NCBI RefSeq assembly: GCF_963675165.1
Contig: NC_087381.1
Span: 4,279,378 to 4,343,377, forward strand
From: Halichondria panicea
Lineage: Eukaryota > Porifera > Demospongiae > Suberitida > Halichondriidae
Direction of reading: 5' to 3'
DNA length: 64,000 nucleotides
Shown: positions 1-64,000 of the stretch, piece by piece
Layout of the letters: every line of letters starts with the position of its first letter
How positions within the stretch are numbered: the stretch's first letter is position 1
Notes under the pieces: generated by a model
The model's input: only the letters and a program-made list of their open reading frames with translations
What the model was told of the DNA's origin: nothing
Databases searched by the model: none
Position numbers and translations under genes: made by a program

Positions 1-3000
1 GCCACTCACCGTCATTATCCACAATAATGACCGTACTTTCCTCCAATCCTGGACCGTCAACACTGACATCTGACGAAGAAATAAACGCCACTATTGTCTC
101 ATTTCCTTCAACAATACTATCGTCGAGTATGGTCACGATGAATGTAAATCTGGTTCCTCCAGAAATAGTAGTATTCAGTACTTTGTGTTCAAAGTCTGTG
201 TAAATAGAATACATATTAATACAGTCATGATGAAAGGGGGAGACTCCAACCTATATCGATATAGAATGGAACACACAGTTTTCAACCGTTATAATTATTT
301 TGTGCGTAAAATAATGTGAGTATAATAACATAGTGACAGTGCCCCCCCCCCGACACTTCTAAGTGGTGCTTCTCAAAATTTGGCTGACCTGGCGCTTATA
401 TCATAATTATTACAGTGGTGCATAATTAAATCAAATTCATTGTGCATATGTATATCGACATACATGCATGTAAATTTTACACTATAATTATACGTCTACC
501 TGAGCCACCAGTTGCAGTTCCGTTGCCGTTAATGGTGCCTACAGACAGGGTGAAAGGACGTACAGCTGGAGTACTGGTGATAGTGAGGAAGGCGAATTGT
601 TCATTCTCTTGAACCGAGAAGCTATCCCGATCAAAACCGACTACAAACACTGCAATTGTAATTAGTGAGCATCGTGTGTATTAGTGAGCACATTGTGGTA
701 TGGTAATAATTGCCTATCTGTGGTCAAATTAGTTTTCAACACTGTGAGCATTTCAACATTGAGCAGATGACCCCAGGTTCAATTCCACCAGACACAATTT
801 TTTCACATCCTCACCATCATCATCTTGTATGTTGATAAAAGCTTGATATGGGCTGCCCAAAACAATGCCAGGGTGTGGGTTGGTAAGTCTTAGACTGGCA
901 ATAAGCGTCTCCACAACCTCCAGAGTTACATTATCGTCAGTCAGCGAGAAAGTGATGTCAAAAGAACTTGCTCCCTCAGGAAACACTTCAGTCACAGAGA
1001 TGAACCCACCAGAGTTTTGTACAGACTGCTGAATGCTTCGATCTGTGTGTTGGCGCATGTGTGTGTGTGTGTGTGTGTGAGTTACCGAATCACCACAGCC
1101 AATAGTCCTATTCGTTTAAGAGCCTGGAATCTTGAAGATACCTACTATAATATTCCGCTTATAATTTATAGCTAGTAGTGTGTGCGCGTATGCTTACGTA
1201 CCTCCAGTTACACTGAACTCAAAACTGGCAGGAACAGGTACTGAAATAATCACTTGGATAGTGGCAGTGCCATCACTCTCAACAAAGTTGTATGTTGAAG
1301 ACCCAAACATGACTCTAGCCTCTGTGTGATGGGAGGGAGTAATTGAAGTTTTCATGATGGTAGAGATTATAATATTATAGTCAAAGCTTCACACTATACT
1401 AAATAGCTATGTAACTACAGCTTATAGCTGGTACCATCTGAGTCCTCAATGGTCACCGTGGCATCAGAAGCACCTGCACCAACGTTAGCTGTATTAATGG
1501 TGCTGACTCTGTTTATAAAAGTCTCATTTTCCTCTCCTGCTATGCCATCCATCGTTATGGAAATACTTCTCGACACATTCGTTTCACGGGCAGGAATGGT
1601 CAGAGAGTAGCCAGCAGAGCTGTAATCTGTGAACATAGATCAGCTATACGTAATGGTAACATAGAAACCATAGAAGTTTAAAGAATATACTATTAGGCTG
1701 TTAAATTACATACCGACACCACCACCAATGGCTGTTCCGTCAACGTTGATTACATCAAATGACACATCTCTGACAGCTTCTCGGTTAAGCACATAGGAGA
1801 GAGTCACTGAGCCGTCAGATTCTTGAACATTGTATGTCGTCTGACCCACGCTCACACTGACATCTGTGTGAGTATGTTGACATACCATAATAATTATTTT
1901 ATGCATGCTTAATTATTAATGACAACTCAAGTTAATAGTGCATGGCCATAATAATTATGCCTCCTGCAGATGTATAGTACAATAGCTATGATAATTTATT
2001 ATCCTACATACCGTCATCATCTAATTATGTCCTCCTACAGATGTTAGTTTATAATTTTATTACTGATTGAAAAATAGCTTATCCTATACATACCGTCATC
2101 ATCCATAATTTGCACAGTGGCTTGAGTTAGAGCTCCCAAAGATACTCCAGCAGCAATAGTTCCGGCGGTGAGAGAGAGAGTTGCCAAATAGCTCTCCAGA
2201 TTCTCTACACTAATCTCATCGTTAGTGATGTTGAAAGACACTCTGACTGACGTCTGGTCAGCGGGGAATGTCACCTGACCAGGAAGACCAGCTGCTGATG
2301 TAATCACAAAGTCTTGAGTGTTGGGACCTGCAATAATTAGTGTTGTAATCGAGTACTGCGCATAGAGCTGGAAATTTTCATGAAGTGAAAGATTTTGCGT
2401 TTTTCGAGGGCAGAGCAGTTAACGCGAAATTAATTCCCACGCACCGGTATTTCACATGCAAGACTATTGATGGGTGTGGTTTCCTGGCATTGAAACACGA
2501 ATATTAGAATATCTGTAGTGACTGTATACTAGCTGTTCTAGCTAAGCATTGTAGTTGTATTTCTTGTTTGTACTTGTTTCCTGTCTTTGTATGTTCTCTG
2601 TGGTAGTTAATTGTACTAGCTCAGTTCTGTGCTGTTCTATGACTTGATATTACATTGATATACCTGTTATTACAGAATCCACAAAAATTTCTGCTGGAGG
2701 GCTCTGGAATCAATAGCGAAAATTATGCTAGTAAACCTCGATTTAAGGCCGCGGGTGGGCATATATTCGAATAAAAACTCGCCGTTCGCGATTAAACGCC
2801 CAGTCCTTATATCCTTCTTGCAGAACAGGGTGGGCGTATTTTCGCGAATGTACGGTATTATGCAGTAATAAAAGCATGCTTATACATTGAACACTATATC
2901 AGCTATATAATTATACTTACTTCCAGTGACTACAAAATCAAAGCTCTGAGAGGGAGCCATGTCTGCCACTATTTCCACAAAGCCTTGTCCATCACTCTCA

Positions 3001-6000
3001 CTGAACGAGAACACAGCCACACTGAACATGATCTCAACTCCTACAAGGGAAGCAAATTCACCATTCAATTACAGTAGATCCTCGCTAATTCAAATAGAGC
3101 GGTCCATCTAAATACATGAAATTTCCGGATTAACGGACGTCATTAAGTGATTATGAATTCTTAGAAGACATTTGTATGTGTACAATAATTATTATGGCCG
3201 AAGGGAAGCTGCTTATAATTATAGCTAGAATATCTAAAAGAGTGAGTCTTGCGAGCTCTCTTAGTTTTCTTTATAAATTAGTGGCCATTGTACTGAGAGT
3301 ATAGGTTACTAACGATATATATAGAGTCAGTACGCGTAGTCTAATCTACTGACAGCCCCTCCTCTTTTCATGTTGCCATTTTTTTCCCGAATTCACAAGG
3401 CTTCAGACAAAAAGGATCCGGATCAGCGAGGGTCTACTGCATCTGTTTAATGTACATAACCTCTATAGTGCATGGTGCATGACAAAACTTGATCAGTTAG
3501 TACCCTTACTTTGGGGGGGTATCTCACAGGAGGATGGTTCTCTTCCAGTCCATTCTCCATTGACACAAGTCCTTGTTGGTTCAACCAATATACGTTTATC
3601 ATCACACTCGTACGTGGCAACTGTTCCGTATGGTCGGCCACCAATCTCTGTGAAGATCCTAAAGTCATACGAGATGGAGCCATTAGGAAAGGCAGGTAGG
3701 TCGGCACAAGCACCTAACAGGGGTGGAAGTTGGTATGTGGGGAAAACAGATTAATCTTTACGCTATTACATTGTCGTAATACAATTAGTATAATCAATTG
3801 GGTGTTTTATGGTTGGCCATAAAACCTGGTTAACATGAGCAAAGGGGGAGGGAAGTTGGTTTGGTGTGGGCATGCAGTGCTGGTATTATTGTTTGGTACC
3901 TTCTGGTTAGGTAATCTAATTCACTGTTTGGGCATCGGCAGTAAATTCAAGTCCATGTGGTTTATCCCTTTACCAGGATATTTTTGTGAGATAAAATATT
4001 CGTGGTTTTCGTGGTTGAAGGTCTGACCACGAATATTTTACCCACGAATGAAGTGACCTTGCCTACCTTTACCTGCAGTGCAAGCTCTAATCACGAAAAT
4101 ATTACCAACGAAATGTCTGAATATTTCTGAACCACGAATATTTTGTCCCCCGAAAATTACCTTGCCTTTGCTTTTGCCGCCTCCCTCCCTTGTTCCACCG
4201 GGGGGTATAATTATATACATCTTTATAAGGCCTGGGATTCACTGTGCATCACCGGCCTTGTATGGATGCCGGATAAATCCCCTTATTGGTAGCGAAGCCA
4301 TGCATGGTTAAGAGTGCAATATGGGATTACTGGCACCAGTAACAAGCAATGGCAAGGTTTCTAATTGCACGAGGTGTAACCGAGTGCTTATTAACCTTAT
4401 TAACCTTGCCAGTGAGTTATGAGTGCTATTAATCCCTTATTGCACGAGTAGCCATACTTAATCGGCGCAATTCTTTGTAGTTTAATAACATTTTCGGACT
4501 GTTTGAAAATACGTTATTATTGACAGCGTGCAATTATTCGACAAGTAATTGCATGCTGTCAATGTGATGACGTGCAATTACTGGACCGGATGTAATACGG
4601 GATTTAATAGCACATCGATCTTACGATTATGCATGAATAAGTAGTAGTACTAATTATACAAGCACGCTGGTAGAGCAATCAAATGCATGTTGATGCATGG
4701 CTTATTGTGTTAACACAGGCAATTAATTGTATGATGTACTTAGCGTGTATAACTGCTGCCAAGCATGCAGCTAGAGTCTGGCTTCTAGACAAAACCATAC
4801 AAAGACATAACATTAACCACCCCTTGCATTCTTATGTAAGCTCACTCTCACTATCACCACAGCATCACCATACCACAGAATGATAGAAGTTCAGGTAACA
4901 CAATGAATGTGTTACTATAGGATCAATGTGACTGCATATTTTAATTGCAGCAACAATTAGATTGCAAATAACCAGCAAATTAACTAGCAGCTAACAGCAA
5001 TCTACCAAAACCACCTGTTGATCACTCACACAAACACTCACCTTCATCATCAATAATGGTTATGGTGTACCGAGTTCTTGGCAGGTAGCAGTTCTCATTT
5101 CCATCGCATGCCACAACCACCTCCACCACTTCCACAGGCTCTGGAATGCTATCAACTAAAATAGAAACTATGAATCGATTGTTAGGAAATATTGCAGCTC
5201 TTCTCCATCGCAAATTGCTATTTCCCTCCCCAGGTCGTAGACCAGTAGTTGTGTAGTCAGAATCTGCATGCATGGAGGTAATTCTCAATTGACTGCAGGC
5301 ATGAAATAAATACCTGCTTCAGCTGAGAGGTCTTGAGTGACAGCATATGCTCTACTACGAAGTGATTGATCACCACGGGTAATACTGAACTCGAGATCCA
5401 CAATTCCAAGAGATTCAACTACCACTTGATCCACTGCTTGAATCCAAGCCACTGAATAAAACAGACAATTATAAACATAATTATTACAGTAAATTTGAAA
5501 AATTTACATCCAATTGGTTCCATTTCAAATGGCAAAGGATAAGCAAATGAAGCTTCTCGAGCGTAGCCGTATGCAAATCCCCAGAATGCACCCGTAGAAG
5601 TACTTTCGTAAGAAATGTCAAAATTTCCTTGACCCATGAATTTGGTAGCTCCATACGCACACACCTGATTTGTACCACCCACACGACAGTTGATGGCCTC
5701 GTATTGGTCAGGAATGTACGTTTCTCCATTTATACGAAACCTCTGCCGATCTCCTTCAGAATTATCAAAGATTTGTGACAGCAAAATGTAACTTAGAAAT
5801 CCCTGGAACTCAGTAGATAAATTCTGGGCTGTACTAAAACTGTAGTTGTTCAAATAGGACTTTGCTGGTGGTATGTAAATCATGGCGGGATCAGCAATCG
5901 GATTGAAAGGAAGTGGTGGATTCACTATATTATGAAGGCTATCAATCCTGCTTCCAAGTGTGTAACCAGCCATAGTAATTGGTTGAGTGGATGTAACACA

Positions 6001-7314
6001 GCAGTAGGTCTGAGCATTTGCTGGAGTTCGACACTCAACGTATTGTCCTACGCCCACTGTGGCAGTGTAAACACCATCTCCAGAGCTAACCAGTGCAACT
6101 CGATTACTTCCATCAGCTGAACTTGATGCACACTGACAATTGATTGATACTTGAGCTCCAGCAGTAACTGAGCCAATTCTGTACAGTTCACCGCTTTGTC
6201 TGACAGCAAAGGGAGCCATGAAAAACAGGTCACCGTATGTTGGATGAGGTGGCAATTGTTCGACAAGATAGTCACAAGTTCCATCATTAGTTGGAGCTCC
6301 ACATTGATGTCCAGCAATGACGGACAGTGGCTTGTTAGAAGTAATGATAGAGCCGGTAAGATCGTTCATATGGCTAAGCATTACAGTGTCAAAGCGATTG
6401 AATCGCCTCCCATAAGTTACTTCAACTCGAGCAATTGTGTTGGAAACACTTGATTCTACCCAATTAGGATGAGTCATGACTTGAGAAGGTTGTACGCTGA
6501 CAGTAGTGTTATCTTCACAAGGAGTAAAGAGAAATCGACTCCGAAATGTTTCTCCACCACTCACGTCAGATGAGAAGATAAAGTACCTGTAATCTCTCGC
6601 ACTTGAAAATTCGACACAGTTAATAGCCATGTACGCATCAGTGGAGACCAATTCATCACTAAGAACGTATATGGTGAGCTCATCGCTTTCATTTTCTGAA
6701 GTTATAATCACACCTTTTTGCCTGTCAGCTATATTATCATCTCCATTATCTTGAATGGCTATGTCTTCGTCCCCATTAGCTCCGGCGGGCAAATTAATGA
6801 AAGTGAATTCTCCACGTCGAGCGATTTCAGTGCGGGACCATAGCCCAGATCCAGGAGACGTCTCAATAAATCTTTCGCCATTAACTCCCGACCATCGTGT
6901 CTCAAGGGTGAATCGTGAGCTTTCCTGTTCAGTGGTAATGAAAAGAGTGATTTGCTGTTGAGTGTTGGCTAGAGTTCGAGCTTGATTGTTCATGAAGGCC
7001 AAAGCAAATCTGCTACCTCTGCTTTTTGGAGCATTCCGATCTGCATGGAAGATTTCACTAATGTTGCATCAGTTTTAGTGCACAGATACAAGCAGTGGCA
7101 ACCTAGATCTAAATACCCAAAATCTGCTGAATGCACCTCATAATTATAGATCTATAATTAGATTCTATGCTCATAAATTATGCAAGATGTAAAAAGAACA
7201 CTTACTGATATCTAGAGTTGGATCATCACCAGCACCAAGCACACTATGAAGTAGAATGGACACAAATAGAGTCAACACAAACAATGAGCTATAGCTAGAT
7301 CTAGATCTAGTCAT
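1..7314 (-). CDS. Modular extracellular protein: signal peptide, IgGFc-binding-like domain, sushi, Calx-beta repeats (3' end outside window)
   Basis: Thirteen exons read on the minus strand: 7206-7314, 5508-7040, 5314-5451, 5042-5263, 3510-3713, 2921-3040, 2094-2327, 1714-1863, 1435-1626, 1202-1321, 815-1042, 500-649, 10-195. All internal borders are phase 1 with GT-AG signals, giving about 1,195 codons before the gene leaves the window at a donor next to base 10. The start is the ATG at 7312-7314, chosen because it opens a hydrophobic signal peptide (core LFVLTLFVSILL, residues 11-22, then VLGAG). Order: signal peptide, IgGFc-binding-like domain, degenerate Calx-beta, sushi, then four Calx-beta modules each split over two exons. 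The product should be secreted or surface-anchored and is likely adhesive or recognition-related. The C-terminus and any membrane anchor are not visible. No named orthologue is recognised. Confidence 0.8.
10..3040 (-). other. Four tandem Calx-beta modules, each split over two exons
   Basis: Exon pairs 2921-3040/2094-2327, 1714-1863/1435-1626, 1202-1321/815-1042 and 500-649/10-195. The first exon of each pair carries the opening half with an ESDG-type turn and ends near VTG, VGG or TGGS; the second carries the closing half and ends in an acidic turn (IMDDDG, IEDSDG, IQDDDG, IVDNDG) just before the donor. Every border is phase 1. Calx-beta domains bind calcium through acidic loops and occur in adhesion proteins and Na/Ca exchangers; the terminal acidic clusters are intact in all four. 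Confidence 0.8.
3072..3439. repeat. Pogo/Tigger-like non-autonomous element in an intron
   Basis: Starts with cagtagatcctcgctaatt after a TA and ends with the inverted form (gatcagcgagggtctactg). The termini match the elements at 14510-16307 and, more loosely, 30646-30842. No coding capacity is seen. It lies in the intron between the sushi exon and the first clear Calx-beta module of the left gene. Confidence 0.65.
3510..3713 (-). other. Sushi (CCP) domain exon
   Basis: A 204-nt phase 1-1 exon with the sushi cysteine pattern: ACADLPAFPNGSISY, then GTVATYEC, TRTCVNGEW and REPSCE. A pyrimidine-rich acceptor precedes 3713 and a GTAAGG donor follows 3510. The four cysteines and the Trp before the last cysteine are present. 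Confidence 0.85.
3980..4163. repeat. Dispersed repeat rich in CACGAATATTTT motifs
   Basis: Closely matches 51164-51325 in the fibrocystin-L-like gene, including gaccacgaatattttaccc and ccttgcctacctttacctg. It belongs to the element group bounded elsewhere by taccgtatagcg/cgctatacggta termini; the termini are degraded here. Confidence 0.65.
4310..4620. repeat. Palindromic AT-rich repeat
   Basis: gtgcaatatgggatta near 4315 is mirrored by taatcccttattgcac near 4430, followed by further inverted copies of gtgcaatta and attgcatgctgtcaa up to about 4600. Looks like one or two small inverted-repeat elements. The rest of 4164-5041 holds nothing I recognise. Confidence 0.5.
5042..5451 (-). other. Two exons forming a degenerate Calx-beta module
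   Basis: Exons 5314-5451 and 5042-5263 follow the IgGFc-like exon. The second ends with YTITIIDDEG, the usual closing strand and acidic turn of Calx-beta domains, and the first ends near the module's midpoint as in the clearer copies downstream. The N-terminal half is diverged, so the call rests on the ending, the exon split and the neighbours. Both borders are phase 1. Confidence 0.6.
5508..7040 (-). other. IgGFc-binding-like domain exon
   Basis: One 1,533-nt exon codes for about 511 residues just after the signal peptide. It resembles the N-terminal domain of FCGBP-type proteins (Pfam IgGFc_binding): near the start it has FALAFMNNQ followed by beta-rich sequence, and in the middle AGHQCG, CDYLVEQLPP and YGDLFFMAPF, which follow that family's pattern. 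The acceptor is at 7041-7042 and the donor at 5506-5507, both phase 1. The domain is known in secreted mucin-associated proteins and in many invertebrate surface proteins; its ligand here is unknown. Confidence 0.75.
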
Positions 7315-7561
7315 TGTGGAATCTTGACAGAACCGAAAAGGGTCGAGGTGTACAGTGTCGATCGATGTTTTGGTGTTCACTAACAGGTAGGTCTATAGAT
7401 ATCTATAGCTAAATGTGTTATCACAATCACAGCTAAGAAGTTGGCTAGGTAATTATAGCAAATAGTCCATGGACTCTTGATGATAGTGATCCAAATGGTG
7501 TGAATTGCTGTGGAATGTTCTACTTCCTGGGCACATTAATGGTTTCTATGTCAAATTAAGT

Positions 7562-7646
7562 ACCACCATGCAAAATGACCAGTTACACTCAGATCAGGTC
7601 TTTAACTCACAGACCTGATCTGAGTGTAACTGGTCATTTTGGTGGT
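7562..7646. repeat. Long near-perfect hairpin
   Basis: Arms of about 36-38 bases (accacca..tg then caaaatgaccagttacactc, and its complement ending ggtcattttggtggt) around a 9-base loop ttaactcac. Probably a short palindromic transposon relic about 250 bp upstream of the start codon at 7314. Confidence 0.75.
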
Positions 7647-8503
7647 TCCATAGCTAGGACACTAGACTGGCTATAAACGATTTATAGTGTCTATGGTTGT
7701 TCAAATCATCATGCTATCAGTATATGCACGCCTAACTGCATGTTGGAGAAACAACCTTTAATAGTGAATAAGCTCATTATTATTCCAATTGTTTGTTCTC
7801 AAATTAGTCTCGTGAATTCGTGAATTTTGCTGGATTTTTCAGTCATAATTATACATTATACCAATGCAATACTCATACGTACCTGTTTGATGTAGACAAT
7901 TTATATAGATAGGTGCATGTAGGGACAATAATAATATGAATTCCAATTGCAAATAAATTATAGCTGGAGTATAATAAGGCATCTATATTCAGACACAATG
8001 CATGTTCAGACACTCATTCTAAGGAAACAGGCAGTGATAAAAAAAATGTACTATGAACGTATGCAAAATATCAACTACTAAGTCTTCAAGAGCTGAAAAT
8101 GTACCAGAGTCTCGTCATCAACAAAACAACAAAAAACATACAAACTGCAGAGCAGTCAGTTTTCAGTTATATAGAAAATACGTGAAAAGAGCTAAAATAA
8201 AAAGCTACGAAGTGGTGCCAATCTTATAGAGTTACTAGGTTATTATGATGGTGTCATGGAGCTCGAGGGTCTGTAGCTGGGCTACCTAGCTGTAATAGTC
8301 TACTTCATTTAAAGAAAAACATGCAATTATGAAGTTAATTAATGTACTGTTTGATGCATCCATCTGCATAAAAGAATTAAAACATTGTCAACCTCTCTAT
8401 AATTACATAGATAATTTTTATGACTCATACTAGAGCACACGTGCAGTGAGGGGTTTGTTTTGCTCAAGAAATTGCCTATTCTTTTATTCTTCAAATATCA
8501 GCT

Positions 8504-8757
8504 TACCGTATAGTGGGTTATTTTTGTATGCCGGAAATGTTCACATCCATATAGCGTGTTATTTTCGTATGGGGGAAATGTTCTCGTAACTACATTATGT
8601 ATTGAAGAATGATACGAAAATTAAAACCACATGCACGAAATTAGTCTACCGCAATAGATTCAACGTTACTATCCTGAGTTATGAAATTAAAAATACGAAT
8701 GGGTCGTTCGTATGAAAATTTGAACCAACGAAAACGAAAATTACCCGCTATACGGTA
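8504..8757. repeat. Inverted-repeat element with taccgtatag termini
   Basis: Begins taccgtatagtgggttattt and ends aaaattacccgctatacggta, an inverted match. The interior repeats gtatgaaaat and cgaaaa motifs. Same group as 18895-19099, 51135-51344 and 62290-62473. Confidence 0.7.
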
Positions 8758-9032
8758 TTATTCTTTTTGAAGTGCCATTATTGCAGGGTTTTATCATAAT
8801 TACAGTATTCCAGGGGGGGCAGGGGGAAGCTTCTCCCTAATAACCCCTCCACAAGTCTACGTTTAAAACTTGAGAGGTTAAAACTTGAGAGGTTCATTTT
8901 CTTACTAGAGCAATAATTATCTTGAGATAAAGAATTCAGTAAAATTAATTATAATTATAGACAAATTATGTAACAACGTGTAGAGAAAGTCTTATATCTA
9001 CCTATGATTACAAAAAGATACCCCCAAAAGAG

Positions 9033-10482
9033 TTAAACACAATTCTCAGCGTTAAAATGAAGATACTCAAAATCGTGATCAAAAAGTCCATCTACAATGT
9101 ACTGATTGTATCTTCCCTCGACAACTGAATCACTAACACTATCATCATCAATGTCACCAAGGCGACCACCTTGAATATTTCCCGCATACAGACAATCTTT
9201 GTTAGAAAGGTCCCAGATTTTTCGTCCAAATTCGGCAATGAAACGACGAGTGCTCCCGGTACTCGGGTGTGTAACTCTGACAACATATAGCTGGTCCACG
9301 TCGAGATAGAGTTCTTCATCACCTGTGTACGTGTACTTGCGTATGGTCACTGGAACATTCCAGAATTGTCCTGTATAGTAGTATATATGCGTGCGAGTGA
9401 GTGATAGGAAGAATATTCAACTGATGTTATTATACTCGAGTGCAACATTACAGATGCCTCATCAGGTTGTATTGTAATGATCATAAAGTCTGAAAAGTTG
9501 CCCAATGCAATGCATTAAGGCTTCAATTCATAATAGCAGGGAGCTGGGCCACCCTCATAGCAGAAGGTGCCAGAAGTGCTATATCATCTACATAGCCCAG
9601 CGCACTAACAGAGTGACAACCACTCCAATATTCTAGTCGTGATGCAGTGCTATCCTGCAGGGTTTGATTTTTTGCTCAGAATTAACCTGACCTATATAGG
9701 CTGATTATGCTCTACCAAAGGAGGGAGGTACCATTTGACTCTTGTGTGTTAACTATAATAATTATGGTCATGCACTAATTTATGGCAGAGTGACCTAAGA
9801 TCAAGTGGTTCCACCCTCCTCTGATGCTCTAGATAACTAAGCAACCCATAATAGGTGACAGCAATATATCAACACACATTTCGTACATGGAAAACACAAC
9901 TTAATGAAAATAAGACACACCCCCACTTACCAAGAAGCCCGTGGGATGTAGGAGATAGCCCCACCCCTCTTGTAATGTCGAATCGCATCATACCCCCCGG
10001 GGCTTGGCAGGTGACCCACATCACAAGACGTTTACCACCACAGTTTGGAACAGAAACTCTCACTCGGTTTCGAACCTTTGACACTACTACACCATCGCGG
10101 TCATATCTAACCTCGCTGACCACACCCCCGTTTGATGTAACGACAACTGGTGTACAGTTACTAGCTGAGTCGATACGCACACGCACACAGTTTCCCAGGG
10201 AATCGATTGCACGTACACCGATTTGCGTAATGATATTAAGTCCAAGACTATCAATGGTATCCGAAACAACCCCAGTGTAGTAAGCATTGATATTGGTGCA
10301 CTCATCAGATACAAGGTTAAAGTACGTGTCTGGGCGACCATGGATTTCGTAGCATAGGTGCAAGAGTGTTTTTAGTTCCAATAGTTCCGAGCCGTTGACT
10401 AAATTGAGAGGTACAGAAAAAAGGGGATCACCGACAATTGAATCGTTGACACGGACAGTAGGTGTGGATGGTGAGGGTGTGA
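9033..10482 (-). other. ITIH C-terminal (ITI_HC_C)-like domain, last two exons
   Basis: Exon 9931-10482 holds a proline/threonine linker, GDPLF, LCYEIHGRPD, FNLVSDE and then GLSPTSHGLLG; exon 9033-9370 continues with QFWNVPV and runs to the stop. The order GDP-x-F, a Cys-containing strand, G-x-P, N-L-V-S-D and HGLLGQF matches the C-terminal domain of inter-alpha-trypsin inhibitor heavy chains, which starts at the Asp-Pro where those chains are cleaved. Asp-Pro is kept but the usual following His is Leu. No VIT or VWA domain is seen in this gene. Confidence 0.75.
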
Positions 10483-13400
10483 CTATTGGGAGGGGATGGA
10501 CAGTGAATGATTTTGTGAATGTAAACACTATTATTATAGCAGTCACTAGCATGAATTCACTTATGGTGAATTGACGTCACAAGTATCTGTTGATAGTACG
10601 CATGTGAGTATAATTATTCGCTATACAGTGAGAACAGTGTAGGATATGGAAAGTGCGTGGATGGATACTCCTTCATACACTCCTGATAATTAGCAATGAG
10701 CAACTAATACTTCACTTACGGATACATCTTGGAGCCTGGTTATCGAACACTCCAATAGCATCCAGTCCATTACCATCTACACAAGTTCTCATCTCAGATC
10801 CACCAAGTGAGAGGTCCAGATCAAACCCTTCATTGCAAGCGTAAGTTGCCACAGTGCCTAATGCAAACGGCTCAATTCTACCGCCGTAATCAATCTCTCC
10901 ATTCACAAGGGGCTCCAGCTCAAAACAAAAATCTGGGGATGAGATGGAACCTGTGGAGTTAAGTATAAGCAGCCTCAATGTTTGATTTACATAGCAAGTA
11001 AGCATTTCATAGTACTCATGAGCACAGGCCTGCGTAGGCTGAACAGTGAACTCGATATCGAGTGACAACTTAACTACTTGTATGCGTACTACAAGTAACG
11101 TCAATGAACAGCACAACGGTTTTATAAATAATAAGTGAACTAGAAAATTCTGAAAAGGAAAATGCGTTCAGTATTATAGCTCTTAAACCATTTAATGTAT
11201 AATGTTATGTGAGCACATAATCATTGCTATACCTCGCAGTTCACAAATTGGAGCCTGTCCACTAAATCTTTTCCCTCTACCATCACCAGCATCCTCACAA
11301 GTTCTCATCTCTGAGCCTTCTAGCTCATAACCTTGGTTACAGCTGTAGGTGGCCACAGTTCCGACGTCGTATGGAGCAGTCATTTCAACATTGTAGACAA
11401 TCACTCCATTGGCTATCATCTCAAGCTCATTACAAAATACTGAAGATATAATCATTACAAAAGACAGTTAGCACAGTACAGTCATTATTATACATGTATT
11501 CTACCTCCATCCTGTTGTATTATACTGATGAACACTGGAGTGTCGATCCTTTCAAAATCACTCACGCTTGTCGTGTTTCCCACCAATGACGCCAGGTTCA
11601 GCAGCAAACTAGCTTGTCCGTCTCGATAGAAGGCTTGGGGGACATTTCCTGGGAGAAGAATGCTCTCCTGAAAAGAGGCAATACCGTTGTCATCCACACT
11701 GTAGCTTTCGGGTAGGGACTGTGACAGATAAAACTTTGTGCTTCCTCCGTCATCAAATACTAAAATGTGTTGGGGATATAGCAGGTTTTCCAATTGAAGA
11801 AATATGATTAGTGGACTGATGCCAGACTGATTGAAGAACACAGTGTAGTTAAGTACGACACTGTTTGGCGGCATTTTATCAATAACGTTCACAAAGTAGG
11901 CAGTCGCATTGTTGAGGACTTTAAATTCAGTAGGTACTGCACAAGAAAAAAGTTGTAAATGATGAATATTAACTCTTTACAATGAAGCCTGGTTAAAGGG
12001 CCCCAAGATCTCTATAGCATGTGCATGTTTGGACCAGCATTAGTAGGCCACTTCTTTATTAGAGCTATGCAAGCACTAAATCCAATTAATGTAACGTACA
12101 TGCATCGCACAGCCCTGTTCGATGGTTACCAACAGTACCAGGTGGACACCGTACTGAGCAGTCAGAGCCATCGAGGTACGTAGAGACTGGGCACACTGTG
12201 TGTGTGTGTGTGGAGTAGGAGGGGGGACAATCATGATAATATACGTATAAGGACACAATCCGTATTGCTAGTATGGGCTAACAATTGCGTGTTGTCGTAC
12301 CAGGGGGTGGTGTTTTCTCACAGATAGGAGCCGCTCCAGTAAATACACCACGTGCAAAAAGACCAATTGCAAAACCAATACACACTCTAGTTTCATCTCC
12401 AAATCTAGGCTCAAAACCATCGTTACACCGGTACGTTACCGTGGTTCCAGCATCGTAAAGAAGGTCGGTGTCTGGTGAATATGTGACCACTCCGTTCTCA
12501 AACAGTTCAACCTGATAACACAAACCTAATCGAGGGATAAAATCAGTAAGCAAATATCACAACAAAAGGTCGACATTACCTGAGCTAAACTGTGCACAAG
12601 TTGGAGCCTGCCCACTGAATCTACCGCCACTATCATCACCAGCATCCTCACAAGTCCTAACCGGATGGCCTGGATTTATAACCAACTGGTTAGGGAATCT
12701 ACAGCTGTAGGTGGCCTTAGTTCCGACGGCGTATGGAGCAACCGTGTCAGAATTGTAGGTGATCTCTCCATTGACTATCGTCTCAAGCTCGTCGCAAACA
12801 GCTACATGTACAGAGAGAATGTGAATTCAAAGCACAATACTCAATCAACTAGATCTTACGTTCGCAAGTTGGAGCCTGTCCACTGTATCTAGCGCCGCTA
12901 CCATCACCAGCATCCTCGCAAATCCTCATCTCAGAGCCTGCCAGCTCATAACCTTGGTTACAGCTGTAGGTGGCCACATTTCCGACTTCGTGTGGAGAAG
13001 TCATGTCAGCATTGTAGACAATCATTCCATTGGCTATCATCTCAAGCTCCATGCAAACAGCTACAGAGATCATAATCTATACAACCGAGAAAATTCGTAA
13101 TTAATATAATCGTACCTTCTTCTTGTTGCATTATACTCAGAAACACTGGAGTAGTGTCCATTCTTTCATCGCGAGGGCTGATCAGAGACGTGTTTCCCAC
13201 AAAAGACGTCAGGTACAGCAGCAAACTAGCCTGTCCATCTCGATAGAACGCTTGATGGACATTTCCTGGAAGAATAATACTCTCCTGAAAAGAGGCAATA
13301 CCGTTGTCATCCACACTGTAGCTTTCGCTGTAGCTTTCGGGTAGGGGCGGTGTAGCAAGTGGGAAATATCCCTTTATGTTGGCTCCGTTATCAAACGTTA

Positions 13401-13589
13401 GAATCCCTGGGGGGTTGAGCCCGTTTTGAAATTGAAGAAATATGAATAGTGGGCTGATGCCAGATTGGTTGAAAAACACAGTGTAGTTTAGCACAACACT
13501 GTTTGGTGGCATTGTAGAAGTCGCGTTCACAAAGTAGGCAGTCGCATTATTGAGGACTTTGAATTCAGTAGGTTGCAATGCAACGGAAA
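9033..13589 (-). CDS. Modular extracellular protein with sushi domains, a repeated unknown domain and a C-terminal ITIH-C-like domain (5' end not found)
   Basis: Exons on the minus strand: 13116-13589, 12860-13060, 12580-12801, 12301-12525, 12100-12195, 11506-11936, 11233-11439, 10720-10932, 9931-10482, 9033-9370 (stop). All joins are phase 1 and frame-consistent, about 960 codons. Order: unknown domain copy 1, three sushi, short Cys-rich unit, unknown domain copy 2, two sushi, ITIH-C-like domain. The first listed exon opens at an acceptor (ag before 13589), so at least one upstream exon is missing; the phase-1 exons at 16898-17861 are candidates, beyond a large transposon. An ATG at 10552 could start a shorter protein, but the good acceptor before 10482 and the donor after 10720 argue for one gene. 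Likely secreted; ligand unknown. Confidence 0.7.
10720..11439 (-). other. Two sushi domain exons
   Basis: Exons 11233-11439 and 10720-10932, both phase 1-1. Each shows NELEMIANG or FELEPLVNG, GTVATYSC or GTVATYAC, SEMRTC and a closing C (APIC, APRC). The aromatic residue usual before the final cysteine is replaced in both. Confidence 0.8.
11506..11936 (-). other. Unrecognised domain, copy 2
   Basis: A 431-nt phase 1-1 exon of about 143 residues. Shared with copy 1 (13116-13589): PTEFKVLNNATAYFVN, MPPNSVVLNYTVFFNQSGIS, YSVDDNGIASFQES, LPGNV, AFYRDGQASLLL and a TPVF..I.QQ ending. No cysteine; rich in alternating hydrophobic residues and N-glycosylation sequons, so probably an extracellular beta-sandwich. 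I do not recognise the family. Confidence 0.7.
12100..12195 (-). other. Short cysteine-rich exon
   Basis: A 96-nt phase 1-1 exon, acceptor after a CA-rich tract and donor gtacgt. It encodes CPVSTYLDGSDC, then CPPGTVGN and GLCDA: five cysteines in about 31 residues, resembling the Cys-rich CPPGT repeats of ephrin-receptor-like or furin-like regions. Confidence 0.6.
12301..13060 (-). other. Three sushi domain exons
   Basis: Exons 12860-13060, 12580-12801 and 12301-12525, all phase 1-1 and a multiple of three. Conserved blocks include MELEMIANG, VATYSCNQGYEL, RICEDAGDGSG and QAPTC; the middle one has GTKATYSC and QAPTC, the third TTVTYRCNDGFEP and AAPIC. The middle exon has a longer loop before the third cysteine. 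Confidence 0.8.
13116..13589 (-). other. Unrecognised domain, copy 1
   Basis: A 474-nt exon (157 full codons) that opens at acceptor gttag with LLVSVALQ-like hydrophobic sequence cut by the border, then the same blocks as copy 2 (11506-11936). It differs by small insertions, including a duplicated SYSE and a PLATPP stretch. No in-frame ATG lies between the acceptor and the conserved part, so it is not the first exon. Confidence 0.65.
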
Positions 13590-13597
13590 CTAACAGC

Positions 13598-13690
13598 TTC
13601 TATAGGCTTCTAGCCACGTTCTCTTGGATTTTGATTCGTGGATTAGCAAACTAAAGCTTCTTTCTCGAGTTATGGCTAGTTTGACTCACA
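13598..13690. repeat. Dispersed repeat shared with SEC11 intron 2
   Basis: ctataggcttctagccacgt, ctcttggattttgattc and ctcgagttatggctagtttg match 23798-23885 with scattered differences. It abuts the acceptor of the 13589 exon. An A-rich stretch at 13761-13812 follows. Confidence 0.65.
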
Positions 13691-14509
13691 TTAACGACTG
13701 TTTTTTTTCTTTAATGCAGAGCATGAGGTACATACCAACTAGCAGCTGAGAGCTAATATTAAGGTAGCCCTAACAAAAAAAAAACAAAAAAAAAAACAAA
13801 AAAAAAACGAAAAAGTACAGGACAGAAAGGGGCAGTGACTCTTAAGTCTTACAACATGTTGGGAGGAGCACATTAATTATAATACCCTGCATGTTGCATG
13901 TATCTAAATGCATGCACTAGTATAGTATCGAGCCCAACTAGTATCGATTAAAGTTTAATTTGCTTCTTGTGCATAATCCTCTGGAGCCGCCCCCACATCA
14001 CAGGCAAAAATTAATTATAAGGTCAAAGTTCATGGACATATTCCTGTCTTTAGGCTCTCGTATCTCTTTGGACACACCTTTTAATTATTCCTGTAGATGC
14101 AATGCGCATGCATGCGCGCTCATCCCCACATGTTAGAGAATCCAGTGGCATTAAGGCCACTGTTAGTTGCATACTTGTTTCAGATCAACCGCCCGCCTCA
14201 GTTTTTGCTCACCGCATCAATAAAGTCATTATTGCTGATGTCAGCCATTATTTGAGATCAAAGTTCTTTTTTTTGCTGACACTGCATTATTTTACCATGT
14301 GCTGTTGCAAGATTGACAAGAGATATAAAATAGACAAAGAGATTGAGTGTTGCAGTGAATTTTACAGTATAAATATTGTAATAAGACCAAGAAGACTCTG
14401 CTACTATGGAGGATCAGTGTTCTTCATCGGCCTTCCCTGTAATAGCAGTCAAACTCATCAGTTTTATGAAATTATAAAACAGGATATGACGTCATCAAAT
14501 AATGAGATA

Positions 14510-16307
14510 CAGTAGAACCTCGCTAATCCGGACCCCTTTAATCCGAAACCTCGCAAATCCGGACCAAATGGCAAACTGAAAAAGAGGAGGGGCTGTCGAT
14601 CAGTAGAATAGAGTACTGCGCATGTAGGGCCACTAAACAGGAACGCACATAAACAAGAACAACCGGAAATGAAACCAATAATGGGCGTGGTTATTGCGGG
14701 GTTGTTGTTGAGAGCGTGGGCTAATTATCGAACTGAGAATAGAGCTGCACTCTCCCACACAGGTTTGTGAGACAAAGAGGCACTCTTGGTGCAGCTGGAC
14801 CGATCAAGTAGCTTATCTGTGTCACTGTATACTAGTGTAGTGTAGCTGTACTAGCTACATAGAGCTTTACTAGCTAGATTATTGATGCTTTAATATCATT
14901 TATAAATCCTTTGACATTACTGTTATGTCTAGTTTGTTTTGGGGAGGAAGATGCTCCTCTACTATGATTATAATTATTATGATTATATATACATAATAAG
15001 TCATCTGGGTGCCTGATCGAGTTGCACAGCCTGTATTTTGGCCCTAGGGAGGTGTTCCTGTTTAGCGTCACACCTCACACTAAACAGGAACACCCCACTA
15101 GGAGCCAGAGATACTGGTTTTAAGGGCTGCTAGGAGTTCACAAGTGCTCTAATGGTGGTGTAGGGCAATCTGTGCTTGTGACGTCTGCACAGCATGTATC
15201 TCTGGCTCCTAGTGAGGTGTTCTTGTTTAGTGTGAGGGTTTACGCTAAACAGGAACACACCCTAGAAGCCAAGAAACAGGCTGTGCAACTCAACCACAGG
15301 TGACTTATTATGCATACAGTAGACTTTCGTTAATTCAGTCACCCTTGTGACCATGCAGCTTGGCCGGAATAGCGAGGTGGCTGTAGCTCAGGAAATAGCC
15401 GCGGCTTAAAAACGACCTTGCCTCGAATCTAATGACTACTTTTGCGGTTCTTGTCTCGAGGATAATGAATCATTCTGTTCTCTATTTAAGTGTAATCCAA
15501 TTTTATTTGCTAAACCACACCCAAAACGTCATATCCGGCCGTAATATACGTATAAAATTACATTGAAAACCTTGTTTGGGACAGCCAGCACTGGCCGGTA
15601 AACGGAATAGCGAGTGGCCGTACTTCAGGGTGAGTTTTGTGCAGTAAACATATAGCTAGCATTCCGTGCCAAGCCAAATGGCCGGTATATCGAGGTGGCC
15701 GTACTTCAGAGAGCCGGAATAGTGACAGTCTACTGTAATTATAAATAAAAGAGGAGCATCTTCCTTCCCAAAACTAACTAGACGTACCAGTACTAGTAAT
15801 GTGTTAATTAAAGCAACAACAAAATTCATTTCTATAGCTAGTAAGCTCTATGTAGCTAGTACAGCTACACTACAGTGACACTCTCTAGCTACTTGATCGA
15901 TCAGCTGCACCAAGAATGCATCCATGTCGCACAAACCTGTGGAAGAGTTTACTCTGATTCTAAGTTAGATAATTAGCCCACACGTATAATAATGACCTCA
16001 CAATAACCACGCCCATTTAATGACTACATTTCCGGTTGTTCTTGTTTAGTGGCGTTCCTGTTTAGTGGCCCTACATGCGCATACACAATGTAAATTGCTT
16101 AGCTGAATCAGCAATAATTTTATTGGAGAGATAAAGACTATTCTAGCTAGCAGCTTCCCTTCTGGCCACAGTAATATCATAATAAATGTACAAAAGTGTC
16201 TTCGTTAATGATATTCATAATCAATTAATGACATCTGTTAATCCGGAAATTTCATGTATTCGGATGGGGTGTGGTCCCGCTCTATTCGGATTAGCGAGGT
16301 TCTACTG
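14510..16307. mobile_element. Foldback (palindromic) pogo-like element, 1.8 kb
   Basis: Begins cagtagaacctcgctaatcc after TA (14508-14509) and ends ggattagcgaggttctactg before TA (16308-16309). The two arms are inverted copies far beyond the termini: 14625-14700 mirrors 16010-16075, 14830-14880 mirrors 15836-15880, 14935-15040 mirrors 15265-15310 plus 15740-15770. The centre near 15060-15260 is a further set of hairpins around ctaaacaggaacac. No transposase is visible. The right arm is interrupted by the 15317-15735 element. It may sit in an intron of the 9033-13589 gene. Confidence 0.75.
15317..15735. mobile_element. Nested pogo-like MITE
   Basis: Starts cagtagactttcgttaattc after TA and ends ccggaatagtgacagtctactg before TA. 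It sits in the right arm of the foldback element, so it is the younger insertion. The same family occurs at 33313-33535, sharing gcagcttgg(c)(c/t)ggaatagcgag. Confidence 0.75.
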
Positions 16308-16897
16308 TAATGAGTAATGAAGGCCGCCCTCCCGCATTAGGTCCAGCTAGTATTCTCATCTGAAACAAGTATGCAACTAACAGTGGCCTAATATAGATAG
16401 ATACACACTTCCTGCTTGTTTATACTATTATACTGTCTGTGCTTAAATTCTCTCGTAGTCTGTGCCTTTGACAAAGGTTTGCTCCCACTGTTTGGCTACA
16501 GGCCATTATTTCAGTATACACTAGTAACTGTGAACATGCACCCCTTTCTTGTGAAACGATCAAAGCACATTGCAAATTATTTACCTCTTCTATAACACTC
16601 TAGCGAAAGCAAAAACATGGCGAGAGGCATTAGCAAGCGCATGCTTGCAAAACTCGTTTGTTTACAGTAACGACGACCATAACGATTTTTGTTGCCTCTA
16701 TAGGGTTGTCAAGACTCATGTCACAACTCTTGACCTGGAGGTGTGCTGTATGTAGGGTGTATGCTCAATTTAAATTGCCTATTTGCCTCAAAACAGTGGT
16801 CAGGTCAAAACCTGACTGGCTACGGCTCTGGATGTATCTATATACAATAAAACCTTCTGTGCACCACCATCATTGCTCACTAAGCTGATTCACATAC

Positions 16898-17861
16898 CGT
16901 TGGCTGTTCCATCTGAGCTGCGGATGGTGATGTCCACCTCACGATCAAGGGAGGGGGAGTCGTCTGTTATCTTGACACAGATCTCTCCAATAACGTTCTC
17001 GTCGACCAGGTACATCTCACGTTCAAAGCCAATTTTCAAAACTGTGTGCGTGTGTGTGGTTGAAGCAAAGAATAATTATCCTGTGAAGGGACTTATATTC
17101 ATGAAATTTCTAGCGATACTTTGTATAATGCATGACACTTTGTTTTAACTTGCGAATTGCAATTCATGAAAGTATAAAGCCGCACTGTATATGCACCGTC
17201 ATCATCCAAAATGATTATGGTCGACACTGCTCAAGCAATGGTGACTCTGTCTGTATCAGTGAGTAGAGACAAGTCAGCAAAGAAGCTCTTGTTAAGCTCA
17301 TCGACATCATCTTCGATGATGAGAACGGTGACATCAAGAGAGGAGATGGCAGAGTTAAACACAAGGGTCTGAGTGTTGCTGGTATAGTCGGAAGGAGCCA
17401 CAGATGATCCGTCTCGAGTGGTGAACTGCAATCGAACCTCGGAGTCTAGCATGCCAGAGAGGACCGCCACCTTGAGACCAGCACCGCCGCCATTTTCAGG
17501 TATCACGACAAAAGGCTCAACAAAGCCAATTGTGACAACTGCAGACAGAGACAAGATTTTATGGCATGTTAAGCAGCAAACAACAGACATAAAGAACTAT
17601 AATTTTTATGTGTAATACTTAGTGCACTGAACCACATAATGTTGCTACTCTTACTAAAAATACAAGAAGGTTCTTGATTATTCCAAAAGCCATCCACGCA
17701 AGTTCTCATCTCAGATCCCCCTAGAGAGAGGTCCAGAACAAACCCTGTGTCACAGGCATAAGTGGCCACAGTTCCCAAATCATAGTCAGATGTGTTGTCA
17801 GGAGCGTAAGTGATGAATCCATTGGTAATTCCACCGAGGGAAGGACATTGACTCTGTTGAG
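16898..17861 (-). pseudogene. Sushi and Calx-beta exons with an in-frame stop (gene fragment or upstream part of the 9033-13589 gene)
   Basis: Three phase 1-1 exons: 17655-17861 (sushi: CPSLGGITNGFITY, GTVATYACDTGF, SEMRTC, EPSC), 17197-17538 (a whole Calx-beta domain in one exon, from VTIGFVEPF to IIILDDDG) and 16898-17041 (opening half of another Calx-beta, GFEREMYLVDENV to DGTANG). The middle exon has an in-frame TGA at 17231-17233, about 11 codons before its donor, between TDRVTIA and AVSTIIILDDDG. No closing half for the last module is found to the left. Either a decayed fragment, or the upstream part of the next gene with a null allele or sequence error. The sushi exon resembles 10720-10932 (shared LDLSLGGSEMRTCVDG), which supports common origin. 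Confidence 0.6.
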
Positions 17862-17974
17862 CTGCACAACGTGTGTGTGTGGGAGGGGGAAGGTTATAAA
17901 AGTTGAAATCAGTAGAACCTCTACAATTATGCGCATGGAAATTTTCTCTGAAGATGGGCATGTCCCTATTGCAC

Positions 17975-18079
17975 TAGCCTCGGTCCCAGGCCGATTTTTC
18001 TTTAATAGAACGAAGTTGAAAAATACTAGTAGGCGACCTAGCGTTCAATTGGAGACGGATCGGCCTGGGGTCGAGGCTA
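17975..18079. mobile_element. Short inverted-repeat element with 9-bp flanking repeat
   Basis: Ends tagcctcggtcccaggccga and tcggcctggggtcgaggcta are inverted copies. Both sides carry ctattgcac, a 9-bp direct repeat consistent with target-site duplication. Related copies: 20000-20057, and half copies near 21112 and 26097. Confidence 0.75.
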
Positions 18080-18119
18080 CTATTGCACATGCGCAATTAC
18101 CAGATGTTACCATATAGGC

Positions 18120-18894
18120 ACATGCAGGCATGCATGCATGCATGCGCATTATGTCCACATGCACTAATTTTCACTGCTGTTTATAAAGACGTGCAATTTG
18201 ATATTCAGTTATCCAGCCTGCCTCTAGCTGGAACCAAAGTGTCTGGTAATTGAGGTTCTACTTATTGACCAATTTGATCTGTGTGATCATTATATTCATA
18301 TTTTGCTGCACATGCATGAGGGTATCACAACATGTGCTACATACTAACCACACATGCACCTTTAAACAAACCACTCTAGCTGTCATCCACCATACTGTAT
18401 GTACAAGTGATCACCATAATAACAAAAGCTACATGCAGTGTGGCTTATCAAGTTCTAGATATGGCTTCAATGCACATCCCATAAATATTCACTGCACTAT
18501 ATACACAGGCACAACACCAGCTAAAATTATAGTCCATGTATATGCACAATATAGCCATTATATAACAGCCGAGTATAATTATAGCATCAAACTGAATTGA
18601 ATCATGCCATGCTAAGGAGATCATTATCGACTATAAATTTATACTACTTACTCGGTATATAGACTAATTCCAATCCTGCATGCCGTACCCACCCACATGC
18701 ATTGCATAATTCTCACCAACCCATTATAATTATGCTGCCACACCAAGTGCAATTATTAACTGAAACATACGCACTATACAATTGACTAGAGGTGTATATA
18801 ATTATATGCAATGCTGCCACTACATGACACTGCTGCACATTTATACATTCATGGCTATGTAAAGGTCACACATAAGCTGGACAGGTATAATATA
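18120..18894. other. No gene seen
   Basis: AT-rich sequence with catgcatgc runs and many scattered stops. The one longer frame (18250-18600, plus) has no splice support, domain or codon pattern I can defend. Confidence 0.5.
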
Positions 18895-19099
18895 TACCGT
18901 ATATAGTGGATAATTTTCGTTGGTGTAAATTTTCGTATGAACTACCCATTTTCGTATTCTAAATATTCAGACAGCATAGGATATAGTGACGTGGAACCTT
19001 AATTTATTGTGGTAGAATAATTTCGTAGTTTTAATTTTCGTACGATATACTCTACAGTACGAAAATTCCCACCTTACGAAAATAACCTACTAACGGTAC
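18895..19099. repeat. Inverted-repeat element with taccgt termini
   Basis: Begins taccgtatatagtggataat and ends near cctactaacggtacc; the interior has gtaaattttcgtatgaac and its inverse. Same group as 8504-8757 and 62290-62473. Confidence 0.65.
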
Positions 19100-19460
19100 C
19101 ATCTGGACATTCTATGTTATGAGCTGACCACAGTTATTGTAGGAGTTTATGATATCATAGTAGTCCAGATTTTACAAGGACCACAATATTAGGTAATAAT
19201 GCCACTAAGCTGGTACCATCTGAACATTACACCACCTTGATATGAATTGACCACAGTTATTGTAGGAGCTTACGATATCATTATACTAGTCCAGATTTTA
19301 CAAGGAATAAATAAATGCAGCACTAAGCGGGTACCATCTGAACATTGTACTGCCTTGATTGTACTGCCTTGATTATGATTGAGCTGACCATGCATAATTA
19401 TTGTTAATATAATTATACATGCAGGAGGAGCTCATTATAATTATAGTCCAGATGTTGAAA
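19095..19460. repeat. Three tandem copies of a ~117-bp repeat
   Basis: ggtaccatctggacatt (19095), tggtaccatctgaacatt (about 19211) and gggtaccatctgaacatt (about 19329) each head a unit containing gaccacagttattgtaggag, gatatcat and tagtccagattttacaagga; the third is diverged and partly rearranged. Nothing is recognised from 19461 to 19999. Confidence 0.75.
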
Positions 19461-19999
19461 AAACCACAACTTTCGTGAATTAAGGCAACATTACTACACA
19501 AACCACGTTAACTGAAGCACTAGTGCAACCTGAAATTGTCTGTATTCGTACTTTTCACATTAGTATATTACATGGTGATATATAATCTATGCGACGATCA
19601 AGCTTCATAATGCTATATAAATTCAATCAATAATTTCAGTAGTAATAACTATAGGCCTACCTCATTGCAATGATCATGCATGTAGCTATGCTAGTCCCAA
19701 TCATGGATACAATTCAGTGCATGGCTTACATTATTTTTGCATATGCATGTTGCAATCAGTTGAGTATACAAATTAATTAAAATAATGGTACAACACTCGA
19801 TTAGCTGCTATATATACCTCCAGCTAGGGACGACAGCAGTAGCACCGCTTCCAGCAAGGCAGCCAAACGCACGGCACCTTTCATGGTTCTCTTCAATACC
19901 ATTAAACTGTGAACTGTTTGTTAAACTACCGTTGAATGAAGTTTTCCACTTTTATAGCCATAAAGATCACGTGATCCTCCCTCCTCTCTGGGGCAGAGG

Positions 20000-20057
20000 T
20001 AGCCTCGAGACCAGGCCGATTAAAATACGTATTTTTATCGGCCTGGACTCGAGGCTA
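20000..20057. repeat. Short palindromic element (tagcctcgag termini)
   Basis: tagcctcgagaccaggccga and tcggcctggactcgaggcta are inverted copies around ttaaaatacgtattttta. Minimal version of the 17975-18079 element. Confidence 0.75.
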
Positions 20058-20089
20058 ACTGTGACCACATCCTCTCTCAGGACCCTAAC

Positions 20090-20990
20090 TATGGCCCCAC
20101 CATTGCATTGTTTCGAAGCAGCTGGAATCCAAGAGACAAGTTCATCAACAAAATCAAGCAAATAGCCTTGCTGAAGCGAATCGGATCTCGGAGGCCTCAC
20201 TGGACCCATTAAAGAGAGCGATGATTTTGAAAGAGAAGGGCTCACTGCCATACCATTGGCGGAACACGGTTTTGCACTCCACAAGGGCGCTTTTCAAGAT
20301 GCCCTAGCCCTCAGATATGGCTGGACTCCAGCAGACATGCCCTAAAATGTGAATGTAGAAACAACTTATCAGTGGAACATGCCATGTCCTGTGCTAGGGG
20401 AGGATTCCCCTCAATCAGGCACAACGAGATCAGGGACCTAACAGCCACCCTCCTAACAGAAGTGTGCAATAATGTTTGTACAGAGCCGGAATTACAACCT
20501 GTGTCACAGGAATCTCTGAGAGGTGCCTCAGCCAACCGCCAGGATGGAGCACGGCTAGATATAGCAGCCAACGGTTTTTGGGGAGGAACATTTGAAAGAA
20601 CTTACTTTGACGTTAGAGTATTTAACCCCTTGGCCCCGTCCAACAGACATACCCAACTCTCCTCCGCATACAGAAAGGATCAAAAAGTGGGCCTATGAAC
20701 AAAGAATAAGAGAGATCGAACACGCCACCTTTACACCACTTGTACTTTCTGCCACAGGGGGGCTAGGTAATGAGGCCAACACATTTTCAAAAGACTGGCA
20801 TCACTTCTGGCAACCAAATGGAACAATCCCTACAATAGTACTATGTGCTGGCTAAGATGCCGACTATCTTTCTCTCTCCTCCGATCATCAATCATGTCCA
20901 TTAGAGGAGCAAGGTCCTCATGTGGGCACGCAGCGCTAACCCCTACAGCCGTGGACTTGGTTAACTCTGAATGTAACATTACATTATGAA
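20090..20990 (+). mobile_element. Broken retroelement coding fragment
   Basis: Fragments in more than one frame: GLTAIPLAEHGFALHKGAF then LALRYGWTPADMP, a frame change, KCECRNNLSVEHAMSCARGG, RHNEIRDL, LLTEVC, ARLDIAANGFWG, YFDVRVFNPLAP, another frame change, then EHATFTPLVLSATGG. This order (C-x-C, H-A-x-x-C-x-x-G-G-F, RHNE-x-RD, R-x-D...G-F-W-G...DVRV) is a layout I associate with the 3' end of retroelement polyproteins in invertebrate genomes, with a nuclease-like core. I cannot name the clade. It is frameshifted and has no polymerase domain in the window, so it is inactive. Confidence 0.65.
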
Positions 20991-21020
20991 CTATTTTCAC
21001 TTACTTTGAACCTTCTTTCA

Positions 21021-21072
21021 TAGTCTCATGAATCAGCCGCCGTTCCAAAGGAACGGCTGATTCATGAGACTA
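21021..21072. repeat. Perfect-looking short hairpin
   Basis: tagtctcatgaatcagccg and cggctgattcatgagacta are inverted around gccgttccaaaggaac. A poly(A) run (about 21093-21109) lies just downstream and may be a retroelement tail. Confidence 0.75.
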
Positions 21073-21187
21073 CTTCTATCATTGCATGCATTCAAAAAAA
21101 AAAAAAAAAAGGCAGCCTCGTTCAAGGCCGATTAAAATTACGAAAAAGAAAATACATGCATGTTGTTCGATCCATTGGTACTATAGC

Positions 21188-21517
21188 CAGTGGCGAATCC
21201 AGGAAAAAGAAAAGGGGGGTTCCAAAGTCTGAAAACAGCGTGCAGCGCGACATTTTTGGAAGACATCCACGCACTGTCCCAATAAAATTTGTCAGTTGAT
21301 AATAAAATCTGTAAGTAAAAAGGGTACTGACATTCTTCTAGCAATGCATTTCAACAAACTTCTTCACTTGCGAATTGTTTCTGGCTGATTCCACACAAGT
21401 AGCCATGTGTACTGTAACCTCAAAAATTGCTCACTCAGCCAACAAAAGCCTATAGTCAGCAATAAGCAAAAGGGGGGGTTCAATGGAACCCCTGGAACCC
21501 CTCTGGATCCGCCACTG
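21188..21517. mobile_element. hAT-like MITE (cagtggcg termini), 330 bp
   Basis: Begins cagtggcgaatccaggaa and ends cctctggatccgccactg, inverted. Next to each end lies a G-run such as aaaggggggttc. Same family as 42439-42794 and, more loosely, 44442-44684 and 30583-31142. Nothing else is recognised from 21518 to 22445. Confidence 0.7.
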
Positions 21518-22445
21518 ATAGATATTTCTACAGTTTTACCAAAAGACATGCTCGTTGTCAATAGTTGTGGTGTCCCGAAATTTATGTCTGGGGACTGAAA
21601 TGTTCAGCCCCAGACTACGTTTGGCTGAAAAACAACCAAGATAATTATTGGTCTATAGTTGCATGCGCATGCAACAGTTGCCGACTGTCCAGCACAATCA
21701 ACGAAAAATTAGGCAGCACTTCTACAAATGATTTAGGAATTGCTCTTTTTCAAATGGTTCGACGTACTCCATTGCACATTCACTCACATCAAGCTGTGAA
21801 TTACTGCATAGCCTGTGCATGTATATGATGTGGGGAGGACCCTATAGGCTGCCATACTCATTACTAGACTATACTAGTACAACCACAAAGGTTAGCGGAC
21901 TGAACGTTTCAGGGAGACCAGTCCCAGAACCGAAATAATCATGGTGGTCTAGGACCGTTTTTTCAGGACCATTTTTCCAGTGACAGTATAATTATACATT
22001 GTAGCTCCGATGTCATAAAAATTTATGTTGGGCCCCTCGATCGGGCCTAGAATTTTAACATTCATAGGCTCCCTCCCTCTTAAAAGTTTAGGTCCCCCAT
22101 TAATCCATTATTAAAAGTGTCTCAGCAGTAATATTAAGCATTGTATTATAGGCTATGAATGTAATGCAGTGCCAGAGCTTCCTCATACGCACACATTTCA
22201 TGTGGTACCACTTAGCTATCACACTGCACTGGGTCCACCACTGTTTATGCGCATGCTCACTATTAATTTTTTTTCGCAGATCGAGTCTCTCTCATAGAGT
22301 GAAATCTTCGAGTAATATTAGAATACTGACTCAGGTTCAACTTTTCTGTTTTCTCTGCTCTATATAGCTAGCTAGCTAGCTACCGGGGTAGTTCTAGAGT
22401 TCTATAGATTCTACGTACCTATAATCATAGCAATTCTTATGATCA

Positions 22446-25907
<3,462 letters not shown>

Positions 25908-26536
25908 AAGCGAACATTTTTAGATAGAAATCATGAATTCACTTTTGTATATTATACAATCATGGATCACACGGATTATGATTCCGAGTAATTGGCAACT
26001 GGAGGTCATGCATTTAAGAAACAAAATAACCCTAAATCGATCGATCTTAGTAAAAAACAGATCATTATGAAACTTACAGCGCTAACCCTAACCCTAAAAT
26101 CGGCCTGGTCTCGAGGCTAGCTTTACCTATCCCTCGTGCGGCTACGCCTCGAGGAATAACAAGTGACAATTAATAGTCATAGCTAGTCTATAGTGTATGT
26201 GTTGAGGCTGAGATGAAGCATAGATACTGTATCTATGGATGAAGATTCTAAATTGATCACACTCTTGAGTGGAACGAAATTTTGAGTCTGTAAATTGGCA
26301 TCAAGATACAAGGGTATATAATAGATATAATTATGATACCATGCATGCAGTATTAAGTTTAGTCAACCATCTAAACACAACAATATACAAGTACAATTAA
26401 GCATGTGCATGCATGCATGCAATAAATTATACAATTACATAGCAACATTCTACAGTCAGCTACAATTAATGCAAGCACAATTTGTTGCATGTTTATAGTC
26501 GTACATTGTTTCCATTTTATTTGAGGCGTGTATTCC

Positions 26537-27029
26537 TCAGAGTATGCCCCCCCCGTACGCAGGACAAGGACCAACGTCAAAGCTGTACTGTTTGCTCCCA
26601 TTCTTCACCACAGGGGGTCCTACCTCGTCATACTCTGGGTCCGCAGTTGCCTCTGGCCCTTTGTTGAGAGGGATGGATGAAAAATTGCTCATGTTTGTTT
26701 CTTCACTGTTCAAATTCCTGATACTGTATAGAAAAAGGTAATTATTAACACACTGTGTGTAAATAACAGCATTATCATGACAGACTTATACAAGAGTTGT
26801 AGTACATCTTCCACATAATTATATACGTAAAATACTGCGAATGTTTGGTACCTTGTCTCTTTAAAAGAGTTCTGAGCGATAGGAATTTGGTTTCGATGTT
26901 TCTTGGTGGCTATCACAACAGCTAAAAAAACAAACATCACAAAAATGATAATACTTGCAGCTATCACAGAGCCCACAGTTACAGCAGTGTTATCCATAGC
27001 TGACAAAGGAGGTTGTTGAGAATAAATTG
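26537..27029 (-). other. Transmembrane and cytoplasmic tail exons
   Basis: Exon 26852-27029 (after the last sushi) has a single membrane span, VGSVIAASIIIFVMFVFLAV, followed by the basic stop-transfer TKKHRN. Exon 26537-26717 encodes the tail: DPEYDEVGPP, KQYSFDVGP and a C-terminal PAYGGGIL before the stop. The join is phase 2. Three tyrosines sit in acidic or turn contexts, YDEV being a plausible SH2-type site; function not shown. Confidence 0.8.
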
Positions 27030-30000
27030 CTGCATTGAAATTAATAGCAATAATTATTATAGCTAACAATACTATTAGCTACACACCTTTACAAGTTGGT
27101 ACAGTACTCCAATTTCCGCTAGCTTGACAGGTAACTGTGGATGGTCCTGACAGTTGGTAACCAGTGTTACAGCTGTAAAATGCCGACTCCTCCCATACTG
27201 TACCAACAAAAGTCCTGGACCCATTGGAAATGGTTGGAGGATTGTCACAAGAGCCAGGCTGAGGAGCTATAGATGTGTATGAAAGTGAAAGCTATGTTGA
27301 AATAAGTCTAAAACAAAAAAAAACTGGATTTTATAATTTATAAAGGTGTTATTATTATATATACTTGCTATTGTGTCATAAACTGACAATTTGTCTACAA
27401 TTATATATATATAGCTGTTTATAGTATAAGCTTGCAAGCTGAGGAATAAACATGGTTTTAAATCATGTTATTGCAAGCAAGCAAGCAAACTACTCATTAT
27501 CACCAGTACAACTTGGTCTAGCACTCCAACTTCCGCTAGCTTGACAGATCACTGTAGCTGATTCTGACAGTTGGTATCTAGTATCACAGCTGTAGGTGAC
27601 GGTTTCTCCAAATATAGTACCAGTGGATGTCCAAAACCCATTGGGAATGGTCAGAGGGTCGCCACAGAAGACAGCTTAGATCAATGATCATGCATGTTTG
27701 TTATTCTTCTCAGCAAAATTATTATAGGATGTGCTACTTGAATGTGTTAATTGTAAACTGACACTTTCAATAGAATAGACAAGCAAGATGAGTGAGTCAA
27801 AAAGAGTTTTTGATTCGTACCAGCTCTTTACTTATACTGCTCACCATTACAACTTGGTCTTGTACTCCAACTTCCGCTAGCTTGGCACATCACTATAGCT
27901 GATCCTGAAAGTTGATAGCCATCGTCACAGATGTAGGTCGCGGTCTCCCCAATTATAGTATCATTGAAGGTCCTGGACCCGTTGAGAATGGTCGGAGGGC
28001 TACCACAGGGGACAGCTAAATATGTGAAACATAAACATAAAATCAGGCCACTTGTAAGGTGTGACTGCTTGTATTAGCAAGAGTTAAGAATCTTACGTGA
28101 GCAAGTTGGTGCAGTGTCCCAACTTCCACTAGCCTGACAGGTCACTGTGGATGATCCTGACAATTGGTATCCATTTTCACAGCTGTAAGTGGCTGTCTCC
28201 TCAAATGTAGTGCCAGTGAAAGTCCTGGACCCGTTGGGAATGGTCGGAGGGTTGCCACACGGGACAGCTACAGATGTAGAGACATATACATAAAATCAGG
28301 CCATGCACTTTTCTTTAGTAAGTGTAGCAATAGTTAAGGATCTTACGTGAGCAAGTTGGTGCAGTACTCCAACTTCCACTAGCCTGACAGGTCACTGTAG
28401 ATGATCCTAACAATTGGTATCCATTCTCACAGCTGTAAGTGGCCGTATCTCCAAATGTAGTGCCAGTGAAAGTCCTGGACCCATTGGGAATGGTCGGAGG
28501 ATTGCCACACGGGACAGCTACAGATGTAGAGACATGAACATGAAATCAGGCCACTTGTAAGGTGTGACTGCTTTTCTTTAGTATTGTGTGTAGCAAGAGT
28601 TAAAAATCTTACGTTGGCAAGTTGGTGCAGTACCCCAACTTCCACTAGCCTGACAGGTCACTGTGGATGATCCTGATGATTGGTATCCATTTTCACAGCT
28701 GTAAGTGGCTGTCTCCTCAAATGTAGCGCCAGTGAAAGTCCTGGACCCATTGGGAATGGTCGGAGGGTTGCCACATGGGACAGCTACAGATGTAGAGACA
28801 TATACATAAAATCAGGCCATGCACTAGGTGTGACCGCTTTTCTTTAGTAAGTGTATATAGCAATAGTTAAGAATCTTACGTGAGCAAGTTGGTGCAGTAC
28901 TCCAACTTCCACTAGCCTGACAGGTCACTGTGGATGATCCTAACAGTTGGTACCCAGTGTTACAAGTATAGGTGGCTGTCTCCCCAAATGTAGTACCAGT
29001 GAAAGTTTTGAACCCATTGGGAATGGTTGGAGGGTCACCACAGGGGACACCTACGGATGCAGAGACATAAACATAAAATCTAAGGTGTGACTGCTTTTAT
29101 ATAGTATAGTGTAACATGAGTTAAAAATCTTACGTAATGAGCAAGTTGATGCAGTACTCCAACTTCCACTAGCCTGACAGGTCACTGTGGATGATCCTGA
29201 CAATTGGTATCCATTCTCACAGCTGTAAGTGGCCGTATCTCCAAATGTAGTGCCAGTGAAAGTCCTGGACCCATTGGGAATGGTCGGAGGGTTGCCACAC
29301 GGGACAGCTACAGATGTAGAGACATGAACATGAAATCAGGCCACTTGTAAGGTGTGACTGCTTTTCTTTAGTATTGTGTGTAGCAAGAGTTAAAAATCTT
29401 ACGTTGGCAAGTTGGTGCAGTACCCCAACTTCCACTAGCCTGACAGGTCACTGTGGATGATCCTGACGATTGGTATCCATTTTCACAGCTGTAAGTGGCT
29501 GTCTCCTCAAATGTAGTGCCAGTGAAAGTCCTGGACCCGTTGGGAATGGTCGGAGGGTTGCCACACGGGACAGCTACAGATGTAGAGACATGCATGAACA
29601 TGAAATCAGGCCACTTGTAAGGTGTGACTGCTTTTCTTTAGTATTATGTGTAGCAAGAGTTAAGAATCTTACGTTGGCAAGTTGGTGCAGTACCCCAACT
29701 TCCACTAGCCTGACAGGTCACTGTGGATGATCCTGACGATTGGTATCCATTTTCACAGCTGTAAGTGGCTGTATCCTCAAATGTAGTGCCAGTGAAAGTC
29801 CTGGACCCATTGGGAATGGTCGGAGGATTGCCACACAGGACAGCTACAGATGTAGAGACATGCATGAACATGAAATCAGGCCACTTGTAAGGTGTAACTG
29901 CTTTTCTTTAGTATTATGTGTAGCAAGAGTTAAGAATCTTACGTTGGCAAGTTGGTGCAGTACCCCAACTTCCATTAGCCTGACAGGTCACTGTGGATGA

Positions 30001-31451
30001 TCCTGACAATTGGTATCCATTTTCACAGCTGTAAGTGGCTGTCTCCTCAAATGTAGTGCCAGTGAAAGTCCTGGACCCATTGGGAATGGTCGGAGGGTTG
30101 CCACACGGGACAGCTACAGATGTAGAGACATGCATGAACATGAAATCAGGCCACTTGTAAGGTGTGACTGCTTTTCTTTAGTATTATGTGTAGCAAGAGT
30201 TAAGAATCTTACGTTGGCAAGTTGGTGCAGTACCCCAACTTCCACTAGCCTGACAGGTCACTGTGGATGATCCTGACGATTGGTATCCATTTTCACAGCT
30301 GTAAGTGGCTGTCTCCTCAAATGTAGTGCCAGTGAAAGTACTGGACCCGTTGGGAATGGTCGGAGGGTTGCCACACGGGACAGCTACAGATGTAGAGACA
30401 TGCATGCACATATGAAATGACTGCTTAGTATAGTAGCAAGAGTTCGAATCTTAATTACGTTGGCAAGTTAATGGTATTGTACTCCAACTTCCACTAGCTT
30501 GACAAGTCACTGTTGCAGTAGCTGATCCTGACAGTAGATCTACATAGCCAGTATCACAGTTGTAGGTCACTGTCCCTTCTGACAGTGGCGTAGCCAGGGG
30601 GTGGCAAAGGGGGCAAATGCCCCCCCTTTTTCTGGATCTCTACTACAGTTGAGCCTCGGTTATCCGAATCCCGGTTATCCGAATCCTCGATTATCCGAAT
30701 GCTAGAGCATAGTGCAATCTGAGCATGCGCAGTAGGAAATTGCCCACGTGGCTGGCAAAAAGCCAGCTTTTGATTATCCGAATATTTCACTTACCCGAAT
30801 GGGCCCGGGGACAAAGGTGTTCGGATAACCGAGGCTCAACTGTACTCTGCTCAAGTTATTGTATCTGATTATCTTGCTGAGCACTCCCTTTCTTCGGAAT
30901 CTTGCTGCAGTTAGCTAGCTAGTAGGCAAGCAAAACGATTTAGTCTCTAAACTGTGAGCTAAATCTATAGACAGTTCTTGTTCTTTGCTAAACTAGCTTC
31001 TAATAAACATCAGGCCACACCTAACTAATGGAGAAGTCAATTATGACGTCATAATTAAGAGGCGTGGCTTCTGGTCAAAATTTCGGCGCCGCACGGCTGA
31101 TAAGTTTTGCCCCTCTTCCAAAAAATCCTGGCTACGCTCCTGCTTCAACAGTTGTCCTTGTTGGTGTTACAGGCAACCCATTGGAAATAGAGGGAGGGGA
31201 GCCACAGTCCACTAATAATAATGATATGTATACAACAATTAGCATTCAATACACAGCATTACCGATACATGTCGGTACTGAAATCCAGCTGTAAAATACA
31301 CCCATGTCTCCAATTTCGCAAATTGCTGTGGCTGATCCAGACAGTTGGTACCCTATGTTGCAGCTGTACATTGCTGAATAGAGCATACTTGAAGAGACGT
31401 AGCCATTTTGAACAGTAGGTGGTGTTAAACAGATGGATGGAATAGGAGGAC
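26537..31451 (-). CDS. Sushi-repeat single-pass membrane protein (5' end not found)
   Basis: Minus-strand exons: sushi 31263-31451; sushi 30459-31211 broken by a transposon at 30583-31142; sushi 30213-30383, 29943-30113, 29673-29843, 29403-29573, 29134-29307, 28880-29050, 28613-28783, 28347-28517, 28097-28267, 27845-28015, 27504-27674, 27087-27266; transmembrane exon 26852-27029; tail exon 26537-26717 with stop. All sushi exons are phase 1-1. Each carries CGNPPTIPNGSRTF-like, TYSC, GYQLSGSSTVTCQ and GSWGTAPTC blocks, the canonical sushi cysteines and Trp. The result is a type I receptor-like protein with up to 14 sushi domains, the nearest being complement-regulator or selectin-type ectodomains, though no orthologue is recognised. 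Sequence before 31451 is hydrophobic but lacks an in-frame ATG, so the signal peptide exon is probably upstream and unseen. Confidence 0.8.
28097..30383 (-). repeat. Tandem array of nine nearly identical sushi exon-intron units
   Basis: Exons 28097, 28347, 28613, 28880, 29134, 29403, 29673, 29943 and 30213 (left ends) repeat with their introns. The last four are spaced at exactly 270 bp. Units starting 28347 and 28613 match those at 29134 and 29403 about 787-790 bp away, so blocks of three units were also duplicated. Introns share gacatgaacatgaaatcagg and ggtgtgactgcttttcttta, so homogenisation reaches noncoding sequence. Confidence 0.9.
30583..31142. mobile_element. hAT-like MITE inserted in a sushi exon
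   Basis: Begins cagtggcgtagccagggggt and ends atcctggctacgctcctg, inverted with mismatches. It splits the sushi domain between GLPVTPTRTTVE (from 31211 leftward) and GTVTYNCDTGY (from about 30577). Flanks share cttc, a possible worn 8-bp target duplication. The insert also contains 30646-30842. Confidence 0.75.
30646..30842. mobile_element. Nested pogo/Tigger-like MITE, 197 bp
   Basis: Begins cagttgagcctcggttatcc and ends ggataaccgaggctcaactg, a near-perfect inverted repeat flanked by TA on both sides. Several ttatccgaat copies inside. Lies inside the 30583-31142 element. Confidence 0.85.
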
Positions 31452-33312
31452 CTAAAACTGGACATAAAGTGCATAAAATGAGCAAAAATTGCCATTATAA
31501 AACAGACTGGATAGGTTATTGACTATACACTGCACCAATTAATACCTTCAACAATGCAGCGAAGAAAGATAAAGATTTTTCTGGCTTGGTACATGCAGTA
31601 GTTCATTTTCATCATTTGAGATCTTGGAACTTGAATAGTATAGATTTTATTCAGTATAAATAATTGTACCAAAAAAGTATATGTAGACTGCACATAAATT
31701 AAATTAGCACCTGTACTATTATTATATTGACTTGTTCAACTATAGATTTGCGCACACCTCTAGATTTGTTTATTGTTTAGAATATCTTGTTTCCTGAGGA
31801 ATTTCGCTTTTTGATACGTTTAGGCAGCAATTCACAAACAATACAAACAACCATCCTCAAATCAGTACCAAAATTTAGTACACAACCAGTAATAACAGCT
31901 ATAGGATAGTATGATTTAAATGTACAGTTAAAAAAAGCTTCAGCAGATGGTGTGTTTGATATCCCAACGCCATTGCCTCACTACCGTAAGCGTTCCAATT
32001 ATAGAACCAGCCTCAGGTAGGACGCCCTCTTTCATAATTTTTTAAACCACCATAATTTTATAAAATCATTTTTTGGGTACATTGTTTCTAGAAAAATAAT
32101 AATTTTTTACTGGTTCTATAATTAGAACGTTTTTTACGGTAGTCGTTGAGCTGTATCAGTTTCGAGTTCAAGTAGAAATATTAAAAAATTAATGTCTTGG
32201 AGCGATCGTCATGCTAAAAAGCGTGCAAATGGAGCGATCGTTGTCATGCTAAAAAACTTAAGCGACAGACACACACACGCACACACACAGACAGACAGAC
32301 ATTCAGACGGATATCCGGTCGCCGAGCTTTTCTCTACAGTACTCGAAACTATGGGTCTCGCCTCAGGGCTCGTCCCAATTATGAAGGAACTGACGCACCC
32401 ACATTCTAATTAATTTTCCCGAAAATAAGCAAACAACATCGATATATCCAGTTCTTATATGACACTAAACAGTCTCCATCATAGTCTGTACTTGTTTCAA
32501 ATCTGGAAGGGGTAAAGTGGACATTGTTTAATCAGGCAGGCTCCCTAACAAATTAAAACCGAAACCTACAAATACACACAATTGTATCTACTAAAGTCTA
32601 TTTGTGTTGAGTTTGACCTTCATAAAGTTGTCATAACTTTTTCATATATACTTCACTGAAATTCAAAGTTTCATATACCATTGGATTCCTTGTTAAAAAG
32701 CGCTTCTATCTATAGCTGTAGAGCTGGTAAGCTCCAACCAGTTAAAAGTTAGCATTTTCCATGTAGGCATACTTGTTCACTACGTAAATGAAGCCATAAT
32801 TGACCACATAACTTCCGGGGCCAAACTCAATGCAAATAGACTTTAATAATGTATAATTAAATTTTGTATTTTAATTTTATTATTTGACATAAATTTTGGA
32901 AATATTATTGTCCAGGTATAAATCTTTATAGAGCCCATAAAAATAATGTCTGGAATAATTAGAACAAGCATACAGCTGCATGCGAGCTAGCTAAGTTTAA
33001 TAGACCAGTGTGCGACTGAAGTAGCTATCTAAAACCAGCTCATCCTCAAAGCTATCTAACGGCAGCACTCTTGCTGGCTCTAAAGCTATGTTGCTTGGAA
33101 CTTTTCAAGGTATTGTCTGGATATTTTGTAAAATGAAAGTACCGGAGTGTCTGCTGTATAATAGGATGACGAAAATTGCCCAGAAAAGTGTCCAGGATAA
33201 TTAGAAGTGCCCAAGTAACAACTTCCAAATAAAGTGATATACACATTTATTTAATGGGCCTATTTGTATGCCTATTAGACACTAGTTGATAAGATGCACA
33301 TGACTTGTACAT
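31452..33312. other. No gene seen; small repeats
   Basis: AT-rich. Holds an inverted-repeat element at 31984-32144 and a CA/GACA microsatellite near 32265-32310 preceded by two copies of gagcgatcgt...catgctaaaaa. The missing 5' exon of the sushi receptor or last exon of COMMD4 could be here, but I cannot place either. Confidence 0.5.
31984..32144. repeat. Inverted-repeat element
   Basis: accgtaagcgttccaattat with agaaccag is mirrored by ctggttctataattagaacg and a ttacggta end. About 160 bp, AT-rich interior, no coding. Confidence 0.7.
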
Positions 33313-33535
33313 GAGTAGACTCTCGTTAATCCGGTCACCCTTGGGACAGTGCAGCTTGGCTGGAATAGCGAGGTGGCTGTATTTCAGGAAATAGCCGCCT
33401 ACAGAATAGTGAGTGGTCCATTTCAGGGCATGTTTTGTGCAGATCAAGCTAGTAATCCGTGCCAAACGAAACGACCGGTATTATATTGCAGTGACCATAA
33501 TTATTTCAGAGAGCCGGATTAGTGAAAGTCTACTG
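33313..33535. repeat. Pogo-like MITE, second copy of the 15317-15735 family
   Basis: gagtagactctcgttaatcc at one end and ggattagtgaaagtctactg at the other; the interior shares cttgggacagtgcagcttgg with slight changes. Confidence 0.7.
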
Positions 33536-33843
33536 TACACGGGGAAAGTGCCTCAAAGGAAGTATACTACAGTCTACGGGACTTAGTATACCTACAACTT
33601 CCTTAGTATCCCTATAGTCAAGCCTATAGACGCAATGTTTGCACATGTGCACTAGTATCTAAGACACTGTTTTGTTGGTGTTCTTGTGATTTAGGAGCGC
33701 TCAGGCACTTCTAGTACCCTCGCTACGCTTGGGATACTACAGCAGTGCCTTCTAACCCATAGACACCTCTAAAACAATGTCTAAACAATTATTTAGCGGC
33801 CTTGAAAAGCTGTGAATTTGTTAAACATAATAATATACTGTAC

Positions 33844-35644
33844 CTCTGAGTAAAAGTCTAAATTTATCGCCAGACAAGGACATTGTGATGGGGGTGGTTT
33901 CTATGGTAACAGGGTCGGTCTTGTGGACTCGCAAGTGTACACAAGGTTCACCAATCTCCTGCATGTGTGTGAGAAAAATCAAGTTAAATCAGATCAAAAT
34001 ATCATGCAGCTCGATTGTGATAGAACACAGCACACTCCTGTATTTAAACACTTACGAGAGTCACTCTTTGTGTTTTTGCATTAAATAGTTTATTACATAT
34101 CCGGCTAACAAGTGATTATACACGTGCATAATTTATTATACATTCACATGCATAATTGTATAAGTCGTGCCTTTAGAGAGCTTGAGCTGATGAGGTAGTC
34201 CACTCTCCACTCGACAGAGTCTAGTCTGGAAACTGTGGAGGGTGCTTTAGTTAGATTTTCAGGCAATGCTAGCACCAATATAGTCTATACTACAGAAGCT
34301 GTGAATCACCAATACATGTAGTATAAGCACTGCAATAATTATGCACCTCTCAAGCTTTTCTCTCTAAACACTGCCTGGAACTTGGAGATATTATCTGCGT
34401 ACACTTTACACAGTGAGGTGGAGTGCTCTGTGTGTGTGAAGTGGGTGGGGGCCGGGAAAAGTGTGGAGCAAAGCAAAATTATAACAGTGTATGTATGTAA
34501 TATATACGTAGATACATAAATATCATTAACAGCTCATTGTTGTAGGGAAATACATTAACGGACATTTACTATAAGGCCAAACAAAGAGAATTACTGTGTA
34601 ACAGTGGAATTTAACGATCATACATACCATACTAATATCATCGAGCACAGCTCTGAATACAATTCTAGAAGGATTTGGTAAAGCTTTGAAAGCCATATAA
34701 TTATACATACCTTTAGGTAGTCCTAGCTGCTGTAGTTCGTTGTCTAGTGACTGTCCATCTACTGAGTGTTTCGCTGCACTCGACAGGACAAAGGTCAGTG
34801 CTGCTAGCGAAGATTTTATGTCTCCGTCCTCAAACTTAGCGTCTGATGTCAGTTTTGTCACCTTCTCATACTGTGGGAGAGAAAGAGCTGGTAGGTCAAG
34901 TGTACATGTACATATAATTATTTCATGTTTACAGTTGCCCTTGAACAGATCACCAGTAGTAATACAGTGAGGAGGTGGCCTCTTAACACAGGTTGAACCA
35001 CATATCAAGTGATACGGAGATTTTGGGGCCCATTAATAGTTGTTATAGAAGGTGGCCTACTCATAGGAGGGTGACCAAAGTAGAATTTGCTACTGACGGA
35101 TTTTGACCTAAACACGGACATAACGTGCATATTATAAAGTTATGGGCCGTTATTATAAAAGGTGCTAGAGTAACTAACTCACGTCGATGTCAGTCCCTAC
35201 AATGTTCTTAGCCACTTGCACACAGAGGAGCTTCATCTTCACAGAGGTCTGGTAGAAATAAAAGAGATATTCAACAACAAGCAGCGAACTAAGAACACTG
35301 TTGTACTGTAGGACTTTAAAGCATGTAAGAGAAAGGGCTGAAATTGCATGAACATAAGTACAGTGAAACCATAGAGCTCTCTTAGTGCAATAAATTGAAC
35401 TCTAAAATTAATATCGACTCAAACTCCCAGAACTGTTAGCACACACACACACAGCTAGTGTATGTCCTATTGCAGTCAATGCTATAGTGAGCTCACCAGT
35501 TTTGAGAGAGTGCTGATCTCTGCCAATATCCAGTCTGGGCAGTCCAAGTCTCCACAGAAACGGAATTTCTAGACATCAAAATACCATTAATTTTTATATC
35601 AGGGATTATATGATTGAAAGTCATTCAATAATAAATCTCACCAT
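33844..35644 (-). CDS. COMMD4: COMM domain-containing protein 4 (last exon not placed)
   Basis: Minus-strand exons: 35642-35644 (just ATG), 35497-35568, 35183-35248, 34711-34870, 34347-34427, 34171-34232, 33844-33958; 559 nt, 186 codons plus one base, so about 12-15 C-terminal residues are missing. Landmarks along the protein: [73 protein letters not shown], then the COMM domain [33 protein letters not shown]. These match COMMD4 in order and spacing. COMMD proteins form the Commander complex for endosomal recycling. The join 34171 to 33958 needs a GC donor. The last exon should start in phase 1 left of 33844; the candidates I saw are not convincing. Confidence 0.9.
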
Positions 35645-35877
35645 TTTGACACTACAGGAGATTTTTATAGAGTCTGTTTCTCAATATAATTTTTCTTCAG
35701 AAGCTTGTCAGCAGGCACTAGCGCTAGGCCGGCCGGCTCAACATGAACAATCTTGAAATAAAAGCAGCAGAGATTTTATGGAGCAAAAAATGACCCACCC
35801 ACTTCTGACACTGTCACATGACTGAGCTTAACCACGTGGGGGAAGGGCTGAGGTTATGCAAGCTAGTAAACAAAATA
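35645..35877. promoter_or_regulatory. Putative bidirectional promoter between COMMD4 and the first TSPO gene
   Basis: Only 233 bp separate the COMMD4 start codon (minus) from the preferred TSPO start (plus). No other room exists for either promoter. I see no clear TATA box and no CpG enrichment that I can measure by eye. Confidence 0.5.
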
Positions 35878-37248
35878 ATGTCTTTTCTAGTCAATCTTTT
35901 TGACCGTTTTCTGCCTGTCTCTCCAGAGCAGTACCTTCCAGCAGCTATCATAATCCTGTTACCAAACATTGGAGCAGGTGTGATAGGTATTTTCTGTTTG
36001 GATGGCATTCGAAATTGGTCGCGAACATTGAGGAAACCCTCATTTGGACCACCCTCATGGCTGTTTAGTCCAGCGTGGTTTAGCATCTATATTTGTATGG
36101 GTCTATCTTCATATCTAGTGTACAAGGAGGGAGGCCAAGTGCTCCCGCTGACTGTGTACGGGCTGCAGCTATCCCTCAATATGATCTGGTGTCCGCTGTT
36201 CTTCTACTTTCATCGAATTGATTTGGTGAGTTCATGCAATACAATAGCTCAGGTGTGCGTGTACTACTGCATATGGAATTGTACTAGAGTGCCACCTCTA
36301 TCACGGACACTTCCTATTATCGGACACTGTCCGAACGCTGTCCAGACTTTAGCAAAATGAATGAAGTAGAGCTACTGTACTGAACACCTATCTATTGCCT
36401 GATATTTTTGCGTGAACACACCCACAAGGGGTTCTGCACATGCGTGTAATGTTACATTGAAGATTATGTCCGGTAATTAGTAGGTGTGGTTTTACATAGT
36501 CTGAACAACTTTGACCGGACACGATAATTGAGTGTCCGGTAGACTTGCTTCTACATGTACTTGACACTGATCCAAAACGAAAGAGAGACAAGCAATTCTA
36601 CTTGCTTTCTATGCCAAGCAAGGTACATAGATCCTATCTCATAGCCGTTTGCTTTGTGAAAGCTTATACAACAGGAGCGGTTTACCTTCAAAGTTTTCAT
36701 GTCCGGTTAGAGGAAGCACTCTATAAGGCGGCAGATTAATTTTCAAATTGCATCATTTGGCCTGTACAATTAGATTAAAGGTACAGTGTTTGGGCGACTT
36801 AGTAGATTTTTGCGGTCATAATTATTTTGATTTCAGATAAATTATTAGCCACTAAAATACCGGAGTGCTAAAATTTGTTGCATGATACTAAATTATAAAC
36901 GCTCTTTGCGAGTAGCTGCATTAGCATAGTTTTCACCAGATTATAATCAAGGAGCGTTTAATCGAGGACATAATTTCAAATAAAAATTGGCCAAAGCGCA
37001 TATTTTGATCGTACTACAATAGATACAATTTCATGGATAATAACTCTATATCCCCACAGGCTTTCTATGACATTGTGACTCTGTGGTGCAGCATTGCTGC
37101 AACGATGGTCGTGTTCTACCCCGTCAACTACGCCTCCACCCTTTTACTGCTACCTCACTTCTGTTGGATCTCGTTTGCTTCGTGCCTCAACCTAGCTACG
37201 TGGAGACTCAACGGATCACGGGGAGAGAAGGCAATAAAGATGGAGTAA
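35878..37248 (+). CDS. TSPO: Translocator protein TSPO, copy 1
   Basis: Two exons, 35878-36225 and 37060-37248, phase 0 join, 178 residues (family usual about 170). TSPO is a five-helix mitochondrial outer-membrane protein binding porphyrins and sterols. Seen in order: YLPAAIIILLPNIG (helix 1), KPSFGPPSWLFSPAWFSIYI (the conserved PPxW-x-F-x-P-x-W block), SSYLVYKEGG, LNMIWCPLFF, then exon 2 ALWC-like helix 4 and LLLLPHFCWISFASCLN, the conserved P-x-x-x-W-x-x-(F/Y)-A motif. I chose the ATG at 35878 because the paralogues start at the matching point; an in-frame ATG at 35818 would add 20 residues. It is the most diverged of the three copies. Intron 1 holds a small inverted-repeat element. Confidence 0.92.
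36306..36540. repeat. Inverted-repeat element in TSPO copy 1 intron
   Basis: cggacacttcctattatcgg and gacacgataattgagtgtcc are inverted partners, with extra ggacac motifs. Noncoding. The rest of the intron to 37059 shows nothing I recognise. Confidence 0.55.
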
Positions 37249-38563
37249 ATTGGAGAATACACAGTTTTGAAGTCTCATGCCGTGGATCGACTCATTAGCC
37301 GAGGCTACTCCACTCGTACTCGAGACTATAAATTATAGTCTCGAGTTATACGTATAATTATAGTATAATTATAACATTTCTGATTTGATCTAGATTTGAT
37401 CAACAAATGTTGCTTATGCATGGAGACACTGTGCTTTGCAATTAAGGACATATAAAAAGATAAGATATCTAGTACACTGATCTATATATAGATGGGGGTG
37501 GGGCTCCAGTTGCAAAATGAGCTCAAAGTGCAGCTGGCTATTATCTCTTTCCTTGGCAATCTGTTGTAGAAATTACAACAATGGGTAAGGAATCGTTATG
37601 ATGAATTAGATGAAGTTGTATGTGAGCTCCTCCCTGACAAACAAACTGTAGTCTAGGTAACCGCCTTATCAGTCAAGTAGGCTAAAAATCTGTGTCCTTT
37701 GATGTAAGCTTTGATGTCTCTTTGTGCATATGTAGTTATAAAAAAAAAAAAAAAAAAAAAAGAAACCTTTGACTAGCTAGGAAGAGTAGCAGCAGTAGGC
37801 AGCAGTAGTAGTAGCAGTGCAAGCAGGACTAGACTAGATTAAAAAGTTGGTGGAAAGAATAACTGACCGTTTGGACGTCACCTGGCTGCCAGACTTTCAT
37901 CTGGACTCTTCCCCCTGAGTAGCTGGCCTTTCTCTAAGCCACAAAACTGAGCAAGAAGCTGAAGAAGCAGCTAGACAGAGACATGTACCTAGCCTTGAGA
38001 ATTGGGAGGCGTGGCTCAACTAGTTAGCCCAGCCCAGAGGAATTGTTACCGTGGGTACTGAACAACCGTAGAAGTAGGGCTACCCCTGGCTTTACTGAAT
38101 TAACTAGCTGTGTCTGCTGTCTAGTTGGACCAGATTTAGCTAGATAATGGGGTAGAGAATAGTTGAGCGGTGCTGTGTGTAGCTTGAACTGTACTGGCTG
38201 GCAAGAATCTAGTAAGCACCCTATGCACTGATAACTCGTCAGAATGGAGGGTATGTTCTAGGGATCTGGACAGCTGTACATCCAAAGGAGCCAGGGAGTG
38301 CCAATCATCTTCTCCCAGTCTCTGACACGCTAAACAAAAGGAGCTAGAACTGGGAGTCCCAGCTAGAATTGCTAGCCGGATCTAGACTAATAGAATGACT
38401 TGGAGGCGTGGTGAGGCCGGATCCACACTAATTGATCGACCTAAAGACGCTCCTGTTCCAGATTTCACGAATGGCAAGGAAAGGGTTATAGCTCGACAAA
38501 GTCCAGCTAGCTAGCTGAGATAGGTTGCAACTAGAGTTTGAGTACCGTTGAAACATTTACAAG
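37249..38563. other. Intergenic between TSPO copies 1 and 2, no gene seen
   Basis: Contains a palindrome at about 37313-37345 (tactcgagactataaatta and its inverse), a 21-base poly(A) run at 37741-37761 that could be a retroposon tail, and AGCAGTAG-type repeats near 37787-37830. No coding sequence supported. Confidence 0.5.
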
Positions 38564-39476
38564 ATGTCTTCCCTGATGACTTCCATCCAGCAATACCTGC
38601 CTGCAGCAGCCATTATCCTGTTGCCCAATCTAGGAGGTGTGCTAGGTGGTCTGCTAACAAAAGATGCAATTAGAAAGTGGTACACTAAACTAAAGATGCC
38701 AGCTCTTGCCCCTCCTAATTGGGTGTTTGGACCTGTTTGGACCTCCATCTATGCCTGCATGGGAGTGTCCTCTTATTTGATCTTCAAGGATGGAGGATTT
38801 GCTGCTCAAGCACTTCCATTGAGTGTATTTGGGGCTCAGCTTTTACTTAACTGGATTTGGAGCCCTATTTTTTTCGGTTGGCATCGGATTGATTTGGTAA
38901 ATATCAGATCTACATAGCTATATTCGTGTGTTCTATGTACAATCTAGCCACCGGCCGTCCCAGTGAGTCTTCTCACAACAGTAGCTCAGGCTCCCCCTTA
39001 CATTTTCCATAACATGTATAAATGTACCATAGTGGTCATGTGAAGCCTCTCAGTGTGTGATCCTATTAAAGGCTTAGCTTGTCACTGTTGTCAGCTTCAA
39101 ACCATTGATAATTATGTAATAATAAGAGTTCATTAGCAACTACATGTATAGCATGTGATTGTTAGCAAATGTTAGATAACTGGAATGTACCACAGTCAGA
39201 TATTATAGCTTACACATGCACACAATATTATTATTAATTTTACAGCACTGTGTTATCATGTACTAACATAATTATTGAATGCAGGCTCTGGTGGACATTG
39301 TTGCCCTGTGGGGCAGTATAGTGGCCACCATGGTGGTGTTCCACCCCATCAACCCCACAGCTGCACTGCTCCTTCTACCACATTTGGGATGGGTGTCATT
39401 CGCTACCTACCTTAACTTCGATTTCTGGAGACTGAATGGAAGAGGAGATCAAGCAATCAAAGACAAAGACCAGTGA
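38564..39476 (+). CDS. TSPO: Translocator protein TSPO, copy 2
   Basis: Two exons, 38564-38896 and 39285-39476, phase 0 join, 174 residues. Starts MSSLMTSIQQYLPAAAIILL; the PPNWVFGPVWTSIYACMGV block, SSYLIFKDGG, LNWIWSPIFF and exon 2 LLLLPHLGWVSFATYLNFDFWRLNG are all present, giving the five-helix TSPO pattern. Same intron position as copies 1 and 3. Exon 2 is almost identical to that of copy 3, while exon 1 is clearly diverged. Likely functional. Confidence 0.95.
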
Positions 39477-39714
39477 ACGTTGATCATGAATAACTTATAA
39501 AGCAAGGCGTAACTAGATCTAGATCTGGATTTTTGCTGTTAATCTATAGAATCTAAATCTAGCAGCACCTATATACCATGTAGATCTACTCAGTAACTCT
39601 CTCTACAATGTATATAAAATTATTTATGCACTCTCACAATATGCAATGTGGTTATTTTGCCAGCCCCACCCTCTTTCCAAGCCACGTTGGTATTATAGAA
39701 AAGCCAAAAAGAAG

Positions 39715-40393
39715 ATGTCTTCTCTGATCACCTCTTTCCAGCACTACCTACCAGCAGTAGGCATTATTCTCCTGCCTAATATAGGAGGCTTACTTAGTGG
39801 AATGATCTCGAGAGACAGAGTGTGGTATAAGAGTCTAAAAAAACCTGCTCTTGCTCCCCCCAGCTGGGTAGTTCCGCCAGTGTGGACCTCCATCTATGCC
39901 TGCATAGGAGTATCCTCCTATTTGATTTTCAAGGAGGGAGGACTTGCAGCTCAAGCGGTACCGCTTTCTGTGTTTGGGGCTCAGATTATGCTCAACTGGA
40001 TTTGGAGCCCCACATTCTTCAGATTTCATCGGCTTGATTTGGTATTAAACTGAGTTTTTAGTGAGTTAGTCTAGATCTCTAACTGATTCATTATGTGTTT
40101 TACGCACTTTGATTTCCAAGCTAGCTTTGGAATGACTTTTCCCCTGATATGGAGGGTATCGTGATAGATCTACTCCTACTACTTTTTTTTACTACACACT
40201 GCAGGCTCTGGTGGACATTGTTGCCCTGTGGGGCAGTATAGTGGCCACCATGGTGGTGTTCCACCCCGTCAACCCCACAGCTGCACTGCTCCTTCTACCA
40301 CATTTGGGATGGGTGTCATTTGCTACCTACATTAATTTCGAGTACCTAAGGCTGAATGGAAAACGGCCGAAAGCCAGCAACAAGAACCAATAA
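39715..40393 (+). CDS. TSPO: Translocator protein TSPO, copy 3
   Basis: Two exons, 39715-40041 and 40205-40393, phase 0 join, 171 residues. Starts MSSLITSFQHYLPAVGIILL (ATG at 39715 chosen by match to copy 2; an upstream in-frame ATG at 39646 exists). PPSWVVPPVWTSIYACIGV, SSYLIFKEGG, LNWIWSPTFF and LLLLPHLGWVSFATYINFEYLRLNG are intact. Only 238 bp separate it from copy 2, and the intron is 163 bp. A strong hairpin with AATAAA in its loop follows the stop. Confidence 0.95.
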
Positions 40394-40406
40394 AACATGT
40401 CTAATA

Positions 40407-40470
40407 ATTCAGCAAAAGTCACTGTCAAATAAAATTAATATTAAATTTTGACAGTGACTTTTGCTGAATT
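40407..40470 (+). repeat. Hairpin with poly(A) signal in the loop region
   Basis: aattcagcaaaagtcactgt and acagtgacttttgctgaatt are perfect inverted copies; AATAAA at 40428-40433 lies between them, 14 bases after the TSPO copy 3 stop. Probably the 3' UTR or a small palindromic relic serving as poly(A) site. Confidence 0.8.
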
Positions 40471-40770
40471 AGGAAAATTATGATAATTATGCCATATAAT
40501 TGTCTGCGCATGTGCACTGTTTGCAATGGGGGAGGGGCTAGCTCGTGAGTAGCTATTCATGAATGTGGCAGCAGCATTTCTATACTGAGATCTCTGTATA
40601 GTCATGAATTATTGTACCTATAGACTCACTGACTCAGCAGTGCTGTAGATTAGAGTCTATGTATATTAATTTTTATAGCTAAATATCTTCAAGAAACAGT
40701 TTGAAGGGTCTGGCCCAGTCGGGGTAGTCATACCTTCAACTTGACCAGCTAGTCTGGACACTGTGCTAAG

Positions 40771-43118
40771 ATGACAAGCTACATGAATTTGCTAGGTTTG
40801 CTTCTGTGTTTGGTGATGACTCCTCTCTCCACTGGCCAAAGTAAGTGCCTTGCTCATGGCCATGTACAGTGACCATTGTATTATCTAGATCTATACTGAT
40901 TTAAAATGACTTAGATTTTCTAAATCTCGTAGTAGAAAGGTATATACTTATGTCACATTATAATACTAAAATTTACTGTTTACTATCAACAGTTAAAACT
41001 ATTATAATTTATTATGGGAGTGATAGCATCCATGCATGCAGTTCATGATTACATATGTAAGGCCTGCTTGACACTGCCAGTACTGTTCTCATGCATGCAG
41101 CCATTCATTATATCTGGCCTCGAGTGGGTAGCTTGACAGGAGGTACTAAAGTCACCGTGTACGGTAGTGGGTTCAGCACAGATGCTTACAACTCTGTCAA
41201 CCTCATCTACATCGGAAACATACCGTGCTCTGTTATATCGTGAGCTTATATAATTATAATGGGATGTACAGTACAATCTATAGTGTGCTAAAATTCAGTA
41301 ACCCATTTTTGTCTAGTAAATAATTTATTGCTGTGCTTATAACAATAATTATTATACGCTGCCCTCCCGTTATTCAACAGAAAAAGTTAATTAATCAGCG
41401 ATTTTATGCACAGCCTATAATTATGTATTGTGTGCATGAATTTTTACACTGTGCAGCTACACAGTAAGTGCGAATGTGCTCGAATGTGTAACAGAGCCGT
41501 ACCCAGGAGGGGTGGAGGGGAAAACTTACTCTGCCCTCCAGTCAACCCTGATCACTCGAGGTCAGCACTACATATCCACTGGTAGCAACGATGCGTTCAC
41601 CTACCATTGGAGCTATACCCCTCAGGCAAGTAAAACAGTTTTCTCATGGCCAAGAATACTGCCAGAGTTAATTTCATAGCTATATGTGCTGCTAATACAC
41701 GAAACCCATTTATTTTGGTCAGTGAAAACGTCCACTTAATTGTTATTATAATGCAATTCTTATATACTCGTGTTGAACTGCTGTGCATTCATGTATGCAC
41801 AGCTCTGGAAAGTGGAGCCCAACTCTGGGCCAGTGGGTACCGTAGTGGAGATTGGTGGATATCGGTTCACCTGGAATTACAACTCTTACGGCCAAATTTA
41901 CATTGGGGACCAAGTTTGCGATCTACGTGACTCGGATAATGCCCAATATGGAATTCGTTCTCTATGGGGACTGATTTACGTCAAATGTCTGACCACTGAA
42001 GTGAGAGCTGGTGGTTGGAATGGAAGCACCACTATCTCCGGGGCCAGTGGTAAAACTTGGAACCACAGTCGGGCACTCTATCCAATGTTCGATTGGACGC
42101 TGGGCATGTACGAGCTGTTTCCTGGTGGGTGGAGATCTATAATTTTAGTGTTCATGGCATCTATAAAGTTGCGACTTAACTTTATTAAAGCGTTACTCAT
42201 TCGTATTTGCTGTTCAGTTATATACCCTATATGCACGGGTCCCTATAGCTTCCACAATTTGGTCGCAAGTATATACCCTGTTTTCTTTATCCATGGCAGA
42301 CATCCACAATGTGTACCCTCAGGTGGGTAGCCCCTCAGGGGGTTCCCTGCTCACAATATTAGGGTCAGGATTTGCTGGAGAGGAGGGCGAGATCGAAGTG
42401 GACATTGATGGAATACCCTGTCAGGTATAAATGCAAAACAGTGGCGGATCCAGAGGGGGTTCTTTGGGTTCAATTGAACCCCCCTTTGAGAAAGAAATGA
42501 GTGGGAGGCTCAAGCAACTAGTTAGCAAGTTGTTCCTTTCTTACTAGCTTTCACATGCACTTCTCAGTCCTTGTTAGTCCTGCAAAGCTTTGTCTGTGCA
42601 GTTTCAGTGACTATGAAGGCTAAAAACTCTCCAGCATAGTGCATGCAGATTGCTTATCAAAAGTGAATTCGGTGTGTTAATGCGCATGCTCACTGTTTCG
42701 AAGAAGTGACGACCTTTTTTTTAGGTAAAATAACAGTCCTTGGCCCGCTCAGAGCACTGGAACCCCCCTTTCAAGAATCCTAGATCCGCCACTGCAAAAT
42801 GGCTCTGTCATGGTGTTGGGCCACCATTTATAATTGACAATTGGCTGGCTATAATGAATCCCTATACCCTAAAAAATGTGGCTCTCTTAGCATAATTATC
42901 AGGTTCCATGCATGCATGTACTGTATATTGTGATAGTGCCATAAATTTGAATGTTCGCATTACCAATTTTCTACATCATGTCCTTCAACCCCTTTAGGTG
43001 GTAAGCCACACCTCCACAATGATTCAGTGCTGGACGGGCAGCCCACCCCCTGACTCCCCTGTCATTGCTGATAGCAACAGGGAGTACGCTAGGGTTGAGG
43101 CTGGATACAGGTTTAAAG
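40771..43118 (+). other. PKHD1L1-like exons 1-6: signal peptide and first IPT domains
   Basis: Exons 40771-40840, 41101-41239, 41457-41625, 41803-42124, 42300-42424, 42998-43118. IPT openings: WPRVGSLTGGTKVTVYGSGF, VEPNSGPVGTVVEIGGYRF, and VYPQVGSPSGGSLLTILGSGF, each followed by a Cys-containing strand. Exon 3 ends CAG before gcaagt, an apparent GC donor joined in phase 0 to exon 4. Confidence 0.85.
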
Positions 43119-46100
43119 GTGAGTAGAGAATTTACTTGCTAAACAATACATTTCTGCATTTCATTAGTACAGTCTTACTATTGTATAATACCGTAGCAGG
43201 AATTTTGAAGGAATTATAACACAGTGTGTATATAATTATAAGAAAGCTGTGTGCATGCATGCCGCACAATTGTTATCACTGAACCAAGATATAGGATCAA
43301 TCGTTGACTTATAGCGTACCATATAGCGGCGGGTTAGTCTGGGGGCCAGACCTTTTCTCAAGAGGGGGGAGGGGGAAGAGAGAAAGAGATCTGGAGACTC
43401 TTGCAGCACTTCCGTGTGGTCTTGGAATGTCAATAGGGAGGAGACTGGGATATTGGAGGTTATAAAGAAGGAGTAGATGTAGCAATACTCTCATTTCATT
43501 GGCTGTATCCAAATTCCATTGGCTGTAATCCAAATTCCACAGAGGCAATACTCGCATTTCATTGGGTTAAAAATCACATGACATAGGATATGCATTTCAT
43601 TGGCTCTGGCCACATTCCGCTAGAGCACACGGAAATGCTGCAAGAGTCTCCAGACCTAATCCTAGCTCTTTCGATTTTGCCCCCGAGCTATTAAGTCTGG
43701 CCCCCAGACTAATAGCGGGTATATTTTGAGGTATAAAAATGTTCGCGGTTTTTGTAGATTAAGCATGTACTGCAAACATTTATACCCACCAATTTAATAT
43801 CGTATGTATGCATGCATGGCTGTATGGCTGTTATTATGCGAAAATTAAAAATCTGCGAAAACTTTTCTATAGCGGTCCTTCCACGAAAGTTTATACCATC
43901 AAAATGTATTCACTATATACATGTAGTATGCGTAATGTGATGGATTATTGCTGTGTGTTTTGACAGGCATAATTTGTGAATTTTGTTTCTAACTCTGCTT
44001 AGGTTCTCGTGGTGTTAGAGTAAACCAGTACCGAAGCATAAGAGGAGGGTCCATTTCAAATCTCCATTCTAGCAACAAGTATCCCGATCAACCAGACGCA
44101 GTGTACAGTCTACCTTCATTCAGCACTGGATCCGATATGACGAGGTAAGTGAAAGCAGGTTTTACTGTGGCAATCAATACAATAAAATCTGTAAGAATAA
44201 TTTAGCAGTCACAGAGCTTGAAGCCACGATCGATGCATATTATAATGTACCACTATAGAGAAATAAATAATGCAATACGTACAATTATAGTTACTATGTA
44301 ATAATTGTTTTAAATTAGCAGATCAATTTCTAGTTCCCTAAAAACTTTGATGGGGAAATGTGCGTAAGTCATATGATTTTTTCATGCGGAAATAAATACA
44401 ATACTTGCAGTGCCCCTCCGAGGTTGCTGTATCACTGATAGCAGTGGCATAGACATATAAGGGAGCTGACAGGGCTAGAGCCCCCCCCCTTATCATAAAC
44501 TCCCAACTCAGCTTGAATCATTGTGATCTGTGCATGTATAGTGTCATGCAATTGAAAATGTGGCAGGGTTATCTAATGCGCATACTGGTTGCTGAGAACC
44601 TTTTTTTAAAAGATTCAGCACCTTAATTGGTCCGGCTCAACCAATTTGAGCCCTGCCCTTCCAAAAATCCTGGCTACGCCACTGGATCGTACCCTATTTA
44701 GGTATTAATTTTACTTACGAGATTTAGTGCAAAGGAATTAGTTGTCACCTCATCCGGAAATGCTGCATGCATGCATGCTAATAACAAACCATCTGTGATT
44801 GCGTGAATACATTTAATACAACGTGTGACCTTAGGCATGTATTTCATTTATTATGGTATCACTAACACTGTGCATCTGAATCACTTCATGAATGTACTTA
44901 GATATTGACGTGATAGAATTTGTATAATGAGGTGTTGCGATCGACCTTAGGAATTATGCAATCGTGTTTTACTTGAATCACTGCAACACTTACTAGCTAA
45001 GTATGTTCTTACATTACATGCAGAGGTATAGAACTTGTAAATGAAGCCACGTGCAGATATAATAATACAGACATGCTCACTCTGTTCCTCTACTCCAACA
45101 GACATAATAATTATGGTGAGCGACTGATGGCTTTCTTTAATCCCCACTCCACTGGACGCCATACATTCTATGTCAGCAATGATGATGGGGCCCAGTTGTG
45201 GCTGGGAGATGGGCGCAACCTCACAGCTGCTTATCAGAACAGGTGAGAGCTAGTGTATCTGATTATGCTGCAGTACACTGTGAAAGAGGGCACAGCGGAA
45301 GCAGGTTATTAAGTATTTGATGTTTGGAATTGCGTGTACGTGAAAATCTTCTACTTCTAGTTGTGCATTTACAGTAGTTTTGTGAGTTTTTTTTATGAAT
45401 GTTCACAGTTCATTTCCCATGAGTACATCCCACACACACAGCTTACTGGAGAGTCCGCGCGCCACAGGGTTTGAGAATTACGAGCGATGGCCACACCAGA
45501 AGTCAGAGTCCATTTCTCTCACACACGCCCAAGATTACCTGCTCGTGGGGGAATTTAAGGAAGGAGGCGGGGGAGAATACCTCACAGTGAGTGCACAGTG
45601 GATTTATAAGATCATCCTATATAGTGCCAGCAGTCTCTAACATATAGAGACTTAAGGGGGGCCCATAATCACAATTGACCATGCAAAAAAGGGATCGAGT
45701 ACTTTCTAATCTGAAATTCCGATAATTATCCTTCGCAATGTGCTGCCATAATTATATACAGCCTGTGTAATAATTAAGACAATGACCATATGCACTGATT
45801 TCAGAACCTTAATCGTCAACCATACAGGTTGGTGCATTGCTACATGATGACACATCATACGACTATAGTCAGACCAGGCAAGCCGTGAGAGAGCAGCAAG
45901 AGATCACACTCACCTCAGCCGGCCTCTACGACACTCAGACACTGACCCTGGCCATCAACAGGAGTGTAGTGGTCGAGGATGCTCTTCCTCGTTTAGTACT
46001 AGAGTGGGGAGGACGCAGCACCGAACCAATATCACTAGCGGAATTGGAGGAGAACCCAGGTTTGTACACTGCAGTAATGCAAACAAGACGCCGGCCCATA

Positions 46101-49100
46101 AAGTTGCTACGTATTTAGCAGAATGTACTTTGAATAGTCACAAATCAGCTGATTATAACATGTGTAAGTAAAATGTAAATTGATTATGGCGGCAATTAAC
46201 AGATACATATATACTTTTAGATCTGATTTAAGTATTGGAAATGCTTTACTAGATCAATGACAATTTTGCTACTACTACATCATCTGCAGAAGCACTAGGT
46301 GATGCGGTTCTCAGTCTGTTCTCTGGGAAATGTGAGTTTGACTTGCTTCACGGCATCAACTACTACCCTGGTCCCCTGGGGTTTGACTTTGAGGAAGGTG
46401 TGAATTCTGGTGAAGCTTGGAGCTCCTGGAACGGCATCCCCCCACTGATCACAGAGGACGAAGCTTTGTGTGGGCGGCACTCCTTATATGTGAGTGTGTG
46501 TAGGGGGCTCACTTACACTTTTTGTGTATGTTCATGTTAATTTTGTGAGCCTGTGTGTGGGGGGCGTGCACTCCCTTAATTTATAATTATGTGAGCGTTG
46601 TATGGGGAGGAGGGGGGTGGATTTTAATAAGTTTTATAGGCATACGTACTCCTCGTGTATACATATAATTTTACAGGTTGAGGATCACAGAGGTGTGGCC
46701 TTCAATTTAGCGAATGATAACGGGTAAGTTCTATAAAGAGAGTAATTTCACGCATGCAAATTAACGCTTGGTATACCTAAAGTAAATGGGTAGTATGAAT
46801 GAATTCGTATAGTCGTTCTGAATTGTGTTTTCTTTTCTCTCTCACTCACAGTAAAAAAACATCAGATTTCCCTTTCATCTGTCTGGGCTACAAGCTTCCT
46901 CCCGGTCACTCCATGGCGCTGGCCGTTAGTATCAAAGACTATGGGTGGTATAGCATCCCCCTCTCTGGTGAGGACACTGGTCCGTTCCCCTTCCCAATTG
47001 CCGGCTCCTTCTTTGACGAGCTCTACAATGATGACCTACTAATGGATGATGACAAGTGAGTCATGTTAGCTTGCTATGTATACATGCAAAGCGGGAAATT
47101 TTCACTGGTCCAAAATGCTTGCTATTTAGGTAGAGAGCCTTAGAAAATCGTTAGTGTTTTTATTGGTTGTACATGTGATATTCGCGGTTCAATGCCAGGA
47201 AACCACACCCATAAGAACTTTGCATGTAAAATACCGGTGCATGGCCAGTTTTATTTTCGCGACAACTGCGCCTTGAAATTTTGCACCTCACACAAATTTC
47301 TCGTTATACGGTACTCACACTCATACACTACACTCAATAAAAACAAAGCTGACTATGAATATTCTATGCTGACCCTGCAGCTGGCATTACTCTTGCACTG
47401 ATCTTCAATTTATGCTGATTGAGAACCTTCCACTGGAAGAGGACCAGAACCCACCCCGGTTCCATGACATCCTTGGAATAGCAGTGTACACAACTCCTCT
47501 TCCAAGACAGCGTGGTTTTTATGTGGACGAGGTTGCCCTAGCATCTGAGAGAAAGAGTCTCTTCACGGACAGTGTGAGTTTTATAGCTATTGTACAGATT
47601 TCGGCTATTAACGATAACGCAGACAAGAAATTGTTTCGTACTTGTAATTCATAGGTCTCTGCAGTTGTTTTAGATATAAAAAGCTCTATTGAATGATCGG
47701 ATTAGACTAAACCCATCTCATTGTGAATTGCTTCAATCATCTATTCGCTCATGCATACGCACACATTGTAGTACGTGGCTCCAGCACGGCCCAATGGAAG
47801 GTCCCTACACAGTGTACAGACAACAGTTACTGATGACAGTGATGATGACACACTAAGTTTGACCATCAGTATGGAGCTAGTACCTAGTGCGTGTGTGGAT
47901 GACCTGACATTAATCGATGCAACTCTTCAGGAGGGCACAGGTATACATGGTATAATAATAAAATTGTATATATGTTTTACTCATTCTGCAATCCTTATTT
48001 TTATTTTCAGCGTTAGTGTTAAATTGATGCTTGCAAATAATCAATATACCACATTAAAGGTTCATGCACGAGTTTGAATGTACTCTTGTACTAACTCTCA
48101 GCCATTATAAATATATTCGTGCAGTTATAGCGCGCAATTTATTAAGTATAACACAACCAGAAAAAGCAACAGTTGAATATAAAATTATAGCATAGTGTAA
48201 ACGGTATAAGGTCAGCTTTAACTTAAAATGTACATGCATGCTTAAAAAATAAATTGTTGTTAGAACTCCAAAAAATTCATTGCTATAATACTTGGCAGTG
48301 CGTGCATGTAGGAATGCCGGTTAATTAAGTTCACTGGAATATTATGCAGGTGTGATGCAGTTCAGTTTTGAGAGGACCCAATTTGCCAGCTCTCCTCTTG
48401 GAGGCAGTTACACTCTCTCTTATGATGGACAAACCACCCCTGCCCTTCAACATGATGCAACAGAAGAAGAGGTATGTGCGAAGAGAACACAGTGACTTGA
48501 GAGTATAGTACGTACACATGTACTGAATAGCACATTTGAAACTGAATTGTTGCTTTATGAGCTAGTGCCGGTTTGTTATTTAAAGAGAATTACGTAACAA
48601 TGTGTTAAATTTACCTTGTGGCTGTCGTACGTCTGGTATAATATTAATAATTAAGTATTATTATTATAGTCATTAATCACACTTATTAATTCTTCCCGAC
48701 AGATCAAAGCAGCTCTTGAGTCTTTGGATGGAGTGGGTGAGGTCACTGTCACTTACAGTGCTACGCCCCTATCACATGACCTTCTGGGAAGCTTCTGTCC
48801 CGGCCACTCGTACACGGTGCTATTCGAGACTGCTCGTGGTGATCTTCTACTACTAAGCGTGAATGAGGGAGGTATTACCGGAGATGATGCCACTACCAGC
48901 GTCACTGAGGTGAGCATGACTGTTGTATAATAATAGCCCATTGTATGGATCTTCTTTGCTAGACTGATTGCTCTTTTAATACAAACCTCAGTCTATATAA
49001 GTTTTGTGAGCTCTCTGACTTTCTCACATGTGCATGCACTCACGCACACTTGATCATGATCCACGCACATTCTTTATTTTTAGATCAAGACTGGAGGGTT

Positions 49101-52100
49101 GTTCCTGAGGCCTATTCCTGGTCACATGCTACAGACTGTAGAGACAACACCACAGGTATAATTATAAGTGCATATCTAGTGTTATAAAGTATGCACTCTT
49201 TGAATGCAGCAATCAAGCTATAATAAATATTTTGCTGTAGCAGAATTATGGCTCTAAAATAATCATCAATCAGGATGTCTTCCAAATCTAGCTAAATTCA
49301 ATGAATGCTGCATGTGTTTTGTGCTGCAAACTGGGCTAGCTGCTGAGATACTTTGAGTTTGAAACGTCGCATTTAAACTAAAGATGCAGATTAACATCTA
49401 TACATGTAAGTACGTACATATATAACTATTATTTTGGTGTCCCAGGTCCACGTTCGTGTAAGGAGCCAGCTGGCAGCCTGCAGTGGTAACCACCTACTGT
49501 ACGAGGAGGTGTCAACTGAAGACCACTCTGACTATTGCAGCTTCATCTATGCCCCATCATCTACACCCATTATTACCATGATTACCCCAACGTCCGCCCA
49601 ACAAGGCGATGTAATCACAATCACTGGTATAGGATTTTCCGAAAATCCCCAAGAAAATTTCGTATTGTTTGATAACATCAAGTGTCCAGTTACTACAAGT
49701 ACCTCAACAACCATTAGCTGTGTACTAGGAGAAGGTTATGGTGGCACTAAACAGCTTTACCTACATGTGACAAGTGTGGGTGTTGCTGATAGCAACTCTC
49801 ATGGAATATTGTACAATGTAGCGGCTACTTCTGTTGACACGGCAAGTGGTAGTCAAGCAGGTGGTACAATGATTGTCATTTCAGGATCTGGTTATTTCAC
49901 GGACAATTTTGAATTAAGCTCCGCTGAATCATTTAACGAGGAGTACGCCAAAAATCTACAAAGCAGTCGCAATGCTTGCCAACTAGGGAATATAGTTACC
50001 ATCGGTGACAATGCTTGTGAGATAATCAGTTCAACAGCCGAAACAGTTACATGTATAACCCCTGAAGAAACTGGCTCAAGCTCTACCTATGATATTATAG
50101 TTAGTGTTGGTTGCTTGGATGATCCTACAACACACGTGTCCAACACTCTACTAAATGCATTCACCTATGACGTGTCCATAACTCCGTCAGTGACAGCTGT
50201 TAATCCTTCAGAGGGGGTGGTCCACGGTGGAGAGACTGTTGTTATTAGTGGTATTAGATTGGCCGATGACATCTCTACTGTCAGAGTCATGGTAAGTGCT
50301 TTGATGTTTATCTATACTTCAGAAATTTCCAACTGATATATAATTATAATTACTGGCTAGGATACAGTTACTTAATGAGAATAGCAACATGATTGTGTCT
50401 ACGTAAAGTCAGTAATAATTAATGCTTATAATTATTCAAATTTAGCTAGATCATATCACAAAATATTTGGCTATAGAAACATCAAATCCCGGCTAAATAT
50501 TTTATAGGCCCATTTACACTATAGGCCTTTAATTAATCATGGTAGGAATCTGGATTTAAAATTAAACCATTCCGCCGGATTAACGGGGCTTACAGCTACT
50601 TTTTAAAAACTACAATCCTTTTATAATGCAGATTGGTAATGAGGATTGCACGGTAACCATGGCTAGCAGCACTGAGGTAACTTGTCTCACCCCGGCTCAC
50701 GCAAAGGGAGCGTGGCCTGTGGAGATGCTGGTGGAGGGGGTGGGAAAGGCAGTTGGAGATGTCACATTCACTTATACTCTCGATGTTACATCAGTATCTC
50801 ACTGTTCAGGGTGAGGGCCGGAGTAGTAAATTTAAATTCAGTTAGTCTCCACAAATTATTGTTATGAGAAGGCACAATAACCATGCATCATATTTTGGTA
50901 GGAGATACAAAACCATAATACTGACAAAATAATGGCTCATCCTTTATAGAGAAGTTGGCCTAATATTTATAATCCCTTATAGTTAGTTACATGTATAAGA
51001 AATTAACTTTAATTAATTTGGTTACAATTCACCACCCAACGAATTGAGTTATTCTGGGGCATTTAACTATTGATTCACCAATACAGAAATGCCTGAGTTT
51101 GTATTTCTTTCCCCCGTACTCTTGTACAATGTACTACCGTATAGCGTGTAATTTTTGTGGGGCAAAATATTCGTGGTTTTCATGGTTGGAGGTCTGACCA
51201 CGAATATTTTACCCACGAATTAAGCGACCTTGCCTACCTTTACCTGCAGTGCAAGCAGCACCTACGAAAATATTACCCACGAAATATCTCAATATTGCTG
51301 AACCACGAATATTTTGTCCCCCAAAAATTACCCGCTATACGGTATTAGTAACTTCGATGAATTTCACAATAATTTTGACATAAATTTTCTTTTAACTGCA
51401 GCTCTCTATTTGGTGGGCAGGTGCTGAGTATTCAAGGCAGTAGGTTTGGCACTGACTCAAACCAGGTTGCCGTTAGCCTTGGTAACAAAGAATGTGATGT
51501 TACCACGGTGACGGACAATGAAATACTGTGTGTGACAGCACCCACCACACTGACATATGAGATCAACAACAATGCGTGAGTTTACATTCTCGAGTAGGGA
51601 ACCATGCTGGCAATTTTATTAGCTTATTTGCCGAATTAAATTCAGAAATTAACAACATTTTTACTTTGAAAATAAAGTACGCAAAGCATTTATCTTCTAA
51701 TAAATAATTGTAGATACGTGTATGCACTCAATGCCAATATGCAGCTACTGGCCTAGCTGCAACACTTAAATCAAGCTGCTGATCGACCAGTTTATAACTG
51801 TATCAGTGTATGCATGCATAGCATTTGCTAATCCACTTCCCCCACACACAATGCAAACCTGATAGTGAGCACCCTGAGTACGGTCTTGGCTATCAATGGA
51901 ATCCAAGCACGCTCACTATCCACCCTGGAGACACTGTGAACTGGTCCTGGACTGGATCTTCTTTTACGGCCAGAAGGGGAGTGGCTCAAGTCAATCGTTG
52001 TGGTGATACAGAATACAATGGTGTGGGATTCAGATCGGAAAGAAGTGTGACTGGAAGTTTTAGGAAAACTTTCACTAAGGCTGGAGCATATTACTACATA

Positions 52101-55100
52101 GCCGAGGGTTATGGGCACATAGGTAAGATCTGTTCAGTTGCTATAATTAATTTTTGTAGAAGTGTAGCTGAGAGAAGAGAGAGATAAAAAGCGTTTGTAC
52201 TGTATCTTTATGTGCATGGCCTGATGTTGGTATTCTCAGTATAAATTACACATTTCAATTGGTACTTTGTTGCTTGCCGTCCTATTAATGTGGCTGACAA
52301 AAATGATTGCACGAAACTTTATATATCTTCGATCTCTCTGACAGGTTTCAATGGCACAATTGTCGTAGCCGAACCTGAGGACATGGCAGTCTCCCTCTCT
52401 CTCACCATCAACTCTATCCTCATTGACCTCTCCTCCTTCCCGCCAACTTGCCAACAAACATCGTCACCCTTCACTGACTACACCTACTCATCGATCTCAA
52501 CACCTAGCATTGTGTCTGTTTTCCCCTCTAAAGCAAGCCCTGGCGATTCCATTGAGTTGTCAATCTCAGGATTATCTGATATGGCAGACGACAACATACT
52601 TGTATTTGGAGGGAATACACCAATTGCTTGCACTTCTCACAATCCAGCCACTGTATCGACTTCATACAGCACACCTACAACCTCCAGTACTTCAACTGGG
52701 GTTACATACATGGACACAGCCAGTGTAGTACAGTGTACACTACCTGATGATATTCTACCTGGTAATTACAGAACAGTCTTACATGTTGCAGGTAGAGGCT
52801 GGGGCAATGCAGTGCTTGACGACACAACCATTGAAATTACACCAAGAATTGACAGCTCTCCTCAAATCTTAAGTATTTCTCTTCGAGGCGGAGTGCCTAT
52901 AATTTTGCAAACTTCTGGTCTAGTTCCGTCTTCAATAACCAACACTAGAGTGCTTATAGGCAATACACCTTGTATAGTTCAGTCTATATCAAACAGTGGA
53001 GAATTAACTTGCCTAACTCAAGCTGCTGTTGATGATGGATACTCGTCTGTTATCAATCAGAATTCGCCCCTAGGTTACTGGACACTGCAAGCTGATTTAC
53101 CAAGAGGAGAAACTGATGGTGGCTGGTCGTTTAGGAATTGGGGCTCGGTTGGTAGCTTGGCCGATGCTACTCTAGTTGGAGAAGTTCAGACTAGACAAGA
53201 AGGAATTTCTGGTAATGTTGTAACAAATCAAGCAGCTAGTTTCGAGAGCTCACATCTTGTTGTGCCAGCTTTGCAAGAATTTTCGAGGCCTTCTGGTTTT
53301 GCAGCTGAGTTTTGGTTGATGTCTGAGCAGGATACAGAAAACTATCGTATTATAGTCAAATCTTTCAGCTATGAAGATAGTGTAGCCCGAGGGTATGTGG
53401 TTTTGATTAATCGGTGTAACCAGGTTGAGTTTTGGATAGCAACTGGCGAAACATCTGCTCAAAATTCCGGTGACTTCTCCGGCTCTGCTGGCTCTGCAGG
53501 CTCTGCATTTGTCCCTGAATGTGAGGTGATTGACGATGCTTCTGACTGTTCCTCTACTTGTACTGGATTACTCACCATAGCGGACTCTAGTGACCTCCCG
53601 CAAGGTGTATGGCATGTGATTAGAAGCGAGCAATCAGACTGGACGACTTGGGCACATGTTTATTTTGGTTGGACAGTGGCAAACGATCAACGTGAACTTT
53701 ATGATATTTGGAGTGATGAAGATTGCACAATTTATAATTTATGCAGTGGTACGCAGACTCTTTCGGTCAATGGTTACTCTACAACTGTCATTACTAACTT
53801 CCTCCGAGCTAGATACACACCAATTGAGATAGGAGGCAGTGGTGTTATTGATACTGGTATTATTCCACTTAGTGGACATCTGTCTTCATTTGAGGGGGAA
53901 CTTGACGAAATTGCATTTTATTCTAGACCAATTTCGCAAGCTGATATTGATGCTCGTGTGCATTTTGGTACCTCTGAAGAGCAGCCTATATGGATTACAG
54001 TTGAGGGAGTGGATGGAATTGGAAATGGAGCTGTACCGAATGTGAAGTATCCGGAATTTAGAATGGAGTTTGCTAGTGAAATGCAGTTGGATTGGGATAT
54101 TGTTCGGAACGGAGATTATGTGCTGGACTCCTCTACTGCCCTTAGATTCGAATGGACAGGGTAAGATACTTTATGACTTCCAGGACTTAACTTAAGCTGT
54201 AATAATTAAGTGTTATTGTGGTGGCTATGCTTGTCTTAACTTTGTAGATATCATGCATGTGTACAAGAATATTTTGTCTGATTACTTCAATTCAAATACG
54301 TTAGCTTCATATCATTACAATTAGTTTTACTACTGGCGTACTATTCTTTTTCCTACACAGTTTACGTGGTGTTCGTGAAGTGTCTCGTTCCATCTACGAA
54401 TCATGTGACCTTGAGGCCTCTTACGTGCAGCAGTGGACTTCACCCATTAGTGGAGGTCGTAGGTCTGTGTGGCTCTCATCGGGTCAGAACCACTACTTCA
54501 TTGACTCTGTGGTTGGAGGATGTCCAGAGGGAAGGAAACTGAGGGTGAGCTGCTTTGAGATGTAGCATAAATCTCAAAAATATCTCTTAAACTATATAGG
54601 CTCGTGTTGGTGAGGTGCGTACTATACAGTGGAGAGTGGGCAGTTACTCTGACATCACAGTGCCTCAAGGCACTGGACTTCTATTCCAATGGAATGGAGC
54701 GGTCATACACGATCTTGTTGAAATGAAAACGGCCATTCAGTCGGCTGAGGACTGCTCCCTGGGTGTGGCTGATGCGAGGAATGATATTGGACTGGTGAGG
54801 ATTGTGTGGTTGTCTATATTAAATTTCAACTGAACCTATAGCTATTACATTATATAAGCCTAGCTACATTAATTTATCACCTGATAGTGTACATGTCTAT
54901 CACCACGCTGGCCATGCACGATGCATGTACATCCTTTAGGTTTCTCGTGAGTGGGTGAATGAACCGAGCACAAGTGGAGAAGTTGCCATCAGTGACCTCT
55001 CTCTGGGTCTCCACCACTTCATGTGCTCTGTGGGTAGGCACTGTGCATTGGGAATGAGGTTCACTGTCAATGTAGTGCCTGAGGAGGTTCATGATGATAA

Positions 55101-58100
55101 TATTGACAGTCAGGTGCGTTGGAGTATTTTGCATAGGGTAAGGGTACTAAAGGTGTAGGGTAAAATACATGCGTGAAAGCATGCTCACTTTCATATAATA
55201 ATGAGGTGTCCATACAAGAAAAATATAATGATTGCTACTGATAGTAAGGTGCGTCTATGAGGTAACCTGAGGATGGTGGGATATATTCTTCATTGAGTTT
55301 ATTTTCCCTCAATGCAGAATCCTGTTGTTCACACTATCCCGTGGCGAATCCAGGACTATGCTGACTTTACTATGGTGGAGGGGGAGAGCCTTTCTTTTGT
55401 GTGGCATGGGTTCCACTCTCTACATCAGGTACGTATAGGATAGACTACACCTAAGAGTAGAATATGTGTCTATGTAACCTCCGCGGTTGCGGTTAGCCCG
55501 AGGCGCAAAGCCGAGGGAAGCTAACCGTAACCAAGGTGGTTACTAAGACGCATATTCTACGAGTGGGTGTGGTCTATCTAACTTGGACTTCATTGCGCAT
55601 GCGCGAGGCGTGGTTATAAAAAGCCAGGTTTGGTGCGTAGCAACAGAAATTGAATTTGTGCGAGCTGGACGAGCTGGAGAGCTGTGAGAGACACCAGTTG
55701 ACAGAAAAAGACAAGAAGACGGCTTCAAAACAATGAAAAACTACAGTAAAGCTTGTGAAACGCTTCTTGAAGATACTGGAAAGAACAGACAAGTAAAAAG
55801 AACCTAGAACTATGCTAGAACTGACTGCAACACTACAAGAAGAAGAATGAAGCTCTGTGGTGGAGTGGAGGGGGGTATAGAGCAGACTAGACCGGCATGG
55901 AACCTTAAAAAACTCAATAGAAAGTGTCAAGCGACTGCTAAAGTGTTTTTGATGCTTCCTGGCCCCCCTTGCCCATGCCCAACTGGAAAAATCAATACAA
56001 AGCAACAGTGGACATGGAAAAAATGGATATTGACTGAACAAACTATTGCATTCTGTGTTTTTTATAATGTTTTTGTCATCTTCTTGTCACTTTCACTAAA
56101 AATTTCATTCCAACTTTTGAGAACTTCCTGCAAATTATTTGCCACTTCCTGTAGAATATGCGTCCATTTCCTGTAGAATATGTGTCCACTTCCTGTAGAA
56201 TATGCGCCCATTTCCTGTAGAATAAGTACCTTCTTGTAGATTATGCTTCCATGTAATCTACTGTTTTTAGCCAATCAGATCAATTACAGATGATGTAATG
56301 TAGTCTAAAGTGTGTTTCAGTACTCACTATGTATTATGTATACATATATATACATATACATAATTATACATAATACATGTTCAGTATAATCAGTAAATCA
56401 GCTAGGGGTAATGTGCAAGCCAATGTTGTAGAAGAATCATATGATGCTTTACATTATTTTTACTTAGGTCTTACTGGGTGAAATGTGGTGTTCTCTTTAA
56501 GCTCAAATTTATCATAATTATTTCCAGGTGACAGAGACCGTGTTCGAGAGCTGTGTTTTGTCGGACCATCCCCTTCATGTTTGGGGTCTGCCCAGTGTGG
56601 ACAATAGTGTGAGCATCCAGGGGCTGATCCCGGGGGACTACTACTACCTCTGTGCAGTAGCTGGACACTGTGACGCTGGAATGAAGATAAAGGTGTGTGG
56701 GTACATCTATTGAGCATTTTGGGAGTTGCCAGATTTTTCTTTCAAGGAAAGTCTGCATGTGAGATGGTCCTCTCCATAAACGCAACTGAAGGATTGTGAA
56801 TTAGCAATCCATCAAGTATATAAGTCTGCTGTCACAAATTTAAGTGTTCATTATCCATACACCTACGTAGGTGACAGTACTACCAAATGATGGCCTGCTA
56901 GTGTTGAACAATGGTGTGAGTTCAGTGTGTGCTGATGGAGTGAGTTGCTCTCTGGCCTACAGTGTGCAAGCCACTCCTCAACTGGCCTCTGTTGAGGTCA
57001 GTAACTGTTACAAATACGCATACGCATGCAATAATTGTGCATAATTGTTTAGTCAATTAGTTTCCTGAGCATTGCAATAATTGTGCCCTTTTTCCCACTA
57101 GCCTTCTGAGTCTGTTGGTGGGGCCACCCTAACTCTAATTGGAGCTAACCTCCTCCCCCCTAGCACAATAGTTGGCTCCAGTCTGCCTGAATTGAAAGTG
57201 TGGATTGATAATGCACCTTGCACTAACGTTTTAGCCGAATCTGCCAACACTGCCGCTGATCACATGATCTCCTGTAACATCACAGACTATGAATCTGATT
57301 ATTACCATGTCGATGTGTTTGTAAGTGATCATGGATTTGCTTCTGTATCCCCAACTCAACTTGTGCCACGTTCGATTAGAGATTTTGAAATCCCTGCCAA
57401 TTTTAACTCATCCTATCCAAAACTATTTATTGCCGCTGTGGCCTCCACGATAAATCCAACATCAGGCAGTATTCATGGAGGCACCGTTATAACTATCAGT
57501 GGGTCAGGATTTAGTTACATCTCCGAGCGAAACGTTGTATCTCTAGGTGGAGTCTCTTGCCGAATCATAGAAGCGAGTTCAAGTACAATTACCTGTATGA
57601 GTGGACCTGGAAGCTCAAGTGTGGCTGTTAATGGTACTGTGAACGGTTTTCCTATAAGCACTAGTTTGCTGTACGAGTACAACGATGCTTCAACTCCGAT
57701 TGTGACTTCTGTTGAAAGTAGTCCCGATAGTATAAACTCTCTTTCAGGTGGCAATGAAATCACACTTGTTGGAATGATGTTGGGAACTGCTGCTTTGGAC
57801 CTACAAGTGCAAATTATGAATTCTATGGCTGGTTTGGTTGACTTTTCCACCGAGGATGCTTGTTCTGTAACTAACTTCATTGTAGATGGCTCTGACACTG
57901 TCAACGTCTCTTGTACAGCTCCTAGTAAACCTGCTGGCATATACAAACTACTCGTTCACGTACAAGGGTACGGCTTTGCTACTGTAAGTGATAACACAGT
58001 TGAATATGCTCTCGAAATTGACTCTTTCTCTCCGGCATCTGGTGGTCATGGTGGTGGAGTGGCTTTGACAATTGTTGGCAGTGGATTCCCTGAGGCAAGT

Positions 58101-61100
58101 AATTCAGATCAAATCAGTGTCACTCTTTGCGATGGTGAGCCTGCAAGTACATTATGTCTAGTTACTTCGTCTACGCTCAATGAACTCGAGTGCACCCTCG
58201 ATCCCACTTCAACCAGCTCTCCCTTCACAACAAATGCTACGTGCTCTATAACCATCACCTCTGGGGAACATACTGAAATATCCTCTGATCAATTCCAATT
58301 TATCGGCTCACTGACCCCTCGAATTGACTCCATTTCCCCCCTGATAGGGGGTACTGGTGGTGGTACTACAGTAACCGTAGAGGGTGCAGGATTCACTTCT
58401 CAAAATTTGGAACCAATCACAGTCACTATAGACCGTGCCGAGTGCATAATAACTCAATCTACCGATACCTTAATCACTTGTGTGACCGGTAACCATACGA
58501 CAACTTTACAAGCAGAAGTCATAGTCAATGTCCCAGGGAAAGGAAATGCATTGTCAATGGATGGAGTGATTATGTATGAGTACGTTGACGTGTGGTCTAG
58601 TCCGTTCACATGGGGTGGCGGACCTTTGCCGGGAGAGGGGGACTCCGTGTATATTAAGGTTGGACAAACTGTGTTTTTGGACGTGAATACTCCGGTGTTA
58701 AACTTGCTGCTGATTGAAGGGTCACTGATATTCGAGGATGATCAGGATCTTCATCTACAGGCCAACTATATATTCATTAACACTGGAAAGCTACAGGTAA
58801 GGGTGTTTGTACTTGACGTATACACACTTGCATGCCAAACATAAATATACTCTCAGGAATCTGCATCGGTCTGCCAATGCTTTCAAGATTATTATATCAG
58901 CTAGTAGCTAGTTGTATATACATGTTCAAAAGTATATCAAAATGTACTCCAGAGCTATAATACATATTCTATTCCCTTCAGGTCGGTACTGAGTCCTCTC
59001 CGTTCACTCACATAGCTGTCATTACCCTCCACGGCTCTGTGCAAGATCCAGAGATACCTATCTACGGTGCAAAGGTCAGGCTAGGTATATCAACTTGCAT
59101 TTTTTCAGTTGCCCAATACTGGTACCAAATTAAATTTACATACATAAGCTGCTCTTGCATGCATCTGGCCTATACAATTATTTGGTTGTTCGGAACATTA
59201 ATGTGTACACTTGTTGTTGTGCATGCATGCATCAAGCTTTTCTCTTGAACTAGGTACTGGGTATTCGTCAAGGAGAATTGGACCTTCATGGTCTCCCTAG
59301 GGCAGTCACATGGACACGACTTTCTCAGAGTGCCCTGAGCAATGACACTAGCCTCAGGCTTGAGCAAGCTGTGGACTGGGTGACGAGTGACAAAATTGTC
59401 ATTGCACCCACTGGCAAGGACGGAAATGAGACTGAGGTGGGTGGAACAATCCTGTTGAGGTTATCGCAGCTTATTCCTCCTAGTCATAATCAATTCCAAA
59501 CACTGCTTTATTGCTATTCTCGCAGCCTTTTTACTTTCCATATGCTTCTGCTGTGTGAAGGTTTGGCTTAAGATACGCATTATGCATAAATTATAATTAC
59601 AGTCCATTACTATTCTCATTTTGAGCGTCACGTACAGCAATTTGTTGCCCAGTGAGCGGGAAGACCAAAGCATACTTGTACAAAATGTATGTTTTGTCTA
59701 GTATAATAATTATTATGCCAATACAATTGTATACATGTAGTAAGCAATCTTCCATGAACACACACATGCACCTGCAGGAGAATGAGGTGGTCTCAGTGTC
59801 AGGGGATGGTCGAACAGTCAATTTGCTCCACCCACTCCGCTACACCCACCATGGGGTGACTGAGATGTACGAGGGAGGTCACTTCATTGACATTAGGTGA
59901 GGCTGCATGGCTATGTATGCAGTATGTATATACTCATACATACACATATATGGAAAGTTTCGTAAGTGTGAAAGAGTTTTCTCATGATGCATATAATTAT
60001 ATCGCACACTCCAGGGCTGAGGTTGGTCTTCTTTCCCACAATGTGATTGTTCAGGGGTCCCGCCCCCCACCCAGTGTTGACCAGGATGCTGTTGACCCCC
60101 AGTACGGCTCTCAGATATTTGTACATCGAACGGGCACACATCCGACACCAGTCAGGTATACCGTTGTCAGTGTGTAGCTACATACAATAATTACTAGGAT
60201 CTCGTGTTAAATGATTTTCTTTTGAGATTTTTTGCTGGCTGTTTAGTACGTATACATGTGTGTAAAAGGTTTGCATTTGATTACTGTCCGTCTATGCATG
60301 TGTACATTCGTAGTCTATGAATCTCCATGCTGTATAGAATTGCTAGGTATCCCAGCTATAACTCCAACAGGATTGAGCACACCGAGATACGCTATGGTGG
60401 TCAGGCATTCCGGCTGGGTCGTTACGCTGTGCACTTTCACCTCAGTGGAAGCATGGCAGGCTCGTACATACGAAACTGTGCCATTCATCACTCGAATAAC
60501 CGAGCTGTCACGGCTCATGGAGTTCATGACCTCTTGATCGAGGGGAACGTAGCATACGACATAAAGGGACACACCTTCTTTATTGTGAGTAATTTAATTG
60601 TCTTACCCAATTACTGTGAAACCACTTAATACTGTATGTTATGAATGAAAGTACGATGCGTGGGTATACTTGGTGATTCAATCATGTCTTTGAAAAACAA
60701 TTGCTTCTTCATTATTCATCTCTCTAGGAGGACGGCATAGAAACTAACAATAGTTACCTAGGAAACCTGGGTGTCTTGACAAGAGGTTCATCAAGCCTCC
60801 TTAATACAGACCAGATTCCCGCCACCTTCTGGATCACTAATCCTCAGAACACCTTCATTGGTAACGCAGCTGCTGCCTCCAGGGCGTACGGGTTCTGGTG
60901 AGTGTAGGGAACATTTACAGTGACAGGTTTAGAATCATTTATTTGTACACATCGGAATATAACGACTTGTGTCTACTTGAGCGAGCTATATAGTATTATA
61001 ATTATTGTCTTATACTATGGTACAGCACGTAATGATGGTTGTATCTATTAATTGCCATCTGAAGCCAAAGTTAAACCCTCTCCACTCTCCAGGTTTGATT

Positions 61101-64000
61101 TTGACTCCTCCCCATCTGGAGCCTCACGCACCAATCGAGTATGTCCGAACAAGGAGCTGTTTGGAGTGTTCCATAACAACACGGCCCACACATGTAATGA
61201 GTTTGGACTCAGAATCTGGGAGACCTACGTGCCCTATGTGAGTGTGTAAAGTGCCCTACAATTTCTGCAATGATTGAGTAATGTTTAGGGCATTATCACT
61301 AATGGTAGGGTTCCTTCATTTGGATACTGCTAGGTGACTATTCATAGAGTCAACACTTAATACTCCTCTGCCATCAATACACATTCCCATGATTAATTAT
61401 GTGATATATTCCCTATTTATTGAGGTGTGCATGTGATGTGTTTGTATTGAGTTGGGTGATGTATACTTTATAGTTAACATGAACCTCCATAGGCTACAAA
61501 TGTGTAGCACTGTACTGTGATTCTTTTTAATTGTGAATCTTTGCACCCACCCCTCCCCTAGGCCGATGGGTGTGGTGCTACTCAGCCTCAGGTGGCCACC
61601 TTAACAGATTTCACGACATACGCCAATGGTATCAATGGGGTGGAGCTATCCATCGTGGGTCATGTGAGACTGGAGGGGTTCAAGGTGGCAGATAATGTGG
61701 AAAACGGCATTGTTATCATCGAAACTCGGGGTCATTGGGGTGGACCAAAGATCAAAGTGAGGGCATAATTTATCAGTGTGCATCAGTAATACTCTATGTA
61801 GGTGTGGTGCTAAAACATAATAAAAATAATTGCTTTAGAAATGAAGCCCTTCCTATAATTGTATAGGAAGGGCTGGCAATCAAATGCTTTCGAGCCAAAT
61901 ACTGACGTATTTTACGTAGCTCATTAAATAGTGAACCATGTGTTGTGAGTATAATACTAGTACAATGTCATAATTATACACAGTCCACTTCAGCAGTTTT
62001 CTCTCTCTTTCTCATACAGGATGCGCTCATCATCTCCCATACCTCTGTCAACTCTGGTCCCCCACAGGTTGGGGGGATAAAGACACCCAACACTCCTCGT
62101 CTGACCGTTTCCAACGTAACCTTTGCAAACTTTGATCTCCCTACGACCTCTTGCCTCAGGGCATGCTCACACTGTAAGGTTCGACAAGGCGGATTTCAGG
62201 TATGGTTTGAGGGACTGTCCTTTGTCGGAGGGTCGGCCAATCACAAGACAGCATTCCAATGGGAGTGGGAGGTATGTATTCATCGTACATACCATATAGC
62301 GAGTAATTCGTTGGTGCAAATTTTCATACGAACGACCCATTTAAATATTTCGTAATTTTCGTACAGCTTAGTAGTAACGTTGAATCTAGAATAATTTCGT
62401 AGTTTTAACTTTTGTATGATGCTCTTCAATACGAAATCTACGAACATTTCCACATGAAAATAACCCTGGTATTCATTATTCATAGCCAGAATACAACGTT
62501 GCACATTGTAGGCTTCCCATAACACTTACTCATAATTTCAGACTTTGGACAATAATAGAGTATTATGTCCTTCATTGCAGGTACTATTCAAGGACCTGGA
62601 TGGTACCCTGACCGACCTTCCTGGAGGAGGGTGGGTACTCCCAAACAGCCCCCTCAATCCCCCACAGTTCTGCACCCCCTCCCTGCCCGAGTTCAGTGTC
62701 GACATGTCTACCATCAATGGTACAGTGTGCAGTGGGGACATCAACTTCCTCAGGATGGCTTGGAACAGAGCTGAGCCTCTGGTATGTATAGTTCATAGAT
62801 CTAGAGTATATACATGTGCTCTAATGTCACCTGCATTGATGTTGCACTGTACTAGGGCTACGAGGCCCCCAACGAGCTATTATTTCAAAGTTAACGTTCT
62901 TGCCACTTGAATTTTGGTCTTCAACGAATCGCATTAAAAAATACAATTACATACATGTATGTCTCTTGATTCAGAAACCTTTTTTGTGTTCTTGCACTGC
63001 ATACAATGTTTCATTGACTCAGTAAAAAATCCTTTGTCTTGTATTTGGATACTTTTCACTTCCCCTTTTGTGGAAAGGGATTCAAGCAATATTAATGCAG
63101 CATCATAATTATTACGGAGTGTCCATTATTAGATAGTATATTAACTGAGCGACTCTCTATACTCTCATGCAGGCTACTCTTAGGGGGGTAAGTGTGAATG
63201 CAAGCAATCAGTTCGGTAGCAGCATTATTCCTTGGAGGCATTATCGTCTGACCCACCTGGACGGTTACATGTTCACCATGCCTGATGGCTATGATCACAC
63301 TCTAGTCTGGGAGACCCCCCTGGAACACAGGTTGGCATAGAGAAAGACTGATTTCGTAACCTTGTATTGTATGTGATTACAATGTCTGGCTAATGCATAC
63401 TCATAGAAATCAGGTTTGATTAACACTTCCCTCTATAATATTTTACAGAGTTGACCACACATCCTACAAGGCTGGTGTATATGGAATCATACCGAACAGT
63501 CGACTGTGGGTGACCCATCAGTTCATACAGACACCAGACCATGTCAATGTGGGGGATAATCTAGAACCCACCCCCCATGGAGAACTACCACTGGACTCCG
63601 ATCCATTGTTGTGAGTCAAAAGTACAGTTATGCATGCAAGTTGCATCTGCAGCTGTACACAGTGTGACTCTTAATATATTGAATGTATAGAGAATTTTAA
63701 GTATAGGAGCTTGGGGCATGCATGCATTCTTATTCCAGATGATGACACATGACTGTACTTATTATATAAGTGCGTAGGAGGTTTGTAGATTAGTGCCGGC
63801 ATGGTATTCAGCAGCACTAGACAGCTTACAGTTTTATATACTATATGTACATTAATTATAACACCTCAAAGTAATGATACAAAGGGCTTGGAGATTACAT
63901 TTCCCTGTAATTTGAATGGTACCAGTCTCTTACTCACTCCTTGATGCATGCAGTTCTTGGCACCTCGAGAATGAGACCGACCCCAATGCGGTCACCTACC
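40771..64000 (+). CDS. PKHD1L1: Fibrocystin-L-like (PKHD1L1-like) giant receptor, 3' end outside window
   Basis: Forty-three exons from the ATG at 40771 (MTSYMNLLGLLLCLVMTPLS, a signal peptide) to the window edge, frame-consistent throughout, about 3,655 codons. Domain order: IPT domains (about 24-355), PA14 (about 355-500), a weakly recognised stretch, IPT set (about 990-1375), cupredoxin-like (about 1377-1480), IPT pair and LamG-like (1480-2010), three phytocyanin-like modules (2015-2345), five IPT domains (about 2387-2880), G8 (about 2884-3043), parallel beta-helix repeats (3044 to edge). PA14, many IPT, G8 and PbH1 in this order mark the PKHD1/PKHD1L1 family; PA14 points to PKHD1L1. Those proteins are type I membrane proteins of stereocilia, immune cells or cilia. 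The membrane anchor is not reached. LamG and copper modules are not something I associate with the vertebrate protein. Exon lists are in the block entries. Confidence 0.9.
42439..42794. mobile_element. hAT-like MITE, 356 bp, intron 5
   Basis: Begins cagtggcggatccagagggg and ends ctagatccgccactg, inverted. Internal ttcaattgaacccccct and ggaacccccctttc sit next to the ends. The flanks share gcaaaa. Confidence 0.8.
43334..43712. mobile_element. Inverted-repeat element nested in a tagcgg repeat, intron 6
   Basis: Ends ttagtctgggggccagac and gtctggcccccagactaa are exact inverted copies, 379 bp apart end to end. Outside them are accatatagcgg and tagcgggtatattttg, the two parts of an interrupted taccgtatagcg-family element. 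The interior has tandem ttccattggctgta copies near 43496-43540. Confidence 0.75.
44003..46059 (+). other. PKHD1L1-like exons 7-10: PA14 domain and following region
   Basis: Exons 44003-44144, 45024-45242 (or from 45102), 45409-45586, 45828-46059. PA14 hallmarks: GERLMAFFNPHSTGRHTFYV, SNDDGAQLWLGDGRN, then a strand with GEYLTVGALLHDD. Exon 8 has two phase-compatible acceptors, at 45023 and 45101; the second has the better pyrimidine tract, so 26 residues may be optional. Confidence 0.8.
44442..44684. mobile_element. hAT-like MITE, 243 bp, intron 7
   Basis: Begins cagtggcatagacatataag with a C-run soon after and ends aaaaatcctggctacgccactg. Closest in its right end to the 30583-31142 element. 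Confidence 0.65.
46290..49155 (+). other. PKHD1L1-like exons 11-18, weakly characterised region
   Basis: Exons 46290-46489, 46677-46723, 46852-47055, 47381-47573, 47772-47940, 48350-48471, 48703-48909, 49084-49155. Contains C-E-F-D-L-L-H and FICLGYKLPPGHSMALAVSI, then GSYTLSYDGQTTPALQHDAT with EEEIKAALESLDGVGEVTVT, a beta-alpha unit seen in IPT-rich proteins. I cannot give a firm domain name. Frames and phases agree at every border. Confidence 0.75.
49446..51575 (+). other. PKHD1L1-like exons 19-21: IPT domains
   Basis: Exons 49446-50291, 50632-50810, 51402-51575. IPT openings: MITPTSAQQGDVITITGIGF, a second with GSQAGGTMIVISGSGYF, a third with VNPSEGVVHGGETVVISGI, and a fourth with GSLFGGQVLSIQGSRFGTD. 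Each is followed by an IGNEDC- or LGNKEC-like strand. Confidence 0.85.
51135..51344. repeat. Inverted-repeat element with taccgtatagcg termini, intron 20
   Basis: Begins taccgtatagcgtgtaattt and ends aaattacccgctatacggta. The interior matches 3980-4163 (gaccacgaatattttaccc, ccttgcctacctttacctgc). Confidence 0.8.
51866..52400 (+). other. Cupredoxin-like module 1 (exon 22 into exon 23)
   Basis: Exon 51866-52122 joins in phase 1 to 52345. Pattern: WNPSTLTIHPGDTVNWSW, FRKTFTKAGAYYYIAEGYGH, then FNGTIVV. This follows plastocyanin-type domains, but the position of the copper-ligand Cys holds Ala in YYYIAEGYGH, and the terminal Met is absent, so copper binding is doubtful. Confidence 0.65.
52345..54160 (+). 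other. PKHD1L1-like exon 23 (1,816 nt): two IPT domains and a LamG-like domain
   Basis: After the cupredoxin tail come VFPSKASPGDSIELSISG and SLRGGVPIILQTSGLV (IPT), then from about 53068 to 53980 a LamG/jellyroll-type domain: GYWTLQADLPRGETDGGW, FAAEFWLMSEQ, GVWHVI and the closing FEGELDEIAFYSRPISQADI. The exon ends within the next cupredoxin-like module (TALRFEWTG). Among the largest exons in the window. Confidence 0.75.
55438..55578. repeat. Long imperfect hairpin, intron 27
   Basis: gatagactacacc, gtagaatatg, ggttgcggttag on the left pair with ctaaccgtaacc, catattctac and ggtgtggtctatc on the right. About 140 bp; no coding seen. Confidence 0.75.
56145..56225. repeat. Minisatellite, about four copies of a 22-23-bp unit, intron 27
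   Basis: Repeats of acttcctgtagaatatgcgt and variants (tgtgtcc, gcgccca). The unit shares gtagaatatgcg with the hairpin at 55438-55578 in inverse form. Confidence 0.75.
56871..58796 (+). other. PKHD1L1-like exons 29-30: IPT array leading into G8
   Basis: Exons 56871-56996 and 57102-58796 (1,695 nt). Five IPT openings: ESVGGATLTLIGANL, INPTSGSIHGGTVITISGSGF read as its first 20 residues, SINSLSGGNEITLVGMM, SFSPASGGHGGGVALTIVGS and SISPLIGGTGGGTTVTVEGA. The exon then enters the G8 domain at VWSSPFTWGGGPLPGEGDSV. Confidence 0.85.
58590..59436 (+). other. G8 domain
   Basis: End of exon 30 plus exons 58982-59074 and 59254-59436. G8 hallmarks: FTWGGGPLPGEGDSVYIKVG, the glycine-rich GSLIFED, then HIAVITLHGS and VLGIRQGELDLHGLPRAVTW. 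G8 domains, named for eight conserved glycines, occur in PKHD1L1, CEMIP and TMEM2 families next to parallel beta-helix repeats, as here. Confidence 0.85.
61845..61876. repeat. Short hairpin, intron 38
   Basis: agcccttcctata and tataggaagggct are perfect inverted copies around attg. Possibly a minimal palindromic relic. Confidence 0.65.
62290..62473. repeat. taccgtatag-family element, intron 39
   Basis: taccatatagcgagtaattc, gtgcaaattttcatacgaac and a gaaaataaccctggta end match 18895-19099 and 8504-8757. Confidence 0.6.

Follow-up and report, generated by a model that had tools for sequence, protein, structure and literature searches.

Tandem phytocyanin-type cupredoxin modules, two with complete copper ligand sets, in a predicted PKHD1L1-type protein of the sponge Halichondria panicea

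The window analysed here is a stretch of 64,000 nucleotides from the sponge Halichondria panicea (RefSeq assembly GCF_963675165.1, contig NC_087381.1, positions 4,279,378 to 4,343,377). Within it, three tandem phytocyanin-type cupredoxin modules, M1, M2 and M3, are encoded by seven exons with GT-AG introns and no internal stop. A fourth cupredoxin, M0, which the initial annotation of this DNA did not include, lies upstream of M1. The features of the locus are the following:

41061..51576, + strand, putative 5' part of the gene, with exons for TIG and one PA14-like exon at 45001-45243 (Pfam)
51870..52391, + strand, M0, halocyanin/plastocyanin-like cupredoxin, exons 51870-52122 and 52345 onward (NCBIfam; splice verified)
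52345..54160, + strand, exon coding for TIG domains, a laminin-G-3-like segment and the opening strands of M1 (Pfam TIG 1.1e-7)
54075 (about)..54617, + strand, M1, phytocyanin-type module with no copper ligands (Pfam Cu_bind_like 2e-5, over the cut-off)
54615..55086, + strand, M2, phytocyanin-type module with a full ligand set (stellacyanin 1.9e-5)
55327..56891, + strand, M3, phytocyanin-type module with a full ligand set (Pfam Cu_bind_like 7e-8; mavicyanin 2.1e-8)
57102..58844, + strand, open frame 3' of M3, holding five TIG stretches plus the beginning of the first G8 domain (Pfam)
60321..60626, + strand, part of the gene matching a CEMIP-type beta-helix (Pfam CEMIP_beta-hel 2.2e-25)

Upstream of the modules, Pfam TIG matches were found at 41061, 42167, 49410, 50584 and 51379, together with a PA14 match at 45001-45243 that stays below the cut-off (E 4.2e-4, 20.6 bits against 24). 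We infer that this upstream part belongs to the same gene. The Laminin_G_3 match in the exon 52345..54160 has an E of 1.5e-5 and 25.6 bits, the cut-off being 27.6. On the other side of M3, the open frame 57102..58844 matches TIG (6.3e-45) and G8 (9.4e-17), position 58844 being the end of the open frame and not a mapped splice donor. Four G8 pieces on C5 make up two domains, behind each of which comes a CEMIP/TMEM2-type beta-helix, with matches at 60321 and in L012:1675-2175. A PA14 domain is also found in PKHD1L1. It is listed for FPC, the sister protein of PKHD1L1, in passages of PMC13424714. Taken together, the matches support a PKHD1L1-type architecture for the predicted gene, with a TIG array, a PA14-like exon, two G8 domains and CEMIP-type beta-helices; the TIG repeats, the two G8 domains and the CEMIP/TMEM2-type beta-helices are common to PKHD1L1 (fibrocystin-L) and the sponge gene. 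The PKHD1L1-type context proposed initially is thus borne out by the TIG, G8 and CEMIP beta-helix matches, with PA14 remaining sub-threshold. The examined portion of another gene with G8 yielded no recognisable phytocyanin module.

The Pfam model Cu_bind_like (PF02298) matches the 353-aa region from M1 to M3 in three stretches, with an E of 1.3e-17 and 64 bits. Its curated cut-off of 20.8 bits is exceeded by the region and by M1 (25 bits) and M3 (32.8 bits) individually; M2 alone falls below it (15.2 bits, E 0.022), and the Copper-bind match of M2 (0.016) is likewise below the cut-off of that model. NCBIfam gave no match for M1 or M2. Among PDB sequences, all matches with E up to 0.01 were plant phytocyanins except one copper nitrite reductase (4/4 matches of this kind in one search, 1/1 with M2 and 3/3 with M3), and rows of higher E take in unrelated proteins, such as a fibronectin (0.09, M3 search) and an aminotransferase (0.69, M2 search). 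Comparison of the three-module profile with mavicyanin gave 97.7%, with His, Cys and His in register and Met placed on the axial Gln. The modules also resemble one another: M1 and M3 are identical at 22 of 89 residues (25%) in a gapless alignment, and M2 and M3 at 35 of 96 aligned columns (about one-third), with 13 further columns gapped. These correspond to a 13-residue insertion in M2 relative to M3, 8 residues of which lie at an exon border set by eye. The exons of M2 and M3 are of phase 0.

According to parts of PMC4499708, phytocyanins have two disulfide cysteines, four copper ligands and an eight-stranded sandwich. The two cysteines of the predicted disulfide are present in all three modules, and an eight-stranded cupredoxin sandwich is predicted for each from homology to solved folds. 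Three consecutive homologous modules had been proposed at this place, and the GT-AG exon borders, the open frames, the alignments and the Cu_bind_like match agree with that proposal; their phytocyanin identity is upheld by the profile searches, including the HMM search that had been suggested as a check, and by alignment to solved phytocyanins. The span first given, 54080..56692, is rightly placed and slightly short, as M1 starts at about 54075 and M3 ends at 56891. With the plant proteins (mavicyanin, umecyanin, cucumber stellacyanin, plantacyanin; PF02298) the sponge modules share homology, the disulfide Cys pair and the C-x4-H-C-x3-M/Q loop, but they stand in tandem within a giant PKHD1L1-type protein.

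Since phytocyanins are termed plant-specific in the relevant passages of PMC4499708, and this locus was the only one at which genome searches detected the modules, an assembly or contamination artefact has to be weighed. However, introns fall within the modules, which lie on a contig of 7.6 Mb and are in frame with exons carrying TIG both before and after them. Nor did a donor emerge from scans with short patterns: two scans of prokaryote genome contigs gave 26 and 56 matches and one scan of viral contigs gave 14, none of them confirmed, and a plasmid search returned three records with E of 0.1, 0.1 and 0.5. The absence of a donor is weak evidence because these scans used short patterns or one query; all in all, we regard an artefact as highly improbable.

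In M2 the ligand codons are H 54708, C 55024, H 55039 and M 55054, with disulfide Cys codons at 54753 and 55042. In M3, which is interrupted by a 1,099-base intron (55429-56527) and has its last strand in the next exon, to 56891, they are H 55414, C 56651, H 56666 and M 56681, with disulfide Cys codons at 56552 and 56669. The first ligand of M3 had been assigned to the His of HQV; alignment to mavicyanin places it instead in FHSLHQ, three residues earlier (codon 55414-55416). At the corresponding positions of M1, R 54365, D 54503, G 54518 and R 54533 replace H, C, H and M. The initial annotation was right that M1 has lost His and Met, but its Cys is gone too, so that all four ligands are replaced; the Cys it counted belongs to the disulfide pair (codons 54404 and 54521). 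The pattern of two intact modules and one dead nevertheless holds, profiles and phytocyanin alignments giving all four ligands in M2 and M3 and none in M1. The region contains two instances of the signature H-x(11,17)-C-x(15,60)-C-x4-H-C-x3-M, and of 200,000 shuffles 3 contained one or more, the match in M3 beginning at a His adjoining, not at, the ligand His. The hypergeometric chance of M2 and M3 sharing the four ligands and both disulfide Cys is 0.0018 (0.016 for the four ligands), a probability that is suggestive only, because the six columns were chosen for their known importance. The axial ligand of both modules is Met, as in plantacyanin and uclacyanin, whereas mavicyanin and stellacyanin have Gln.

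M0 scores best against the NCBIfam models for the halocyanin domain (E 1.4e-6) and for plastocyanin (1.3e-4), in both cases well below the cut-off, and its sole Pfam match is Copper-bind (0.025, below cut-off). By inspection it is ligand-less, R, A, Y and F standing at the ligand positions as assigned by eye. A structure predicted from its uninterrupted frame, in which translated intron sequence takes the place of the last strand, has a mean pLDDT of 40.8 and was set aside as uninformative. M0 is not supported as a sibling of M1-M3, whose profile gives it an E of 4, among noise. Because it matches halocyanin and plastocyanin and not that profile, the protein may hold two cupredoxin lineages. 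The long C3 frame opens with what looks by eye like a cupredoxin, for which no significant match came from Pfam, from NCBIfam or from phmmer against M0. We take it that InterPro places a cupredoxin entry on vertebrate PKHD1L1; if this is right, M0 is maybe an ordinary domain of the family, and M1-M3 the addition.

We consider it rather probable that the gene encodes a fibrocystin-L-type extracellular protein whose TIG array carries three phytocyanin-type cupredoxins, with predicted type 1 copper sites in M2 and M3. Each of these two would bind one copper ion in a plantacyanin/uclacyanin-like site with His2-Cys-Met ligands, and M1 and M0 would be copper-free structural or binding domains resembling early nodulin-like (ENODL) phytocyanins of plants or animal ephrins. 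ENODL proteins usually have one phytocyanin-type domain. They are presented in portions of PMC4499708 as incapable of copper binding, which likens them to M1 as we infer it to be, but they are plant proteins, unlike the protein of M1. Among animal cupredoxin folds, ephrins have been proposed to have lost copper binding, and monodomain cupredoxins with copper sites are reported from sponges and ctenophores (both from passages of PMC6485061, where multidomain cupredoxins are set aside); these are single-domain proteins, unlike the sponge triplet. The ephrin and ENODL precedents, and the tolerance for copper-free cupredoxin folds that M0 and M1 imply, lend some weight to the idea that the modules act as spacers or bind ligands through their beta-sandwiches, and that the copper ligands of M2 and M3 are inherited remnants with weak copper binding in life, or none. 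This appears unlikely, since all six key residues persist in both M2 and M3, which are about one-third identical, where decay would be expected as in M1, which keeps 0/4 ligands at 25% identity to M3.

Multicopper oxidases and nitrite reductases are built from cupredoxins in tandem, and M3 matches the nitrite reductase chain 2dv6 at E 4.5e-4, so that M1-M3 might be thought to form such an enzyme. The stronger matches, however, are single-domain phytocyanins. H-x-H is the type 2/3 ligand motif of multicopper oxidases; it occurs in none of M1, M2 and M3, which therefore lack the usual ligands of type 2/3 sites, and we reject the multicopper oxidase reading. An enzyme of either kind is extremely improbable.

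For the predicted copper sites of M2 and M3, the most likely role would be to bind copper at the cell surface and shuttle electrons, with small molecules or partner proteins of the matrix as targets. Of this explanation the redox function is the least secure part, and we hold it tentatively, as less than probable. The same ligand evidence would fit sites that capture, store or sense copper at the cell surface instead of transferring electrons, and the 20 frames scanned, which cover part of the gene, gave no match to an oxidoreductase domain; phytocyanins are nevertheless described as electron transporters in passages of PMC4499708, and this alternative seems to us very unlikely. A bolder and quite unlikely proposal is that, in early-branching animals, proteins of the fibrocystin-L type are cuproproteins, in which a blue-copper pair in the ectodomain, beside the CEMIP/TMEM2-type beta-helices, would couple copper redox to recognition of matrix, possibly of a hyaluronan-like polymer, a function lost later as the cupredoxin domains of the family turned ligand-less.

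None of the papers searched pairs PKHD1L1 with cupredoxin or plastocyanin, and the arrangement looks like a new combination of known parts, phytocyanin-type modules in a PKHD1L1-type protein. PKHD1L1 is described as a deafness gene in passages of PMC11043200, and as sister of the ARPKD gene in passages of PMC13424714. Copper-competent phytocyanin modules in a relative of PKHD1L1 would, if true, give this family a testable chemistry. Furthermore, a domain type described as plant-specific would extend into a PKHD1L1-type protein, and live and dead cupredoxins would stand side by side in one protein, in parallel to the supposed origin of ephrins.

Three tandem modules, M1 (~54075-54617), M2 (54615-55086) and M3 (55327-56891), of the fibrocystin-L (PKHD1L1)-type gene in the window are, by homology, phytocyanin-type cupredoxins, and the cupredoxin fold is predicted for them from the same homology. 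The Pfam Cu_bind_like model matched the 353-aa M1-M3 region at 1.3e-17 in three stretches. Singly, M1 (2e-5) and M3 (7e-8) were over the cut-off, and M2 was weak, with Cu_bind_like at 0.022 and Copper-bind at 0.016, both under it. Against solved structures the region gave mavicyanin (1e-7), umecyanin (6.6e-5) and stellacyanin (1.1e-4) as top matches, followed by nitrite reductase at 0.0041 (nine matches, E up to 1). M3 alone matched mavicyanin at 2.1e-8 (17 matches) and M2 alone, through its last quarter, matched stellacyanin at 1.9e-5 (six matches), with unrelated proteins among the higher-E matches of these single-module searches. A profile of M1-M3 aligned to a mavicyanin segment with 97.7% probability and an E of 1.7e-12, valid for that single comparison.

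Splicing the frames at GT-AG borders, with joins picked by eye and guided by reading frame, yielded a frame free of stops between 51870 and the terminal stop of the last frame at 58844.

Exons of the module region (GT-AG splicing by eye)
51870-52122, + strand, exon
52345-54160, + strand, exon
54361-54544, + strand, exon
54600-54794, + strand, exon
54940-55113, + strand, exon
55318-55428, + strand, exon
56528-56692, + strand, exon
56871-56996, + strand, exon
from 57102, + strand, following frame

M1-M3 are coded by seven of these exons, 52345 through 56996, and every join from 54544/54600 through 56996/57102 is in phase 0. An intron just ahead of the last strand occupies the same place in M1 (between RKLR and ARV) and M3 (between MKIK and VTV), and is missing from M2. 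Since all exons from 54600 to 56996 are multiples of three in length with phase-0 borders, splicing could leave out an individual exon or an entire module and stay in frame.

Alignment to mavicyanin, and of the modules to one another, places a full ligand set and both disulfide cysteines in M2 (His 54708, Cys 55024, His 55039, Met 55054) as well as in M3 (ligands His 55414, Cys 56651, His 56666 and Met 56681). Judged by sequence, these two sites are copper-competent. The initial annotation's outline of two intact modules and one degraded copy thus stands, but it had placed the M3 ligand histidine in HQV, and its loss of His and Met from M1 was an understatement: all four ligand places are changed there (Arg, Asp, Gly, Arg), with the disulfide pair retained. 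The copper-ligand signature is not a chance pattern: when the region was shuffled 200,000 times, only 3 of the shuffled sequences contained one or more copies. M2 and M3 are homologous, and the better question is therefore whether their key positions are conserved beyond the rest. The six in question (ligands and disulfide cysteines) all fall within the 35 identities of 96 aligned M2/M3 columns (hypergeometric 0.0018; 0.016 for the four ligands alone), which suggests selection, short of proof because the residues were chosen for their known importance.

A fourth module, M0 (51870-52391), which the initial annotation did not list, lies upstream in the same gene; it is a halocyanin/plastocyanin-like cupredoxin (NCBIfam E 1.4e-6 for halocyanin and 1.3e-4 for plastocyanin, each short of its model's cut-off) and by inspection apparently lacks copper ligands. 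The gene region also contains TIG exons from 41061 on, five TIG stretches, a PA14-like exon, a sub-threshold laminin-G-3 match, one G8 domain and one CEMIP beta-helix; another of each lies past the window. The domain arrangement is well supported. IPT/TIG repeats, two G8 domains and beta-helices are shared with mouse PKHD1L1, for which PMC6707252 describes a plan of IPT repeats, a pair of G8 domains and repeats of the PbH1 (beta-helix) type. The sister protein FPC has PA14 among its listed domains (PMC13424714).

Several neighbouring features were noted. Open frames at 35809-36360, 38552-38917 and 39550-40053 (+) are similar to each other and look by eye like TSPO/translocator-type membrane proteins, possibly forming a tandem array. 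A long CA/GT dinucleotide repeat at 23278-23988 lacks stops in several frames of either strand, and the frames listed there are unlikely to be genes. In a stretch holding a further part of the gene, a collagen-like frame with G-x-y repeats by eye (L012:5699-6490, -) apparently sits between its exons on the opposite strand.

Two G8 domains also occur in another gene of this genome.

Second G8 gene
G000:C3 from ~850734 (stretches L010, from 5535, and L011), TIG and two G8 domains

It has one open frame of 3,138 codons, whereas the window gene has many exons. No phytocyanin module was recognised in the 3,089 of 3,138 codons examined; Pfam covered 1,455 residues of the long frame and two upstream frames (492 and 278). 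The start of this frame looks faintly cupredoxin-like, and profiles gave no support for a cupredoxin there. When the M1-M3 profile was run over the window and L010-L012 (1,642 frames), only six frames passed the inclusion line, all of them in the window and holding M1-M3. Across the genome (131 Mb, 39 contigs), Cu_bind_like at E up to 0.001 returned one match (two candidates scored), the M1 exon; as M3 was missed, the search is insensitive and its argument for absence elsewhere is weak. With M3 and M2 as queries (E up to 1), five and three places were returned, respectively, all in the window's modules.

Both the domains and their host protein belong to known kinds. Phytocyanins are called plant-specific in PMC4499708; PMC6485061 reports that the same Pfam models detect monodomain cupredoxins in sponges, ctenophores and unicellular holozoans, setting multidomain ones aside, and PMC6993872 names a choanoflagellate Cu_bind_like protein. 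The open-access literature yielded nothing on PKHD1L1 together with cupredoxin or plastocyanin. The sole copper passage of PMC6707252 concerns microscopy grids, and the passages of PMC11043200 considered here do not mention copper. As far as such searches reach, the combination with intact ligands has not been described, and domain databases may already show it.

Homology, residues and domain order are observed features of the modules. M2 and M3 would bind copper and would lie outside the cell, most likely as two type 1 sites with axial Met in tandem, with the adjoining copper-free cupredoxin and TIG domains serving as rod and contact surface. Any tie of the copper sites to the beta-helix domains is speculative. 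In plants, Casparian strips require uclacyanin 1, a related extracellular phytocyanin that localises to them and potentially takes part in redox reactions (PMC9434266); by analogy with it, we speculate that the modules transfer electrons and could feed or drain them in matrix chemistry.
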